This document shows positions 1-64,000 of a stretch of 64,000 nucleotides of DNA, one piece after another (position 1 is the stretch's first letter; the number at the start of each line of letters is the position of its first letter). The notes below the pieces were generated by a model that was given only the letters and a program-made list of their open reading frames with translations, was not told where the DNA came from and ran no database searches. The stretch is from Methanoculleus sp. 7T (GTDB lineage: Archaea; Halobacteriota; Methanomicrobia; Methanomicrobiales; Methanoculleaceae), in contig NZ_JALPRP010000001.1 in NCBI RefSeq assembly GCF_023195915.1, forward strand, positions 620,001 to 684,000. The letters run 5' to 3'. The translations under genes and the position numbers were made by a program.

Positions 1-1204
1 GCACCCGCAAGGTCCCGGGCAAGGGCTCCCGCCGCATGTTCTCGTAGAGCACCCGCTCGTTCGTGAGGGTGAACGGCATCATCTCAAGGTAGCCGAGGCC
101 GACCATGACCGATCTCACCGCTCCCGCGATGGCGGTTATCGGGTGCTCCTGCGCGACGGTCGAGGTGGCCGGGAGGGCGGCATCGAAGTTCTCGACGCCG
201 TAAGCGATCGCCACGTCCTCAAAGATATCCCAGTCGTGGAGGATATCAGCCCGGTAGCAGGGGACGAGGACCCTGACGCGGAAGTCTCCATCGGGTTCTG
301 CGCCGAACCGCATCCGCGCGAGGAGCCGCGCCATCTCCTGCGGCGAGAGGGAGAGGCCGAGGAGAGACGCGCACTCCTCGACCGAGACCACCCGCTGTGC
401 CGGTGCGAGCGTAGGCATTTCCTGCCCGTCGACGGTGACCGTCTCGATCGTCGCCCCGGCCTCGGCAAGCGCGGTGCAGATGATGTTCACCGCCGTCATC
501 ACTGCTTTCTTGTCGGTGCCGGTGCAGTCGAGCAGTATGTTCTTCGTCGCCGTCGTGACCTTTGTTAACTCACCGTTGATGATAGGCGGGAACGAGAGCA
601 CCCGGTCTTCGGCATCGACGATCAGCGGAAACTTGGGGAAGCCCTCCACCAGGTGAGCGTAGTCCCGGCCCTTCGGGTGTTCGGCGAGGATCTCCTCCAT
701 CGTCATCTCCCGGTCGAAGTCCAGCGGGACGAAGGACCGGTCGCGGGGAGAGGCGATGTAGCGGAAGGGCGGCGTGACCGCGTCGAGGTCGTGGACGCCG
801 ATCGCCACTTTGCCCCGGCCGCGCCCGACCGCCCAGTGGAGGGCCTCTTGGAGGCTCATCAGGCTCTCGATCGCCTCTTCGTCGAGATCGACGTTCCGGA
901 TCACCGCTGAGGCAAGGCACGGCCGGATGTCTGCAAGACCCGGATCGACCGTGAAAGCGATGCCCGAGGGGCGGACGGTGTAGACCGGCAGCCCCTCCTC
1001 GATCCCGAGGAACCCGCGCATCGCCCGGGCGACACCCTCTGCGGAGTAGAGGTCGGGCCGGTCAGGGAAGAACTCGACGTCAACGTGGTCTTCCTCGATC
1101 CGCTCGATGTCCGCCCCGATCATCGGGATACGCTCGATGATCGTCTGCCGGTCGGTCCCGGTCAGCCGTTCCAGATACCGATAAGGTAACGTAATAATTG
1201 CCAT
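1..1204 (-). CDS. pheT: Phenylalanyl-tRNA synthetase beta subunit (partial)
   Basis: Beta chain of the cytoplasmic class II (alpha-beta)2 phenylalanine-tRNA ligase. The frame stays open from the start at 1204 to the window edge, so about 401 N-terminal residues are present and the C-terminus is missing. The translation begins [16 protein letters not shown] and continues with B3/B4-type editing-domain sequence ([19 protein letters not shown]) and a B5-like segment ([18 protein letters not shown] region). The start follows the pheS stop by one base (TGA-G-ATG), with GGAGG in the last codons of pheS as its ribosome site. This coupling suits two subunits made in equal amounts. It is the last visible gene of the endA-trpS-pheS-pheT operon. 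Confidence 0.93.
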
Positions 1205-1205
1205 C

Positions 1206-2651
1206 TCACCGCCTCCCGCCGTAAGTGGGCATATCGCGGATCCACTCGACGTCGCTCCGGTAGAGCTGCCGGAGATCCCGCAGGCCGAGCCTGAGCATCG
1301 CGACCCGGCTGATCCCGAGGCCCCACGCGAGCACAGGGTGCTCGATCCCGAAGGGCGCGGTCACCTCCTGCCTGAAGATGCCTGCGCCGCCGAGTTCAAC
1401 CCAACCAAGACCGTCAACATAGACCTCGGGCTCCACGGAGGGCTCGGTGTAGGGGAAGTAGCCGGGCCGGAACCTGACCTTCTCAAAGCCCATCTTCCCG
1501 TAGAACTCCTTTAAGAACCCGAGAAGGTGGCGGAAGTTGACGTCCTCATCCATAACGACCCCTTCGAGCTGCTCGAACTCCGCAAGATGGGTGGGGTCGA
1601 TCGCTTCCCGCCGGTAGACTCTGCCGATGCAGAACGCCCTCACCGGAGGATTTGGATGCATTGCCAGGTGCTGGATGGAGAGGCTCGTCGTGTGCGTCCG
1701 AAGCACGCACTGCTCCGCCTTTGCGGCGCTCCAGGTGCCTCCCCACCCGGTTGAAGAGGTCTCGCCGCCGTGCTCGTGCATGTCGCGGACGCGCTCATAT
1801 CCCGCCGGGAGCGGCCAGCGCTCGCCGAGGAAGAAGGTGTCCTGCATCTCCCGCGCCGGATGGTCCTGCGGCTGGAAGAGGGCGTCGAAATTCCAGAACG
1901 AACTCTGCACGATCCCGCCCGCCATCTCCGTGAACCCCATATCGAGGAGGACGCGGCGCATCTCATCGAGGAGGCGCTGGTAGGGGTGGGTCTTCCCGGG
2001 GTAGGCACGCTTCGGGAGTTTCGTGACGTCATAGCGCCGGAGAGGGAGGTCCTTCCACGCGCCGGAGAGGAGCTGGTCTCGGGTGAGGGTGCCCACTTCC
2101 TCCTGCAGGTCAAGCCCTCCGGCGAGGAGTTCCCGGCCCAGAGGTGTGATCGAGACGGTGTAGGTGACGGTCTCCTCCTCCTGCACGAGGCCGCGCCGGA
2201 GAAGTTCGGCAACCCCCTCGCCGCCCTCGACCGCACCACTCTCGCTTGCCTGGGCAAACGCGGCCTCGTCGGGTCCGGGAGCGACGTTGCCGGTCTTCTG
2301 TACGACCCCGTCCCTGATGACGACCCAGCCCTTCTTCCGCATCCAGCCGATCGCGATCTTTGCGAGCGGGTGCGCTTGAAGGTCCCGCATCGGGATCGTC
2401 TCCCCGAAACTCTCAAGCACCTGCCGCTCGGGGAGGCCCTTCCCTATGTAGGCCCGCCCTTCCTCAGTCGGTACATACTGCCGGGAGACGTGCTTCTCCA
2501 CATCCACGAGCCCCCGCTCGCCGGCGAGGTTTGCATACTGCACAACAGCTTCCCGGCGGGTATCCATCAGGTCGGCAAGGGTGGCCGCATCCGCCGACCC
2601 CACCGGCCCGAGCGCGACCAGGAGTTTCTTCTCATTCAGCGTCAGTTCCAC
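1206..2651 (-). CDS. pheS: Phenylalanyl-tRNA synthetase alpha subunit
   Basis: Catalytic subunit of phenylalanine-tRNA ligase, 481 residues, the archaeal/eukaryotic long form. The N-terminal 200 residues contain winged-helix DNA/tRNA-binding repeats. The C-terminal half is the class II aminoacylation core, with motif 2 ([20 protein letters not shown]) and motif 3 ([17 protein letters not shown]). The start codon is GTG, four bases after the trpS stop (TAA-ATC-GTG region), so translation is probably coupled. It pairs with pheT downstream. I am confident of the function; only the start codon could be argued. Confidence 0.96.
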
Positions 2652-2654
2652 GAT

Positions 2655-3911
2655 TTACACCTCATCCGCAAGGTGTTCGACTGCATCCATTTTGTCCCGC
2701 AGGTCCGCGAGGAACGCCTGCACGCGCTCCAGCGTCTCTTTCTTGCACTGCCCGCAGGTGAGTTCGCCGCTCTCGCACCGGCGGCGCAGGTCGGCGATCT
2801 CCACGTCGTCCTCGAGCATGTGGAAGAGGTTTAAGAGGTAGACCGAGCAGCGGTCGGGCTCCCCGCCGAGACGCCTCTGCTCCTCAAGCGTCGTCCTCCC
2901 GCCGGTCAGCGATGCCATAACCTTCTTCTTGACCGATTTCTCAGGCTCGTAGAACCCAATTAGGCTCTCGGGGACGCTGCTTGACATCTTCCCGCCCTGA
3001 AGCCCGGGCATGAAGATATGGTAGGTCGACGAAGGGAGGTAGAACCCGAATCCCCCGTGAGCGATCTCGATCTCCCGGACGGCGTCCTCCACCCGCCCCA
3101 TCGGCAGGCCCGTAACGTCCACGTGGCCCGCATACTTCTTCGAGCCCGGGAAAGCGCGGCAGACGGCCTCAAGGGCTTCCTCGGGTGCGTTCTTCGACCG
3201 GACGCTGATGTATTCGCCGCGGTCCTCGACCGTGAACATCCGAAGTTTGTATGCAACATCCCGAGTGAGCCGGATGTGCGGGTCCTGGTCGAGGCCGACC
3301 GGGACGACCGTAGGAGCAGGCCCGGCATCGAGCTGCGGGAAGAGGATATCGGCCACCTGCGTGACGACGCTCACGGCATGGGAGAGCGAAGTCTCGGGTC
3401 CAAACCCATAGATCGCCGCCATCTCCGAGAAGTTCACCTTCGTGGAGGCCTCGAACGCGAGGTCTTTTAAGCGCTCGTTCTTGCTCTGGTAGTAGGTCGT
3501 GCCCTCGAACCCAAGGGCATAGAGGGCTTTGAGGTACTCCCGGCCGAACTCGCGGCACTTCTCCCACGACATGCCGCGGACTGCGTGCGCCTCCCGGTCG
3601 GCGATGGCCACGTAGCCGCTTCCACCCTGCCGGACGTGCCAGACCACCTCCTTCATGACCATCAGGTGCCCGAGGTGCGGGAGGCCCGACGGCATGAACC
3701 CAGTCAGCACATGGAACGGGGTGCGGTTCCTGATGGCATCGACAACCAGGCCGTAGTCCCGGTGTCCGACGACAATCCCCCTGCGCATAAACGGCGGTAC
3801 TTCGGGAAGCCTTCGCGCGACCTCACCGATCGGCTCGATGCCGAACTCGGCAAAGAGTCGATCCACATCGACGGTCTGATTACTCGACCAGGGATTTATT
3901 CCGGATTGCAT
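2655..3911 (-). CDS. trpS: Tryptophanyl-tRNA synthetase
   Basis: Class I aminoacyl-tRNA synthetase that charges tRNA-Trp, 418 residues, of the archaeal/eukaryotic type. The HIGH-like motif reads GLPHLGHLM near residue 76 and the KMSKS motif reads GGKMSSS near residue 307. LDQDPHIRLTRDVA is a typical TrpRS active-site segment. The C-terminus carries a cysteine-containing stretch (RRRCESGELTCGQCKKETL) seen in archaeal TrpRS/TyrRS relatives. It lies between endA (10 bases upstream) and pheS (3 bases downstream), in one operon of tRNA maturation and charging genes. Confidence 0.96.
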   Translation of the reverse strand: MQSGINPWSSNQTVDVDRLFAEFGIEPIGEVARRLPEVPPFMRRGIVVGHRDYGLVVDAIRNRTPFHVLTGFMPSGLPHLGHLMVMKEVVWHVRQGGSGYVAIADREAHAVRGMSWEKCREFGREYLKALYALGFEGTTYYQSKNERLKDLAFEASTKVNFSEMAAIYGFGPETSLSHAVSVVTQVADILFPQLDAGPAPTVVPVGLDQDPHIRLTRDVAYKLRMFTVEDRGEYISVRSKNAPEEALEAVCRAFPGSKKYAGHVDVTGLPMGRVEDAVREIEIAHGGFGFYLPSSTYHIFMPGLQGGKMSSSVPESLIGFYEPEKSVKKKVMASLTGGRTTLEEQRRLGGEPDRCSVYLLNLFHMLEDDVEIADLRRRCESGELTCGQCKKETLERVQAFLADLRDKMDAVEHLADEV

Positions 3912-3921
3912 GGAAAGACGC

Positions 3922-4932
3922 TCACAGTTTTATTCGGGCGAATTCGACATATCTAATATCGGTATTGTATATGCAGGCAAACAACATCTTCTTTTTGACG
4001 CTGTGAGCAAGCCTGACCGAGCGGGAGACGGCGCTCATCGGTGTGGAGGTCCCCGACGGAACGGCGTGGACGAGCATCTCGGAGTGGGTCTTCTTCCCGG
4101 AGTAGACACGGAAGTGATGGCCGAACTTGTAGCCGGTTCGGGGGATGTAGCCCTTCTCTCGGAGGTCGGAGAAGACCCGCTCTTTCTCCCGGATCTCGAC
4201 ATCCTTCTCTCCCGCCGCATCGAGAAACTGCTCGGTGGTCATCGGTTGCCCGTCTCGCGCGATCGAGAGGCACCCCCGGCGCATGAGGAAGATCGACTCG
4301 ACCGGGCGGAGCAGCAGCCGCTCTTGGTCGAGCCGTTTGCCGTACCAATCCTCCTCAAGTGGCGTCCCCGGCGGCAGGTGGGCCAGTGCGTAGGTTCCGA
4401 AGAGAGAGGCCTGCACCGGCGCGCTGCACTCGGCCGGCTCCCCGACCGCGGGGAGATCTTGTACCCGCACCTCGTAGTAGGTCAGTTCGTCCTCGTCGTC
4501 CACGACCGCGAGGAGATACTGCTTGCGCATGTTGACCGCAGTGAGCACGTCTTGGCTCACCCGGTCGAAGTCGATGAGGTCACGCTCGGAGAGGACCCTG
4601 ATGAGGTACTGAGACTTTCCGACCCCCGGCTTGTGGCCGCGGCGGAAGACGCGGAAGTCGTGCGGGCCGGGCTGAACGACGTACCCCCGCTCGCGGATAT
4701 CGTGGTAGACAAGGTATCGCCGGATGAAGTTCGGCTGGCCGGCAAAGAGACCGAGCAGGGTGTCGAAGCCGAAATCCTTCACCTCGATCTTGTTCCGTTC
4801 CATGAGGTAGAGCGCCTCTTCGGGGGAGAGACGGAGGCCGGTTCCTTCCAGCCTGCCATACCCTCCCTGCTCGTAGAGTGTGCGCCCTTCGCTGCCGAGG
4901 CGCACCCAGGTTCCGTCGAATATCGCCAACAC
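3922..4932 (-). CDS. endA: tRNA-splicing endonuclease, duplicated-domain form
   Basis: Removes introns from pre-tRNAs at bulge-helix-bulge motifs. The protein contains two tandem endonuclease units, as in the dimeric archaeal EndA class, and only the C-terminal one keeps the catalytic residues. These are Tyr in TGYKFGHHFRVY, His in the same segment, and Lys near VKKKMLFAC. The start is uncertain. The open frame begins with TTG at 4995, but that codon abuts the only GGAGGG. A TATA-like CATTAATG at 4958-4965 lies about 29 bases ahead of an in-frame GTG at 4932, so I prefer a leaderless start there (336 residues). It heads the trpS-pheS-pheT operon. Confidence 0.88.
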   Translation of the reverse strand: MLAIFDGTWVRLGSEGRTLYEQGGYGRLEGTGLRLSPEEALYLMERNKIEVKDFGFDTLLGLFAGQPNFIRRYLVYHDIRERGYVVQPGPHDFRVFRRGHKPGVGKSQYLIRVLSERDLIDFDRVSQDVLTAVNMRKQYLLAVVDDEDELTYYEVRVQDLPAVGEPAECSAPVQASLFGTYALAHLPPGTPLEEDWYGKRLDQERLLLRPVESIFLMRRGCLSIARDGQPMTTEQFLDAAGEKDVEIREKERVFSDLREKGYIPRTGYKFGHHFRVYSGKKTHSEMLVHAVPSGTSTPMSAVSRSVRLAHSVKKKMLFACIYNTDIRYVEFARIKL

Positions 4933-5054
4933 GTGCAGATCTATAGGAAGTTCACGTTCATTAATGGATTGTCGGCGCCCCGACGGAACGACCAACCCTC
5001 CGGGGAGGAACCACTACGTTTTTTGCGTGCCGCATCGCACCAGTGATCGATTCC
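4933..5054. promoter_or_regulatory. Divergent promoter region
   Basis: Short AT-containing gap between the head of the endA operon (minus) and the surface-protein gene (plus). On the minus strand CATTAATG at 4958-4965 is a plausible TATA element for endA. No clear TATA box was found for the plus gene. Confidence 0.4.
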
Positions 5055-6278
5055 ATGACGGGAAGAAACCGATATTTCCGGCAACCCTTGTTCGGGATGA
5101 TCGTGGCGTTGCTCATCGCGCTGGTGCTGCCGGCCGTGACCGTCTCTGCAGCGGAGACCGCTCCGCCGATCGCCTGGAACACGACGTTCTCGCCTGAGGA
5201 GAAGAGCAAGTTCGATGCCGTTACGGCGACGGCCGACGGCGGCTACGTCGCCCTCGGCTCTACGCTGACGAAGACGTTCGGGGGCAGAGAAGACCTGCTG
5301 CTCGTAAAGACCGACGGCCAAGGGAATGAAACGTGGATACAGAGGCTGCCCGAGATGGCAGGGAGTTCCGTCGCAGAGACCGCCGACGGAGGCTACATCC
5401 TCGGCGGCTACAACGTCTCCGCAACCGGACCTGAGCAGAACTTCACCTACCAAGGCAGTTCGTTCCTGATCAAGACCGACGCCGACGGGATGGAGACATG
5501 GCGGCAGGTCCTGCCCGGAGAGAAGGTCTCGGTCGTTCGGCCGACCGCAGACGGCGGATACGTCGCCGTCGGATGGCTCTGGAACCCGCCCGGTTCGGCG
5601 GACGATACGACGGCGGTCATCACGAAGACCGATGCCGACGGCACGCCCATCTGGAACCGGACGTTCCCGGCCGCCGCCGCGAATGCGGGGATTGTGACCT
5701 CCGACGGCGGGTATATCATCGGAGGCACGAAGTCGCCCTTCAACAACGATAGAGGCGACGCCTTCCTCATCCGACTCGATGCCGACGGGAACACGCTCTG
5801 GAAGAAGAATTACAACGCCCCGGTCATCTTCGATGTCAAGGAGACCGGCGACGGCGGGTTCGTCTACTCGGGCAACTACTGGTACGGCCTCGTCGACGCG
5901 AAAGGAGAGGAGGTCTGGCTCCGGAACATGGAGGGCATGGCCGGGTACGCCGTCGTCCTGCGGCCTTCCGGCGGGTACCTGATTGCAGGTACGGATATCA
6001 GGAACGGTGAGGGCTTTGCCTTTGGGACCGGTGCGGACGGGACGATTCAGTGGACCACGATGTTCCCCGCCGCCGGAATCTACGCAGCCGGCAGTGCTCC
6101 AGGCGGCAACTACACCCTCGCGGGGGTTCGGTACCTCTCGCCCGACGCCAGCGCCGCGTGGCTGATCAACATTGGGGAGACGGCAAAACCCACACCGGCG
6201 GCGACGCCGGGGTTCGGTGCAGCGGCTGCCGGGGCGGCGCTGCTCCTCCTGATTGCGGGAAGGAAGCGGCGAGAGTAA
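5055..6278 (+). CDS. Secreted beta-propeller-type repeat protein with PGF-CTERM anchor
   Basis: Exported cell-surface protein of 407 residues from the ATG at 5055; an in-frame GTG at 5043 would add four residues. The N-terminus is a signal peptide (PLFGMIVALLIALVLPAVTVSA). The body is at least seven repeats of about 45 residues built around T-x-DGGYV-x-x-G (TADGGYVALG, TADGGYILGG, TADGGYVAVG, TSDGGYIIGG, TGDGGFVYSG and others), which predicts a beta-propeller. The C-terminus is TPGFGAAAAGAALLLLIAG followed by basic residues. That is the PGF-CTERM signal recognised by archaeosortase, which replaces the hydrophobic tail with a lipid anchor. The ligand is unknown. It converges on the PKD-protein gene. 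Confidence 0.85.
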   Translation: MTGRNRYFRQPLFGMIVALLIALVLPAVTVSAAETAPPIAWNTTFSPEEKSKFDAVTATADGGYVALGSTLTKTFGGREDLLLVKTDGQGNETWIQRLPEMAGSSVAETADGGYILGGYNVSATGPEQNFTYQGSSFLIKTDADGMETWRQVLPGEKVSVVRPTADGGYVAVGWLWNPPGSADDTTAVITKTDADGTPIWNRTFPAAAANAGIVTSDGGYIIGGTKSPFNNDRGDAFLIRLDADGNTLWKKNYNAPVIFDVKETGDGGFVYSGNYWYGLVDAKGEEVWLRNMEGMAGYAVVLRPSGGYLIAGTDIRNGEGFAFGTGADGTIQWTTMFPAAGIYAAGSAPGGNYTLAGVRYLSPDASAAWLINIGETAKPTPAATPGFGAAAAGAALLLLIAGRKRRE

Positions 6279-6364
6279 CCCCTTTTTATTATCACGAATC
6301 TCCACGAGAGCGCCTCGATCCTTTAGGCTGCCCGCTCACGCTGTGCCGGAGCCAAAAAAGTGTT
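6279..6364. terminator. Convergent terminator region
   Basis: The gap between two convergent genes holds a T run on each strand. Plus-strand CCCCTTTTTATTATC starts just after the 6278 stop. Minus-strand CACTTTTTTGG lies at about 6352-6362, just after the 6365 stop. Oligo-T tracts are typical archaeal terminators. Confidence 0.6.
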
Positions 6365-9300
6365 TCAGTGGTCCCCCTTCCGGTAGTAGAAGAGTGCGCC
6401 CGCCCCCACGATCATGAGGGCAAGCAGACCCACGACGAGGTGCTCATACGGGGGTTCCTGCCCGACCGCAGGCTCGGGATCGGGGTCGGCATCGGCTGCG
6501 ACCGCCTGCGCCGCGCCGACGTCGGAGGTTTCGGTGAAGAGTGCGTACAGGCTGAAATGCGAGATTTCGGCCGCGACGCTCCAGGTCTCCGGGTGGACGG
6601 CAGTGGGGATCTCCTCCCACGCATCCGCCGACCGGTTGTACCACTGCACTACAAACCTATCCCGCCCGCTGGAGAGGAGGCTCCACTCATCCTCCGTGAA
6701 GTTGAGCGCCAAGGTCACGGGCGGTGAGAACGCGGTCCCCGCAGGCCCGAGGGTGTAGGCATACCCGGTAAACGCATACGCACCCGCTCCCGACATCGGC
6801 GGCACGTCCGCCGGGTCGAGGGGTGCGACGGTCACCTCCGCGGCAAGCGGGCTCTCGGCGGCATCAACCGCCCTGATGCCCTCTGCGACGAAGAGGCTTG
6901 CGATGCCGTCGGATGAGTTGATCCGAACGAACTGCTCCACGAGGCCGGCGTCGTCGAGGCGCAGCTGTCCGGGGGTTGGAGGCGCGGTCGTGTTCGCGGT
7001 TGGGGTCGGTGTCGGGGTCGCCGTCACGGTCGCGGCCGGATCGCTCCAAGTGAAACCGCCGCCGCCTCCACCCCCTCCTCCGCCACCGCCGCCGGTCGAC
7101 GTCTGAGTCGGCGCCGGTGTTGCCGGGGCGGGATTGACTGAGACGTATCCGGTTCTCACTGCGGTGCTGCTCCCGGCGGCGTTCCCCACAGTCAGGTTGA
7201 CGGTGTAGTTCCCTGCGGCCGTGTAGGTATGCGAGGGGTTCCATTCGGCAGAGGACTTTCCATCACCGAAATCCCAGAGCCAGGAGGACGGTTCCCCGGT
7301 AGATGTATCGTTGAACACAACCCGGAGTGGGGCCGTCCCGTTGAGCGGGGCGGCATGGAAACTCGCGGCCGGCGGACCGAGGACACGAATCGGCCTGGTC
7401 TTTACCGAACGATCGGCGCCGTCGGAAACTGTCAGGCTGACGGCATAGTCACCCGGTTTTTCGAAGGCGTGGACCGGGTTCTGCTCCTCGGAGGCCCCTC
7501 CGTCCCCAAAAGTCCAAGACCACGACGAGGGCTTACCGACCGATGTATCCTCAAACTTGACCGCGAGCGGTGCCGCTCCCTGGGTTACGTTGGCGGTGAA
7601 GTCTGCAGTCAGGGATTCGAGAACCGTGATGTAGTTGCTCCTAATCGTCGCGTTCTCCCCCGCATCGTTCGCCACAGTCAAGGAGACGGTGTAACGGCCG
7701 GGTTTTTGGTAGACGTGGACGGGGTTTTGGTCCGCGGACGACCCTCCGTCGCCGAAGTCCCAAGACCACGATCCCGGACCTCCCTCCGACACATCACTGA
7801 ACCGGACTGCGAGGGGGGCCCTCCCTCCGGTTGCATTCGCGGAGAACCCTGCCGCCGGCGGCGCGACGACCGTGATGTAGCCGGCCTTCACCTTCACAAC
7901 TCTGTCAACGTCGCTCGCGACGGTGAGTTTGACCGTGTAGGTGCCGGCACCCCGGTAGGTGTGGGTCGGGTTCCGCTCGCCCGAGGATTCGCCGTCACCG
8001 AACTCCCACAGCCACGATGTTGCGTTGCCGGAGGAGCGGTCGGTAAACACTACGGAGAGCGGCATCCGGCCCACCGTCGCGTTCGCCTCGAACTCGGCCT
8101 CCAGAGGCTCAAGAACGGTGATATAGCCGTACTCCGTATGCGTTGCGCTGCCTGCCGCGTTGCTGCAGGTCAGGGTGACGTTGTAGGTGCCGGGATTGGC
8201 GTAAATGTGCTTTGGGTTCTGGTCCGTCGATCTCTCGCCGTCCCCGAAGTCCCAGAGCCAGGCAGTGGGTTTGCCTGTCGATTCGCCGCTGAAAAGCACC
8301 TTGAGGGGCGCAGGCCCCCTCTGTTGCAACGCCGAGAAGAGGACGACGGGAGGCTCCGTCGGCGGTGTCACGTGAATGATATCAGTCTTTGTGATTGTGT
8401 CGGACCCGTACCGGTTGCTCACCGTGAGCGAGACGGTGTAGTTCCCCGGGTTCACGTAGGTATGCAACGGGCTCGGGATGGTCGAGGTATTCCCGTCGCC
8501 GAAGTCCCACTCCCAAGTATCAGGGTCGCCGACCGACAAGTCGGTGAACATGGTGCCGAACGGAACCGTCCCTCGGGTCGGTTCCACCGCGAACTCCGCC
8601 TCCGGCGGCGCTCCCCCGGCATAGGCGAATGCGTAGATGTCGGATCGACCGTCGCGATCGTTCTGCCAGACGATCCGGTCGCCGCTGATGGCGGGATAGA
8701 GTTGTTCCTTCCCGGAAGGAGCAAGCGGCATCTGCACCCTCGCATCCCAAGAGAGGTCGCAGATGTAGATGTTCCACAATCCGTCCCGCTTGTCCTCCCA
8801 GACAAGGAGATCTCCGCTGATCGCCGGGGAGACCTGCTCGACAGGGGCATCTGTGATCCTGTACTCTCGGTCGGCGTCAAGGTCGAAGATGTAGATATCC
8901 GGCAGTCCGTTCCGGTAATCTTCCCAGGCGATGATGTCCCCCGATATCGCAGGATATGTCTGCCGTGCATTGTTCCGGGTGATCTGCCTCTTGTTGCCGG
9001 TCTCGATCTCATATGCCCAGATATCGCCGCCCCCGGTCTTCTCCTCCCAGACGACGTAGTCGTCCGAGAGCGCGGGCTTCCACTCGGTCACCGGCGAGCA
9101 GAAGAGATAGGTCTCCCGGCCGGTTCGGATGTCGTAGAGGCAGATGTCGAGAACGCCCCGGCGGGTGTCGTACCAGACGATATGGTCCCCGCGGACGACC
9201 GGCATCTGCTGGTCCGTCGTGCTGTTCGTAATCCGTCTCTCCCCGTCGGAGCGCGAGAAGAGGTAGATCTCCCAGTTTCCATGCCGTCGGTCCTGCCAGG

Positions 9301-9577
9301 CGATGAAGTCACCTGATATGGACGGGTACTTCTGCTCGGCGTAGCCGCTCGTGATCTTTTGGCCTTCGCCGCCGGGAGTGCCCGAGTAGTAGATGTACTT
9401 CCCGTTCCGGCCGTCTTCCCAGACGACCATGTTTCCGTCGATGTCAGGGTGCTCCTGTGCACCGCCGGCGGTACAGAAACGCACCATCTCGCCCGGAGCC
9501 GGTGCCGCCTGAACAGGCGGCAGCAGCACGACGGCGATGACGGTGCAGATGAATAGAACCGTTTTAAACCTAGCCAT
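6365..9577 (-). CDS. Surface protein: beta-propeller, six PKD domains, C-terminal membrane anchor
   Basis: Large secreted protein of 1070 residues. Signal peptide MARFKTVLFICTVIAVVLLP is followed by about eight TolB-like propeller repeats (PAISGDIIAWEDYRNGLPDI and relatives). Six PKD domains come next, each with the hallmark WDFGDG/WEFGDG/WTFGDG and NYTVSLTV strands. A poly-Gly linker and a Thr/Pro-rich stretch follow, then a domain often found before archaeal anchors (WSVAAEISHFSLYALF) and a final helix (VGLLALMIVGAGALFYY). The start is ATG at 9577, preceded by GGTGATC, a perfect match to the 16S 3' end; the open frame runs further to 9670. Role inferred: S-layer-associated adhesion or scaffold. 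Confidence 0.87.
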   Translation of the reverse strand: MARFKTVLFICTVIAVVLLPPVQAAPAPGEMVRFCTAGGAQEHPDIDGNMVVWEDGRNGKYIYYSGTPGGEGQKITSGYAEQKYPSISGDFIAWQDRRHGNWEIYLFSRSDGERRITNSTTDQQMPVVRGDHIVWYDTRRGVLDICLYDIRTGRETYLFCSPVTEWKPALSDDYVVWEEKTGGGDIWAYEIETGNKRQITRNNARQTYPAISGDIIAWEDYRNGLPDIYIFDLDADREYRITDAPVEQVSPAISGDLLVWEDKRDGLWNIYICDLSWDARVQMPLAPSGKEQLYPAISGDRIVWQNDRDGRSDIYAFAYAGGAPPEAEFAVEPTRGTVPFGTMFTDLSVGDPDTWEWDFGDGNTSTIPSPLHTYVNPGNYTVSLTVSNRYGSDTITKTDIIHVTPPTEPPVVLFSALQQRGPAPLKVLFSGESTGKPTAWLWDFGDGERSTDQNPKHIYANPGTYNVTLTCSNAAGSATHTEYGYITVLEPLEAEFEANATVGRMPLSVVFTDRSSGNATSWLWEFGDGESSGERNPTHTYRGAGTYTVKLTVASDVDRVVKVKAGYITVVAPPAAGFSANATGGRAPLAVRFSDVSEGGPGSWSWDFGDGGSSADQNPVHVYQKPGRYTVSLTVANDAGENATIRSNYITVLESLTADFTANVTQGAAPLAVKFEDTSVGKPSSWSWTFGDGGASEEQNPVHAFEKPGDYAVSLTVSDGADRSVKTRPIRVLGPPAASFHAAPLNGTAPLRVVFNDTSTGEPSSWLWDFGDGKSSAEWNPSHTYTAAGNYTVNLTVGNAAGSSTAVRTGYVSVNPAPATPAPTQTSTGGGGGGGGGGGGGFTWSDPAATVTATPTPTPTANTTAPPTPGQLRLDDAGLVEQFVRINSSDGIASLFVAEGIRAVDAAESPLAAEVTVAPLDPADVPPMSGAGAYAFTGYAYTLGPAGTAFSPPVTLALNFTEDEWSLLSSGRDRFVVQWYNRSADAWEEIPTAVHPETWSVAAEISHFSLYALFTETSDVGAAQAVAADADPDPEPAVGQEPPYEHLVVGLLALMIVGAGALFYYRKGDH

Positions 9578-9745
9578 TCGCTGATCACCACGATGAGAAC
9601 GCCCCCTTTCGTCCCACACGATGGTGCCTGCAAGCGAGCGGAGAAGCAGCCCTTCTCCACCGGCATGCAAACGGAGATCCTGCGGAATATCGGAGAATTA
9701 CCGGCAATCTGCAGGATAAAGGGTTCGTGAGTTCCACGATAGCAG

Positions 9746-9758
9746 TATAAATATAAAT
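9746..9758 (-). promoter_or_regulatory. TATA-like element upstream of the PKD protein
   Basis: AT-rich box reading ATTTATATTTATA on the minus strand, in the gap between the PKD protein start (9577) and the nfo end. It would give a leader of about 140 bases. The gap contains no convincing gene. Confidence 0.45.
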
Positions 9759-9865
9759 CTCTTGCTATAGAATAGCGCTCGGAGAGGGGATCCCGATTAT
9801 TATAAAAATGAAAGAATATTGTGCGAATCGGGCACTATCAGTAGAACCGGCAGCACCCCGGGTAC

Positions 9866-10714
9866 TCACGTCCCAGCAAGTTCCCGGACCTTCGCGATAT
9901 TCCCGGCATCGTCCCGGTGCTCGTCGACCGGGGTCTCGCAGATGAGGGGGAGGTCCCGGACGGCCGGGTGACGGAGGATATGTCGGAACCCCTCCTCCCC
10001 GATGGACCCAAGCCCGATGTGCTCGTGCCGGTCAAGCCCGCCCCCAAGCGTGCCCTTGCAGTCGTTGAGGTGGACGACCCGGAGGTGCTCAAGCCCTATC
10101 AGGTCGTCGAGTTCCCCGAAGACCGCGTCGACATCTTCGGCGGTCCGAAGGTCGTAGCCGGCGGCGAACGCATGGCAGGTGTCGAAGCAGACCCCGATCT
10201 TCCCTTTCGCATCGATCCCGTCCATGATCCGGGAGATATCGGCGATGGTCGACCCCACGCTGTTCTTCTCCCCGGCGGTATTCTCGAGGAGGAGCACCAC
10301 ATCGCCCACCTCGGCGTCGACGAGCACACGGTTGACTGCGGCGATAACCCGCTCCTGCCCCGCATCGGTCCCGGCACCGCGGTGGTGTCCGAGGTGGGTC
10401 ACCAAGTAGGGTATGCCGAGGAGGCTGCATCGTCGGAGTTCCCCGGTGAGGGCCGCAACCGATTTTTCGTAGATCCCGTCGTCGGGCGAGGCAGGGTTCG
10501 GGAGGTAGGGCATGTGGTCGACGACCGGGCCGAGACCCGATGCGCCCACAGCCGCCCGAAACGCATCAGCCACCTCAAAGTCGAGGTCTTTCGCGCTCCA
10601 ACCCCGGGGGTTCCGGGAGAAGATCTGAAACGTATCGCAACCCCGCTCGCGTGCCCTCCCGACCGCAAGGTCGATCGAGCCGGCGATGGAGACGTGGCAT
10701 CCCACCTGCACCAT
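9866..10714 (-). CDS. nfo: Endonuclease IV (AP endonuclease)
   Basis: DNA base-excision repair enzyme that cuts 5' to abasic sites, 282 residues with a TIM-barrel fold. The N-terminus (MVQVGCHVSIAGSIDLAVGRA) and FQIFSRNPRGW are family signatures. Zinc-ligand motifs include TH-LGHHRGAG, LLLENTAG, GVCFDTCHAFAAGYD, VVHLNDCKGTLGGGLDRHEHIG and LICETP. The frame is open upstream into aksF; ATG 10714 is chosen because it matches the conserved N-terminus. It lies 25 bases after the aksF stop on the same strand, so it may be co-transcribed, though its role is unrelated. Confidence 0.95.
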   Translation of the reverse strand: MVQVGCHVSIAGSIDLAVGRARERGCDTFQIFSRNPRGWSAKDLDFEVADAFRAAVGASGLGPVVDHMPYLPNPASPDDGIYEKSVAALTGELRRCSLLGIPYLVTHLGHHRGAGTDAGQERVIAAVNRVLVDAEVGDVVLLLENTAGEKNSVGSTIADISRIMDGIDAKGKIGVCFDTCHAFAAGYDLRTAEDVDAVFGELDDLIGLEHLRVVHLNDCKGTLGGGLDRHEHIGLGSIGEEGFRHILRHPAVRDLPLICETPVDEHRDDAGNIAKVRELAGT

Positions 10715-10739
10715 ACCGTAACTCTCGACGGGAGAGCGT

Positions 10740-11708
10740 TTAGGCCTTCCTCCGCCCGACCTCGCGGAGCACGGCGGCACCGAACTCCCGGGTGCCGGCG
10801 GCACCGCCGAGGTCGCGGGTCCTGACACCCGCATCCACCACCCGGCAGACCGCCTCCTCCACGATCTCCGCGGAAGCAGGGTCGCCGAAGTGGCGGAGCA
10901 GCATCGCGGCGCTCCTGATGGCCGCGATGGGGTTAGCCACATTCTGCCCGGCGATATCGGGGGCGCTCCCGTGCACGGGCTCGAAGAGGGCATGCCGCTC
11001 CCCGATGTTGGCGCTCGGGAGCATGCCGAGTCCCCCCACCAAGTAGGCTGCGGCATCGGAGAGGATATCCCCGAAGATATTGGTCGTCACGATGACGTCG
11101 TAACTGTCGGGGTGCATCAGGAGGTCGAGGCAGAGTGCATCGATGTAACGGGTCCGGCAGGGAACCCCCGCACGGGCCGCCTCGGCCGTGCAGACCTCGA
11201 CGAAGAGGCAATCCGACTTTAACACGTTCGCCTTGTTGCCCACGGTGAGGTGGCGGCGGGACTTTGCGAGGGTGCAGGCATACCTGGCGATCCGCTCGCT
11301 CCCCCGCCGGGAGACGACCCGGACGGTGCAAGCCCGGTCCGGCTCCGTCCACTCGATGCCGGAGTAGAGGCCTTCCGTGTTCTCACGCACGATGATGACG
11401 TCGACCCCCTTGCCCCGTATCGGGCGGACGTTCGCGTAGAGGTCGAGGTCGTGGCGGATCCGCAGGAGGACGCTCTGGTAGTCGGGGTCGGGCGGCGTTG
11501 TGACGGCTCCAAAGAGGATTGCGTCCGCCGACCGGAGTTCGGCCATCGTCTCCTCCCCGCAGGCGCACCCGGTCCGCTCCCAGAGCCCGTAGCCCACCTC
11601 GACCTCGAAGAACTCAAAGTCCGGACGCACGGCGCGAAGGATGGCCCGGGCGACCGGGACAACCTCGCGGCCGATACCGTCGCCTTCAACGACCGCTACC
11701 TTCACCAT
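10740..11708 (-). CDS. aksF: Isohomocitrate / 3-isopropylmalate dehydrogenase family, probable AksF
   Basis: NAD-dependent beta-decarboxylating dehydrogenase, 322 residues. It carries the family signatures [15 protein letters not shown], a substrate Arg cluster ([19 protein letters not shown]), [13 protein letters not shown], a catalytic Lys segment (VGNKANVLK) and the NAD-site [15 protein letters not shown]. Start ATG 11708 has GGAGGGAGC ahead of it. Sequence alone does not separate LeuB from AksF. The operon (aksA without a regulatory domain, YLRT-type aksE) favours oxidation of isohomocitrate and its longer homologues toward 2-oxosuberate for coenzyme B. It overlaps the preceding gene by 23 bases. 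Confidence 0.8.
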
Positions 11709-12507
11709 TCCGCTCCCTCCATGCGGCCGCGACGTCGCCGACCGCCTCCGCGATTGTCCGAGGCGACGCGCCCCAGTGGACCACCGCACCGAACCGACCG
11801 TTCCAGCGCCCGAGACCCGCCCGCTCGCTCCGGCAGCACCGGGCGATGAAGGGCTCGTCTGTCACCGCCTCAAGCGGACAGATGTTCTCAACCGTAAACC
11901 CTTCCCCGTAGCACTCCCGCACCAGGTCTCTCGCCGTCAGGCACCCAGCGACCCGGTCGCCGGGCCGGAGCGGGTCCGCATCAAGGGTGCGGGCGAAACC
12001 GGCCGCACGGCAGGGGTAGACGTCAGCCCCGATCTCACGGATATCCCGGACATGATGCTCGAAGACGACCTCAAGGTCGCCGAAGAGCCCGGTCCGCTCC
12101 AGGTCGAGGAGCGTGGCCGAGAGGTGGGGGCGGGGCGGGGTGATATCGTAGACGTGGATGCGGAGGAACCCCGAGAGGTCGGGGTCGAGAACGAACGTGG
12201 TCTGCCCGTCGCGGCCGAAGAATACGGTGCACCGATACCCGGACCTGAGCGCCTCCCGTACTAAGAATGCTCGGTCGTGGACGTTCACGCGATCCGGGTA
12301 GCAGCAGACCTCATCGCCGGCGGCGAGCACCCGGGTTGAGAGCACCTCCCTCATCAGCCCGGCCCCGCTCGGGTCGGTCTCCACCTCGAGCACCTCAGGT
12401 CCGCCGGCGGTCTCCCGCACTAGGTAGCGCGAGAGGAAGTAGACACGCTTCCCGCATGGGGTGCCGGTCGCGGAGCCGACGTACTTGCAGTGCGGAGGAA
12501 AGATCAC
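11686..12507 (-). CDS. Conserved-looking protein of unknown function in the coenzyme B operon
   Basis: 273 residues, not recognised. The start is GTG (12507), overlapping the aksE stop in a GTGA junction; the end overlaps aksF by 23 bases. It contains scattered Cys and His residues (FPPHCKYVG, TPCGKRVYF, GDEVCCYPDR, VYPCRAAGF, NICPLEAV, IARCCRSER) that could bind a metal or cluster. There is no signal peptide or membrane segment. Its position between the isomerase small subunit and the dehydrogenase suggests a part in the same pathway or an assembly role. That is inference from context only. Confidence 0.75.
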   Translation of the reverse strand: MIFPPHCKYVGSATGTPCGKRVYFLSRYLVRETAGGPEVLEVETDPSGAGLMREVLSTRVLAAGDEVCCYPDRVNVHDRAFLVREALRSGYRCTVFFGRDGQTTFVLDPDLSGFLRIHVYDITPPRPHLSATLLDLERTGLFGDLEVVFEHHVRDIREIGADVYPCRAAGFARTLDADPLRPGDRVAGCLTARDLVRECYGEGFTVENICPLEAVTDEPFIARCCRSERAGLGRWNGRFGAVVHWGASPRTIAEAVGDVAAAWRERNGEGSGR

Positions 12508-12977
12508 CGGCGCGACCTCCAGTAAGGGACCAGCCCGCCGGCCCGGAGGATAGCGACCATCTTCGGAGAGAGCGGGCGGGCGGAGTAGCGCTCCCCGTCC
12601 ACATCCACAAAGCCCGCATCAAGGTCGAACGCGACGCGGGCGCCGTCGGTGCAGGAAGAGACCGGGGCCTCGATCACCGGCAGGCCGACATTGACGGCGT
12701 TCCGGAAGAATATCCGGGCGAACGACTCCGCGACGACCCCGACCACTCCCGCCTCCCGGAGAGCGACCACCGCCTGCTCCCGGGACGACCCGCACCCCAT
12801 GTTCCTCCCGGCGACGATGATTGCGCCCGGAAGGCGACCGGCAAGTGCCGGGTTCAGGTCCTCGAAGACATGCTCGGCCCAGACCGAACGGTCCTTCGTC
12901 CGGAGGTAGCGCCCGGCGATGATGAGGTCAGTGTCGATATCGTTCCCGAGGCAGACCGCCGGCCCAACTCCTTGCAT
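12504..12977 (-). CDS. aksE: Homoaconitase small subunit (AksE), YLRT type
   Basis: Small (swivel-domain) subunit of the isopropylmalate isomerase/homoaconitase family, 157 residues. Family features are GNDIDTDLIIAGRYL, ARIFFRNAVNVGLPVIE and GSSREQAV. Residues 24-27 read YLRT. In the characterised Methanocaldococcus jannaschii enzymes this loop is YLRT in homoaconitase and YLV-type in isopropylmalate isomerase, so this subunit is expected to accept homocitrate-type substrates with longer chains. The start ATG overlaps the aksD stop (TAATG), implying coupled translation with its partner. Confidence 0.87.
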   Translation of the reverse strand: MQGVGPAVCLGNDIDTDLIIAGRYLRTKDRSVWAEHVFEDLNPALAGRLPGAIIVAGRNMGCGSSREQAVVALREAGVVGVVAESFARIFFRNAVNVGLPVIEAPVSSCTDGARVAFDLDAGFVDVDGERYSARPLSPKMVAILRAGGLVPYWRSRR

Positions 12978-14188
12978 TATACCGCCTCCGGGACTGCGAT
13001 CTCGCCCGCGAGCGCGCTCGCGGCGGCCGTAGCGACCGACGAGAGGTAGACCTCGCCGCCGACGCCCATCCGGTTCTTGAAGTTCCGGTTGGCGGTGGAG
13101 AGGCAGACCTCACCCTCCCCGAGCACGCCGGCATGCGCCCCGAGACACGGCCCGCACCCGGGCGTGGCCACCATACAGCCAGCCTCCACAATGTCGGCAA
13201 GGACGCCGGCGGCGATCGCCCGCCGAAGCACCGTCCGGGAGGCGGGGATCACCAGAGTACGGACCGCCACCTTCTTCCCCCTGACGATCCCGGCGAACCG
13301 GGCAAGGTCCTCATAGCGGCCGTTCGTGCAGGTCCCGACGAAGACCTGATCGATCTGCGTGCCCGCGACCTCCGTCGCCTCCCTGACGGTGTCCACCCGG
13401 TGCGGGACCGCGACGAGGGGCACGATATCGGCAAGGTCGATATCGACGGTCCTCCCATAGCAGCATTCCTCCGGGGCCTGAGGTGATGCCGCAAGGCCGT
13501 ACTCCGCAAGATAGTCGACGGTGACCGCATCTGCGTAGAACATCCCTGCCTTCGCCCCAGTCTCGACCGCCATGTTGCAGAGGGTCAGCCGCCCGTCCAT
13601 AGAGATGCCCGCCGCCCCATCGCCCACGAACTCCAGCGCCCGGTAGGTCGCCCCCTCCATCCCGAGTTCCGAGACGTAGGCGAGAGCAAGGTCCTTCGGT
13701 TCCGCGGCGCCGGAGAGCCTGCCCGAGAGCCGAACGGCGATCGTCTCCGGGACGCGGAACCACGTGGCGCCCGAGGCCCAGATCTCCGCCATGTCGGTCG
13801 CTCCCACCCCGGTGGCAAACGCGCCGAAGGCGCCGAGGGTGCAGGTGTGAGAGTCGGCGCCCACGACGACCATGCCGGGCCGGACGAGCCCTTCGCTCAT
13901 CACCTGGTGACAGATCCCCCCGCCGGCATCCGAGAGCGCTATCCCTGACGACCGAGCGTACCCGCGGAGTTCGGCTTGGAGCGTCGCCGTCAGGCCGGTG
14001 TTCGCCGGGACGATGTGGTCGAAGATGAGGTGCAGCCGTTCCGGGTGGGGGAGCCGCTCGACGCCCATCTCACGGAGCGCTTCCCGGGCAAGGATGCCGG
14101 TCCCGTCATGGGCGAAGGCGATATCGACCTCCCGGTCCGTGTACGTGCCTGCCGGTGCGCCGAGGATACGCTCGGAGAGCGTGCTCAC
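12977..14188 (-). CDS. aksD: Homoaconitase large subunit (AksD)
   Basis: Catalytic [4Fe-4S] subunit of the LeuC/AksD dehydratase, 403 residues. It has the substrate and cluster signatures IFDHIVPANTG, VGADSHTCTLGAFGAFATGVG, VGTCTNGRYEDL and CMVATPGCGPCLG; the three cluster Cys are in SHTCT and GCGPC. The frame is open further upstream, but GTG at 14188 is preceded by GGAGGGGATCC and overlaps the aksA stop (GTGA), so I start there. It works with AksE to isomerise homocitrate and its homologues. LeuC is the alternative; the partner's YLRT loop argues for AksD. Confidence 0.88.
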   Translation of the reverse strand: MSTLSERILGAPAGTYTDREVDIAFAHDGTGILAREALREMGVERLPHPERLHLIFDHIVPANTGLTATLQAELRGYARSSGIALSDAGGGICHQVMSEGLVRPGMVVVGADSHTCTLGAFGAFATGVGATDMAEIWASGATWFRVPETIAVRLSGRLSGAAEPKDLALAYVSELGMEGATYRALEFVGDGAAGISMDGRLTLCNMAVETGAKAGMFYADAVTVDYLAEYGLAASPQAPEECCYGRTVDIDLADIVPLVAVPHRVDTVREATEVAGTQIDQVFVGTCTNGRYEDLARFAGIVRGKKVAVRTLVIPASRTVLRRAIAAGVLADIVEAGCMVATPGCGPCLGAHAGVLGEGEVCLSTANRNFKNRMGVGGEVYLSSVATAAASALAGEIAVPEAV

Positions 14189-15315
14189 TGAAGGATCCCC
14201 TCCTTTGCCTGCCGAAGAAACCCGCAGAGCACCTCTCGGGTGACGCTGCACTTCCCCTCGCTCCTCCGTTTGATCTGCGCGAGCACCCACCGTGCCTGCT
14301 CGTCGGAGAGGTCGAAACCGTACGCATTCGCGATATGCTCAAGCGCCCGTTTCCCCGTATGCTTCCCGAGGACAAACCGCCGTTCGCCCCCCACCAACTC
14401 AGGGGGAATGGACTCGTAGGTCGACGGGTCTTCAAGGATAGCAGCGATATGGATCCCGCTCTCATGGGCAAAGGCGTTCTCGCCGACGATCGGCCGGACT
14501 CGTTCCGGGTAGATCCCCGTGAGCCGGGCGACCAGCCTTGAGATCTCCTGCAACCGTGAGAGGTCGTAGCGGTCGACGCCGCCCTTCATCCGCAGGGCGA
14601 CCAGCACCTGCTCGAGCGCCGCGTTCCCGGCACGCTCACCGATGCCGTTGACGGTGGTGTGGAGTTGGAACGCCCCGGCGGCCGCGGCCGTGACAGTGTT
14701 TGCCGCCGCAAACCCGAGATCGTTGTGACAGTGGATACAGAGGGGATGAGGAGCCGCGCCAAGAATCTCGGAGATGACCGCATGGACCTCAAGCGGGGTG
14801 AGACACCCGACCGTATCCGCAAAACTGACCAGGTCGGCGCCGCATTCGGCGCCCCGGTTGTACATCTCCACGAGGAACGCCGGATCGGTCCGCGAGGCGT
14901 CCTCGGCTGCGAACCGCACCTGCACGCCGTGATCGGAGGCAAACTCGACCATCCCGAGGGCGTCTTCGAGCACCTCCTCACGGGGCTTGCGGTATTTGTG
15001 CCTGATATGGAGGTCGGAGGTCGCGATGAAGATGCTGACCATGTCCACATCGCAGTCGAGGGCTGCCTCGATATCGGGCCGCAGAGCCCGCGCAAGACAG
15101 CAGGTCCGTGCGTCAAGACCGCTTCGCGCGATGGCGGCGACGCACTCCTTCTCTGCAGGCGACACCACCGGGAAGCCGGCCTCAATCACCTCAACGCCGA
15201 TCTCATCAAGTTCTACGGCGATCGCCATCTTCTCATCGCGGGTAAACGAGACGCCGGGAGTCTGCTCCCCGTCTCGCAGTGTTACATCACAGATCTCGAT
15301 ATTCCAAGGTAACAT
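14185..15315 (-). CDS. aksA: Homocitrate synthase-type enzyme (AksA)
   Basis: Condenses acetyl-CoA with 2-oxoglutarate and then with the chain-extended 2-oxoacids that lead to 2-oxosuberate, the precursor of the coenzyme B heptanoyl arm. The 376 residues form one DRE-TIM barrel: DVTLRDGEQTPGVSF near residue 10, the metal motif HCHNDLGFAAANT, NGIGERAGNAALEQV, and ENAFAHESGIH in the subdomain. The C-terminal leucine-binding regulatory domain of LeuA/CimA is absent, matching AksA length. Start ATG 15315 has GGAGGGTG at good spacing; GTG 15324 would overlap that site. It overlaps the TPP-enzyme gene by 29 bases. Confidence 0.87.
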   Translation of the reverse strand: MLPWNIEICDVTLRDGEQTPGVSFTRDEKMAIAVELDEIGVEVIEAGFPVVSPAEKECVAAIARSGLDARTCCLARALRPDIEAALDCDVDMVSIFIATSDLHIRHKYRKPREEVLEDALGMVEFASDHGVQVRFAAEDASRTDPAFLVEMYNRGAECGADLVSFADTVGCLTPLEVHAVISEILGAAPHPLCIHCHNDLGFAAANTVTAAAAGAFQLHTTVNGIGERAGNAALEQVLVALRMKGGVDRYDLSRLQEISRLVARLTGIYPERVRPIVGENAFAHESGIHIAAILEDPSTYESIPPELVGGERRFVLGKHTGKRALEHIANAYGFDLSDEQARWVLAQIKRRSEGKCSVTREVLCGFLRQAKEGILQ

Positions 15316-16528
15316 GTCGTGCACCCTCCGGGCAGGTTCCCTCGATCACCACAGTGCTGGGCCCCTCTTGGGGGACCAAGGCCCGGCGAAGCGCTTCCAA
15401 GTCGTCTGTTGCGCAGACGACCGGGTCGGCCCAGGCGATGTAGCGAAGGATCTCCGGGACGGGGTGGCCGCCGGTCATCCCCATCCGGTTGTTCGCAAGG
15501 ACGATACAGAGGAGCGGGAGCCGTCGCTCGTAGACGTCGATGAGGGCATTGATGCCCGAATGCAGGAGCGCATAGTCCCCGATGAGCGCTACCCCAGTGC
15601 CGGTCGCCGCCACCGCAATCGATGAACCGAGTCCGTAGGCGGCGATGCCGATACGGTAGGGCGGGTTCATCGCGAGGATAGCACATCCGGCGTCGCAGGC
15701 GGCCCGCATGTTGCGCTCGCGCAGGATGGCGAGCGCCGGGCGGAACGGGCAGTCCCGGCAGAACGTCCGGCAGTAGCCCCGGGAGGAGAACCGCTCCGGC
15801 TCTCCGCCGGGGTCGGGAGGAAGAAGCAGCCGGTGCTCCCGGAGGAAGGGTCGGCCGGTCTCAATGACCCGGGCGAGCACCTCAGGGTCCGCCGGCGGCG
15901 GGTAGACGATCACTGCGGCGGAACGGTTGAGGGGCGAGGACCGCGACCAGGCAAACATCGCCCGAGTCCCCCGGTCGCTTGCCGCTGCCCGTCCGGCCAT
16001 CGTGAGGTCGGGGTCGGCGAGGCTCCCCTCCCGGTTTTTGCGGAGGGGGAAGGCGGAGTCCGGGAGATCCGTGTCCAGAAGGTCGGGGGTGACCCTGACG
16101 ATGGCCACCCGCGAGAAGGTCTCCGAAGCCTCAAACGCCGCCTCGACCGCCCGGGCGAGCGTCTCGCGGTCCGGTTCCAACACCGGAGCCCGGGCGATCT
16201 CGCCGTAGTAGCGGGAGTCCTGCACGACGTCCGATGCGACCGCACGCACGTCGTCGCCGACGACCACCACGACGCCGGCCCGGAGCCCTTGGGCGGTGGC
16301 GTGCACCAGCGGGTCCGCGCAGGCGTTGAGGCCCACGTGCTTGACCACGACAGCGGCACGGCGGCCGGCAATCGAGTCGCCGAGGGCATACTCAAGCGCC
16401 ACTTTCTCATTTATCGTGATCACGGCCTCGGTTGCGGCGGCGAGCCCGGAGATCGGGTAGCCCGGAACGGCGTAGCAGCGATCGGCGGACCACCGGAGCG
16501 CCAGAGCGAGCGCCTCCATGCCCTTCAT
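15287..16528 (-). CDS. TPP-dependent enzyme related to IorA, lacking ferredoxin domains; candidate 2-oxoacid decarboxylase
   Basis: 413 residues resembling the alpha chain of indolepyruvate:ferredoxin oxidoreductase. The N-terminal domain has NEKVALEYALGDSIAG (catalytic-type Glu46) and VVKHVGLNACADPL. The TPP-binding domain has GDYALLHSGINALIDVYE and ANNRMGMTGG (Gly317-Asp318 to Asn346/347). A Cys-x3-Cys-x2-Cys group lies at 253-260. The two C-terminal [4Fe-4S] domains of IorA are missing and no IorB gene is nearby, so oxidative chemistry is unlikely. Start ATG overlaps the radical SAM stop (ATGA), with GGGGAGGGA ahead. It sits directly before aksA, so decarboxylation of 2-oxosuberate to 7-oxoheptanoate is an attractive guess. 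Confidence 0.8.
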   Translation of the reverse strand: MKGMEALALALRWSADRCYAVPGYPISGLAAATEAVITINEKVALEYALGDSIAGRRAAVVVKHVGLNACADPLVHATAQGLRAGVVVVVGDDVRAVASDVVQDSRYYGEIARAPVLEPDRETLARAVEAAFEASETFSRVAIVRVTPDLLDTDLPDSAFPLRKNREGSLADPDLTMAGRAAASDRGTRAMFAWSRSSPLNRSAAVIVYPPPADPEVLARVIETGRPFLREHRLLLPPDPGGEPERFSSRGYCRTFCRDCPFRPALAILRERNMRAACDAGCAILAMNPPYRIGIAAYGLGSSIAVAATGTGVALIGDYALLHSGINALIDVYERRLPLLCIVLANNRMGMTGGHPVPEILRYIAWADPVVCATDDLEALRRALVPQEGPSTVVIEGTCPEGARHVTLEYRDL

Positions 16529-17493
16529 GCGTCCCTCCCCGGCACTAGGTCGCACCCGGTGCATGCCGAACACATCGTCAGCGCCCGGCCGGGGTCGAGC
16601 CCGGCCTGTCTGAGGACCCTCTCGTGGACTTCATAGAGCCGGAGCAGCCGGTCTCCCGCCGGCCGGGGCCGGTCGGCAAGCGACGCCGCGGGGGTGAGCG
16701 GACGGAGGATGGGGATGACGCCGATCCCGGCAAGGTCCTCGATGACCCGGTCTAGGTCGGCGTCGGTCTCCCCGAGGCCGACGATGACGTTTGAGAAGAC
16801 TCTCCCCCGCCCGAAGAGCACCACGGACTGCCGCAACGCCTCCCAGACCGCCTCCCACGAGAGACCGGGGCACATCTCGCAAAAGAGCGCCGGTGTCGCC
16901 GCTTCGATGTTGAACTTCACCTCGGCGACGCCGAGGGCGTGGAGCCGGGCCGGGGTTTTTGGCCCGGGATAGATCGAGACCCCGATAGGGAGGCCGAACG
17001 GCAGGAGCGCCGCCACGACATCGAGGACGTACTTCTCTTCCTCTTCAATCGAGGAGGCGACGCCGCTCGTGATCGCGATGGCGTCGATCCGGTCGGCCAC
17101 GCTCTCGACCATTCGGACAATCTCTTCGACCTCCTTCCGCCGCCCGGGAATGCCCGGCACCGGACAGTAGCGGCACCGGAAGATGCAGGCCCCGCTGACC
17201 GTGATATAGGCTTGGCGCGGGCAGTGGAGAACTGCGGGTTCGAGCCGGCCGCTGACCCGTTCATTGTCAATAAAGAGATCCGCCACACCCCCTCCCCGGT
17301 GAACAACCATAATGGGGCTTGCCTCGTCGATGCAAACCCGGACCCGCCGGCCTTCGATGGAAAAAAATAGTGAACCGGACGATCCCGCCGAGGGGCCGGC
17401 GGCGGAACGGGAGACGTACCGGTCTATCGGTTCGCCGGAGATGCGAACAGAACCCGCTTCAAGCAGCCTGGCCTTCAGCCGCCGCCATTCCAT
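16525..17493 (-). CDS. Radical SAM protein in the coenzyme B operon
   Basis: 322 residues. The radical SAM cluster motif is CIFRCRYC (Cys103, 107, 110), preceded by an 80-residue N-terminal region. The barrel continues through ITSGVASS, GVSIYPGPKTP, FNIEAATP and NVIVGLGETDADLDR, as in biotin/lipoate-synthase-like enzymes. The C-terminus has a second cysteine group, CSACTGC (Cys308, 311, 314), that could hold an auxiliary cluster. It lacks the RGFC-type motif I expect of Mmp10. The gene overlaps Mmp11 by 19 bases and the TPP enzyme by 4. Function unknown; sulfur insertion or another step of coenzyme B synthesis is inferred from context. Confidence 0.82.
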   Translation of the reverse strand: MEWRRLKARLLEAGSVRISGEPIDRYVSRSAAGPSAGSSGSLFFSIEGRRVRVCIDEASPIMVVHRGGGVADLFIDNERVSGRLEPAVLHCPRQAYITVSGACIFRCRYCPVPGIPGRRKEVEEIVRMVESVADRIDAIAITSGVASSIEEEEKYVLDVVAALLPFGLPIGVSIYPGPKTPARLHALGVAEVKFNIEAATPALFCEMCPGLSWEAVWEALRQSVVLFGRGRVFSNVIVGLGETDADLDRVIEDLAGIGVIPILRPLTPAASLADRPRPAGDRLLRLYEVHERVLRQAGLDPGRALTMCSACTGCDLVPGRDA

Positions 17494-18365
17494 AACGCTA
17501 ACGCCTCCTCGTACTTTGTATAAAACGGGATCGCCGCCACCGCCCCGATCACGCCCCGGCCGCTCATGACGACGGAGAGGCGGTCGTCGAGGGCGGCAAG
17601 GTCGTCGGGAGATACCTCGCCCCTCTTTACGCGCTCGCCGAACTCCGCAAGCGGGGAGGGGTCGAACCCGCGCCAGACCGCCATCCCGGTCTCCTCCGAG
17701 AGGGTATAGTCTTCTAGGTAGTCGCGGTAGCGCCGGACCAGCCCGTCGGGGTCGGAGGTAGCGAACTCGCAGGCGATGGCGACGCAATTTTTGGTCCGGT
17801 AGGGGACAGGATAGAGCTGTACGATGGTATGGGAGAGGTAGCGGGAACGGTCGTCCTCGACGGCCCGTGCGATGTTGTGGGCCAGCGTCCAGGTGGCGCC
17901 CTCAGTCGGGGTATCGGTGTCGTCGACCCCGATGATCACCCGCTCGCGGCGGGGAAGCCAAATGGTCGAGCCTGCAAGCCGCCCGCCGCCGGCAGGGTCG
18001 CTTCTATAGCGGACGACGCCCGCGGCCTCGGCCCGGCAGATGGATGCCCCCACCCCGCCGCCGCCGAGGCCGCGGTAGGTGACGGCGATCTCGTCCCGGT
18101 CGACGGCGACACCGGCGATCCCGGCCGGGAAGACGGAGCCCTCGAGCGCTAGGTCGGCGTTGCCGGTCCGGAGGAGGTAGCGGTTGGTCGCGCCCACGGT
18201 CCGGACGGAGCAGACGAGCGGGCTCTGCGCATAGTGCCGTTTCACCCACATCGCGCCGCCGATACAGTCGAAGAACTCGATGAGTTCGACGTGCCCGCCG
18301 CTCTCGTCGGCCACCGCCACGATCTGTGGATATCGAATCGTATACGGATCAGAGAGCCTCTCCAT
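17475..18365 (-). CDS. mmp11: Methanogenesis marker protein 11
   Basis: 296 residues. The N-terminus (DPYTIRYPQIVAVADESGG, FFDCIGGAMWVKRHY) matches my memory of the Mmp11 family, present in nearly all methanogens and uncharacterised. The central motif VIIGVDDTDTPTEGATW (Asp148, 149, 151) resembles the ATP-binding kinase motif of TiaS, which makes agmatinylcytidine in tRNA. This suggests an ATP-using phosphoryl or ligase activity. It overlaps the upstream paralogue by 17 bases and the radical SAM gene by 19. Co-location with aks genes, plus its methanogen-wide distribution, points to coenzyme B synthesis, as inference. Confidence 0.82.
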   Translation of the reverse strand: MERLSDPYTIRYPQIVAVADESGGHVELIEFFDCIGGAMWVKRHYAQSPLVCSVRTVGATNRYLLRTGNADLALEGSVFPAGIAGVAVDRDEIAVTYRGLGGGGVGASICRAEAAGVVRYRSDPAGGGRLAGSTIWLPRRERVIIGVDDTDTPTEGATWTLAHNIARAVEDDRSRYLSHTIVQLYPVPYRTKNCVAIACEFATSDPDGLVRRYRDYLEDYTLSEETGMAVWRGFDPSPLAEFGERVKRGEVSPDDLAALDDRLSVVMSGRGVIGAVAAIPFYTKYEEALALWNGGG

Positions 18366-19305
18366 AGAGACCTGCCGCCTCGACGCCCTTGTTCCCCCAG
18401 AGAACAGCGCCCAGCGCTCCTATCCGGCCTTTCCGGGCGTTTGAGTCTATGAATCGGATGCCCATCCGTGCGGCCTCCGCCTCCGCATCCGCGACCGTCA
18501 GGAGTTCGGTCTTGACCCTCTTCGCGTACGGTGACTCCTCGGCAAACGCAATCCCCCGGTAGACGGCGATGCCGGTATCGTTGCTGACCGCTTGGGACTC
18601 GACGAAGTCGCGGACATACTCAAGCAGCGCGTCCACCCTTCCCGGGCGGACTGCAAAGTTCAGGGCTGAGCCCACGCAGTTAGTGGTCTTCTTCGGCACC
18701 GCAGGGTTGAGCTGCACGAGGCGCATGTCCAGGTACTCCACCCCCTCAAGGGTGCAGGCCTCGGCGCACTTGAGCGCGAGCACCCACGTGGCGCCTTCTT
18801 CGCGGGTATCGGTGTCGTCGATCCCGATCGTCACCTTCTCATAGAGCGGCGATACGATCCGGACCCGGCAGACCCGGGCCCCGCCGATCTTGAGGTCATC
18901 ATCCGTTGGGTACTCCGCCCGGATCACGCCGGGCGCTTGAGTCAGACAGGCCGCGACCCCGACGCCCGCCCCGGCGATCCCGGACCAAGTCGTCACCACT
19001 TCGTCGCCGTCGACCTCGACCCCTTCGAGCGCCTGCCCGCCGATCTCCCGGCCGGCAGCCCCGAACTTCGCCTGCGATACACCCAGCCGGGCGAGCATCG
19101 TCATCGTCGTGCCCTCGACATGGCAGGACTGGATAGCTCCCTTCGCCCGCACCCGGTTCGCCGCATCCCACTCGATCGTCCCCCGGGCCCGGCAATGCTC
19201 GCGGATCTCCGCGAGCCCGGCTTTCTGGTCGACCATGGCGAGGTACTTCATCGAGAACAACGGCCCGAACCGGGCCCTGACTTCATCAGGTGTGAGTGTA
19301 ATCAT
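18349..19305 (-). CDS. Mmp11/TiaS-like paralogue
   Basis: 318 residues, clearly related to the next gene in layout: VTIGIDDTDTREEGATWVLA (Asp163, 164, 166), NPAVPKKTTNCVGSALNF and SNDTGIAVYRG match VIIGVDDTDTPTEGATW, YPVPYRTKNCVAIACEF and SEETGMAVWRG. A C-terminal segment, RKGRIGALGAVLW, parallels GRGVIGAVAAIPF. Start ATG 19305 follows GGTGACATC. It is the first gene of the operon, behind a TATA-like element. Being ATP-motif paralogues in one operon, the two may act on successive steps or form a heteromer. The substrate is unknown. Confidence 0.78.
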   Translation of the reverse strand: MITLTPDEVRARFGPLFSMKYLAMVDQKAGLAEIREHCRARGTIEWDAANRVRAKGAIQSCHVEGTTMTMLARLGVSQAKFGAAGREIGGQALEGVEVDGDEVVTTWSGIAGAGVGVAACLTQAPGVIRAEYPTDDDLKIGGARVCRVRIVSPLYEKVTIGIDDTDTREEGATWVLALKCAEACTLEGVEYLDMRLVQLNPAVPKKTTNCVGSALNFAVRPGRVDALLEYVRDFVESQAVSNDTGIAVYRGIAFAEESPYAKRVKTELLTVADAEAEAARMGIRFIDSNARKGRIGALGAVLWGNKGVEAAGLYGEAL

Positions 19306-19348
19306 GATGTCACCGAAATTATCGTTAACAAGATTGTCGGTGATATCG

Positions 19349-19358
19349 ATATTTAAGA
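19349..19358 (-). promoter_or_regulatory. TATA-like element for the coenzyme B operon
   Basis: The minus strand reads CTCTTAAATATCG about 45-50 bases before the first ATG (19305). This is a good archaeal TATA-box match, giving a leader of roughly 20 bases. Confidence 0.55.
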
Positions 19359-19547
19359 GGATCGATCGGGGCTGTAGGAACGGCGGACGCCGGGCCTCGG
19401 TGGCGGGGTGGCGGGCGAAGGGGGGCCTTATACGTGCCTGAGGCCCTCTGGAGGCGCGGGGGGTGATGGGGAGTTCGGGAGAGGATTTTTTTTCGTGGGT
19501 AAAGTAAACCCGAATCGGGGAAAACCCGATACGGTGGACCGTGGGAG

Positions 19548-19611
19548 TATCGCCACGGGGGACAGGGGAGGGGGAGACCCCCTCCCCGTCAGCCCCTTCT
19601 CTATGGCGATA
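19548..19611. repeat. GC-rich imperfect palindrome (dispersed hairpin repeat)
   Basis: Outer arms TATCGCCA (19548-19555) and TGGCGATA (19604-19611) enclose a perfect inner hairpin GGGGAGGGGG / CCCCCTCCCC (19565-19574 and 19578-19587, 3-base loop). The rest of the 19306-19853 gap is GC-rich, without a convincing gene. Related hairpins occur near 46.3, 59.0 and 61.5 kb. Confidence 0.7.
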
Positions 19612-19853
19612 TCCCCTCGGAATCCGTATCACGGGTTTGCAGCTGGTCGAAAGCACTATGAACAAAACATCCGAAACTTGAATCCATTTGACCTCCCACG
19701 CCCCTATAACCGCTTCCCAGTGAGTGTAACTTGAATTGAAGTGCTCAAACTCCAGCAGTTCGGTCCACCATTATCGCACCGAAAACCTTCACCGGCCCCG
19801 ACAACAGGAGCCAACAAACGGCAACCCCAAAAACGCAACAGAAAAAGAGAAAT

Positions 19854-20762
19854 TTAAAGATATCCCGCAAGGACGTCCTTCAGCGCGAACTTGAACGGCC
19901 CGAGGCTGCCTCCGAAGTTCCCGGCGCTGATGAACTTCACGCCCGGCACCTTGGTCGCAGCCCGGATGCCTTCCGCCATCGCGGTCTTGATCGAGTCCTC
20001 GTCGACGCCGTCGATGACGATCTCGTAGATCGCTTTGACGCCCTCGGGCACCTTGCTCCCCTCGACCTTGCCCTTCAGCGTCGGGCAGTAGGCTTCGTTC
20101 GTGCTTGCGCCCATGAACTTGTACTTCTTGCTTCCGACCTTCGAGCCGCTTGCGACGATGCCGCCGGGGAACGGCGTGATGACGCCGCAGACACAGCTGA
20201 TGGCGTCGACCGCCGCCTGCGCAGCCGTAAGAGCGGCCATCTGGTTCTCGCCCATGATGAAGAAGTTGCCGCCGGCAACACCCTTGACGGCGCCGAACTC
20301 CTCTTCACCGATATACTCGCCCTCCATGATCGGGATGGCCCACACGGTTCTGCCGCCGACCTCGCGCTTCTCCTCGAACCCGTCGCCGAAGAAGTGGAGT
20401 TTGACCGGGAGTTTCTCCGGGACCTCGGCAACGACGTCGGCAAGGCCGTCGAAGACCGCCGTCGTCGGGGCGGTGAGGATACACTCGGCGAGGCGCTCCA
20501 CAACCTGCTCTTTCAGCTTCTTCTTGCTCGCACAGATCATGATCGCATACCCGGGGCGCCCGTCGGGGGTGTCGTCGGGGGAGACGAAGCAGTCGATCCC
20601 AGCCTCTGCCGGGCATCCGATGGTGGAAGTGGCAAACCCGACGGCTTCCACTGCTGCCTTGTATGCCCACTCCTCGGTGACGGCGGTGATAATGGGCCGT
20701 GCCACCCAGGTCGGGAACGCCTCTGCATAGGTATCATCGATAGTAACGCCATTCAATTCCAT
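19854..20762 (-). CDS. ftr: Formylmethanofuran:tetrahydromethanopterin formyltransferase
   Basis: Second step of methanogenesis from CO2: moves the formyl group from methanofuran to tetrahydromethanopterin in the cytoplasm. 302 residues, the normal length. The N-terminus [19 protein letters not shown] and the segments [32 protein letters not shown] and [19 protein letters not shown] are characteristic of Ftr. It stands alone on the minus strand and diverges from the fwd-hdr operon across an 867-base gap, so the first two steps flank a shared regulatory region. A T-rich tract (TTTCTCTTTTTC) follows the stop as a likely terminator. Confidence 0.97.
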
Positions 20763-21629
20763 GGACAGAATACACCTCGTTTGCTACAATGTCACGATGC
20801 GGACAGAATAAGGTTTCTTTTCTTCCCGGCAACCCGAGGAGGATGGGACCTGCCGGAACACGCACAGTCGTCGGCTCCACAGGGGTACGCGGGGCCGGAG
20901 CATACAGGGGAATCGGGAGGGACCGAAACTGCGCGACTCCCTCGGCGGCCACCCCACCCACCGATATCCATCATATCGGAAGGATAAAGGTAGAAGGGTT
21001 CCGCGATCTCCCTGGAGAATGCCTCTAGGATTCTCCCGTTGCCCCATCCTGACGGAAAACATCCGCCTATCGCCTACCAACAACAAACCTGAGTTAAGCA
21101 CCTCTTCTCAAACGGTCGCCCCTCCCAAGTTGCGCCTGGATGCGGCCGTTATGCATAGCGGCTGCACCGGGAATGCGGCAAGAGGCTGCGGGCACGGGAG
21201 GAGGAGGGGTCCTGCCGGGGGAACAGGGGATCAGACGCGGGGAGAGAAGAACCCACAGATACAGGAAAGGTTGCCGCTCACACCGCGCAACGAATACCGA
21301 GCCCCACCTCACGACGCACTTGAAATTATACCATGGTTCCAAGGAGTTCCTGCCTGCTCTCACCGCTGCCGGCCCGGATAAGCCACCGATTTTCACCAAA
21401 ATCCCCGATTTAAGATTTAAGCATTCCGGTTTACCCCTACGCCCGAGAGTGCATTTGGCGTGGATATCCGAGGTATTGGGTTGACATAACAATCTTTTTA
21501 ATTTATAAAACTTGACAGATAATCATAGTTCTGGAATATAAGACTGCCGAATTTCAGAAAGTTTATGTATATTCTTTGACAACACTTTTTATATCGATTT
21601 TTAATCGATCAGATCTGGTGCGTGATACC
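20763..21629. other. Long intergenic region between ftr and the fwd-hdr operon
   Basis: 867 bases without a convincing gene; short frames on both strands have poor composition and no ribosome site. The last 140 bases, next to the fwd operon, are AT-rich with several TATA-like boxes, while the middle is GC-rich. A non-coding RNA or long leader cannot be excluded. Confidence 0.5.
21586..21609 (+). promoter_or_regulatory. Promoter of the fwd-hdr operon with inverted repeat
   Basis: A TATA box CTTTTTATATCG lies about 35-40 bases before the first ATG (21630). Just after it, ATCGAT (21593-21598) and ATCGAT (21604-21609) form a short inverted repeat around TTTTA, which could be a repressor site overlapping the transcription start. 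Confidence 0.5.
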
Positions 21630-21902
21630 ATGGCATTCGCATTGCACATCAATATGGAACGATGTACAGGCTGCAACAACTGCGTGGTGGCATGCCCGGT
21701 CGACGCTCTTGAGCTCTATACCGAAGATCCGGTAACCAAGGAGAAGATCTACAAGGTAAAGGACGGCAAGGCCGTCATCCTTGACTTCAACTCCGAGCTC
21801 TGCGCCGGTTGCGGCGTATGCGTCCAGGCATGCCCATATGGAGTTATCAAGCTTGTAGGACCGTGGGAGAGCCGGGCAAAAGCCCGAAAAGTGGAAGCCT
21901 AG
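21630..21902 (+). CDS. fwdG: Two-cluster ferredoxin, FwdG-like
   Basis: 90-residue electron carrier with two [4Fe-4S] motifs, CTGCNNCVVACP and CAGCGVCVQACP. It is the first gene of the fwd-hdr operon and precedes the polyferredoxin, the arrangement of FwdG and FwdF in other methanogens. It probably feeds low-potential electrons into the tungsten enzyme. Start ATG 21630 is chosen by the conserved MAFALHINMERC start; an in-frame upstream frame to 21576 is open but passes through the promoter. Confidence 0.83.
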   Translation: MAFALHINMERCTGCNNCVVACPVDALELYTEDPVTKEKIYKVKDGKAVILDFNSELCAGCGVCVQACPYGVIKLVGPWESRAKARKVEA

Positions 21903-21917
21903 GAGTGATATTAGAAT

Positions 21918-23078
21918 ATGGCACTGTTTCCAAAGTATTCCAAGACGCGGGAAGGACAGAACGTCATCATGGAGCAGAGGCTCCTGAAGGCAGTCAACAA
22001 CCTGATCCTGAACGCAGAGACCTGCACAGGCTGCGGCATCTGTGTCGACGCCTGCCCCGAGGAGGCGATCGTGCTCGGACCTGTCGGTGCGACACGCCGT
22101 GGGGCAATCGACTATGCGGCTCCTGTCGATGTCAACCCTGAGAAGTGTTCGTACTGTGGCGTCTGCGTCATCATGTGCCCCTTCAATGCGATGACACTCA
22201 AGATCGACGGAGAAGATCGGCTCCCGATCCTCGAGAAGGAAGGATTCCCCACATACGACATGGTCACCAAGATCGACGAGGAGAAGTGCGACCGGTGTAC
22301 CATCTGTGAAGAGGTCTGCCCGAGGGACGCCATCGCCCGCGATGTCCCCGCCTTCGAGGGCGGCGACGAGGCCGGCAAACCGCGTCAGTCCGCACTGCAG
22401 ACCAAGACGACGTTCACCGTCGACACCGAGAAGTGCAACGTCTGCGGCATCTGCGGCGAGCTCTGTCCGAGCATCACCGTCATGCGCAACCCCGCGAACC
22501 CCGAGACCGGCAAGGTCGAAGGAGAAGTCAAGTGGGAAGAGAGCACCTGCGACGGATGTCAGATCTGTGTCGAAGCCTGTCCGCAGGAGTGCATCACCGT
22601 CGAGCGCGAAGTCGTCAGCGACAAACTGCCCGGCAAGGTCGACATCCAGCAGGACAACTGCTGCACCTGCACATGGTGCGTTCAGTCCTGTCCCGAGGAG
22701 GCAATCACCGTCGAGAAGATCTTCGAGGGAGACATCGAGATCAACCCCGAGAAGTGCCCCGGCGGCTGCTCGACCTGTGTCGAGGTCTGCCCCTGCAACG
22801 CGCTCTACCTGCCCTCCCCTGTCCCCGCAAAGGAGATGAGAGGCGCGAAGGAGCCAAACATCGCCATCAACAGGGACTTCTGTATCCTCTGCGGCGCCTG
22901 TGTCAACGCCTGCCCAAGCGAGGATGCGATCGTCCTGCGGCGGACAGGTATCCGGATGCAGGATAAGGAATCGGACCTCTTCAAGAGGATCAAGGAGAAG
23001 CTGCTCACCCCGAGGACGTCGAAGGTGAAGGAGACCGCCCCCGGAGAGGTTGAGGTCAAAGTTCTGGAAGAGGCGTGA
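21918..23078 (+). CDS. fwdF: Polyferredoxin FwdF, eight [4Fe-4S] clusters
   Basis: 386 residues with eight cysteine motifs in a row: CTGCGICVDACP, CSYCGVCVIMCP, CDRCTICEEVCP, CNVCGICGELCP, CDGCQICVEACP, CCTCTWCVQSCP, CPGGCSTCVEVCP and CILCGACVNACP. All are complete, the seventh with one extra residue. In the known Fwd structure FwdF forms an electron wire linking catalytic units. AGGAGTGAT precedes the ATG. Its place beside hdrC suits electron transfer between the heterodisulfide reductase and formylmethanofuran dehydrogenase in one complex. Confidence 0.92.
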   Translation: MALFPKYSKTREGQNVIMEQRLLKAVNNLILNAETCTGCGICVDACPEEAIVLGPVGATRRGAIDYAAPVDVNPEKCSYCGVCVIMCPFNAMTLKIDGEDRLPILEKEGFPTYDMVTKIDEEKCDRCTICEEVCPRDAIARDVPAFEGGDEAGKPRQSALQTKTTFTVDTEKCNVCGICGELCPSITVMRNPANPETGKVEGEVKWEESTCDGCQICVEACPQECITVEREVVSDKLPGKVDIQQDNCCTCTWCVQSCPEEAITVEKIFEGDIEINPEKCPGGCSTCVEVCPCNALYLPSPVPAKEMRGAKEPNIAINRDFCILCGACVNACPSEDAIVLRRTGIRMQDKESDLFKRIKEKLLTPRTSKVKETAPGEVEVKVLEEA

Positions 23079-23088
23079 GGGATAGCCA

Positions 23089-23670
23089 ATGGCAGTGAAG
23101 AAAGACTATAAAGACCAGAAACTCGCTGAGAAACTTCGGGACAGGAAGTATTACATTCCTGACAGCAACCCCGAGTTCATCAAGGATGTGGAGAAACTCG
23201 GGCAGACGGCCGCCCACATGTGCTACCAGTGCGGAACCTGCACCGGTTCGTGCCCCTCGGCACCCCGGAGTTCGTACCGGATCCGGCTGTTCATGCGCAA
23301 GGCGGTCCTCGGGCTGGAAGAGGAAGTGCTCACCGACCCGGACCTCTGGCTCTGCACCACCTGTTACAGCTGCACCGACCGGTGCCCCCGCGACCTCGCG
23401 CCGACCGACGTCATCATGGCGATGAGGAACCTCGCGTTCAAGCGGGACATCGTGCCGCGCAACTTCCTCCAGACCGTCCAGTTGATCTACAAGACGGGCC
23501 ACGGCGTTCCCAACAACGATGTGAACAGGGCCGCCCGGCAGAGACTCGGACTGGAAGCAGAACCTGAGACTACGCACAAATACCCCGAATACCTGCCCGG
23601 CATCCGGAAGATCCTCGACCACTACAGGCTGAAAGAGGACGCGGACAGGATTCTGTCAGAGGGTGAGTGA
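23089..23670 (+). CDS. hdrC: Heterodisulfide reductase subunit C
   Basis: 193 residues with two [4Fe-4S] motifs, CYQCGTCTGSCP and CTTCYSCTDRCP. It relays electrons from HdrA to HdrB in the soluble HdrABC complex. TMD-free, as expected for the cytoplasmic form. It starts 10 bases after the polyferredoxin stop and ends 4 bases before hdrB. Confidence 0.96.
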   Translation: MAVKKDYKDQKLAEKLRDRKYYIPDSNPEFIKDVEKLGQTAAHMCYQCGTCTGSCPSAPRSSYRIRLFMRKAVLGLEEEVLTDPDLWLCTTCYSCTDRCPRDLAPTDVIMAMRNLAFKRDIVPRNFLQTVQLIYKTGHGVPNNDVNRAARQRLGLEAEPETTHKYPEYLPGIRKILDHYRLKEDADRILSEGE

Positions 23671-23674
23671 AACC

Positions 23675-24577
23675 ATGAGCGGGAACAAACATCAGTACGC
23701 ATTCTTCCTCGGATGCATCGCCCCGAACCGGTACCCCGGCATCGAGGCGGCGGCCATCGAGACCAGCAAGAACGTCGGCATTGAACTCCTGCCCCTGAAG
23801 GGCGCAAGCTGCTGCCCTGCACCGGGTGCATTCGGTTCGATCGACTTAAACGTCTGGTATGCGATGGCGGCACGCAACATCGTGCTCGCCGAGCAGATGG
23901 GTATGGATATCGCCCTGATCTGCAACGGATGCTACAAGTCCATCTGGGAAGTCAACCACAAACTGAAGCACAACGATGAACTCCGCGACGGAGTCAACGA
24001 GGTGCTCAAAGAGATCGATATGGAATACAAGGGGACCGTCGACGTCTGGCACCTCGCCGAGCTCTACTACGACCCCAAGATCGTGGGCGTCAAGAAACTC
24101 GCCGACAGCGTCAAGCGTCCCCTGACCGGCGCGAGGGTCGCCGTTCACTACGGGTGCCACCTGATGAAGCCGAGCAAAGAGCGGCACTTCGGGGACACCG
24201 AGAACCCAATGTGGATGGAAGAACTCGTCGCCGCTCTCGGAGCCGAACCGGTCCAGTACCGCAACAAGATGCAGTGCTGCGGTGCCGGTGGCGGCGTCCG
24301 TGGATACGATCTGGCGCATGCGCTCGATATCACGAACGAGAAGCTGATCAATATGCAGGAAGCGGGCGTCGATGCAGTCACCGAGGTCTGTCCGTTCTGC
24401 CAGCTCCAGTTCGACCGCGGCCAGATTGAGATCAAGGATAAGTTCGGTGCCGAATACGGCATTCCTGTCCTGCACTACAACGAACTCCTGGGGCTGGCAC
24501 AGGGCATGAGCCCGGACGAGCTCGCGCTCGACCTCCATGCCATCAACGTCGACCCGTTCCTGAAGAAGATCCTCTGA
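23675..24577 (+). CDS. hdrB: Heterodisulfide reductase subunit B
   Basis: Catalytic subunit that reduces CoM-S-S-CoB to the two thiols. 300 residues with both CCG domains: the N-terminal one at GASCCPAPG and the C-terminal one at NKMQCCGAGGGVRG followed by VCPFCQLQF, which bind the two unusual [4Fe-4S] clusters. Start ATG 23675 follows AGGGTGAG; an in-frame GTG at 23663 overlaps hdrC and its ribosome site. Its product CoB-SH is made by the aks operon nearby. Confidence 0.96.
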   Translation: MSGNKHQYAFFLGCIAPNRYPGIEAAAIETSKNVGIELLPLKGASCCPAPGAFGSIDLNVWYAMAARNIVLAEQMGMDIALICNGCYKSIWEVNHKLKHNDELRDGVNEVLKEIDMEYKGTVDVWHLAELYYDPKIVGVKKLADSVKRPLTGARVAVHYGCHLMKPSKERHFGDTENPMWMEELVAALGAEPVQYRNKMQCCGAGGGVRGYDLAHALDITNEKLINMQEAGVDAVTEVCPFCQLQFDRGQIEIKDKFGAEYGIPVLHYNELLGLAQGMSPDELALDLHAINVDPFLKKIL

Positions 24578-24588
24578 GGTGCAAATAC

Positions 24589-26610
24589 ATGGCAGAAGTC
24601 AAAAAGAACGAAGAGCCAAGAATTGGCGTTTTTGTGTGCCACTGTGGTACCAACATCGGGGGCACCATCGACGTTAAGGCAGTGGTGGAATACGCCAAGA
24701 CGATCCCGAACGTCGCCGTCGCTAATGACTACGCGTATATGTGCTCGACTCCCGGGCAGAACATGATCAAGGAGGCCATCGAGGAGCAACACCTGACCGG
24801 AGTTGTCGTGGCAGCCTGTACGCCCCGTCTGCACGAGCCCACATTCCGTAACGCAACCGCGGCAGGCGGCTTGAACCCCTTCAGGTTCGAGATGGCGAAC
24901 ATCCGCGACCAGAACTCGTGGGTGCACATGCACCAGCCCGAAGAGGCCACCGAAAAGGCAAAGGACGCAGTCAGGATCGCCGTTGCAAAGGCATCCCTCC
25001 TCGAAGACCTCATCCCGAAGAGCGTCCCCGTGGAGAAGGCTGCGATGGTCGTCGGCGGCGGTGTCGGCGGCATGCAGGCAGCGCTCGACCTTGCGAACGC
25101 AGGCATCAAGACCTACCTCGTAGAGAAGAGCCCCACGATCGGCGGCAGGATGTCCCAACTCGACAAGACGTTCCCGACGCTGGACTGCTCGCAGTGTATC
25201 CTGACGCCGAAGATGGTGGACGTTTACCGGAACGAGAACATCGAACTCCTCACCTACACCGAGGTCGAGGCGGTCGAGGGATACATCGGCAACTTCGATG
25301 TGACCCTCCGGAAGAAGGCACGCGGTGTCCTCACCCCGGCCGAGGCCGAAGCCCGCGGTATCGTCGGCGGCGGCTGTACCGGATGCGGCGACTGTGTTGC
25401 AGTCTGTCCGGTCATCAAGCCCAACCCGTTCGAACTCGGCATGGCGCCGAGAAAGGCGATCTACATCTACCACCCGCAGGTCTCCCCGCTGATCTACACC
25501 GTCGACTTCGACGCCTGCGTCAAGTGCGGTCTCTGTGTCGAGGCATGTGGAACAAAGCAGGCAGTCGACCTCGAGTCGAAGGATGAACTCACGACCGTCA
25601 AGGTCGGCACCGTCATCCTCGCCACGGGATACGACATCTTCCCCATCGAGAAGAAGTTCGAGTGGGGTTACAAGAACTACGACAACGTCATCACGAGCCT
25701 TGAGTTCGAGCGGCTGATCTGTGCGTCCGGACCGACCGGCGGTCACCTCATCCGCCCGAGCGACGGCGTAACTCCAAAGAAGATCGCGTTCGTCCTCTGT
25801 GCAGGCTCCCGTGACTCGACCGGCGTCGGCAAGCCCTACTGCTCGCGGTTCTGCTGCATGTACTCGCTCAAGCACGCCCACCAGATCATGGAAAAGATCC
25901 CAGGCGCCGTGCCCTACATCTTCTACATGGACATCCGGTCCTTCGGCAAGATGTACGAGGAGTTCTACTACCGTATCCAGAACGAGGGTGCGAAGTTCAT
26001 CCGCGGCCGTGTTGCAAACATCACCGAAGACCCGGTGACGAAGAACCTCCACGTCAACGCAGAAGACACGCTCCTCGGACGGCCCATCGACATGGAAGTC
26101 GACATGGTCGTGCTCGCAGCCGCCATCCAGCCCTCGGCCGAGACCGAGAGGACCCGGAGACTCTTCGGCGTCTCCTGCTCGCAGGACGGCTGGCTCCTTG
26201 AGGCTCACCCGAAGCTGAACCCCTGCGGCACAACCACCGCCGGTGTCTACCTTGCCGGCGTCTGTCAGGGACCGAAAGATATTCCCGACACGGTCGCTCA
26301 GGCAGAGGGTGCGGCATCCGCGGCATCCATCCCGATCCACAAGGGAGAAGTGGAACTCGAGCCCTACTTCGCTGTCTGTCTCGAGGATAAGTGCGCTGGG
26401 TGTGGACTCTGTGTCAACCAGTGCCCCTACCAGGCCCTCTCGCTCGTCGAGAAGGAAGGTCGCACGGTCATGCATGTCACTGAGGCCAAGTGCAAGGGTT
26501 GCGGCACCTGCGGCGGGTTCTGTCCCGGCGGTGCTATCTGGATGCAGCACTTCGCAACCCCGCAGATTGTCGCACAGATCGATGCATTCCTTCTGGGAGG
26601 TGAACAGTAA
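24589..26610 (+). CDS. hdrA: Heterodisulfide reductase subunit A (flavin-based bifurcation)
   Basis: 673-residue flavoprotein that splits electrons between heterodisulfide and ferredoxin. It has an N-terminal CHCGTNIGG segment, an FAD-binding VVGGGVGGMQAALDLA, an internal cluster CTGCGDCVAVCP, a second CVKCGLCVEACG, and a C-terminal ferredoxin insert with CAGCGLCVNQCP and CKGCGTCGGFCP. All key positions use Cys codons; there is no in-frame TGA that would suggest selenocysteine. The stop directly abuts the mvhD start. Confidence 0.97.
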   Translation: MAEVKKNEEPRIGVFVCHCGTNIGGTIDVKAVVEYAKTIPNVAVANDYAYMCSTPGQNMIKEAIEEQHLTGVVVAACTPRLHEPTFRNATAAGGLNPFRFEMANIRDQNSWVHMHQPEEATEKAKDAVRIAVAKASLLEDLIPKSVPVEKAAMVVGGGVGGMQAALDLANAGIKTYLVEKSPTIGGRMSQLDKTFPTLDCSQCILTPKMVDVYRNENIELLTYTEVEAVEGYIGNFDVTLRKKARGVLTPAEAEARGIVGGGCTGCGDCVAVCPVIKPNPFELGMAPRKAIYIYHPQVSPLIYTVDFDACVKCGLCVEACGTKQAVDLESKDELTTVKVGTVILATGYDIFPIEKKFEWGYKNYDNVITSLEFERLICASGPTGGHLIRPSDGVTPKKIAFVLCAGSRDSTGVGKPYCSRFCCMYSLKHAHQIMEKIPGAVPYIFYMDIRSFGKMYEEFYYRIQNEGAKFIRGRVANITEDPVTKNLHVNAEDTLLGRPIDMEVDMVVLAAAIQPSAETERTRRLFGVSCSQDGWLLEAHPKLNPCGTTTAGVYLAGVCQGPKDIPDTVAQAEGAASAASIPIHKGEVELEPYFAVCLEDKCAGCGLCVNQCPYQALSLVEKEGRTVMHVTEAKCKGCGTCGGFCPGGAIWMQHFATPQIVAQIDAFLLGGEQ

Positions 26611-27036
26611 ATGGCAGACGAGAACTGGAAACCCAAGATCATCGCCATCATCTGCAACTGGTGTTCCTACGCAGGTGCAGACCTTGCCGGCGGCGCCCGT
26701 ATCCAGTACCCGCCAGACATCCGTGCCGTCCGTGTGATGTGCACCGGACGTATCGACCCCCTCTTCATCCTGAAGGCATTCCAGGATGGGGCGGACGGTG
26801 TGCTGGTCTCCGGGTGCCACTTCGGCGACTGCCACTACCTTGAGGGCAACTACAAGGCAGCCAAGAGGATGTTCCTCTTGAAGAGTGTCCTCAAGAATAT
26901 CGGTCTTGACGACAAGCGTCTCAGGATGACCTTCGTCTCTGCATCAGAGGGTGCAAAATGGGGCATGGTCATGGAAGACGTCGTCAAGACCATCAACGAG
27001 CTCGGCCCAAGCCCGCTCAAAGAGTTTGCCAGATAA
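26611..27036 (+). CDS. mvhD: MvhD-type iron-sulfur electron adaptor
   Basis: 141-residue [2Fe-2S]-type protein that docks on HdrA and delivers electrons from a hydrogenase or formate dehydrogenase. Conserved features are ICNWCSYAGADLAGG, VMCTGRIDPLFILKAF and GCHFGDCHYLEGN. No mvhA/mvhG or fdhAB genes are in the window, so the electron donor partner is encoded elsewhere. It sits directly between hdrA and the fwd genes. Confidence 0.93.
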   Translation: MADENWKPKIIAIICNWCSYAGADLAGGARIQYPPDIRAVRVMCTGRIDPLFILKAFQDGADGVLVSGCHFGDCHYLEGNYKAAKRMFLLKSVLKNIGLDDKRLRMTFVSASEGAKWGMVMEDVVKTINELGPSPLKEFAR

Positions 27037-27065
27037 TACAATAATAAAACAGGGGATGAATAACA

Positions 27066-27467
27066 ATGGCAATCAGAGTGAATTTGATCACGGGTCGCAC
27101 TATCCAGCAGGGGGTGTCGATGGAGGCGGGGAAGGAAAAACCCGCCTACACCGCCGCCTGCGGGATTATTGAACTCGACCCGGCGGATTTTAAGAAACTG
27201 GGTGCCTTCCGCAACACCAACGTACGCGTTACCAGCAAGTACGGTAGCGTCGTCGTCAAGGCGGTGGAGGCAACCCAGGGTCCCCATCCCGGTGTAGCTT
27301 ATATACCGATGGGACCATGGGCAAACATGGTCGTCAACCCGAACACCTACTCGACAGGGATGCCCACGTTCAAGGGCACGACCGTCGAGGTGGAGATCGC
27401 CAAGAACGAATCCGTCCTCAGCTCGCTTGAACTGGTGCGCAAGGCGTGCAGGGGTGAACTAGCATGA
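27066..27467 (+). CDS. fwdD: Formylmethanofuran dehydrogenase subunit D
   Basis: 133-residue subunit that, with FwdB, binds the tungsto- or molybdopterin guanine dinucleotide cofactor. It has the pterin-binding fold features VNLITGRTIQQG, YTAACGIIEL, VVVKAVEATQGPHPGVAYIPMGPWANM and PNTYSTGMPTFKG. It follows mvhD by 29 bases and overlaps fwdB by four (ATGA). Confidence 0.95.
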   Translation: MAIRVNLITGRTIQQGVSMEAGKEKPAYTAACGIIELDPADFKKLGAFRNTNVRVTSKYGSVVVKAVEATQGPHPGVAYIPMGPWANMVVNPNTYSTGMPTFKGTTVEVEIAKNESVLSSLELVRKACRGELA

Positions 27468-28777
27468 CAAAGACGGTAACCGACGTGGTCTGCCCGTTCT
27501 GCGGGACACTCTGCGACGATCTTGAGGTCGTCGTCAGCGATGACGGCAAGGAACTCCTCGAAGTCTACAACGCGTGCGCCATCGGCGCCGAGAAGTTCCT
27601 CCACTCCCAGGCAAAAGACCGCCTTACCCGCCCCCGCATGCGGCAGGAAGACGGCTCTTGGAAGGAGATCTCCTACGACGAGGCTATCGAGTACACCGCC
27701 CGGATGCTCACGAACGCAAAGAAACCCCTGATGTACGGCTGGAGCTCCACAAACTGTGAGGCTCAGTCCATCGGGTCCGAGATCGGCGAGGCAGTGGGAG
27801 CGGTCATGGATAACACTGCGACCGTCTGCCACGGGACGTCCCTTATTGCGGTTCAGGATATCGGTATCCCGAGCTGCACGCTGGGTGAAGTCAAGAACCG
27901 TGCCGACCGCATCGTCTTCTGGGGATGCAACCCGGCACACGCCCATCCGCGGCACATGTCGCGCTACTCGATCTTCCCCCGTGGATTCTTCACCGGCAAG
28001 GGTCATACGGGCCGCAAGATGGTTGTCGTCGACCCGCGTGTCACCGACACCGCTCGCATCGCGGATGTCCACCTGCAGATCGAGCAGGGGCACGACTACG
28101 AGCTCCTCGACGCCATCCGTGTAGCGCTCAAGGGAGAGCAACTCCCCGACGTCGTCGCCGGAATCCCGAAAGAGAAGATCTACGAGACCGCCGAGACGCT
28201 CAAGAGCGGTCGTTTCACGATCATCTTCTTCGGTATGGGCGTGACCCAGTCGCTTGGGAAGAACCACAACATCGATGCGGCCATCGCGGTCACTCGCGAC
28301 TTGAACGAGTACACGAAAGCCGCCATTATGCCGATGCGCGGGCACTACAACGTCACCGGCTCCGGTCAGGTCTGGGGCTGGCAGTTCGGGTTCCCCTTCG
28401 CGGTGGATCTCTCCCGCGGATTCGCCCGCTACAATCCCGGCGAGACGACCTCGAACGACCTGCTCCGCAGGGGCGAGGTGGACGCCGTCCTCGTCCTCGG
28501 AAGCGATCCCGGTGCGCACTTCCCCTTCAGCTCGGTCAAGAAGATCTACAATCTTCCTGCGGTCGCTGTCGAACCGCATGAGACCCCGACCGTCGAGGTC
28601 TGCAACGTACACGTCCCCGTCGCCTTCGTGGGCGTCGAGGTGGGCGGGTGCGCATACCGGATGGACAACGTGCCGATTGAGACCAGAAAGGTCGTCGAGC
28701 CCCCGGAGGGCATGATGACCGATGAAGAGTTCCTCAAGCGCGTCCTTGCACGCGTCAAGGAGATTAAGGGGGTATAA
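27464..28777 (+). CDS. fwdB: Formylmethanofuran dehydrogenase subunit B
   Basis: Catalytic subunit that reduces CO2 to formate at a W/Mo-bispterin site, 437 residues. The N-terminal [4Fe-4S] ligands are Cys10, 13, 17 and 38 (VVCPFCGTLCDDL and NACAIG). The metal ligand is Cys122 (TVCHGTSL), followed by GVTQSLGKNHN and HYNVTGSGQVWGWQFG. A Cys rather than Sec at the metal site is directly visible. Whether the metal is W or Mo cannot be told from sequence. Overlaps fwdD. Confidence 0.96.
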   Translation: MTKTVTDVVCPFCGTLCDDLEVVVSDDGKELLEVYNACAIGAEKFLHSQAKDRLTRPRMRQEDGSWKEISYDEAIEYTARMLTNAKKPLMYGWSSTNCEAQSIGSEIGEAVGAVMDNTATVCHGTSLIAVQDIGIPSCTLGEVKNRADRIVFWGCNPAHAHPRHMSRYSIFPRGFFTGKGHTGRKMVVVDPRVTDTARIADVHLQIEQGHDYELLDAIRVALKGEQLPDVVAGIPKEKIYETAETLKSGRFTIIFFGMGVTQSLGKNHNIDAAIAVTRDLNEYTKAAIMPMRGHYNVTGSGQVWGWQFGFPFAVDLSRGFARYNPGETTSNDLLRRGEVDAVLVLGSDPGAHFPFSSVKKIYNLPAVAVEPHETPTVEVCNVHVPVAFVGVEVGGCAYRMDNVPIETRKVVEPPEGMMTDEEFLKRVLARVKEIKGV

Positions 28778-28780
28778 GCG

Positions 28781-30487
28781 ATGGCAGAGTATCTCATTAA
28801 GAACGGTTTCGTCTTCGACCCAGTCCTCGGGATCAAGGGAGATGTAGCCGACATCGCCATCAAGGACGGCAAGATCGTCGAGACGGACGCGGTCAAGAAT
28901 CCGAAGATCATCGATGCCGGCGGCAAAACCGTCATGGCCGGCGGTGTCGACATCCACGCTCACGTTGCCGGACCGAAGGTGAACATCGGCCGAAACTTCC
29001 GCCCGGAAGACAAGATCTTCAACTACAAGCCGGGACGCGGCATTGAGCGGATGCAGGGCGGGTTCTCGGTACCGACGACAATCCGGACCGGCTACAACTA
29101 CGCCCGCATGGGTTACACCACCGTGATGGAAGCGGCCATGCCGCCGCTCTACGCCCGGCACACCCATGAGGAGATGCGGGACACGCCGATCCTCGACCAG
29201 GGCGCTTACCCGGTCTTCGGGAACAACTGGTTCGTGCTCGAGTACCTGAAGAACAACGAGGTCGAGAACGCCGCCGCCTACATCGCTTGGCTTCTTAGAG
29301 CCACGAAGGGGTATGCGGTCAAGGTCGTCAATCCCGGCGGTACGGAAGCATGGGCTTGGGGCTTGAACTGCGAGAACATCCACGACCCGGTTCCGTACTT
29401 CGACATCACCCCGGCTCAGATCATCAAGGGCCTCATCGAGGCGAACGAGTATCTGGGTCTCCCGCACTCGATGCACATGCACGCGAACAACCTCGGGAAC
29501 CCAGGCAACTACACGACCACGCTGGATTCGTTCAAGCTCTCCGAGGGCATCAAGCCGAACAGCAAGTTCGGCCGCGACCAGGTGATGCACCACACCCACG
29601 TTCAGTTCCACTCCTACGGCGGAGACTCCTGGGCGAACGTGGAGTCCAAAGCGGACAAGATCATGGACTACGTGAACTCGCACGACAACATCACCATCGA
29701 CATGGGTCAGGTGACGCTCGACGAGACCACGACCATGACCGCCGACGGGCCGTTCGAGCACCACCTCACCGCGCTGAACCACCTGAAGTGGGCAAACTCC
29801 GATGTCGAACTCGAGACCGGGTCCGGTGTCGTGCCCTACATCTACAGCCCGAACATCAAGGTCTGCGCCATCCAGTGGTGCATCGGCCTTGAACTCGCGC
29901 TGCTCGCCAAAGACCCGATGCGGGTCTTCATGACCACCGACCACCCGAACGCCGGACCGTTCATCCGCTACCCGCGGATCATGAAGTGGCTGATGAGCGA
30001 GGAGGCACGCCAGCAGCAGATCGACGCCTTCAAGCACAAGGACAAAGTCGTCGACGCCACCTTCATTGCCGGCATCGACCGCGAACTCGACCTCTACGAG
30101 ATCGCACAGATGACTCGCGCCGGCCCCGCGAAGGCGCTCGGCCTCTCGCACATGTACGGCGGGCTCGCGCCCGGCCTCGAGGCCGACGTTGCAGTCTTCG
30201 ACTTCAACCCGAACGAGCCTTACGCACCCGACGACATCGAGAAGGCGTTCTCGAACGCGAGACACCTCTTCAAGACCGGCGTCCAGATCATCAACGACCA
30301 CGAGATCGTCAGCAACGGCAACAAGCGGACGCTCTGGGTGAACGCCAAGGTGAACGAGAACCCGCAGGTGATGCGTGACGTCAAGGAGAAGTTCCTCCGC
30401 TACTACACCGTCACTCTGAACAACTACGAGGTTGCCGGGCACTACCTCCCGAACCCGTACGTAATTGAGGTTGATGCCACGCAGTGA
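28781..30487 (+). CDS. fwdA: Formylmethanofuran dehydrogenase subunit A
   Basis: Amidohydrolase-like subunit that condenses formate with methanofuran at a binuclear zinc site, 568 residues. Zinc-site features are GVDIHAHVAG, the Lys region GYAVKVVNPGG (carboxylated Lys in the known structure), and LPHSMHMHANNLG. The N-terminus MAEYLIKNGFVFDP and C-terminal GLAPGLEADVAVFDF are typical of the superfamily. It starts 3 bases after fwdB. Confidence 0.97.
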   Translation: MAEYLIKNGFVFDPVLGIKGDVADIAIKDGKIVETDAVKNPKIIDAGGKTVMAGGVDIHAHVAGPKVNIGRNFRPEDKIFNYKPGRGIERMQGGFSVPTTIRTGYNYARMGYTTVMEAAMPPLYARHTHEEMRDTPILDQGAYPVFGNNWFVLEYLKNNEVENAAAYIAWLLRATKGYAVKVVNPGGTEAWAWGLNCENIHDPVPYFDITPAQIIKGLIEANEYLGLPHSMHMHANNLGNPGNYTTTLDSFKLSEGIKPNSKFGRDQVMHHTHVQFHSYGGDSWANVESKADKIMDYVNSHDNITIDMGQVTLDETTTMTADGPFEHHLTALNHLKWANSDVELETGSGVVPYIYSPNIKVCAIQWCIGLELALLAKDPMRVFMTTDHPNAGPFIRYPRIMKWLMSEEARQQQIDAFKHKDKVVDATFIAGIDRELDLYEIAQMTRAGPAKALGLSHMYGGLAPGLEADVAVFDFNPNEPYAPDDIEKAFSNARHLFKTGVQIINDHEIVSNGNKRTLWVNAKVNENPQVMRDVKEKFLRYYTVTLNNYEVAGHYLPNPYVIEVDATQ

Positions 30488-30499
30488 GGTGCAGAAAGG

Positions 30500-31306
30500 A
30501 TGGAAACAGTTACACTCACCATAAAGAACCAGCCCGAGCTGTACCTTGAGGCCGACAACGTCACCCCCGACGCATTCGCCGGGAAGAAGGCTGAAGAGAT
30601 CGCCGATCTCCCCGTCTACGTAGGGAAGGAGCAGCACCGGCTCGGAGACTTCTTTGAGGTCTCCGGCCGGGCAGGAGCAACCCCGAAAGAGACGAAGATC
30701 ATCGTCAACGGCGACCTCTCCCGGGTCAAGTACATCGGCATGAAGATGACCGACGGCGAGGTCGTGGTCAACGGCAACGCCGATATGTACGTCGGGGCGT
30801 GGATGCAGGGCGGCAAGATCACGGTGAACGGGAACGTCGATGCTTTTGCCGGAACCGGCATGAAGGGCGGCGACCTCATCATCAACGGCAACGCCGGCAA
30901 CTACCTCGGCGCTGCATACCGTGGAGATTGGCGCGGTATGGCCGGCGGCAAGATCGTCGTAAAAGGGAATGCCGGGAGTGATATCGGCACCTTCATGAAC
31001 GGCGGCGAGATTGTCATCGGCGGAGACGTCGACGTCCACGTAGCCACCCACGCCGAAGGCGGAAAGATCGTCATCAAGGGTAATGCTAAGAGCCGTCTTG
31101 GCGGCCAGATGGTGGAAGGCGAGATCTACGTCTTCGGCAACATCGACGTCATGATGCCCGGGTTTGCATACCGTGAGGATGTCGATCTCGAGGTGGACGG
31201 TACCAAAGGGCGGTTTGCCCTCTACGAGGGCGATCTTGGAGAACGCCACCGCAAGAAGAAAGGCCAGATGATCTACGGTAAATTGTACCAGTTGGTCAAG
31301 GCCTAA
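30500..31306 (+). CDS. fwdC: Formylmethanofuran dehydrogenase subunit C
   Basis: 268-residue structural subunit with a beta-helix built from repeats of the G-x-x-x-x-G-N-A/V type (GGKITVNGNVDAFAG, GGDLIINGNAGNYLG, GGKIVVKGNAGSDIG), like the C-terminal domain of glutamate synthase. Last gene of the operon, followed at once by a T run. Confidence 0.96.
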   Translation: METVTLTIKNQPELYLEADNVTPDAFAGKKAEEIADLPVYVGKEQHRLGDFFEVSGRAGATPKETKIIVNGDLSRVKYIGMKMTDGEVVVNGNADMYVGAWMQGGKITVNGNVDAFAGTGMKGGDLIINGNAGNYLGAAYRGDWRGMAGGKIVVKGNAGSDIGTFMNGGEIVIGGDVDVHVATHAEGGKIVIKGNAKSRLGGQMVEGEIYVFGNIDVMMPGFAYREDVDLEVDGTKGRFALYEGDLGERHRKKKGQMIYGKLYQLVKA

Positions 31307-31308
31307 TC

Positions 31309-31319
31309 ATCTTTTTTCA
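31309..31319 (+). terminator. Oligo-T terminator of the fwd-hdr operon
   Basis: TCATCTTTTTTCAC starts three bases after the fwdC stop. An oligo-T tract right behind the last gene is the usual archaeal terminator form. Confidence 0.6.
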
Positions 31320-31487
31320 CTGCGCGCAGGGCGCAATATCGTCATCCGATGGCCGGGCAGGGTTATCGGAAGGAAGTAACACAAAGGAGTACTCTTTTTA
31401 ATACTTCATAATACTGCAGATAAAGTATGATAAATATGCTATACTGTGCAATTGGCCGTTAATCTGCAGATATTTAATATTACATCT

Positions 31488-31532
31488 CAAATATATATTT
31501 GATAATAGACATAAATAGCAATGCTTATATTA
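31488..31532 (+). promoter_or_regulatory. mcr promoter with upstream palindrome
   Basis: CAAATATATATTTG (31488-31501) is a perfect 14-base palindrome. About 22 bases further on, CTTATATTA (31524-31532) is a good TATA box, predicting a transcription start near 31555 and a leader of about 110 bases to mcrB. The 31307-31664 gap has no gene. Confidence 0.5.
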
Positions 31533-31664
31533 TCAGAGAAAGTTACTATCATTTTGTCCCACGAGGACGTGCAGTAGTTACGTACAGCTACATCCAGCGA
31601 TACTTTTAGTGTTCAGTTCACAGTTCCAGATTGTATGCACATAGAGGGTAATGGAGGAAAAATT

Positions 31665-32969
31665 ATGGCAAAATACAAGGAAACGATTGACCTGTACGAT
31701 GATGCAGGCAAGCTGTTGAAGAGCGGTGTGCCGCTTGAGAAGATCAGCCCGCTGGTCAACCCGGCGACGAGGAAACTCATCGACCTGACCAAGAGGACAA
31801 TCGCAGTCAACCTGGGCGGTGTTCAGGAGTCCCTGAAGACCGGAAAGGTAGCGAAGGGCTATGTCCTCGGGCGCGAGATGAACCTCGACATCGTCGGCAA
31901 CAAGGACGCCGTCATCGGGAAGATCAAGGATATGGTCCAGGTCGAGGAAGGCGACGACACCAAGATCCGCGAGTTCAGCGGCGGCAAACTGGTCCTCATC
32001 GAAGTGCCCAGCGCCCGCCTGGCGGCCGCATCCACTTACGATGCCGCGATCACCTCGGTCGCAGCCGCAACCACCTACGCGATCGTCGAGCAGTTCGATA
32101 TCGGGCCGTTCGACGCAGCGATGGTCAAGGCGGCAATCTGGGGATCCTACCCGCACACGATGGACCTCTCCGGATCGAACGTCGCCTCCATTCTGTCAAT
32201 CCCCCAGAACAACGAAGGTCTCGGCTACGCGCTCCGGAACGTCCCGGTCAACCACAGTGTCATGATGACCGGCAAGAACGCTATGCAGGGCGCCGCGCTC
32301 TCGTCCACCTTCGAACAGGCAGGAATGTTTGAGATGGGTAACGCCATCGGACCGTTTGAGCGTGCCCAGCTGCTTACCTACGCTTACCAGGGCCTGAACG
32401 CGAACAACCTGGTCTACGACCTCGTCAAGAAGAACGGCGCAACCGGAACCGTCGGTACGGTCGTCCAGAGCCTGGTCGAGCGTGCCATCGAGGACAAGGT
32501 CATCGCTCCAGGGAAGAAGGGCGGGTACTTCCAGTTCTACGACACGAAGGACCCCATGCTCTGGAACGCCTACGCCGCTGCGGGAACCATGGCGGCCACC
32601 ATGGTCAACTGCGGTGCCGGACGGTTCGCCCAGGCAGTCTCCTCGACGCTCCTGTACTTCAACGACCTGCTTGAGCACGAGACCGGCCTCCCAGGCTGTG
32701 ACTACGGCCGTGTCATGGGTACCGCCGTCGGGTTCTCGTTCTTCAGCCACTCGATCTACGGTGGCGGCGGCCCCGGTGTCTTCAACGGCAACCACGTCGT
32801 GACCAGGCACGCAGCAGGCGTGGCCATTCCGTGTGTGGTCGCCGCAATGTCGCTCGACGCCGGAACCCAGATGTTCTCGCCCGAGAGCACCTCGAAGATC
32901 TATGCCGACACCTACGGTAAGATCGACGTGTTCAACAAGCCGATCCAGCAGATCGCACAGGGTGTGTAA
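31665..32969 (+). CDS. mcrB: Methyl-coenzyme M reductase beta subunit
   Basis: 434-residue subunit of the enzyme that releases methane from methyl-CoM and CoB. Characteristic segments include YDDAGKLLKSGVPLEKISPL, QNNEGLGYALRNVPVNH, MGNAIGPFERAQLLTYAYQGLNANN and FFSHSIYGGGGPGVFNGNH near the active site. ATG 31665 follows GGAGGAAAAATT; an in-frame ATG at 31635 lacks such a site. First gene of mcrBDCGA. Confidence 0.98.
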   Translation: MAKYKETIDLYDDAGKLLKSGVPLEKISPLVNPATRKLIDLTKRTIAVNLGGVQESLKTGKVAKGYVLGREMNLDIVGNKDAVIGKIKDMVQVEEGDDTKIREFSGGKLVLIEVPSARLAAASTYDAAITSVAAATTYAIVEQFDIGPFDAAMVKAAIWGSYPHTMDLSGSNVASILSIPQNNEGLGYALRNVPVNHSVMMTGKNAMQGAALSSTFEQAGMFEMGNAIGPFERAQLLTYAYQGLNANNLVYDLVKKNGATGTVGTVVQSLVERAIEDKVIAPGKKGGYFQFYDTKDPMLWNAYAAAGTMAATMVNCGAGRFAQAVSSTLLYFNDLLEHETGLPGCDYGRVMGTAVGFSFFSHSIYGGGGPGVFNGNHVVTRHAAGVAIPCVVAAMSLDAGTQMFSPESTSKIYADTYGKIDVFNKPIQQIAQGV

Positions 32970-32986
32970 ATAACACAAGGATACTG

Positions 32987-33463
32987 ATGACTGACGCCAT
33001 ATACCCACAGGTCCGAATCGTTTCTGCGCGATTCCTCAAGCCCGACACCGTGGAACAACTCCTGAACAGACTCGTTCAGGTCGGCGGGATACGCCGGATG
33101 TCCATCAACGGACCGAGCATCCCCGCCACCGTTCCCTACGGCCCGGCACGGGGCAGCCCAAACCCCCATCCGGACCGTAAGATCATCCGTGTCGGGAACC
33201 AGGACGTCCAACTCCGGGTACAGGTCGGAACGATCATCCTGGAACTGGAGGACGAGTCGTACATTCCGGCTATCGGGGAGGCAGTCGACGAAGTCTTCGC
33301 TGATAAGGACTTCTCCTGCACCGTCCAGCAGGGGCGGTACATGAAAACCCAGCCGACATTGTCCGACTACGCCAAGTACGGACCTGACGCCGACAGAGAG
33401 ATTCTCGGGCTTGTCGATCCGAGACGGAAAGACGGCCCCGTTATTATTCAGGGAACCAAGTAA
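32987..33463 (+). CDS. mcrD: Methyl-coenzyme M reductase operon protein D
   Basis: 158-residue accessory protein in its usual place after mcrB. It is not part of the mature enzyme; McrD is known to associate with immature Mcr and is thought to help F430 loading or assembly. Conserved segments here are YPQVRIVSARFLKPDTVEQLL, GPARGSPNPHPDR and YGPDADREILGLVDPR. Confidence 0.95.
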   Translation: MTDAIYPQVRIVSARFLKPDTVEQLLNRLVQVGGIRRMSINGPSIPATVPYGPARGSPNPHPDRKIIRVGNQDVQLRVQVGTIILELEDESYIPAIGEAVDEVFADKDFSCTVQQGRYMKTQPTLSDYAKYGPDADREILGLVDPRRKDGPVIIQGTK

Positions 33464-33464
33464 C

Positions 33465-34088
33465 ATGCCTATCGGAAGAGTAACTCAGGTTGTCGATTGC
33501 CGCGAGAGCATGGGGATGGGAAAAGGAGGCGGTCTTGCCCAGCGCGGGACCATCTCCGAAGCCAAGTCCCCCGATGTGATCGTGATCGGAATGTCCCCCG
33601 GCCGCAGACACGTGACGAAACCGGTCTGCGACATCACCTCCGGCCTCCGGAGAGAAGGGGCGGAGTTCTCCGTGACCACGCTCGTCCTCAATGCAGGGAG
33701 CGGAGTTCCGGCGGATTCCCCGGTCGCGGGCCACGTCCTCGGAGCCTACTTCGGGCTGACGGAGAAGGAGATCGCTCAGATTGAGCAGCACAAGGTCGCC
33801 ATCCTGCACCATGGGAATGTCCGCTCCCATGTGGTGCAGAAGGTCCGGTTTATCCTTGAGCACGCGAACATCAAGGCGATCGTCGTCTCCCAGGTCCCGA
33901 TTGACTTCGAAGACCTCGCAAAAGAGGGGGTCAGGACAGCAGTGGTTATGCCGCCGCCCGATGCGGTCAGGACGAAAGGCATAGTGATGGATATCGTCAG
34001 CGGCGTGACACGGGGTCAGACTCCAGGCAGGGAAAAATTGGCTGAAGTCGTTCGTGCCGTAATGAAAGTGCTAAAAAGCCCAACATGA
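33465..34088 (+). CDS. mcrC: Methyl-coenzyme M reductase operon protein C
   Basis: 207-residue accessory protein. McrC belongs to the ATP-dependent activation complex that reduces F430 nickel to Ni(I). Features are VVDCRESMGMGKGGGLAQRG, VIGMSPGRRHVTKPVCDIT, LNAGSGVPAD and ILHHGNVRSHVVQKVRF. The start codon is one base after the mcrD stop (TAA-C-ATG); an open frame back to 33411 overlaps mcrD. Confidence 0.95.
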   Translation: MPIGRVTQVVDCRESMGMGKGGGLAQRGTISEAKSPDVIVIGMSPGRRHVTKPVCDITSGLRREGAEFSVTTLVLNAGSGVPADSPVAGHVLGAYFGLTEKEIAQIEQHKVAILHHGNVRSHVVQKVRFILEHANIKAIVVSQVPIDFEDLAKEGVRTAVVMPPPDAVRTKGIVMDIVSGVTRGQTPGREKLAEVVRAVMKVLKSPT

Positions 34089-34102
34089 AGGTGAAATGAA
34101 AC

Positions 34103-34864
34103 ATGGCATACAAGCCCCAGTACGGACCGGGTACATCAAAGGTCGCCGAGAACCGGCGCAAACAGATGAACCCCAACCAGAAGCTTGAAAAGATGCGTGA
34201 TGTGACGGACGAGGATATTGTGATGATCCTCGGCCACCGGGCGCCGGGAGCCGCCTATCCGACTGCCCACCCGCCGCTCGCCGAGCAGCAGGAACCCGAC
34301 TGTCCCATCAGGAAGATTGTAACCCCGACCGAGGGTGCCAAGGCCGGCGACCGTGTCCGTTACATCCAGTTTGCAGACTCGATGTTCTTCGCCCCCTCGC
34401 AGCCCTACCAGCGGACCTACACCGAGATGTACCGCTTCCGCGGCATCGACCCCGGAACGCTTTCCGGCCGTCAGATCGTCGAGTGCCGTGAGCGTGACCT
34501 CGAGAAGTACGCAAAGGAACTCGTCAACACCGAGCTCCTCGACCCGGCCCGCACCGGCATCCGCGGTGCGACCGTGCACGGCCACTCGCTCCGTCTTGCC
34601 GAGAACGGCATGATGTTCGACATGCTCCAGAGGAGCGTCCTCGGCGAGGACGGCGTCGTCCGCTACGTCAAGAACCAGATCGGCGAGCCCCTCGACCGTG
34701 CGGTTGCCGTCGGCAAGCCGCTGGATGAGAAGTGGCTCAAGGCCCACACGACGATCTTCCACTCACTCGGCGGCACCCCGTACCGTGACGACCAGGAGTA
34801 CATCGAGTACGTCCAGCGCATCCACACGCTACGGACGAAATACGGATTCCTTCCCAAGGAGTGA
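34103..34864 (+). CDS. mcrG: Methyl-coenzyme M reductase gamma subunit
   Basis: 253-residue subunit, N-terminus YKPQYGPGTSKVAENRRKQM and core PGAAYPTAHPPLAEQQEPDCP, both typical. The segment RTGIRGATVHGHSLRL lies in the active-site channel in the known structure. It follows mcrC and precedes mcrA by 7 bases. Confidence 0.98.
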   Translation: MAYKPQYGPGTSKVAENRRKQMNPNQKLEKMRDVTDEDIVMILGHRAPGAAYPTAHPPLAEQQEPDCPIRKIVTPTEGAKAGDRVRYIQFADSMFFAPSQPYQRTYTEMYRFRGIDPGTLSGRQIVECRERDLEKYAKELVNTELLDPARTGIRGATVHGHSLRLAENGMMFDMLQRSVLGEDGVVRYVKNQIGEPLDRAVAVGKPLDEKWLKAHTTIFHSLGGTPYRDDQEYIEYVQRIHTLRTKYGFLPKE

Positions 34865-34871
34865 TTGAGAA

Positions 34872-36578
34872 ATGGCAAAGATTGAAAGATCCCAGAAGAT
34901 GTTCCTGAAGGCCCTCAAAGAGAAATTCCAGGGACAGGATGTCCAGTCCGATACGGCCGAGTACTACAAGTTCAACGGTATCCGCCAGTCTCCCCGTAAG
35001 ATGGAGTTCATGAAGGCGAGCCGCGCCATCGAGATGGACCGCGGCATCTCCATGTACGACCCCGAGCGCGCTCACCTCGGCGGTATCCCGATGGGCCAGC
35101 GCCAGCTGATGACCTACGAGGTCTCCGGCACCGGCGTCTTCGTCGAGGGCGACGACCTCCACTTCGTCAACAACGCTGCCATGCAGCAGATGTGGGACGA
35201 CATCAGGAGGACGGTCATCGTCAACATGGACCTCGCCCACCAGACCCTGCAGAAGCGGCTCGGGAAGGAAGTCACTCCTGAGACAATCAACGAGTATCTC
35301 CACATCTTAAACCACGCCATGCCCGGCGCGGCCGTCGTTCAGGAGCACATGGTCGAGACTCACCCCGGCCTCGTCGACGACTGTTACGTCAAGGTCTTCA
35401 CCGGCGACCAGGAACTTGCCGACGACCTCGAGCCCCAGTTCGTCATCGACGTCGAGAAACTCTTCCCCGCGAAGCAGGCCGAGGCGCTCTCCGCAGCAGT
35501 AGGAAAGTCCCTCTGGCAGGCGATCCACATCCCGACCGCGGTCTCGCGGACGTGCGACGGTGGAACGACCTCCCGGTGGTCTGCGATGCAGATCGGTATG
35601 TCCTTCATCGCCGCCTACCGGATGTGCGCCGGTGAAGCAGCCGTCGCCGACCTCTCCTTCGCCGCAAAGCACGCAGGCGTCATCCAGATGGCCTCCCACC
35701 TGCCCGCCCGGCGTGCCCGTGGCCCGAACGAGCCCGGCGGCCTTGCATTCGGTCTCTTCTCCGATATCGTCCAGGCGAACCGGAAGTATCCGAACGACCC
35801 CGCCAGGGCATCCCTCGAGGTCGTCGGCGCCGGAACCATGCTCTACGACCAGATCTGGCTCGGCTCCTACATGTCCGGCGGTGTCGGATTCACCCAGTAC
35901 GCGACCGCGGCTTACACCGACAACATCCTCGATGAGTTCACCTACTACGGCATGGACTACATCAAGGACAAGTACAAGGTCGACTGGAAGAACCCGAGCG
36001 CGAACGACAAGGTCAAGCCGACCTACGACGTCGTCAACGACATGGCGACCGAGGTCACCCTCAACGCCATGGAGCAGTACGAGCAGTTCCCGACCATGAT
36101 GGAGGACCACTTCGGCGGGTCCCAGCGTGCCGGCGTCATCGCCGCCGCATCCGGTCTCACGACCTCCATCGCAACCGGAAACTCGAACGCCGGCTTAAAC
36201 GGCTGGTACCTCTCCATGCTCCTGCACAAAGACGGATGGTCCAGACTCGGATTCTTCGGCTACGACCTCCAGGACCAGTGCGGGTCCGCAAACTCGCTCT
36301 CCATCCGTGGAGACGAGGGTGCGATCGGCGAGGTCCGCGGCCCGAACTACCCGAACTACGCGATGAACGTCGGTCACCAGGGCGAGTACGCCGCGATCGT
36401 CGGCGGTGCCCACTATGGCCGCGGCGACGCGTGGTGCTTCGACCCGCGTGTGAAGATCTGCTTCGCCGACCCGGCCCTGAAGTTCGACTTCTCGGAGCCC
36501 CGCCGCGAGTTCGCGAAGGGCGCAATCCGCGAGTTCATGCCTGCCGGCGAGCGTTCGCTCATCATTCCGGCCCGGTAA
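34872..36578 (+). CDS. mcrA: Methyl-coenzyme M reductase alpha subunit
   Basis: 568-residue catalytic subunit holding F430. Sites of the known post-translational modifications are present: [10 protein letters not shown] (methyl-His), [14 protein letters not shown] (5-methyl-Arg), [14 protein letters not shown] (thioglycine and nearby) and the F430-proximal [17 protein letters not shown]. Codon use is strongly biased, as expected of a very highly expressed gene. It ends the mcr operon; a T8 tract follows. The standard mcrA phylogenetic marker lies inside it. Confidence 0.99.
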
Positions 36579-36589
36579 ACTCAACACAA

Positions 36590-36600
36590 CTTTTTTTTCC
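36590..36600 (+). terminator. Oligo-T terminator of the mcr operon
   Basis: AACTTTTTTTTCCC begins 11 bases after the mcrA stop. Together with a separate TATA box upstream of mtrE it suggests that mcr and mtr are distinct transcription units, with possible read-through. Confidence 0.65.
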
Positions 36601-36683
36601 CTAGCGTAACCCAGAATGACTAATAAGGGTATTCCGGGCGATTTTTTACAATTCGTTGCGATATTGGTGCAACTTTTCGAAAC

Positions 36684-36694
36684 CTTTAATTAAG
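36684..36694 (+). promoter_or_regulatory. TATA-like element of the mtr operon
   Basis: CCTTTAATTAAG lies about 85 bases before the mtrE ATG, in an AT-rich stretch. Predicted leader about 60 bases, ending in GGAGGATGCTGA just before the start. Confidence 0.45.
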
Positions 36695-36772
36695 TCATAA
36701 ACAACTGTTAAATGAACCAAAAAGGTTTTGAACTCACGCTCTGGTGCCATGCGCACCGAGGGAGGATGCTGA

Positions 36773-37672
36773 ATGGAAGAGATTATATTTGGCATCGGAA
36801 TTACCGCATTGGCAGGTGCTCTTGCAACCGTCGCCGGCGCTGCGGAGGATACTGAGTCTGACATCGGGTCGCAGGGAGACCCGAACTCGCAGGTTCAGCT
36901 CGCTCCGCAGATGGGGTATATTCACCGCATCTTCAACAAAGCAGTTGCCGGTGAACCTCCAGCGTACGGCCTCTGGGTTGCATTGGGTGCAGGCCTTGCC
37001 TGGGCATTCATGACGATGCACATAAACCCGATTCTTGCAATCGTGCTTGGGAGCGCTCTCGCGGTCTTCGTGCAGGGCGTCTATGCGACAACCGCATATC
37101 TCGGCCGTACTGCAAGTCTCGCCAAGTTTGGACAGCCGGTCTACATCGATATCTTGAAGTCGATGACGACCGTGACTATGGCACACGCATTTGTAGCGAT
37201 CTTCACCACCGTCGCGATGTGTCACCTGATCATCAGCGCGCTCGGCCACCCCTTCCCGCTCCCGCTTCTCGGCCTCGTGTGGGGTATCGCACTCGGTGCG
37301 GCCGGGTCTGCAACCGGTAACCCGTTCTACGGTAAGGAGCGGCAGTACCAGGAGCAGAAGTTCGGAGCAGGCGTTCCGATCTCCGCATCCGGCAACATCG
37401 TCCGCTACGCCGAAGCCGGCCAGCGGAACTCGCTCGACAACGGTTTCTTCAGCGCCAAACTCGGCGGCCCCGCGTCGGGCATCTGTTTTGGTCTGATCGT
37501 CTTCTTCGAACTCTGGCGTACCGTCGTCTTCGAGCCGATCGCCGCCGGATGGGGAGCGGTCATCGTCGGCATCATTGTGATCCTGGTCTTTGCCATCATC
37601 GACCGTTACATCGAGGTCTGGGCAAGGAAGAACTTCGGCCCCTACGTGGCTCCTGAGGAGGCATCATCATGA
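36773..37672 (+). CDS. mtrE: Tetrahydromethanopterin S-methyltransferase subunit E
   Basis: 299-residue integral membrane subunit of the sodium-pumping complex that moves the methyl group from methyl-H4MPT to coenzyme M. About six hydrophobic segments are visible (for example IIFGIGITALAGALATVAGA and WGAVIVGIIVILVFAIID). GNPFYGKERQYQEQKFGAG is a conserved loop. First gene of the mtr operon, overlapping mtrD by four bases. Confidence 0.97.
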   Translation: MEEIIFGIGITALAGALATVAGAAEDTESDIGSQGDPNSQVQLAPQMGYIHRIFNKAVAGEPPAYGLWVALGAGLAWAFMTMHINPILAIVLGSALAVFVQGVYATTAYLGRTASLAKFGQPVYIDILKSMTTVTMAHAFVAIFTTVAMCHLIISALGHPFPLPLLGLVWGIALGAAGSATGNPFYGKERQYQEQKFGAGVPISASGNIVRYAEAGQRNSLDNGFFSAKLGGPASGICFGLIVFFELWRTVVFEPIAAGWGAVIVGIIVILVFAIIDRYIEVWARKNFGPYVAPEEASS

Positions 37673-38520
37673 GTGCACTTGGCGGACCTAAACAGACTGC
37701 AGGCGTCCAGCCCCCGACAGGGATGGGCCTCGTAATCAGCATTGTTCTTATCATCGTCGCGCTTGCGCTCGCCTACTACCTCATACAGATGGCCGGGCTG
37801 CTCGCCCTCGTCGGCATCATCATCGGCGGCGTCCTGATCGGGTTCGGCGTTCACTTCGTCCCGGTCGGCGGTGCGCCCGCTGCAATGGGACAATCGCCCG
37901 GTATCGCGACCGGTGTCGCGATGCTCGCTGCCGGTGCAGGCCTTGCAGGCCTCTTCGGTGGCGCATGGGCTGCCCCGCTCGGATTCCCCCTTGCTCTCGC
38001 AGGCGGTGCGGTCGGCGGCGGGCTTCTGATGGCGATCACCTGTACGATGGTCAACGTCATCTACATCTTCGGCATGGGTATTCCGGCTGCGTCCGGTAAG
38101 GTCGCAAAGGACCCGATCACGGGCGACACCTTCCCCGAGTACAAGAGCCAGGGTACCGAGGGGCACGGCCTCCCGTTCATCTCCTGGGTCGGCGGTGTTA
38201 TCGGCGGCGCGCTCGGTGGTCTCGGCGGAACGCTCATCTACCTTGAACTCCTCGACGTCTACCAGGCACAGATGCCCACAATCCTGAACGCAACGGTCGA
38301 GCAGATCGCACCCGTAGCCATCTCGCTTGCCGGTATCTTCGCGGTCGGCATGTTCCTGATGAACGCCGTTCTTGCCGCGTACAACATCACCGGTACGATC
38401 GAGGGGCCGCACGACCCCAAGTTCAAGCGGTTCCCGCGGGCGGTCATCGCATCCGCTGCGGCATCCGCTGTGGCAGGTATCTTTGCAATCGGCCTGCTCG
38501 AACTGGTGGGGGTGTTCTAG
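37669..38520 (+). CDS. mtrD: Tetrahydromethanopterin S-methyltransferase subunit D
   Basis: 283-residue membrane subunit with six or more Gly/Ala-rich helices (GLVISIVLIIVALALAYYL, LLALVGIIIGGVLIGFGVHF). MGIPAASGKVAKDPITGD is a conserved loop. Part of the membrane sodium channel with MtrC and MtrE. The stop abuts the mtrC start. Confidence 0.97.
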   Translation: MSALGGPKQTAGVQPPTGMGLVISIVLIIVALALAYYLIQMAGLLALVGIIIGGVLIGFGVHFVPVGGAPAAMGQSPGIATGVAMLAAGAGLAGLFGGAWAAPLGFPLALAGGAVGGGLLMAITCTMVNVIYIFGMGIPAASGKVAKDPITGDTFPEYKSQGTEGHGLPFISWVGGVIGGALGGLGGTLIYLELLDVYQAQMPTILNATVEQIAPVAISLAGIFAVGMFLMNAVLAAYNITGTIEGPHDPKFKRFPRAVIASAAASAVAGIFAIGLLELVGVF

Positions 38521-39372
38521 ATGACAGTAAAAGTTGAAGTAGGAGCAGGCGGCATCCCGCACAACCAGATCCTGATCTACGGTCTCGTGGGATCGCTCGT
38601 CCTCATCTACCTGACATACCTGAACACGTACGTACAGGCCCCATACTTCGCATTCTTCGGCGGGCTTGCCGCCGTGGTCGCACTCCTCTGGGGTACCGAC
38701 ACGATCAAGCACCTCTGCAGTTACGGTCTTGGTACCGGCGTTCCGTCGGCGGGTATGATCGCACTCGGTTCCGGTGTCGTCGCTGCGCTCTTCGGAGCTA
38801 CGACCGGCCCCTTCGCGCCCATCGTGACGATCATCGTCGCCGCAATCATCGGTGCGGTCGCAGGGCTGCTGGCTAACAACGTGGTTCGGATGGACATCCC
38901 GGTCATGGTCGTCTCGCTGACGGAACTTGCAATCGTCGGTGCGATGACGGTGCTCGGCCTCGCCGCCATGGTCGGAGGAACGTTCAATTTCCTTGACCTG
39001 ATCACCGGCACGACCGTCTTCCTCGGGTTCGCCGTCCAGAGTTACGAATTATCCGTCATCGGCGGCAGCGTCATCGCCGTGATCTTCATGCTCGGTGCGA
39101 TCGCCATCCAGCACTCCTTCAACGCCTGTCTCGGGCCCGGGGAGAAGCAGGACCGGACGCTCATGCTCGCCGCAGAGTGCGGGTTCCTCTCCATGATCCC
39201 CGTTGCGGTCATCTCGTTCGCGTTCATCGCATTCATCCCCGCTCTCATATCGCTGCTGGTCTCGGTCATCGGGTGGTACTACACCTACGCTGAGTACATC
39301 AAGCTCTCGAAGCGTGATGCCTACGCTTGGCTCGATGCGCAGCCGATCCTTGAGCCCAAGGGAGGTGCCTAA
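38521..39372 (+). CDS. mtrC: Tetrahydromethanopterin S-methyltransferase subunit C
   Basis: 283-residue membrane subunit, seven or so helices. The segment GLGTGVPSAGMIALGSGVVA and the loop CLGPGEKQDRTLMLAAECG are family features. The stop abuts the mtrB start with no gap, so the two are translated together. Confidence 0.97.
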   Translation: MTVKVEVGAGGIPHNQILIYGLVGSLVLIYLTYLNTYVQAPYFAFFGGLAAVVALLWGTDTIKHLCSYGLGTGVPSAGMIALGSGVVAALFGATTGPFAPIVTIIVAAIIGAVAGLLANNVVRMDIPVMVVSLTELAIVGAMTVLGLAAMVGGTFNFLDLITGTTVFLGFAVQSYELSVIGGSVIAVIFMLGAIAIQHSFNACLGPGEKQDRTLMLAAECGFLSMIPVAVISFAFIAFIPALISLLVSVIGWYYTYAEYIKLSKRDAYAWLDAQPILEPKGGA

Positions 39373-39657
39373 ATGGCATACGTTCAGGTACTGCCCGAGT
39401 ACGGGCTCGTCGTCGACCCGATGGTCGGTATTGTCACCACCGCCGGCGTCTCGTACACCCCCGTGCTCGAACAGGTAGCGGAACTTGAGAAGATCACCGA
39501 CGATCTGGTCGGCATGCTCTCCGGAGAGGGCAACTTCCTGGCATCGTTCCCGAACAGGGAAGGGGTCCTCAAGATCGCCGGAGGAGTGACCGCATTCTGG
39601 TACGGCATGGCAGTCGGTCTTCTGGTTGCCGGTGTCGTCGTATTAGGACTGCTGTGA
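39373..39657 (+). CDS. mtrB: Tetrahydromethanopterin S-methyltransferase subunit B
   Basis: 94-residue subunit: a soluble N-terminal part ([20 protein letters not shown]) and one C-terminal membrane helix ([17 protein letters not shown]). Position between mtrC and mtrA is canonical. Confidence 0.95.
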
Positions 39658-39667
39658 GGTGAAGGAC

Positions 39668-40393
39668 ATGGTTGATAAGAAATCACCGGCCAGCGGATGG
39701 CCGATTGTTCAGGGCGACTTCCACACGGGAGATGCACAGAGCTGCGTCGCTGTCGTCACCATGGGATCCCACCTCGACGAACAGGGCATCTGTGATGCCG
39801 GAGCGGCAATCGCCGGGTCCTGCAAGACCGAGAATCTGGGTATCGAGAAGATCATCGCAAACGTCATCTCCAACCCCAACATCAGGTTCATCCTCTGCTG
39901 CGGGACGGAAGTGAAGGGGCACCTCTCCGGTCAGAGCTTCATGGCGCTGCATTCCGGCGGCGTCTCCGGCGGTAAGATCGTCGGGGCTCAGGGAGCAATC
40001 CCATTCATCGAGAACCTCTCCGACGAGGCGATCAAGCGCTTCCAAGACCAGGTCGAGATGGTCAACATCATGGAAAGCGAGGACATGGGCACCATCAAGG
40101 CCAAGATCAACGAACTCAAGGCCAAAGACCCAGGTGCGTTCCCCGCAGAACCCATGGTCGTCGAGGTTAAGGAGGCAGGCGGTGCCGGCGCCGAAGAGGT
40201 AACCGGCGAAGTACAGCCGCTCTCCGGAGAACTGGCACTGATACACGCACGGATGAAGGTCATCGAGCGGATGGTCACCGACATCGGCTACCGCAACAAG
40301 TTTGCCGCCGGTGTCTACTCGGGTAAGATCGAGGGCCTCATGATCGGCCTGATCGTCTCGTTCGTGATTCTGGGATTCATCTTGCTGGGGTGA
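39668..40393 (+). CDS. mtrA: Tetrahydromethanopterin S-methyltransferase subunit A
   Basis: 241-residue corrinoid subunit that accepts the methyl group on cobalt. The soluble domain has the cobalt-ligand His in [17 protein letters not shown]; the C-terminus has [20 protein letters not shown], the normal MtrA tail and membrane helix. ATG 39668 is chosen; GTG 39659 overlaps the mtrB stop region. The first 170 codons are nearly identical to the second MtrA domain at 40613. Confidence 0.97.
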
Positions 40394-40398
40394 TATAA

Positions 40399-40611
40399 AT
40401 GGCAGAAGAAGGTACACAAGCAGCAGGCCCCATCCGGATGACGGCAATCAACGGAATGATGGACTCCATCCGGTACAAGGCACAGATCCTTGCCCGCACG
40501 AACAAGCTCGAATCAGGTATCATGGGCTCGGGGATCCTCGGATTTGCCATCGGGATCATCGTCGTCATGCTCCTGATCGTGGTTCCGACATTGATGCTGG
40601 GGGCGATCTAA
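40399..40611 (+). CDS. mtrF: Tetrahydromethanopterin S-methyltransferase subunit F
   Basis: 70-residue membrane subunit with one C-terminal helix ([23 protein letters not shown]) after a short soluble part ([20 protein letters not shown]). Position after mtrA is canonical. The next start follows by one base. Confidence 0.9.
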
Positions 40612-40612
40612 C

Positions 40613-41112
40613 ATGGTTGATAAGAAATCACCGGCCAGTGGATGGCCGATCGTTCAGGGCGACTTCCACACCGGAGACGCGCAGAGTTGCGTCGGCGTCG
40701 TCACCATGGGATCCCACCTCGACGAACAGGGCATCTGCGATGCCGGAGCGGCAATCGCCGGGTCCTGTAAGACCGAGAACCTCGGGCTTGAGAAGATCAT
40801 CGCAAACGTCATCTCCAACCCCAACATCAGGTTCATCCTCTGCTGCGGGACGGAAGTGAAAGGGCACCTCTCCGGTCAGAGCTTCATGGCGCTGCATTCC
40901 GGCGGCGTCTCCGGCGGTAAGATCGTCGGGGCTCAGGGAGCAATCCCATTCATCGAGAACCTCTCCGACGAGGCGATCAAGCGCTTCCAAGACCAGGTCG
41001 AGATGGTCAACATCATGGAAAGCGAGGACATGGGCACCATCAAGGCCAAGATCAACGAACTCAAGGCCAAAGACCCAGGTGCGTTCCCCGCAGAACCCAT
41101 GGTCGTCGAGGT
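40613..41112 (+). repeat. Duplicated MtrA domain (copy of 39668-40167)
   Basis: The first 500 bases of the fusion gene match mtrA with few differences. By eye, 40862-41112 is identical to 39917-40167 (251 bases), while scattered silent changes sit in the first 250 bases. This pattern fits recent gene conversion between the two copies. Confidence 0.85.
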
Positions 41113-41350
41113 CAAGGAAGCGGGCGGTGCGGCGGAGGTTGCCGTCGCAGGCGCGAACCCGCAGTTCCTTGAGATCGAGGAGCGGCTCAACGCTATCGAG
41201 GAGAGGATCGAGTTCGTCGATGCAGAGATGGCCCAGCGCGTCGGAAGAAAGGTCGGGCGCGATATCGGCATCCTGTATGGACTGGTTGCAGGTTTGATTG
41301 TATTCATGATGTTGTTGGTATTACTGCCCAAGTTGATTGGGTTCCTGTAA
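40613..41350 (+). CDS. mtrG: MtrA-MtrG fusion protein
   Basis: 245 residues. Residues 1 to about 170 are an almost exact second copy of the MtrA corrinoid domain, including the cobalt-ligand His85 (KGHLSGQ). After a short Ala/Val linker the rest ([19 protein letters not shown], then [20 protein letters not shown] and a membrane helix) is a complete MtrG. The gene occupies the mtrG position between mtrF and mtrH, and no other mtrG exists here. So the stalk subunit appears to carry an additional corrinoid domain. The expected consequence is a complex with twice the MtrA domains, or regulated variants; this is inference. Confidence 0.9.
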
Positions 41351-41365
41351 GGAGGATTGACGAAT

Positions 41366-42403
41366 ATGTTCAAGTTCGAAAAAGAGCAGACGGTACACGA
41401 CTTCAACGGTACCAAGATCGGCGGGCAGCCTGGAGAATACCCGACCGTGCTCGGTGCATCCATCTTCTACAACAAGCACGAAGTTGTTCTGGATGACCAC
41501 ACCGGAAAGATCGACAAGATAAAAGCAGAAGGACTCTGGAACCGCTGCCAGGAACTTTCGGATATCACCGGCATTCCGCACTTTATCCAGATCATCGCGG
41601 AGTATCCTGAGGCCTTCGATAGCTACATCGACTGGTTCTGTAGCATCGATGACAAGACTGCGTTCCTGATGGACTCTTCCGTCCCGACGGCGCTTGCTCA
41701 TGCATGCGAGTACGTCACCGAGGCTGGTGTTGCGGACCGTGCGATCTACAACTCGATCAACGGCTCGATCATACCCGAGAACATCGAGGCGCTGGCCAAG
41801 AGCGACGTGACTGCCGCGATTGTCCTCGCCTTCAACCCTGCAGACCCGTCGGTTGCCGGCCGCGAGAAGGTTCTGGTCGAGGGCGGCGTCGCCGGTCAGG
41901 AGCTCGGGATGCTCGAGATCGCGGAGAAGTGCGGCATCACCCGCCCAATCCTCGATACCGCAGCAACCCCGCTCGGCCTCGGCTCCGGCGGTGCATACCG
42001 TGAGATCCTTGCCTGCAAAGCAATCCACGGCCTGCCGACCGGCGGTGCATACCACAACATGACTGTTTCCTGGACCTGGCTGAAGCGGTGGAAGGGAACG
42101 AAGAAAGTTCCCTCACAGCAGCTGGCCGGCCTCGAGGGCAAAGATGCCCTTATCGAGCAGCTCACGCACCACTATCTTGGTGGTACAGATGGGATGCGCC
42201 AGGCAGCCTGGTCTGCGCCCGATATCGGGTGCAACATGATCGCGAGCACGCTCGGTGCCGACCTGATCATGTACGGCCCGATCGAGAATGTCGAGGCGAT
42301 GATCACCGCACAGGCCTATACCGATATCACCATCCTCGAAGCGGCACGCGACTTCGGTATCGAGCCCAAGGTCGACACTCACCCGATCTTTAAACTCATT
42401 TAA
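41366..42403 (+). CDS. mtrH: Tetrahydromethanopterin S-methyltransferase subunit H
   Basis: 345-residue soluble methyltransferase subunit that transfers the methyl group from methyl-H4MPT to MtrA cobalt; TIM-barrel fold. Features are FEKEQTVHDFNGTKIGGQPGEYPTVL, YNSINGSIIPENIEAL and DTAATPLGLGSGGAYREI. ATG 41366 has GGAGG ten bases ahead; the TTG at 41357 overlaps that site. Last gene of the operon, followed by a T run. Confidence 0.97.
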   Translation: MFKFEKEQTVHDFNGTKIGGQPGEYPTVLGASIFYNKHEVVLDDHTGKIDKIKAEGLWNRCQELSDITGIPHFIQIIAEYPEAFDSYIDWFCSIDDKTAFLMDSSVPTALAHACEYVTEAGVADRAIYNSINGSIIPENIEALAKSDVTAAIVLAFNPADPSVAGREKVLVEGGVAGQELGMLEIAEKCGITRPILDTAATPLGLGSGGAYREILACKAIHGLPTGGAYHNMTVSWTWLKRWKGTKKVPSQQLAGLEGKDALIEQLTHHYLGGTDGMRQAAWSAPDIGCNMIASTLGADLIMYGPIENVEAMITAQAYTDITILEAARDFGIEPKVDTHPIFKLI

Positions 42404-42406
42404 ACC

Positions 42407-42416
42407 CTTTTTTATA
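42407..42416 (+). terminator. Oligo-T terminator of the mtr operon
   Basis: ACCCTTTTTTATAC starts directly after the mtrH stop. Confidence 0.6.
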
Positions 42417-42632
42417 CGCTCTTCACCGCGGCCGACTCAATTTGCTGGAACTCATCAGTCGATCGCTTTTGTTGGAGAAGTCCCACCAACCCCATACCAT
42501 CCTCTAAAAGAGTGACTGCAAGTAGGCTATCGCCGATTCATCGAGTCGACTCCCAGCATTCCACCTGATTTTATCGGGAGTAGGTTAACACAATGGAGAT
42601 CAGAAAAACTATAACTCCATAGATAAAGTTTA

Positions 42633-42680
42633 AACCAAATTTGGTTAACTAATACAAATTGTTTTTAGCAAATAATATAC
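42633..42680 (+). promoter_or_regulatory. Palindromic operator-like site and TATA box before the GTPase operon
   Basis: AACCAAATTTGGTT (42633-42646) is a perfect 14-base palindrome. AATAATATAC (42671-42680) is a TATA box about 25 bases further on, and the ATG follows at 42714, giving a very short leader. The palindrome sits where an archaeal activator or repressor would bind. The rest of the 42404-42713 gap shows no gene. Confidence 0.5.
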
Positions 42681-42713
42681 ATCCCCGCGCCCCATAGCAG
42701 AGCATCAATTGTT

Positions 42714-43406
42714 ATGAAGCTGATTACCGTTGCAGGCCCTCCGTCCTCAGGAAAGACCTCTGTGATCCTCAAAACCATTGCAGCCCTCGGGCTACCCGAA
42801 GGAAGCGTGGGTGTCGTGAAGTTCGACTCGCTCACCTCCTTCGATCACCAGCGCTACGACGAACAACTGATACCCAACCAGACTGCTTTTGCCGGAAAAA
42901 TCTGTCCGGACCACTTTTTCGTCAGCAATGTCGAAGGGGCGGTCGAATGGGGGATGAAGAAAGGATTATCGATTCTTGTCACGGAAAGCGCAGGTCTCTG
43001 CAACCGGTGCTCGCCGCACGTGAACGGTATCCTGTCGGTCTGCGTGATCGACAACCTTTCAGGCGTCAATACGCCGAGGAAGATCGGCCCGATGCTGAAA
43101 TATGCCGATATCGTCGTCGTCACCAAAGGGGATATCGTCTCCCAGGCGGAACGCGAGGTCTTCGCCTTCAACGTCCGCGAGGTCAACGCATCGGCGACTG
43201 TTCTCTTCGTCAACGGGATTACCGGACAGGGAGCGTTTATCCTCGCCCGCTACTGGCGGGAAGCCCTTGATATCCAAACCCTTCGCGACCGCAAACTCAG
43301 ATTCACCATGCCCGCCGCCATCTGCTCGTACTGTACCGGCGAGACCCTTATCGGAGAGATGTATCAGATGGGGATGGTCAAACGAATGGAGTTCGACGAC
43401 GTATGA
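42714..43406 (+). CDS. P-loop GTPase of the HypB/UreG-like metallocentre group
   Basis: 230 residues. Walker A is GPPSSGKTS (residues 8-16), and VVVTKGD is the probable base-recognition motif. Two CxxC pairs, GLCNRCSPH in mid-protein and AICSYCTGETL near the C-terminus, could bind a metal such as Ni or Zn. The layout resembles GTPases that deliver metals to enzymes (HypB, UreG, CooC groups), but I cannot assign a target. It overlaps the ABC ATPase gene by four bases (ATGA), so the three-gene operon is translated as a unit. Confidence 0.82.
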   Translation: MKLITVAGPPSSGKTSVILKTIAALGLPEGSVGVVKFDSLTSFDHQRYDEQLIPNQTAFAGKICPDHFFVSNVEGAVEWGMKKGLSILVTESAGLCNRCSPHVNGILSVCVIDNLSGVNTPRKIGPMLKYADIVVVTKGDIVSQAEREVFAFNVREVNASATVLFVNGITGQGAFILARYWREALDIQTLRDRKLRFTMPAAICSYCTGETLIGEMYQMGMVKRMEFDDV

Positions 43407-44437
43407 AGGCCCTCGATTATGTTACAGAGGTCTCTACCGTCCCAATCGGCGACATTCTCCGCCGCTACCCTCTTGCTGCCGATTATCTTGCCAACATGCG
43501 GCTCGGGCGGGTTGATGAGACCAAAACACTCCCTGAGATTCTGGAGGATGTCGACGAGGATATGCTTGAGGAGTTCGGGCTTGACCGCGAGGAGGTCATA
43601 TTCCACTTCTGTGCATTTCTTGAGGCATTTTCCCGGGCGAAACCCTCAGATGAGACCATCGCCTCGATCACAATCCTCGGTGGCCGGAACAAGGCGGGAA
43701 GACCCGAGATGGTCGAACTGACGATAACGCCCGGCGAGGTTGTAAGTATCGTCGGCCCTACCGGCTCGGGAAAAAGCAGGCTGCTTGAGGATATTGAATG
43801 CCTTGCGCAGCGCGATACGCCGACCGCAAGGCAGATTCTCATCAACGGCTCGGTTCCCGATCTCAGTAAGAGGTTTTCCACAGGAGGAAAACTGGTAGCC
43901 CAGCTCTCGCAGAACATGAACTTCGTCATGGACTTAACGGTGCAGGAGTTTCTGGAGATGCATGCGAAAAGCCGGATGACTCCCGAGTCCGCAGCGGTTG
44001 TGGAGAAGTGTTTTGCGGTTGCCAACTCTCTCGCCGGCGAGAAGTTCACGCTGGATACGAAGGTCACTCAACTTTCCGGCGGACAGTCGCGGTCACTGAT
44101 GATTGCCGATACCGCTCTTCTGAGTTCATCCCCGATCATCCTTATCGATGAACTGGAGAATGCAGGAATCGACCGGCGAGAGGCGGTTAAGATCCTTGTC
44201 GGCAACGAGAAGATTGTCCTCATGTCGACGCACGACCCGCTTCTCGCTCTCCGTGCCGATAAGCGGATTGTCATCAGAAACGGAGGCATTGTAAAAGTGA
44301 TTGAGACGACTGCCGAAGAGGAAGAGACGCTTCATAAGATTGAGACGATCGATTCCGTTCTCCTCGATATTCGCAATCAGCTCCGGGGAGGGGGAATCAT
44401 CGCAAAAGAGAGTATTCCGGAATTCCAAGGGAGATAA
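43403..44437 (+). CDS. Soluble ABC-type ATPase with N-terminal helical domain
   Basis: 344 residues. Residues 1-75 look like a DUF1858/DUF542-type helical domain (IGDILRRYPLAADYL, KTLPEILEDVDEDML). The ABC ATPase follows: Walker A GPTGSGKSRLLE, signature LSGGQSRSLMIA, Walker B PIILIDELENAGIDR and H-loop MSTHDPLLAL. No permease or binding protein is encoded next to it. This suggests a mechanical or remodelling ATPase acting with the GTPase and the DUF364 protein, rather than a transporter. Confidence 0.85.
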   Translation: MKALDYVTEVSTVPIGDILRRYPLAADYLANMRLGRVDETKTLPEILEDVDEDMLEEFGLDREEVIFHFCAFLEAFSRAKPSDETIASITILGGRNKAGRPEMVELTITPGEVVSIVGPTGSGKSRLLEDIECLAQRDTPTARQILINGSVPDLSKRFSTGGKLVAQLSQNMNFVMDLTVQEFLEMHAKSRMTPESAAVVEKCFAVANSLAGEKFTLDTKVTQLSGGQSRSLMIADTALLSSSPIILIDELENAGIDRREAVKILVGNEKIVLMSTHDPLLALRADKRIVIRNGGIVKVIETTAEEEETLHKIETIDSVLLDIRNQLRGGGIIAKESIPEFQGR

Positions 44438-44440
44438 ACC

Positions 44441-45205
44441 ATGTGGGAGTTATACGACGCGCTGATTGAAGAGATCCCGGACGACATCATCGTCGACGAC
44501 ATCGTCGTCGGCGGGGAGATGACGTACGTCGAGGCAAACGGCGGCATCGGTCTTGCGGCATACCGCGATTATGTCCAACGTGCCCCGATGATGACCGGGA
44601 ACAGGATTGGGAAGCCGTTATGCGAGGTAGCCGAGTGTGTGAGATCCTGGAATCTGCAGGAGGCATCCATCGGCCATTCTGCGATCAACGCATGGTACAA
44701 TCATCCTGATACTGCCGGGAAAGCAGGGATAGAGATTGCGGAGAAGAAGCGGGTCGAAGAACGGCTGAAAGACCCGTTCATCAAATCCCAGAACCTCGTG
44801 AAGGGAAAGAAGGTCTGTGTCGTCGGCCATTTTCCGTTCCTTGAGAAACTGATTGCCCCTGTCTGTGATCTGAGTATTATTGAGTGGGACCCGCAGGAGG
44901 GAGACTACCCGTATTCCGCCTGCGAGTACCTGCTGCCTGAATCCGATTATGCGTTTCTGACTTGTGCCGCTGTCGGCGACAAGAGTATGCCCCGGCTTCT
45001 TGAACTTTCGGAGAATGCGAAAGGGGTAACGATCGTAGGTCCGGGAACTCCCCTGTCTTCGGTCTTCTTCGATTACGGCGTCTCCGATCTCTCGGGTTTT
45101 GTGGTAACCGACATTGCGTTCGCCAAACGGATCATTGCAGGAGCAGAGAGCCGGCGGATCTTCGGGGCGGGAATGAAGGTAGAGTATCTTCGCCCCGGGG
45201 TTTGA
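44441..45205 (+). CDS. DUF364 (putative heavy-metal chelation) protein
   Basis: 254 residues. The N-terminal part (MWELYDALIEEIPDDIIVDD, GIGLAA) matches the DUF4213 enolase-like extension. The C-terminal Rossmann-like part (GKKVCVVGHFPFLEKL, IIEWDPQEGDYPYSACEYLL, TIVGPGTPLSSVFFDYGVSDLSG) is DUF364. Members are proposed to bind metal ions; activity is not established. It starts three bases after the ATPase stop. Confidence 0.85.
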   Translation: MWELYDALIEEIPDDIIVDDIVVGGEMTYVEANGGIGLAAYRDYVQRAPMMTGNRIGKPLCEVAECVRSWNLQEASIGHSAINAWYNHPDTAGKAGIEIAEKKRVEERLKDPFIKSQNLVKGKKVCVVGHFPFLEKLIAPVCDLSIIEWDPQEGDYPYSACEYLLPESDYAFLTCAAVGDKSMPRLLELSENAKGVTIVGPGTPLSSVFFDYGVSDLSGFVVTDIAFAKRIIAGAESRRIFGAGMKVEYLRPGV

Positions 45206-45289
45206 TGGAGATCGCGGCGTCTCTTTGTATCTCATGGGGAATAGCCGGCATCAAGACCGGATCTGGGGTTGAATGTTCAGGATGCCCAG

Positions 45290-45556
45290 TCACAACCCGC
45301 GATATGCAGTGCGCCGGTGGCGAACATAGAGGATTATAACCTCCTGCTCCTCATGATGCAGAGCGTATATAATCCGGTAATCCCCCATCCGGATCCGGTA
45401 GAGATGCTCCGTTCCGCTTAATTTGCGTACACCAGGTGGCAACGGTGTTTCAGATAGAGCCTCTATGTTCTGCAGAATGCGCAGAACAACCTCATCCGGC
45501 AATGTTGCAATATCCTTCTCAACACTTGCTTTGATGCGAACCGCATATCCCACCAT
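45290..45556 (-). CDS. RelE/ParE-family toxin
   Basis: 88-residue toxin of the RelE fold. VRIKASVEKDIATLPDEV, a central GVRKLSGTEHLYRIRMGDYRIIYAL and the C-terminal IILYVRHRRTAYR are typical. Probable mRNA interferase that cleaves at the ribosome. Its ATG overlaps the antitoxin stop by one base (TAATG), the usual antitoxin-first arrangement. Confidence 0.9.
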   Translation of the reverse strand: MVGYAVRIKASVEKDIATLPDEVVLRILQNIEALSETPLPPGVRKLSGTEHLYRIRMGDYRIIYALHHEEQEVIILYVRHRRTAYRGL

Positions 45557-45735
45557 TACCGCTCGTACCGCTTCCTGAACTCATCGAACCCTACGCTTGG
45601 CTCTTCGCGCCGCTCTGCTACCACAGCAAGGTCATGGAGGTCCTCCTGCAGTTGCTCGTACTCCTGGAGAGGAAGAATAATCGCGACACGGTTCCCGTGC
45701 TCATCAACAACGTACTGTTCTCCTGTAGCACTCAT
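45556..45735 (-). CDS. RelB/Phd-family antitoxin
   Basis: 59 residues from ATG 45735, which has GGAGG at good spacing; the open frame runs upstream to 45795 without support. MSATGEQYVVDEHGNRVAII is a Phd/YefM-type N-terminal DNA-binding domain; the C-terminal EEPSVGFDEFRKRYER is the toxin-binding tail. It should neutralise the toxin and autorepress the operon. Confidence 0.85.
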   Translation of the reverse strand: MSATGEQYVVDEHGNRVAIILPLQEYEQLQEDLHDLAVVAERREEPSVGFDEFRKRYER

Positions 45736-46514
45736 CGTCACAGCCTCCTCACTCCTAGATGGAGTGCAGAGGCCATTAACCTTCTTTTGCTGCATCAGGT
45801 GAAGGATACCCTCCCCCTACTGGCCGGAACGCCCGGAGCTCGACCACCGCTAGCCTCGCGGCGCCCGGGCCGGTCACCAATCGCATTGGAGGGGACTACT
45901 GGAGCACTTCAGCTAAAATTTCCCCTGAAAACTGCCCTGGTTTGGCGGGTGGGGGAATCATGGCTCCGTTTGTGCTCCGGGCATGGCTTCCGTACGGGGG
46001 GGAGGGGGCGAGCCCCATACGCGCTAACGTTTGGTATGGAGACTCATGAGAATGGCGCTCGATTCAGGAGATGGGGGTCGGTTTCGGGTATTATTGACCG
46101 GTCTGCAGTCAATAAACCACCTTCTTAGAATACGGTATTGATCCTTGTCGGGGAGTACGAGATGAGAGCCCGACCGGCTCGTTCCGGGAGGTTACCATGC
46201 CCCGGGCAGGGTTTTCCCCGGGTATCGCCACACACTGCCCCCGCCCCAGGGGGGCGGGGGAGGAGGCCGGGCGGGGTGGGGGGTTCGCGGTATCGCCGCC
46301 TGCGGGGGGAGGGCGAGCCCCCTCCCCGGTCCCCACCCCTCGGGACGAGGCCCACCACGGTCCACAGCATGGGGTGAGAGCCTGGGGAATAGGTTGTTTT
46401 CCTGCGTACAGCCTCTCGCTCTGCCCGACCCCCTGGGCCGCCGGCATTGCCACCCAACACACCCCTGCAGGACCAGGCTTGAAAAAGAACTGGCGTTCTC
46501 CTATCTGCCGTCGC
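45736..46514. repeat. GC-rich intergenic region with hairpin repeats
   Basis: No convincing gene. Repeat units of the dispersed GC-rich family appear at about 45995-46015 (GGGGGGGAGGGGGCGAGCCCC) and 46303-46327 (GGGGAGGGCGAGCCCCCTCCCC), with TATCGCC at 46291 as a possible outer arm. An oligo-T on the minus strand near 46485 may end the SelB-like gene. Confidence 0.55.
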
Positions 46515-47480
46515 TCAGGGCAGTTCGATGCGTCCGGCGATCCGGAGTTTCCCGCCCTCGAGGTAGTGGAGCACCGCCGTATCCCCGGGGAGGTAGACAA
46601 GGTCTTTTTCAAGCGCGAGCGTGAGCGTCGGCTGCCGCCAGTCTCCGTCGTCCCGCACCGCCTCCACCCGCGCCGGGATGAACTGCATCCAGTGACCGAT
46701 GTGGAGGACCGTCCCTGCCGTGAGCGGTGCCGGCCAGTATTTGACCAGGTGAGCCCGTACCTCAAGGCTCGTCCTGGACTGGACTGCAGGGTCGTTTGAG
46801 AGGACGAAGCCGCGGTCCAGTTCGTCGGACTCGATGTTCTTGAGCGCGAGTCCCACGCGGTCGCCCTCGGCAGCCCAGTCGAAGTCGTCGTCATGCTTCT
46901 GGATGGACCGCACCATGATGGCCTTCTCGCCCGGGTAGACCTTCAGGGTGTCGTGCTTCCTGATGCCGCCCCGCACAACGCCCCCAAGGATAACCGTTCC
47001 GATGCCGCGGACATTGAAGTGGTGATCGAGGGGGATCGTCCCCACAACCCCGGCCGCGGGCTCGACGGACTGACGGGCGTGCGCCTCGCGAAGCAGACGG
47101 TCGCGCAGCGTGATCGGATCCTCGTCCACGAACTCGTAATGCTCAAGCACCGTCCCACGCAGGAGCGGCGCGAGATCCCCAGAGGTGAGGTAGTTTTGGA
47201 GCACGATGTAGCCCCGGTCCACCCCAGCCTCGTTGAGCATCAGGACCCACTCACCGAACGTCGGGGTGATCTCGCCGACCACGACGAGGGCCGCATCAGC
47301 CATCGATGCGGCATAGAAGAGCGGGGCCAGCCGCTCGGGATACCGTGTCGGCTCGATGATCGTAACGGTATCGGCGCCCTTCTTCAGGTTATAGAAGGTG
47401 ATATCGGAGACCGTGCCTTTCTTCCCGAGGTCTTTCGCGTAACCCGCGGGTCCCAGCACGGCAAGATTCAGATTGCCCAT
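46515..47480 (-). CDS. SelB-like elongation-factor paralogue with degenerate G domain (aSelBL)
   Basis: 321 residues with the domain order of an EF-Tu/SelB protein. The P-loop is lost: the N-terminus reads VLGPAGYAKDLGKKGTVSD where GHVDHGKT would be, and no NKxD is seen. The beta-barrel domain 2 is well kept (PLDHHFNVRGIGTVILGGVVRGG, GDRVGLALKNIESDELDRG), followed by domain 3 (AHLVKYWPAPLTAGTVLHIGHW). This matches the archaeal SelB-like family described as lacking GTPase motifs; its role is unknown. No selenocysteine genes are visible nearby. Confidence 0.82.
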   Translation of the reverse strand: MGNLNLAVLGPAGYAKDLGKKGTVSDITFYNLKKGADTVTIIEPTRYPERLAPLFYAASMADAALVVVGEITPTFGEWVLMLNEAGVDRGYIVLQNYLTSGDLAPLLRGTVLEHYEFVDEDPITLRDRLLREAHARQSVEPAAGVVGTIPLDHHFNVRGIGTVILGGVVRGGIRKHDTLKVYPGEKAIMVRSIQKHDDDFDWAAEGDRVGLALKNIESDELDRGFVLSNDPAVQSRTSLEVRAHLVKYWPAPLTAGTVLHIGHWMQFIPARVEAVRDDGDWRQPTLTLALEKDLVYLPGDTAVLHYLEGGKLRIAGRIELP

Positions 47481-47677
47481 GGCAGATCTCTTGGTTATCT
47501 AACAGTATGAGGTTTGCTCCGCATTTGCACCAAGGCATCTCGTAATCCTGCGCACCCCGGGTTTGATGCACTACCCCGGCATTTTGCAGGCACGGCTAGG
47601 CATGCAGCGGACGCTAGACACACCGTGTGGTTAAGCAAATCAATTTTAACAAAGTAAGATTAACTTTAATACACATT

Positions 47678-48622
47678 ATGCGAGGAACGGCATCGATCAC
47701 AATTCCGGTGCTCACCTGCGCACTTCTCGGCAGCATGGCCTGTGCGGTCGCTCTTGGGTCGGTCTCCCCAGGAACTCTGGCCACGCTGCCGAACGCGTGG
47801 ATGATCATCTGGGATGTCAGAATACCGAGGGTGATCACCGCAGCACTGGTCGGATGCGCGCTAGCCGTAGCGGGCACGGCCATGCAGGGGCTATTTCGGA
47901 ACCCCATGGCGGACCCCTACATCATCGGCACCTCGTCCGGCGGGGCGCTCGGGGCTACAGTCGCGATCGTCCTCTTTGCCGGCGCAGGACGGCCGATACT
48001 TGCATTCGTCGGGGCGATGGCCGCCACATTCGCCGTCTACTTCATCGCCCGCAAGGGGGGCAAGATCCCTGTCGAAACGCTTCTCCTCTCCGGCGTCGCC
48101 CTCTCGACGCTCCTCTCGGCGCTCCTTTCATTTCTCATGTATACCGCAGGAAGGGACCTACACCAGATCATGTTCTGGCTGATGGGAGGGTTCGGGAACA
48201 TATCGTGGAACGACGTCATCATCGCCCTCCCCATCTTGATCGGGTGCATAGCGGTCTATTTCTTTGCGCGCGACGTCAACATCCTCGCCCTGAACGAGGA
48301 AGACGCAATCCATCTCGGCGTGAACGTCGAGCGGCTGAAACAGATTCTCCTTGCCCTAAGTGCGTTCTTGGCGGGAACCGCCGTTTCCGTAGCGGGATCG
48401 ATCGGGTTCATCGGCCTGATCACCCCGCATGTGATGCGGTTGATCGTCGGACCCGACCACCGCATACTCTTCCCCGCGGCTGCCCTTGCAGGCGCCATCC
48501 TCCTCGTATGGTCCGATACGCTCACAAGAACCTTCACAAACAGTATGCCGGTCGGGATTATAACCGCCTGTTTCGGCGCACCGTTCTTCATATATCTTCT
48601 GCGGAGTCGGATGCGAGCATGA
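47678..48622 (+). CDS. FecCD/BtuC-type ABC importer permease
   Basis: 314 residues (331 from GTG 47627) with about nine to ten membrane helices. Typical motifs are RIPRVITAALVGCALAVAGTAMQGLFRNPMADP, IIGTSSGGALGA, LLLSGVALSTLLSALLSFLMY and SIGFIGLITPHVMRLIVGPDHR. It transports corrinoid, haem or ferric siderophore with the ATPase and binding protein downstream. ATG 47678 has no ribosome site; a TATA-like box (CAATTTTAAC, 47641-47650) about 33 bases ahead fits a near-leaderless message, which is why I prefer it to the GTG. Confidence 0.9.
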   Translation: MRGTASITIPVLTCALLGSMACAVALGSVSPGTLATLPNAWMIIWDVRIPRVITAALVGCALAVAGTAMQGLFRNPMADPYIIGTSSGGALGATVAIVLFAGAGRPILAFVGAMAATFAVYFIARKGGKIPVETLLLSGVALSTLLSALLSFLMYTAGRDLHQIMFWLMGGFGNISWNDVIIALPILIGCIAVYFFARDVNILALNEEDAIHLGVNVERLKQILLALSAFLAGTAVSVAGSIGFIGLITPHVMRLIVGPDHRILFPAAALAGAILLVWSDTLTRTFTNSMPVGIITACFGAPFFIYLLRSRMRA

Positions 48623-49881
48623 AACCGATCGAGATCGTCGATATCGACGTCTCCTACGGAGCAAAGAAGATCCTTGAAACGATCTCGTTTCACGCAAACA
48701 CAGGCGAGATCCTCGGGATCATCGGGCCGAACGGGTCGGGAAAGACTACGCTCCTCAAAGCGATGAGTAGAGTCATCCCTCCGGAGAACGGAGAGATCCG
48801 TCTCAACGATCGTGACTTGGGTACGCTCGGACATCGCGAACTTGCCCGCCTAGTCGCGGTCGTTCCCCAGGATATCTCAATCGGCTTTGATTACACGGTA
48901 CGCGACATCGTCATGATGGGGAGGCATCCCTACATCGGGAGACTTGCTTCCGAGACTCCCCGAGACGTGGAGATCTGCGACCATGCCATGCACCTTGCAA
49001 ACGTCGCCCACCTCGCCGGAATATCGGTGCATGATATCAGCGGCGGAGAACGTCAACGGGTGCTCATAGCGCGGGCGCTCGCCCAGGAACCAAAGGTCCT
49101 GCTGCTGGACGAAGCAACCTCGAACCTCGATGTCAGCCATCAGGTCGAGATCCTCAACATCATCAGGGGTCTCGCCGAGAAGATCACCGTAATAAGCGTT
49201 TTTCACGACCTAAACCTGGCAGCGTATTATTGCGACAGGCTCCTGCTTCTGAAAGATCGGAGGGTTTACGCAGTAGGGACGCCGGAGGAGGTCCTGACCT
49301 ACGAGAACATCCGGGCAATCTTTCGGATAGAGGCCCTTGTCAAACCGCATCCGATGACAGGGAAACCCTACATTCTCCCGGCGTACATGCATCAGTCAAG
49401 TGTGAGGGCGAACCGGCGGATACATGTCGTCTGCGGCGGGGGCACCGGATCCGACATTCTCTACCTGCTCCATGCTAGAGGCTTTACGGTCACTTGCGGT
49501 ATCCTGAACGTTCTGGACACAGATTACACAACGGCCGTGCGCCTTGGCCTTCCTTGCGTTGCAGAGCCCCCGTTTCACGGCATCACACCGGAGTCCCTCT
49601 CGGACCTCCGGGGATACCTCGACCACGCCGATGCCGTCATCGTTACGGCAATGCCGATCGGCAGGGGAAACATCGATAACCTCCGGGTGCTGCTCGACTA
49701 TCGAAAACCTATGTTCCTCTTCTACAGAGACGGCAACTCTGCGATGGAGGACTACACCGGCGGCGATGCCGACGCGGTGCTGACCGAGTTACAGGCGCGC
49801 GGCGCTCTTCGGGTCGAGGGGGCAGAGCAACTTCTTGCCCGCCTCCTTGATGAGCACTCCGATAGGGAACAGCCGGAATAA
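48619..49881 (+). CDS. FecE/BtuD-type ATPase with a C-terminal extension
   Basis: 420 residues. The first 260 are a standard importer ATPase: Walker A GPNGSGKTT, Q-loop VVPQDISIG, signature ISGGERQR, Walker B KVLLLDEATSNLD and FHDLNLAAYYCDR. About 160 further residues follow (HVVCGGGTGSDILYLLHARG, then GLPCVAEPPFHGITPESL and PMFLFYRDGNS). They look like an independent alpha/beta domain found in some archaeal relatives, which may sense the substrate or nucleotide. It overlaps the permease by four bases (ATGA). Confidence 0.88.
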   Translation: MKPIEIVDIDVSYGAKKILETISFHANTGEILGIIGPNGSGKTTLLKAMSRVIPPENGEIRLNDRDLGTLGHRELARLVAVVPQDISIGFDYTVRDIVMMGRHPYIGRLASETPRDVEICDHAMHLANVAHLAGISVHDISGGERQRVLIARALAQEPKVLLLDEATSNLDVSHQVEILNIIRGLAEKITVISVFHDLNLAAYYCDRLLLLKDRRVYAVGTPEEVLTYENIRAIFRIEALVKPHPMTGKPYILPAYMHQSSVRANRRIHVVCGGGTGSDILYLLHARGFTVTCGILNVLDTDYTTAVRLGLPCVAEPPFHGITPESLSDLRGYLDHADAVIVTAMPIGRGNIDNLRVLLDYRKPMFLFYRDGNSAMEDYTGGDADAVLTELQARGALRVEGAEQLLARLLDEHSDREQPE

Positions 49882-49991
49882 GCCGCTAAAGGCACTGAAA
49901 ACCGCGATATGCGTGGGATCGCTTCGGACTAGAGATGCAGGGAGGCGCTGGTCGACGAACAACGCGAGAGTCCAACGCAACGCTCATTTGT

Positions 49992-50003
49992 AAACTTTTA
50001 TTA
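49992..50003 (+). promoter_or_regulatory. TATA-like element of the binding-protein gene
   Basis: AAACTTTTATTA lies about 27-35 bases before the ATG at 50029. Transcription would start a few bases ahead of the codon, giving a nearly leaderless message separate from the permease operon. Confidence 0.5.
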
Positions 50004-50028
50004 CTATAACACAAGTGAACTTATAGTT

Positions 50029-51102
50029 ATGCGAAACACGCGCTTGGCATTCTCTGCCTCATTGATCGTCGTATTACTCCTGCTCTCCGGTACGGCAAGC
50101 GCAACACCGGTAATTCCCGGAGAACCGCACCCGAACGTCCCATCGGCGACGGGCGCCGACGAGCGATGCGTGACGGTGACGGACGACTTCGGGGAGACCG
50201 TCACCATCCGGGGAATACCGCAGAGGATCGTCTCGCTCGCGCCTTCCAACACCGAGATACTTTACGCCCTTGATCTTGGGGACCGGGTCGTCGGCGTCAC
50301 TGACTGCTGCGACTACCCACCGACTGCTTCGGACAAACCGAAAGTCGGCGGATACAGCGGCGTCAATATCGAGAAGGTGATTGCAGCGGAGCCGGACCTG
50401 GTCTTTGCTGCACCCGGCAACACGGAGGATACCGTCAAACGCCTGCGAACCCTTGGGATGACCGTCGTCGTCCTCAACCCTCGGACGGTTGACGACGTCC
50501 TGCAGGACGTTGAACTCGTCGGAGAGGCAACCGGGCAGGAGGAGCAGGCATCGGTGTGCGTGAAGGAACTTCGGAACCGCATTCGGGCTGTGACCGAAAA
50601 GACGGAGGGTCTGGCAGAGAAGCCGTCCGTCGCCCATGTCGTCTGGTACGATCCGATCTGGGTCAGCGGCAGGGGAACATTCCAGGACGAGGTGATCGCG
50701 ATGGCCGGGGGGACCAACGCATTCGGCTCGGTCGAGGAGTGGAGCATCGTCAGCCTTGAAGAGTTCATTACCACGGATCCGGAGTACATCTTCGTCAGCT
50801 CGGGCACCGGCATGTCCAAAGATGGGTATAATGCCGTTTACGATTACTTCATGAACGAACCTAGGATGCAGAGGCTCGATGCGGTCAGGAACGGTCACAT
50901 CTACATCATCAACGCCGATATCATCAGTCGAGGGGGCCCGCGGATCGTGGATGCGCTGGAAGAAGCAGCGGGAGACCTCTACCCGGACCTCTTCGGAACG
51001 GGCGCACCGAAAGCAACCCCGGCAGTTCAATCTCCGGGTTTCGGCGCGATCCCGCTCACCTGTGCATTGTTCATCGTCTTCATGACCCGAGTGAAGAGGT
51101 AG
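50029..51102 (+). CDS. BtuF/FecB-type substrate-binding protein with PGF-CTERM anchor
   Basis: 357 residues. Signal peptide RLAFSASLIVVLLLLSGTASA, then the two-lobe helical-backbone binding protein: ITVTDDFGETVTIRGIPQRIVSLAPSNTEIL-type N lobe, PKVGGYSGVNIEKVIAAEPDLVFA, and a C lobe with VAHVVWYDPIWVSGRG and IVSLEEFITTDPEYIFV. The C-terminus is SPGFGAIPLTCALFIVFMTRVKR, a PGF-CTERM-like sorting signal, so the protein is probably lipid-anchored outside. The ligand (cobalamin, haem or siderophore) is not determined. Confidence 0.9.
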   Translation: MRNTRLAFSASLIVVLLLLSGTASATPVIPGEPHPNVPSATGADERCVTVTDDFGETVTIRGIPQRIVSLAPSNTEILYALDLGDRVVGVTDCCDYPPTASDKPKVGGYSGVNIEKVIAAEPDLVFAAPGNTEDTVKRLRTLGMTVVVLNPRTVDDVLQDVELVGEATGQEEQASVCVKELRNRIRAVTEKTEGLAEKPSVAHVVWYDPIWVSGRGTFQDEVIAMAGGTNAFGSVEEWSIVSLEEFITTDPEYIFVSSGTGMSKDGYNAVYDYFMNEPRMQRLDAVRNGHIYIINADIISRGGPRIVDALEEAAGDLYPDLFGTGAPKATPAVQSPGFGAIPLTCALFIVFMTRVKR

Positions 51103-51118
51103 GCGGGAGCGACGCGGT

Positions 51119-51862
51119 ATGCGGGAGAAGAAAGCGATCGGCTGCTCCACTTGCTGCCTGATGGACCGGCCGCTTGAGGAGGCGCTCGACCTCATATCCA
51201 GCCGGGCGAACTTCGCGGAGATCCTCTCGGACGGTCCTCACTCCCTCTTCCTCGCCGAAGAGACCTGCTACTCATTCGACCTCCGGTACACGGTCCACGC
51301 CCCGGTCGCCGATATCAACATCGCATCCGATAACGAGCATCTGCGGAGAGCGGCCATCAGGGTCATCATGGACCTAGCGGAGATCTGCGACCGGATCGGC
51401 GCCGAACGGCTGGTCGTTCACCCGGGACACGTCTGGGGGGAAGAGGTGCGGAGCGCCGCCCGAAGGGCCCTCGATCGCTCGTTGGATGAGTTGGCAGCAG
51501 CCCAAGGAGACGCAAACGTCCGGTTCGCCGTCGAGAATATGGGGGCTTGGGATGTCTGTTTCTTCAGGGAGCCGGGGTTCCTCGACCGTCTTGCCGGTCG
51601 CGGCCTCGGCTTCGCCCTCGATGTGGGACATGCCCATGTCAACGGCAACCTAGAGCCATTCTTGGAAGAGGGGGGAGCGATCCACGTCCACCTGCACGAC
51701 AACTGCGGCGGTCGGGATGACCACTTGGCATGCGGCGAGGGGACGATCGATTTTTGCCGTGTAATGCAGGCCCTTCCACGGAGCGCTACGAAGGTCGTCG
51801 AGCCGGTTTCGTTTCATCAATACGAGTCGAGCCTTGAACACCTGAGATCAGTCTTTCCCTAA
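51119..51862 (+). CDS. Xylose isomerase-like TIM-barrel protein
   Basis: 247 residues of the AP endonuclease 2/sugar-phosphate isomerase barrel. Likely metal ligands lie in TVHAPVADINIAS, LVVHPGHV, FAVENMG, FALDVGHAHVNG and IHVHLHDNCGGRDDH. It begins 16 bases after the binding-protein stop. Such proteins include isomerases, epimerases and lyases; the substrate cannot be told. Its place behind a possible corrinoid importer hints at ligand modification. Confidence 0.85.
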   Translation: MREKKAIGCSTCCLMDRPLEEALDLISSRANFAEILSDGPHSLFLAEETCYSFDLRYTVHAPVADINIASDNEHLRRAAIRVIMDLAEICDRIGAERLVVHPGHVWGEEVRSAARRALDRSLDELAAAQGDANVRFAVENMGAWDVCFFREPGFLDRLAGRGLGFALDVGHAHVNGNLEPFLEEGGAIHVHLHDNCGGRDDHLACGEGTIDFCRVMQALPRSATKVVEPVSFHQYESSLEHLRSVFP

Positions 51863-51865
51863 TGC

Positions 51866-52267
51866 TCATGGGCCCCGCCCGATCAGCCGTTCAACCGCCG
51901 CACGGAACTCCCGGAACTCTTTTGAGCCCTCCGGCCCGGGGGAACCGGGATAGGCGTTTGCGCCCCGCGCGACGATACGGCGTCCGTCCATCTCCAGCCG
52001 AAGGTGCCAGTAGGTGACGTCGCAACAGGAGTACGCGGAGACGTACTCGGGCTCCCACTCCCAGACACCGAGCTGATCTACGATCTTCCGGAACCGCGCC
52101 CACTCCTCGTCAGTGGGCGACGCCTCCATCACAACCCCCGAGTAGCCGCCTGCGCTCGCCCATTCGTAGAGGAGCCGGGCGTCCACGAGCCTGACGTAGA
52201 GGGACGGCCCGACGCTCCCGCCAATATAGAACTCGAACGCCGACGGAAGGGGGGCACCGGTGCACAT
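51866..52267 (-). CDS. Hypothetical protein
   Basis: 133 residues from ATG 52267; the frame is open back into the ecfT gene. No recognised domain. Trp/Tyr-rich (WEWEPEYVSAYSCCDVTYWHLRLEMDGRRIV) and no membrane helix. It lies 7 bases after the ecfT stop, so it may be co-transcribed. It converges on the TIM-barrel gene with only 3 bases between stops. Confidence 0.65.
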   Translation of the reverse strand: MCTGAPLPSAFEFYIGGSVGPSLYVRLVDARLLYEWASAGGYSGVVMEASPTDEEWARFRKIVDQLGVWEWEPEYVSAYSCCDVTYWHLRLEMDGRRIVARGANAYPGSPGPEGSKEFREFRAAVERLIGRGP

Positions 52268-52274
52268 GGTCTGG

Positions 52275-53060
52275 TTATACGACCAGCAGGGCCAAATACC
52301 CTGCGAAGAGAAGCCCCATGCAAGAGATGCAGGCAAGATCGGTCCTGCCCACGGCGAGGTCGCGCAGAGGCGTCCGGGTGCCGGACCGATAGCCCCGCAG
52401 ATCGATAGTCAGCCCGAGGACCGTCGCTTTTCCAAGCGAGTTTGCGACCAGCGGGATGATGATGGGAAAGAGGCCCCTGACCTTTCCTGCCGGGCCTCTT
52501 CCCGGATTGTAGGCCCTGGCGAGCTGCGCCTCATGGATCCGCTTTCCCTCCAGTTGGAGGCTCGGGATAAACCGGAGCGCGATCAGGAAGATGAGCGTGT
52601 AGTCGACCGGCATCCTGAGACGGTCCATGACGTGGACGAGGTCGCGCGGCTGGGTGGATATGACCAGGAGTTGAAAAGCAAAGAGCATCGCCGCAAACCG
52701 GAGCGACATCGCAAGCGCAAGGTCGATCGCCCCTGCCGTGACGGGGAAGGCCCCGCCGACGACCGGGACCGCCGGCGGGACCATGTAGCCGAGGGTCTCT
52801 CCGCTCCGGATGGTGAGGAGGGTGAGGACGAGGAGGCTTGCCGCAAGCGAGAGAAGCAGGGGCACCTGGCGGAGAAGGTCGCGGGCGAGCCCTCCCGCCG
52901 CCGCTGCGACCACGACCGCCCCGGCAAGAGCGGCAAGCATCACGGTGTCGCTCGTCAACACGGCGATTCCCACGACAACAGCCGCAAAGATCAGTTTGGT
53001 GAGCGGGTGGGGGCGGTGAAAGGCGCTCTCTCGGGTGGCATACTGCATAATCTCGGACAT
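52275..53060 (-). CDS. ecfT: ECF transporter T component
   Basis: 261-residue CbiQ/EcfT-family membrane scaffold. ESAFHRPHPLTKLIFAAVVVG is the conserved start. The C-terminal coupling helices show Ala-Arg-Gly-type features in AQLARAYNPGRGP and LTIDLRGYRSGTRTPL. ATG 53060 has GAGGAGG just ahead. The first 70 bases overlap the end of the ATPase gene in another frame. Confidence 0.9.
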   Translation of the reverse strand: MSEIMQYATRESAFHRPHPLTKLIFAAVVVGIAVLTSDTVMLAALAGAVVVAAAAGGLARDLLRQVPLLLSLAASLLVLTLLTIRSGETLGYMVPPAVPVVGGAFPVTAGAIDLALAMSLRFAAMLFAFQLLVISTQPRDLVHVMDRLRMPVDYTLIFLIALRFIPSLQLEGKRIHEAQLARAYNPGRGPAGKVRGLFPIIIPLVANSLGKATVLGLTIDLRGYRSGTRTPLRDLAVGRTDLACISCMGLLFAGYLALLVV

Positions 53061-54499
53061 GGCTCCTCCTCGGATCTTCTCTCGTCTCGGACGATTCTTC
53101 CCTGCTCCATCCGGACGATGCGGTCCGCATAATCTTCTACCAGACGCATGTCGTGCGACACCATGACGATCGTGCGGCCTTCCTGCCGCAGGCGGCTAAG
53201 GATCTCCATGACCCGGGCCGATTCGTAGGCATCGAGTCCCGTCGTCGGCTCGTCGAGCACGATCACCTTCGGTCTCATGGCGATGACGCAGGCGAGCGCA
53301 AGCCGCTGCCGTTCGCCCCGCGAGAGGGACCGCGGGTAGGCGGCCTTCCGATGAAGAAGACCGACCTCGCGGAGGGCTGCGCCGACCGTCTGCTCGGGGC
53401 AGCCGGGGCTGATGTTCCGAAGGCCGAACGCCACCTCATCCTCCACAGTCTCCGCAAAGAGCATGGTGTCCGGGTTCTGGAAGACCAGGCCCACATGGCG
53501 TGCGAGGTCGGCTATCGGGGCGACCGCGGCATCGAGGCCGTCGACGAAGACGCTCCCCTCGGTGGGGCGGAGCAGCCCGTTGAAATGCTTTACAAGCGTC
53601 GTCTTCCCAGACCCGTTCTCCCCGACCACGGCCACGATCTCGCCGGGAGCGACCTCGAGGTCGACGCCTCGGAGAGCCGCCGTCCCGTCGTAGCGGTGAA
53701 CGAGCCCCCGGACGGATATGATGGGGGCTGCCGCGCTTTGGGGCGCTGCATGTCGGGCGCCGCACTTCTTGAAACTATCCTGCGTCATCCGTGCAGGAGA
53801 TCCCTCCTGCGCGATCGTCCCGTCTTCAATCAGGAGCATCTTATCTGCGATGGCGGCAAGTTCGTCGAGTTTCTGCTCGACGATGAGCACGGCCGCGCCC
53901 TCCTCCGAGAGCCGCCGGAGGAGAGCGGATATCGCGCGGGTCGCCTTCGTGTCCAACTCGGCGGTCGGTTCGTCCAGGATGAGGATCTTCGTGCCGAGGG
54001 CGAGGGTTGCGGCGATGGCGACCCGTTGCTTCTGCCCCCCGGAGAGGGTGTGCGGGGCGCGGTCCGCGAGATCGGCGATCCCGGTCGCCTCCATCACGCG
54101 GCGGAGCCTCCCTCGCATCTCCTCTCGGGAGAGTCCGAGGTTCTCAAGCCCTGACGCAACCTCCTCCTCGACCGTCGAGAATATGAGTTGGGCGTCGGCA
54201 TCATCGAAGACCACGCCGAGATGCCTGCCGATCTCGGCCATGCCGCGGTAGTCCCGAACGCTCTTTCCGAAGATGGTGACCGCGCCCCCAAGCGTGCCGC
54301 CGTACTCGTGGTGGAGGATGCCGGATGCCGCAAGGCAGAGAGTCGTCTTCCCCGCCCCGGTAGGGCCGGTGACGAAGATAATCTCGCCCTCCCGAAGATC
54401 GAGGTCGATCCCGCGGAGTGCCGGGGACTCGGACCCGGGATACGTGTAGGAGACGCCTCGAAGAGAGAGGGCGGCCTCCCGGCCGACTTCAGGAGTCAT
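52991..54499 (-). CDS. ecfA: ECF transporter ATPase, two fused halves
   Basis: 502 residues with two complete ABC ATPase domains, equivalent to EcfA1-EcfA2. First half: GPTGAGKTT, LSGGQKQRVAIA, ILILDEPTAELD. Second half: GENGSGKTT, LSRGERQRLALA, VIVLDEPTTGLD. The second signature has Arg in place of Gly. The last 30 residues (from about QGRIVRDERRSEEE) run into the ecfT gene in another frame and look unconserved. ATG 54499 is chosen; the track upstream overlaps ecfS by only 11 bases. Confidence 0.9.
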   Translation of the reverse strand: MTPEVGREAALSLRGVSYTYPGSESPALRGIDLDLREGEIIFVTGPTGAGKTTLCLAASGILHHEYGGTLGGAVTIFGKSVRDYRGMAEIGRHLGVVFDDADAQLIFSTVEEEVASGLENLGLSREEMRGRLRRVMEATGIADLADRAPHTLSGGQKQRVAIAATLALGTKILILDEPTAELDTKATRAISALLRRLSEEGAAVLIVEQKLDELAAIADKMLLIEDGTIAQEGSPARMTQDSFKKCGARHAAPQSAAAPIISVRGLVHRYDGTAALRGVDLEVAPGEIVAVVGENGSGKTTLVKHFNGLLRPTEGSVFVDGLDAAVAPIADLARHVGLVFQNPDTMLFAETVEDEVAFGLRNISPGCPEQTVGAALREVGLLHRKAAYPRSLSRGERQRLALACVIAMRPKVIVLDEPTTGLDAYESARVMEILSRLRQEGRTIVMVSHDMRLVEDYADRIVRMEQGRIVRDERRSEEEPCPRLCSMPPERAPFTAPTRSPN

Positions 54500-55055
54500 C
54501 GGCCGTTCCTGCGCCGCGTGACGGAGCCGCTTGCCGGATGCCCCGCGAGAGAGCCCGCGACGCCGGCACCTCGAGCGCCTGGGCAACGACGGCGTTGACC
54601 GTTGCCGTGATGAGAACAATCGGCACGGTGACCGCGAGGAAGGCGCCGATGGTACCGAACTTGCCGAGGACCGTCGGAGCCACTGCAAGGAGCGCGATGA
54701 GGATGAAGGCGAACCCGCTTGCCATGGTGGCAAAGAGCGTCGTCACCGCCGGGGCAAACGCGAAGCGCTCTCTCAACGCAAGGTAGGTTCCGAGGCAGAC
54801 GACCGCTCCGAGGGGTTCGCTGATGAGGTTCGCGGGCGGGAAGATCGAGTGACTGAGAAGTGCACAGATGATGCCCGCCACAAAACCGATCCCGAGGGCC
54901 TCCCGGAACGTGGGCACGATGAGGATGATGGCGAGGCTATAGAAGGCAATCACGAGGTTCGATACGATGGGGCCGGGGATCAGGAGGGACATGTACCTGA
55001 TGATGGCCCCTACGGCAAGGAGTATGCCGACGATTGCAATGTCTCTTGATTTCAT
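54489..55055 (-). CDS. ECF transporter substrate-binding S component
   Basis: 188-residue membrane protein with about five to six helices (DIAIVGILLAVGAIIRYM, LVIAFYSLAIILIVPTF, LGIGFVAGIICALLSHSIF, VTTLFATMASGFAFILIAL). Lead gene of the S-A-T operon. The substrate, presumably a vitamin, is not recognised. The C-terminal 30 residues are charged and overlap the ATPase start. Confidence 0.82.
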   Translation of the reverse strand: MKSRDIAIVGILLAVGAIIRYMSLLIPGPIVSNLVIAFYSLAIILIVPTFREALGIGFVAGIICALLSHSIFPPANLISEPLGAVVCLGTYLALRERFAFAPAVTTLFATMASGFAFILIALLAVAPTVLGKFGTIGAFLAVTVPIVLITATVNAVVAQALEVPASRALSRGIRQAAPSRGAGTADDS

Positions 55056-55288
55056 GGTATCAATCTCAAATTAAACTTCGACAGGCTATCCGGTTTTGAG
55101 GATTCGGGAAAAGATCAGTAACGCCAACGTGGCTGGAAAGGGGCCGGAAGAGTCCTCCGGGAGTAGTCTTGGAGGCGATGAATATGCTAAGCATTACCAT
55201 AGTCGTTATTGTACAGAAAGAGTCATTGATGTATATATATCTACCGAGAGGACCATGAGACCGGGGTCGTGCCCCGGCTCCAAGAAGG

Positions 55289-55870
55289 TCATCGTCGCCG
55301 AAGCAGGAGCGCCGCTGCAAGCACGACACCGGTTGCCGCAAGTACAGCGGCGGCCGGCGCTGCCGCCGTCGGTGTAGGGGAGGGTGTCGCCGTCGGTGTC
55401 ATCGTCGGAGTCTCGACCGCCGTGGGTGTCGCTGTGGGCGGAGCAGCCGTCTCGGGTGCCCGGGTGCCGGGCGGCGTCCCGAGCGTAACGGGAATGGTCG
55501 TGTAACTCCGGCCGGAGAGGTTCGACCGGTCGACGGGTGCGTCCACGGCATAAACGGTGTAAATCCCGGGATCAAGCCCTGTCTCACCCGTCCTCCAGCG
55601 ATAGGTCCAGCGGTTATCGGCATCGACCGTCACCGTCGTGAAACTCTCCGGATCGCCGGACCGAACGGGCGTATCCGGATCTTCAAGCCGCCCGCCGCCG
55701 GGCGGCAGGTTCGGGCCGGTCACGAAGAGGTAGATGGTATCGCTCCCGGTGCTTGTCCCGGCAAGCACGATCTCGCTCCCCGGGTAGGCCGTGACGGCAG
55801 AGGCGACCGGGACCGCGGCGAGAGCGATGAGGAGAGAGATACCTACGAGAGTTACAGTCCTATCCAGCAT
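55289..55870 (-). CDS. Secreted protein with Thr/Pro-rich stalk and C-terminal helix
   Basis: 193 residues. Signal peptide LVGISLLIALAAVPVASA, one beta-sandwich-like domain (YPGSEIVLAGTSTGSDTIYLF, TVTVDADNRWTYRWRTG, LDPGIYTVYAVD), a Thr/Pro/Ala stalk (PTATPTAVETPTMTPTATP) and a terminal helix VLAATGVVLAAALLLRRR. The unit resembles repeats found in larger Methanomicrobiales surface proteins. Start ATG 55870 follows GTGGTGA. Function unknown, probably envelope-attached. Confidence 0.78.
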   Translation of the reverse strand: MLDRTVTLVGISLLIALAAVPVASAVTAYPGSEIVLAGTSTGSDTIYLFVTGPNLPPGGGRLEDPDTPVRSGDPESFTTVTVDADNRWTYRWRTGETGLDPGIYTVYAVDAPVDRSNLSGRSYTTIPVTLGTPPGTRAPETAAPPTATPTAVETPTMTPTATPSPTPTAAAPAAAVLAATGVVLAAALLLRRR

Positions 55871-55919
55871 GCGGTTCACCACAACCCGGTCGGCACAGGA
55901 GACGATGAACCTGATCCCG

Positions 55920-56897
55920 TCAGATAAGAATAGCACCGTCTTCTTCAGCGTACGCCTCCACGAGCAACCGTGTGCTCGCCTTCGGTTCGCCGCCCTCGGG
56001 TGTGAAGCGCGCTCCGTCGAGGGCGGCAACGATCGCTCCGATCGCCTCGGCATGCGACCGCCCGTAACCTCCCTCAAGCGCGAGGGCGAGAGCACCAAAA
56101 CCCATATCCGCCAGCATCCCGGTCAGGGCCCCGAAATCGCCCGGGCATAGAGCCATCGAGCCGAGCGGGTCGTCGAACGCTGCGTCCTGCCCCGCCGATA
56201 CCACCACGAGGCCCGGTTCGAACCGCCTGATCGCCGGGACGACAATCTTCCGAAAGACCAGGGCGTAGTCGGCGCCGGTCGAGCCCGACTCAAGCGGCGC
56301 ATTGATCGTGTACCCGACACCCCGACCGGCGCCCCGCTCCTCCGGCCAGCCGGTCCCGGGGAAGAGTCCCATCTGGTGGACCGAGCAGTAGAGTACCCGG
56401 TCCGTGGTGTAGAACGCCGCTTGCGTCCCGTTCCCATGATGCAGGTCCCAGTCCACGACTACGACACGGTCGACCTCCCGGAGCGCCTTGGCCGTGGCGA
56501 CGGCGACGTTGTTGAAGAGGCAGAACCCCATCGCCCGCGCCGGCATGGCATGGTGCCCCGGCGGGCGGACCAGAGCAAACGAGTGTTCGCCGTCAAGCGC
56601 CCGCTCCACCGCCTGCCAGACGGCCCCAACCGCATACAGGGCCGCGTCGAACGACCCGGAGGCGGCATAGGTGTCGGGGTCGATATAGCAGGCCCGGCCC
56701 AGTGGGCATTCCCTGCAGAACGAGCGTATGGCGGTGATGTACCGGGGCGTGTGCACCCGCGCCAGGTCCTCGGGCGCCGCCCGCTCGGGGGTTATGCGGC
56801 GGGCATCGCTCGGCACCCCTGCGAGAGCGGCCCGAAGACGCGCCTGCGACTCTGGGTGGCCCGGGTCGTCATGCGCCGCAAAGACCTCTCCCGTCAC
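55920..56897 (-). CDS. Histone deacetylase-family amidohydrolase
   Basis: 325-residue zinc deacetylase of the arginase fold. Active-site elements are present: RPPGHHA (His pair), DWDLHHGNGTQAAF (Asp and His zinc ligands), SAGQDAAFDDPLGSM (Asp zinc ligand) and LEGGYG. The substrate may be an acetylated protein such as Alba or an acetylpolyamine. The start is GTG 56897; family members usually carry six to eight more N-terminal residues, but no start codon is available there. Confidence 0.9.
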   Translation of the reverse strand: MTGEVFAAHDDPGHPESQARLRAALAGVPSDARRITPERAAPEDLARVHTPRYITAIRSFCRECPLGRACYIDPDTYAASGSFDAALYAVGAVWQAVERALDGEHSFALVRPPGHHAMPARAMGFCLFNNVAVATAKALREVDRVVVVDWDLHHGNGTQAAFYTTDRVLYCSVHQMGLFPGTGWPEERGAGRGVGYTINAPLESGSTGADYALVFRKIVVPAIRRFEPGLVVVSAGQDAAFDDPLGSMALCPGDFGALTGMLADMGFGALALALEGGYGRSHAEAIGAIVAALDGARFTPEGGEPKASTRLLVEAYAEEDGAILI

Positions 56898-57001
56898 GAC
56901 CGAGTAGAATATCGGTGATCTGGGTTGGATTGGGTATCGAACATGAATCTTAATACTGCTTGAGGGCCACCATTAAGCTTTTATTGACGTGATAGCATCA
57001 A

Positions 57002-58417
57002 CTAAATGTAGCGTATTATTTTCACCAAACCGTGTTCTCGTTCATCGGTAGCATCATGTATTACATCAAAAACAACCGTATCCATGAAATACTGCCTGAT
57101 TATCCACAAAAATCTAGGCATGGGCTCTTGAAGAAAGGCGACCTTATCATCGAATCTCTTTTTCAGGAGGGCTTTTTTATATTCTTTCATATCAACCAAA
57201 AATAACTCAAATTTCACTAGGTTACTATAACGTGGATCTGACACTTGACATATTGAATTTCGCAGATACTGGTAGGCTTGGTAGATTTTTGAGAACTCCA
57301 TCCGTATCTTGGGATAGACGGGGACCAATAAATGCCGAACATAAATACTCTCATAACCCCGGATACTTACCCACTCATTGTGCCATATTGTAAAGTTCCC
57401 GACCGGCTGTGTTCTACAATACGGACCGATGCCATCATCGTGCAGATATAACTCAGTCACTCTACCGTTTTCATGTCGGTATCCACTAATAACCACTGCA
57501 TGATACGCAAACTCGGGTTCTTCCTTTATTCGCCTAAGATATCGTGAAAATTTACGCCTCATTTTGTACTTTTTTCCAGGCTTTTTTAGCGCAATTGCGG
57601 CAATAACCGGGATACCCATGTTAATGTAGGCTATTACAGAATCAGCTGTGATATCATCATATTTTGGGTCATAACTACTCCCCTGAACAAACGAAGGCAC
57701 GATAAACTCCGTATCTAAACCGATCTGGGTAAAGCAATTTTTCATCTCGTATATAGTCAAGCCTTTAGAGGGGAAATTTCGATTTAGCGAGATAAAAGAG
57801 ACTGACCTTTCTGTCACTTCATACGGAGAATGGGTGGGCACACCAAAGAGCTTTGATAATGGATGCAATGCAATCCAGCATGCAATTGTAGCACACCCAC
57901 CCACGGTTGAGTCTTGAGTCTGAAAAGGTAATGACTCAACCTTCAGATCAATTCCAAAAAGCGATACATGATAAGTATGTTTAATAAAAACCCTTTTCGC
58001 TGCACCATCGCTTTCAGGATATGTCACCAGTAAAGTTTTCCCGATCAGAGGATTGTCATCTTTATCATTTATAGGTTTTATTACCGTGAAACCAAGATAC
58101 GACTTGTTTAATCGTACAATATCCTCGTCAGATCCATCAACTAAGATTTCATTGAATGTTTCAGAGGTCAAGGGGCATTTAAAAAAATGAAGTCTCGTTG
58201 TAAATCTATCATCTCCATTACGGAATGATCTCGAATAGTATTTAGAATAATCCAGTAAGAAATCCTTATCAACGTATTTTCTTTCAATAACGCAGGACAT
58301 TGCATTTTGTTCGGATAAATACCTAAATAAATAATCAGCGACGCCAGATTTACCAAGAATTTGCTTCGATTTTTGAAAAGAGATGACTAGATCAGATAGA
58401 TCTTGTGCTGAGTCCAT
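57002..58417 (-). CDS. Papain/C39-like fold protein in an AT-rich island
   Basis: 471 residues, not recognised as a named family. The middle has a plausible cysteine-peptidase triad: Cys175 in DSTVGGCATIACW (with Gln168 ahead), His306 in FAYHAVVISGYR and Asp327/328 in LYLHDDGIGPY, spaced as in C39/papain-like enzymes. The first 160 and last 110 residues show no motif I know. There is no signal peptide, so it probably acts inside the cell. Base composition is markedly AT-rich and codon use unlike its neighbours, a sign of transfer. Upstream, 7 bases away, is a small partner gene. A host-defence or toxin role is possible but unproven. Confidence 0.72.
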   Translation of the reverse strand: MDSAQDLSDLVISFQKSKQILGKSGVADYLFRYLSEQNAMSCVIERKYVDKDFLLDYSKYYSRSFRNGDDRFTTRLHFFKCPLTSETFNEILVDGSDEDIVRLNKSYLGFTVIKPINDKDDNPLIGKTLLVTYPESDGAAKRVFIKHTYHVSLFGIDLKVESLPFQTQDSTVGGCATIACWIALHPLSKLFGVPTHSPYEVTERSVSFISLNRNFPSKGLTIYEMKNCFTQIGLDTEFIVPSFVQGSSYDPKYDDITADSVIAYINMGIPVIAAIALKKPGKKYKMRRKFSRYLRRIKEEPEFAYHAVVISGYRHENGRVTELYLHDDGIGPYCRTQPVGNFTIWHNEWVSIRGYESIYVRHLLVPVYPKIRMEFSKIYQAYQYLRNSICQVSDPRYSNLVKFELFLVDMKEYKKALLKKRFDDKVAFLQEPMPRFLWIIRQYFMDTVVFDVIHDATDEREHGLVKIIRYI

Positions 58418-58424
58418 ATTTTTA

Positions 58425-58769
58425 CTAAATTGTAAAAGGCCTTAATACTTCCTCTAATGGTATATTATTATGTCGGCATTTCACTTCCTCTACATCTCGA
58501 ATGACCTGTGAATCGAAGAGTGTCTGCATGTCCTTTAGCACGTAATTATTATGTGGTACAATAATCGTTTTTATGATCTGCATCTTCTCATTTTCATCCA
58601 TAACATACATCCCCGATTTTCCCCACCTAAAGCCTTCGAAGAGATCACATGGGTATATATAGCCTAACAACTGTTTAATGCTCACCCTCGAGGCAGAGCA
58701 GTAATTAACATGTGATTGTTCTTGCAAACCATATTTATACCTATCGATTTTATTCAACTTTGCACTCAA
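58425..58769 (-). CDS. Small protein paired with the papain-like gene
   Basis: 114 residues from TTG 58769, or 110 from TTG 58757; no ATG is available until residue 54. No known domain. It ends 7 bases before the 471-residue gene and shares its AT-rich composition, so the two probably form a unit. A TATA-like CTATAAAC (58786-58793) is close to the first TTG, so the true start may lie slightly inside. It could be a regulator, antitoxin or substrate of the partner; this is a guess. Confidence 0.55.
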   Translation of the reverse strand: MSAKLNKIDRYKYGLQEQSHVNYCSASRVSIKQLLGYIYPCDLFEGFRWGKSGMYVMDENEKMQIIKTIIVPHNNYVLKDMQTLFDSQVIRDVEEVKCRHNNIPLEEVLRPFTI

Positions 58770-58970
58770 ATAGGGGAGAAATGCTCTATAAACTTTCCCA
58801 ATTAGCGTCGGAAAATTTTAGAATTAGTATAGAGGTCAACACGTATTAAGTTAAATTGCCCCCATTTTGGACTTATATCGGTAAAATAACCACACCCTTA
58901 AACTTGACCATTGCGCTGCGACATTAACTCCCACACACCTCATATCGAGGTCGTCCCAAAACGCCTCTAC

Positions 58971-58992
58971 CGGGAGGGGGTGCCCCCTCCCG
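58971..58992. repeat. GC-rich hairpin repeat
   Basis: CGGGAGGGGG (58971-58980) and CCCCCTCCCG (58983-58992) form a perfect 10-base hairpin, followed by GGTCCCTCCCC. Same family as 19548 and 46303. It marks the GC-rich border of the AT-rich island. The rest of 58770-59386 holds only a doubtful short frame. Confidence 0.65.
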
Positions 58993-59153
58993 GTCCCTCC
59001 CCGAGTTGCGATGCCTGGTGGGAAGCCGTGTCAACAATTTGACGCCATATAATGCCCAATTCTCCGAAAACGTGCGTAAGAGTACACTACATCCGGTGGA
59101 TCTTCGATCACCGAACACTTTGGGGACAATCTCATCGAATAGAATTACGTAGA

Positions 59154-59300
59154 TTAGGCCTCCTCTTTCACACCAAATGCGACAACAGGTATTGCGACCA
59201 ATTGACGCGCCTGTGATTCCATGCCATCCTTGATCTGCTTCTTCGGCATTATGTTCTGGGGTATCAGATACTCTAGGATCACCACTAAGTGAACCTGCAT
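59154..59300 (-). other. Doubtful 48-residue open reading frame
   Basis: ATG 59300 to TAA 59154 gives a 48-residue peptide, N-terminus MQVHLVVILEYLIPQN and C-terminus VAIPVVAFGVKEEA. It reads like natural protein sequence and may be a small gene or a fragment. No clear ribosome site precedes it. Confidence 0.25.
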
Positions 59301-59386
59301 GCGCTACCAGGGCTCAGACCGAAGCCCCGGATCCGCCCCACCCCCGGCTATGCATTTATGAGAGAGCATGAACATGAGGGTGTCGC

Positions 59387-60514
59387 ATGGCTCCGTCCGG
59401 CGTAATCGCCCCATCGTGTATCTACGCCTGCACCCGGTTCCGTGTCCGCAGGACGAAACTCCTTCCCCGTGAAGACTACCTGCGCGTCATGCGGATGAGC
59501 ATACCGGAGATCGTCGCCTACTTCGGCCGGCAAGAGGAGTACAGCCAGGAGATCGCGGAATTGGTACACGAATTCTCCGGCGCCCAACTCATCGAAGAGG
59601 CCGTAAACCGCAGTTTGGCGTGGTCGTTCCAGCACGCCATGGCGATCGCCCCGGGGGACTTGCGAACCCTGACCGGCGAATACCTCAACCGGTGGGACAT
59701 CGCAAACATCATGGCGATTCTGCGGGGCACGACCCACGACGTTCCCCAGCGGCAGATTCGGGACCTCCTGATCCCTGCAGGCGAACTCGACAGCGCGCTC
59801 CTCGACCGCCTCTTAGGCCTTGCGACCTGCGGCGAGGTTCTGGAGGAACTCCGGGGCTGGCGGCTCTACCCGGTCCTTGCAGAGTACTATCGGATCTGCG
59901 GAGAGCGGGGCGTCTTTGCCCGGATCGAGAACGAACTCTACAAGCACTACTACGCCGGGCTGCTCGGTCTTGCCGCATCCGGGTGCAGCGGGTGTCAGGA
60001 GTTGATCGCCTACCTCCGGTTTGAGATCGATATCACCAACATGAAGAACCTTCTTCGGCTCCGCTGCGCAGAGGAGGCATGCGATATCACGGCCATCGAC
60101 CGGACCATGGTTCCAGGCGGCCGTATCCCCATCGACCTCTTCCGACGGCTCTTCGGCATCGAGACGGAGGGGGAGTTCGTCAGCATCTTCCTGCAGACCG
60201 ATATCGTCCCGGTCCTAACCCGAGCGGTGCGCGAACTCCGAGAAGATCCCGACTTCTCCAGCAGCGACGCCGCAGAACTGGTCTGGCAGCGGTGGCATCA
60301 GCACCGGCGGCCCATTCACGAGGTCGAGATGGCGGTCACCCGCATCAGGCTCCGCGAACTGGAATCGCTCTCCCGGCGTCACCCGTTCTCGGTCCTGCCG
60401 GTGCTCGCATACCTTGAGCGGAAGAAGTACGAGGTCGCGAACCTACGGGCGATCGCACGAGGAAAAGCCTTTGGCCTGCCGTCCGAGCGGATATGGCAGT
60501 ACATCGTATTATAG
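59387..60514 (+). CDS. atpC: A-type ATP synthase subunit C
   Basis: 375-residue subunit of the central stalk collar that links the rotor to the membrane ring. YACTRFRVRRTKLLPREDYLRVMRMSIPEI and FEIDITNMKNLLRLR are typical, as is the C-terminal AYLERKKYEVANLRAIARGK. ATG 59387 has GAGGGTG ahead. Only atpD follows; the usual E, F, A and B genes are absent here, so this is a separated or second copy of part of the operon. Confidence 0.9.
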   Translation: MAPSGVIAPSCIYACTRFRVRRTKLLPREDYLRVMRMSIPEIVAYFGRQEEYSQEIAELVHEFSGAQLIEEAVNRSLAWSFQHAMAIAPGDLRTLTGEYLNRWDIANIMAILRGTTHDVPQRQIRDLLIPAGELDSALLDRLLGLATCGEVLEELRGWRLYPVLAEYYRICGERGVFARIENELYKHYYAGLLGLAASGCSGCQELIAYLRFEIDITNMKNLLRLRCAEEACDITAIDRTMVPGGRIPIDLFRRLFGIETEGEFVSIFLQTDIVPVLTRAVRELREDPDFSSSDAAELVWQRWHQHRRPIHEVEMAVTRIRLRELESLSRRHPFSVLPVLAYLERKKYEVANLRAIARGKAFGLPSERIWQYIVL

Positions 60515-60524
60515 GAGAGATGTC

Positions 60525-61169
60525 ATGCCGGTCGACGAGATCAAACCCACCAGATCCGGCCTGCTGATCGTTCGGCGGCGGATGGCTCTTGCAGAACGGA
60601 TACACCGACTTCTCTCGATGAAACTGGACGGCATGATGCTGGAGTTGGTCAAACTCGCCGACCAGACCGCCCTGCAGCGCAAAGATCTCGAAGATAAATA
60701 CGCGCGAGCTCGGGAGATGGCGGCGGTCGCCGCCATGATGGAAGGGGCCACTGGAGTGCTCCTTGCAGCGCTCTCCGTGGAGGCCTCCCCAACCTACACA
60801 GCCGGGCATAAGAACATCTTCGGGGTGCACCTCCCGGACCTGGAACCGGTGATGGTGAAGAAGACGCTCGACCAGCGCGGATACGGTGTCCTCGGGACAT
60901 CATCGGTCATCGACGACGCCGCCGACGCTTACGAAGACCTCCTCGAAGAGATCATCAGAAGCGCCGAACTCGAAGGAGGAGTCAAGCGGCTGCTCGACGA
61001 CATCGAACGGACCAGGCGGCGCGTGAATGCGCTGGAGTTCAAGGTCATCCCCGAACTTACCGAGATACGCCGGTTTATCGAAGACCAGCGCGACGAGATG
61101 GAGCGGCAGGAGTGGACACGGCTCCGGAGGATCAAGAAGATAAAGGCGAAACGGGCGGAGAAACTCTAG
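60525..61169 (+). CDS. atpD: A-type ATP synthase subunit D
   Basis: 214-residue coiled-coil rotor shaft. KPTRSGLLIVRRRMALAERIHRLL is the conserved N-terminal helix and EGGVKRLLDDIERTRRRVNALEFKVIPEL the C-terminal one. ATG 60525 has AGGAGAG ahead. In complete operons atpD comes last, after A and B; here it directly follows atpC. Confidence 0.93.
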   Translation: MPVDEIKPTRSGLLIVRRRMALAERIHRLLSMKLDGMMLELVKLADQTALQRKDLEDKYARAREMAAVAAMMEGATGVLLAALSVEASPTYTAGHKNIFGVHLPDLEPVMVKKTLDQRGYGVLGTSSVIDDAADAYEDLLEEIIRSAELEGGVKRLLDDIERTRRRVNALEFKVIPELTEIRRFIEDQRDEMERQEWTRLRRIKKIKAKRAEKL

Positions 61170-61679
61170 TTCATCGATTCCAAACGAACAGACTATATCT
61201 GGCCTTCGTCCCATCCCACCCATAGCGTTGCTCCTCCCTGTCCCCCACCCCACCCGCGCTTCGCGCTCCTCAATCGCACCTGGCGATGCTCAAACTTCGC
61301 TCCTATCGGAGCGTTGATTCCCCGCCCCCTCCCGGGGGCGAGGGCAGTCATGGCCATATCCGTGGGAAGCCGTGCCCCGGGAGCGGCATTGACGCCGGTT
61401 TCCCGGGAGAAGGGGATAGTGGGCCCGCATCCGGTTCTCCTCCGGGATCTCCCCATGGAGTGGACCATGGGGAGATCGCCATGGGGGAGGGGGCCGGGGA
61501 GGGGGTTTCCTCCTCCCCGCAGGTGGGGACCCGTACGTTCCTCCTCAAAGCCCCCCGCCCCGGAGGATGGGGGCAGGGACGGTGCAGAGGGGATACCCCA
61601 GTATGCAAACTCCCAGGCGGTGCGAAGCACGATCGACGATCTCCCCCGTTGAGAGTGCCGGTAATTGAGAATCGTTACA
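61170..61679. repeat. GC-rich intergenic region with repeats
   Basis: No gene supported. Contains the hairpin CGCTCC-TAT-CGGAGCG near 61300-61316, CCATGGAG/TGGACCATGG palindromic sequence near 61455-61473, and GATCGCCATGGGGGAGGGGG near 61475, related to the GC-rich hairpin family. The repeat unit here is longer and degenerate. Confidence 0.5.
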
Positions 61680-62222
61680 CTAGAGCCTGCCCTTCTGCCG
61701 CGCGAGGCACGCGATTGCGGCATCCACAATCGCGCCGAGGGCATCCACGCCGAAGGTCTCGGACGAGAGGACGATATCGTACGGCGCGAGGTCGCTGATA
61801 TCGATATCGTAGTAGGTCCGGTAGCGGGTGGCCTCCGAGTGCTGCCGGTTCTCGGTGTAGGCCCGGGCCCCTTCTTCGGTCATCCCGTCACGGCCCGCAA
61901 TACGCTTCGCCCGGCAGGAGAGCGATGCGGCGAGCCAGATCCGGAGATCGGCGTTCTCGACCATCCAGCCCGAGAGCCTGCCTTCGACGATGATGTTGTC
62001 TGTGCTCTCGCCGATCTCCTTCTGCCTGGCATCGATCATCCGGTCGACCGACGGGTCGCTCTCCGCGAACCTGCCGAAGTCGGCGAGTTCCATATCGTGC
62101 TCCCGGGCGAGCTGGCGAAAGACCTCCCCCGCGGATATGAGGTCAAGCCCGTACTTCCCGGCCAGGTACCGGGCAAGCGATGTGGTGCCGCTTCCCGGGG
62201 GGCCGCTGATGGTTATCCGCAT
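61680..62222 (-). CDS. cmk: Cytidylate kinase, archaeal type
   Basis: 180 residues; phosphorylates CMP/dCMP. P-loop GPPGSGTTSLARYLAG (residues 7-22), DLISAGEVFRQLAREH, VEGRLSGWM and the lid RIAGRDGMTEEGARAYTENR are the archaeal CMK pattern. Its ATG overlaps the membrane-protein stop (TGATG region). Part of the conserved secY-adkA-DUF106-cmk block. Confidence 0.95.
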   Translation of the reverse strand: MRITISGPPGSGTTSLARYLAGKYGLDLISAGEVFRQLAREHDMELADFGRFAESDPSVDRMIDARQKEIGESTDNIIVEGRLSGWMVENADLRIWLAASLSCRAKRIAGRDGMTEEGARAYTENRQHSEATRYRTYYDIDISDLAPYDIVLSSETFGVDALGAIVDAAIACLARQKGRL

Positions 62223-62842
62223 CAGATCCCTCCGATATTGAGCGATTTCCGGATCACCTGACTGATGGTCAGCGAACAGATCATGTACCAGAGGATCCAG
62301 GCCGGAACGATCCAGAACGCAACGTCCGAGAGACTGACAGCCCCGATGAAGGGCAGCACGATGCCGCTAGCAATACTGACCGGCGCGCCGACCGGCGGGA
62401 GCCGGAAGAGGAGCCAGAAGAAGATCGGCACCGTCAGCACGAGGATAATCGCCATGGGGGTAAACTGCTGCCGAGAGATCTCCAGTTGGTCCTGCATCAT
62501 CCGGTCGCGCTTCCCCTCAAGTTTCTTGATCTTCTTCTCGTCCCCGGAGAGTTGGGCCTCGCGGAACTCCTTCTGGAACTCCCGCATCTTCTCCTGCACC
62601 TCCTGCATCTTCTCGTAATTGATGGTGTATTTCTGGACGAGCGACGAGTACAGGCCCGTAATACCGGAGAGGATGAGGATCATGACAAAGAACGGCACAC
62701 CGAAGACATCGATGAACGGCCCGAGCATCATATCCATCACCGCTCCGACGGTCACCCGCACCCACTCTATGCCGTACGAGAGCATCACGAGCATGGTAAA
62801 GAGGAGGGCGATCGTCGGGCCGTGCTTCTTCAGGTCCACCAT
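62222..62842 (-). CDS. EMC3/TMCO1 (DUF106) Oxa1-superfamily membrane protein
   Basis: 206-residue membrane-protein insertase relative. Hydrophobic segments are ALLFTMLVMLSYGIEWV, VFGVPFFVMILILSGITGL, PMAIILVLTVPIFFWLLF and VSLSDVAFWIVPAWILWYM. A long cytoplasmic coiled coil (YEKMQEVQEKMREFQKEFRE) lies between helices, as in archaeal Oxa1-like Ylp1/DUF106 proteins. It probably works with SecY in membrane insertion. Confidence 0.92.
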   Translation of the reverse strand: MVDLKKHGPTIALLFTMLVMLSYGIEWVRVTVGAVMDMMLGPFIDVFGVPFFVMILILSGITGLYSSLVQKYTINYEKMQEVQEKMREFQKEFREAQLSGDEKKIKKLEGKRDRMMQDQLEISRQQFTPMAIILVLTVPIFFWLLFRLPPVGAPVSIASGIVLPFIGAVSLSDVAFWIVPAWILWYMICSLTISQVIRKSLNIGGI

Positions 62843-62849
62843 AATCAGG

Positions 62850-63425
62850 TTACCTCAGTACGTCCACGAGATCGCCGACAGCTCGTTCGAGCAAGAAGTT
62901 CTCGTTCTTGACTATCTTGATGGTGCAGCCGGTGTACATCGCATACGCCGCGGCGACGGCGCGGTTGAACTCCTGGTGCTCGGCGATCGCCCGGGCACCC
63001 TCCATGTCGCGGACTCTCGACTCGTCGCCGAGCCGGCGCATCAGGATCTGGTCCGGGTCGGTCTCCACCAGCACGACCACGTCGGGCATCAGTTCCCGGA
63101 GCACCCACTCAGGCAGCCCCGCGAGGAAACCTGCCGGGGTCTTGACGCTGCTGTGGGTATCGATGATGATGTTCGCATCTCCGCTCATGGCGGCGATTCC
63201 CGAGGCAGCCGCCTGTTGGAGGCGCTTCTGGACATCTTTTCCGAGTTTACGCATCTCGTCGCGATTCGAGACCAGGTTCTCCTTACGGGCCACATCAAAC
63301 ATGAACGTGCCGAAGTTGACGGCCTCGTAGGTGATGCCTTCGGCCGCCAGTCTCTCCATCGCACCGTTGATGACGGTGGTCTTCCCAACGCCGGGAACCC
63401 CCGTCACGACGACTTTCTTCCCCAA
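62850..63425 (-). CDS. adkA: Adenylate kinase, archaeal AdkA type
   Basis: 191 residues; makes ADP from ATP and AMP. P-loop VTGVPGVGKTTVINGAMERL, then NFGTFMFDVA and IIDTHSSVKTPAGFLAGLP are the archaeal trimeric AdkA pattern. The start is TTG 63425: the only ribosome site, TTAGGAG, lies 8 bases before it and overlaps the upstream GTG 63434. The order secY-adkA-DUF106-cmk is widely conserved in Euryarchaeota. Confidence 0.93.
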   Translation of the reverse strand: MGKKVVVTGVPGVGKTTVINGAMERLAAEGITYEAVNFGTFMFDVARKENLVSNRDEMRKLGKDVQKRLQQAAASGIAAMSGDANIIIDTHSSVKTPAGFLAGLPEWVLRELMPDVVVLVETDPDQILMRRLGDESRVRDMEGARAIAEHQEFNRAVAAAYAMYTGCTIKIVKNENFLLERAVGDLVDVLR

Positions 63426-63608
63426 ATCTATCACTCCTAACTAGGTATAGTTCCCAGTAAAATAAATCCGTGCCTGAAAGAGTAATTCTTTTCGAAACCA
63501 CCCCGGCCTTGGACAGTTGCCGGGACCGCTCCGAGCGGAAAAAAAGGGCTGTGGTGTGTGGGTTTGGGAGGGGGCCGGAGTCACCCTTCTTGAAGGATAT
63601 AGGTTCGC

Positions 63609-63664
63609 TCCAGTCGAAACCGGCGCGGATATGAGGAAACATTCCAGTCGAAACCGGCGCGGAT
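63609..63664. repeat. 22-base direct repeat between secY and adkA
   Basis: TCCAGTCGAAACCGGCGCGGAT occurs at 63609-63630 and again at 63643-63664, separated by 12 bases (period 34). The second copy runs into a hairpin, AAACCGGCGC-GGAT-GCGCCGGTTT (63651-63674), a perfect 10-base stem. Confidence 0.85.
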
Positions 63665-63715
63665 GCGCCGGTTTCTCCCAGAGTGACTCCTCCGGTCCCG
63701 CCTCTGGGCGGGACC
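63651..63715. terminator. Double hairpin after secY
   Basis: Two strong hairpins: 63651-63674 (10-base stem, GGAT loop) and GGTCCCGCC-TCTG-GGCGGGACC at 63694-63715 (9-base stem). Both lie within 72 bases of the secY stop. They may end or process the secY transcript, or be mobile repeat elements. There is no T run directly behind them. Confidence 0.5.
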
Positions 63716-63722
63716 TCCGGAC

Positions 63723-64000
63723 TCACTCTTTCCCAAAGAACCCCCGCATGAAGGGGTACATCTCCATGATCTGCTGGCTTGCTATCTCCTCGTAGAGCCG
63801 GTAGGTGATACTCACCGCCAGCAGCAGTCCCGTCCCGCCGACCGCGCCGATCACACCGAAGAGGTTCGCGACGACCGAGAGGATCCCGATGAACGCACCG
63901 CCGATGATGGTGATCCTCGGTATGTAGCGGTCGAGGTACTTTTCAAGCACCTGCTCGTTCCGGCGGTAGCCGGGGATGTGCATCCCGCTCCGCTGAATCT
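63723..64000 (-). CDS. secY: Preprotein translocase subunit SecY (C-terminal part)
   Basis: The last 92 residues of the protein-conducting channel; the gene enters from beyond the window edge. IQRSGMHIPGYRRNEQVLEKYLDRYIPRITIIGG is the conserved region before helix 9/10, followed by a membrane helix with FGVIGAVGGTGLLLAVSITYRLYEEI. The gene order with adkA and cmk downstream supports the call. Confidence 0.94.
   Translation of the reverse strand, partial: IQRSGMHIPGYRRNEQVLEKYLDRYIPRITIIGGAFIGILSVVANLFGVIGAVGGTGLLLAVSITYRLYEEIASQQIMEMYPFMRGFFGKE

Follow-up and report, generated by a model that had tools for sequence, protein, structure and literature searches.

The fusion of an MtrA corrinoid domain to MtrG is already known. 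According to Wang et al. 2015 (PMC4632066), the gene called mtrA-2b is an mtrA-G fusion of Methanomicrobiales as a whole order, Methanoculleus bourgensis and M. marisnigri being among the genomes in the set, and gene conversion keeps its MtrA domain similar to mtrA-1. A 2018 survey confirms the mtrA-G fusion (PMC6053082), and a 2023 study cites frequent mtrF/mtrG fusion and reports further MtrA-F fusions (PMC9982363). Other described arrangements involve a different partner. In mtrA-2a, the mtrA-F fusion of Methanococcales and Methanocella arvoryzae, a second corrinoid domain likewise sits on a small stalk subunit and is homogenised with mtrA-1, but the partner is MtrF, MtrG is free, and the origin is independent according to that paper (PMC4632066). 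The EDCB[AF]FGH operon of TACK archaea, Methanoliparia and ANME-1 also joins MtrA to another stalk subunit; here, however, mtrA is fused with a duplicate mtrF and MtrG is uninvolved (PMC9982363). In the canonical MtrA-H complex (PDB 8q3v and 9qtq), each protomer contains a single MtrA domain and an MtrG that is free. The literature searched yielded no structure, proteomics or mutant of a Methanomicrobiales Mtr.

The window analysed here, a 64,000-nucleotide stretch of the Methanoculleus sp. 7T genome, carries the operon mtrE-D-C-B-A1-F-[A2-G]-H, which encodes all eight subunits, as in the canonical complex (Table 1). The fusion gene sits between mtrF and mtrH, with mtrA-1 upstream. Compared with the published mtrA-2b (PMC4632066), the order, the mtrF-mtrH slot, the domains, the position as second to an intact mtrA-1 and the gene conversion are the same; the architecture differs in nothing, and the present case is another species. 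The analysis reproduces and extends that study, and the novelty implied by an earlier note on this DNA falls away. Our preferred reading, with a probability of roughly 0.85, is that the gene is the order-wide mtrA-2b, the outcome of one ancestral fusion with gene conversion since, whose product would stand in MtrG's place and provide six carriers.

Table 1. Features of the mtr operon and of the fusion gene within it (window positions).
Feature	Position	Strand	Evidence
mtrE	36773..37672	+	PF04206, 428 bits
mtrD	37669..38520	+	PF04207, 309 bits
mtrC	38521..39372	+	PF04211, 236 bits
mtrB	39373..39657	+	PF05440, 108 bits
mtrA-1, ordinary MtrA with its own C-terminal stalk/transmembrane helix	39668..40393	+	PF04208, 285 bits; ATG at 39668
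mtrF, unfused	40399..40611	+	PF09472, 73 bits
mtrA-2/mtrG fusion gene (mtrA-2b of Wang et al. 2015)	40613..41350	+	Pfam and NCBIfam; GGGGGCGATC upstream
MtrA corrinoid domain of the fusion (residues 1-173), cobalt-ligand His85	40613..41131	+	PF04208; matches to MtrA of 5l8x, 5laa, 8q3v and 9qtq
251-nt tract identical to mtrA-1 (39917-40167)	40862..41112	+	nucleotide comparison of the two copies
Ala/Gly-rich linker and junction motif ANPQF	41132..41158	+	motif conservation across the order; low model confidence at residues 170-193
MtrG stalk/transmembrane helix (residues 183-236)	41159..41320	+	PF04210; chains 9qtq_S and 8q3v_G; single model helix 183-244
mtrH	41366..42403	+	PF02007, 330 bits

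The fusion is an open reading frame of 245 aa without internal stop, with a Shine-Dalgarno-like sequence just 5' of its start. The earlier note had read the mtrG slot as a full MtrA corrinoid domain, cobalt-ligand His included, joined to a complete MtrG. The first part of this holds: the Pfam MtrA model matches residues 4-173 with 283 bits, the solved MtrA chains match the first half of the protein, and the His of KGHLSGQS is residue 85, whose counterpart in M. mazei MtrA serves as the lower cobalt ligand (PMC12774963). Both marks of an MtrA are present, the cobalt-ligand His and a complete corrinoid domain (profile positions 1-171 of 173). An MtrG match follows in the same frame (residues 183-236, 80 bits), and the solved MtrG chains match the second half; both Pfam matches lie well over cut-off, and the NCBIfam mtrA and mtrG models each exceed their own. 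"Complete" was too strong for this second part, which covers profile positions 10-63 of 64 and lacks roughly the first nine. It does have the stalk/transmembrane helix that defines the family, so that, judged by sequence, the partner counts as an MtrG whose N-terminus is altered. In the predicted structure (mean pLDDT 69.8), a folded domain is followed by a linker of poor confidence, probably flexible, and then by a single long helix. The claim that there is no separate mtrG stands: none is in the operon, and a search of the whole genome returned one MtrG, the fused one, with no free mtrG, along with two MtrA domains, those of mtrA-1 and the fusion, both in the mtr operon.

Beyond the 3' end of mtrH, positions 42714-45205 (+) encode a CobW-type GTPase-like protein, an ABC-type ATPase, which we take to be possibly the Mcr activation component A2, and a DUF364/DUF4213 protein. 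At 45290-45795 (-), a ParE-type toxin frame preceded by a RelB/Phd-like antitoxin forms an ordinary type II toxin-antitoxin pair adjoining the methanogenesis cluster.

Most free MtrGs read begin with a conserved P-x-V-x-VD stretch ahead of the long helix. This stretch, typical of free MtrG but not what defines the family, is absent from the fusion; all fusions read carry A-x-P-Q-[FY] in its place (here ANPQF, at 41153-41167 and so extending into the MtrG part), a motif kept across Methanomicrobiales and not found in free MtrG. A junction conserved in this way points to a single fusion event, and the joint, identical across genera, likewise indicates one fusion, after which conversion affected the corrinoid domain alone. 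In M. mazei, an extended sheet is built from the N-termini of MtrB, MtrF and MtrG, and its MtrB part holds the MtrH dimer (PMC12774963). From its position in the sequence, the lost stretch would be the MtrG strand of that sheet, and without it the MtrH-holding sheet could be altered. To the accessible text of Wang et al. 2015 (PMC4632066), the present analysis adds the junction motif and the loss of this strand.

Could the two halves part company in the cell? The fusion might be cut after translation, or MtrG might be made from an internal start, either of which would put an ordinary MtrG and a loose MtrA domain in the complex. In favour of this are the linker, probably flexible in the model, and an in-frame ATG at codon 163, which would yield an 83-aa MtrG with a short lead. 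That ATG, however, has no Shine-Dalgarno-like sequence upstream (GTGCGTTCCCCGCAGAACCC), and the MVVEV residues at this point are part of the MtrA domain, which is reason enough for the ATG to be there. The next one in frame, codon 206, falls inside the MtrG helix, and none of the in-frame ATGs of the MtrG half is preceded by a Shine-Dalgarno-like sequence. An internal start was rejected as offering no convincing ribosome site; since the in-frame joint is also kept across the order, separation of the halves by either route is improbable.

The earlier note had called for a survey of Methanomicrobiales mtr operons. MtrG was found once in each of 30 of the 35 genomes of the genus and of 141 of the 159 genomes of the order. 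In the loci read, which come from most genera of the order, MtrA lies in frame upstream of MtrG wherever the contig extends far enough, and among the loci examined an MtrG looks unfused only where the contig stops at its N-terminus. Named relatives of the fusion in public genomes belong to Methanoculleus, Methanolinea, Methanoregula and Methanospirillum; the closest are Methanoculleus, with up to 95% amino acid identity over the whole fusion, which places the host in Methanomicrobiales. Outside the order but within the phylum, the MtrGs among the matches listed are free: their open frames do not exceed 143 aa, and for most of them the profile match starts at positions 1 to 6, as is usual for free proteins. 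Five genomes outside the order also carry, apart from the full-length gene, a second, shorter MtrG-like frame of 55-57 aa (G411:C120, G448:C15, G323:C109, G400:C41 and G425:C129); most such frames match the profile from about position 9-11, and one has an internal stop.

The two MtrA copies in the window differ at 22 positions over about 525 nt (96% nucleotide identity), and the 251-nt identical tract they share is likely the trace of a recent gene conversion. Across 31 complete operons, with 62 MtrA domains, nucleotide identity averages 94% within a genome (paralogs) versus 74% between genomes (orthologs). In the DNA tree each of the 31 genomes has its MtrA-1 grouped with its own MtrA-2, and a tree holding all MtrA-2 as one clade is rejected (p-AU 2e-84). 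The ratio dN/dS is about 0.04-0.14 in most paralog pairs, and 0.08-0.12 in the most diverged (dS 0.7-1.2). These ratios show purifying selection on the fusion's corrinoid domain, which looks functional, given the low dN/dS in most pairs and a cobalt-ligand His present in 62/62 domains. Pairing by species in the tree would also arise if the gene had been duplicated and fused separately and recently in each species, with no gene conversion. However, gene order, joint and A-x-P-Q-[FY] are identical in all genera read, so that dozens of identical fusions would be needed; Wang et al. reject separate duplications for the same reason (PMC4632066), and such a history is highly improbable. That the arrangement is an assembly artefact of the repeated mtrA, which does interrupt many drafts of the order, can be dismissed, since two copies with 22 differences are not a single repeat duplicated by the assembler, and the arrangement recurs in single-contig genomes from several genera.

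The homogenised mtrA repeat breaks or gaps many order drafts, for example L085, L083, L084, L077/L148 and L146/L171. True absence of MtrG was rejected for ten genomes of the order without a match, which were put down to assembly gaps: eight of them also have no MtrH match, and two have an MtrH cut at the contig start. Broken mtrA genes in three drafts were likewise read as assembly faults, namely an N-filled gap and collapsed repeat in L077, the same inner stretch missing from both copies in L044, and a frameshift adjoining the contig end in L032. Automated metagenome-bin surveys will therefore mis-score mtrF, mtrG and mtrH as missing or truncated in Methanomicrobiales.

In the history proposed for mtrA-2b, a second copy of the MtrA corrinoid domain would have been joined to mtrG in an ancestor of Methanomicrobiales, and the fusion would have replaced free mtrG at the cost of the short N-terminal strand of MtrG. 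Later gene conversion from the neighbouring mtrA-1 would have kept the corrinoid domains alike within species, as the tree supports, and left the membrane helices distinct. The Mtr of M. mazei is a trimer with six MtrH copies, its three MtrG helices lie on the axis as an axial seal in the membrane, and its MtrA corrinoid domain swings on a flexible linker that the structure does not resolve (PMC12774963). The fusion product most likely takes the place of MtrG in the central stalk of the trimeric complex. The second corrinoid domain would then hang from the cytosolic end by a short, flexible tether, taking methyl from MtrH and handing it to coenzyme M next to the MtrA-1 domain. Provided that the fusion enters the complex as MtrG does, extra corrinoid domains would be present there: likely six tethered domains per trimer and not three, giving six methyl carriers for the six MtrH copies. 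The M. mazei authors consider the distal MtrH unlikely to reach MtrA for steric reasons (PMC12774963), so adding a corrinoid domain would not necessarily double the capacity that is of use. A bolder and rather doubtful idea is that the second domain, tethered to MtrG near the MtrH-bearing stalk sheet, gives each of the six MtrH its own methyl carrier, the two tethers of one complex differing in reach and partners. If true, the sodium-pumping methyltransferase would work in a structurally altered way.

As a genome finding, the locus contributes a further species to the published record, together with two minor structural details. Mtr carries out the sodium-pumping step of methanogenesis, and the orders in which MtrG or MtrF bears an additional corrinoid domain provide natural variants in which the stoichiometry and reach of the complex could be tested.
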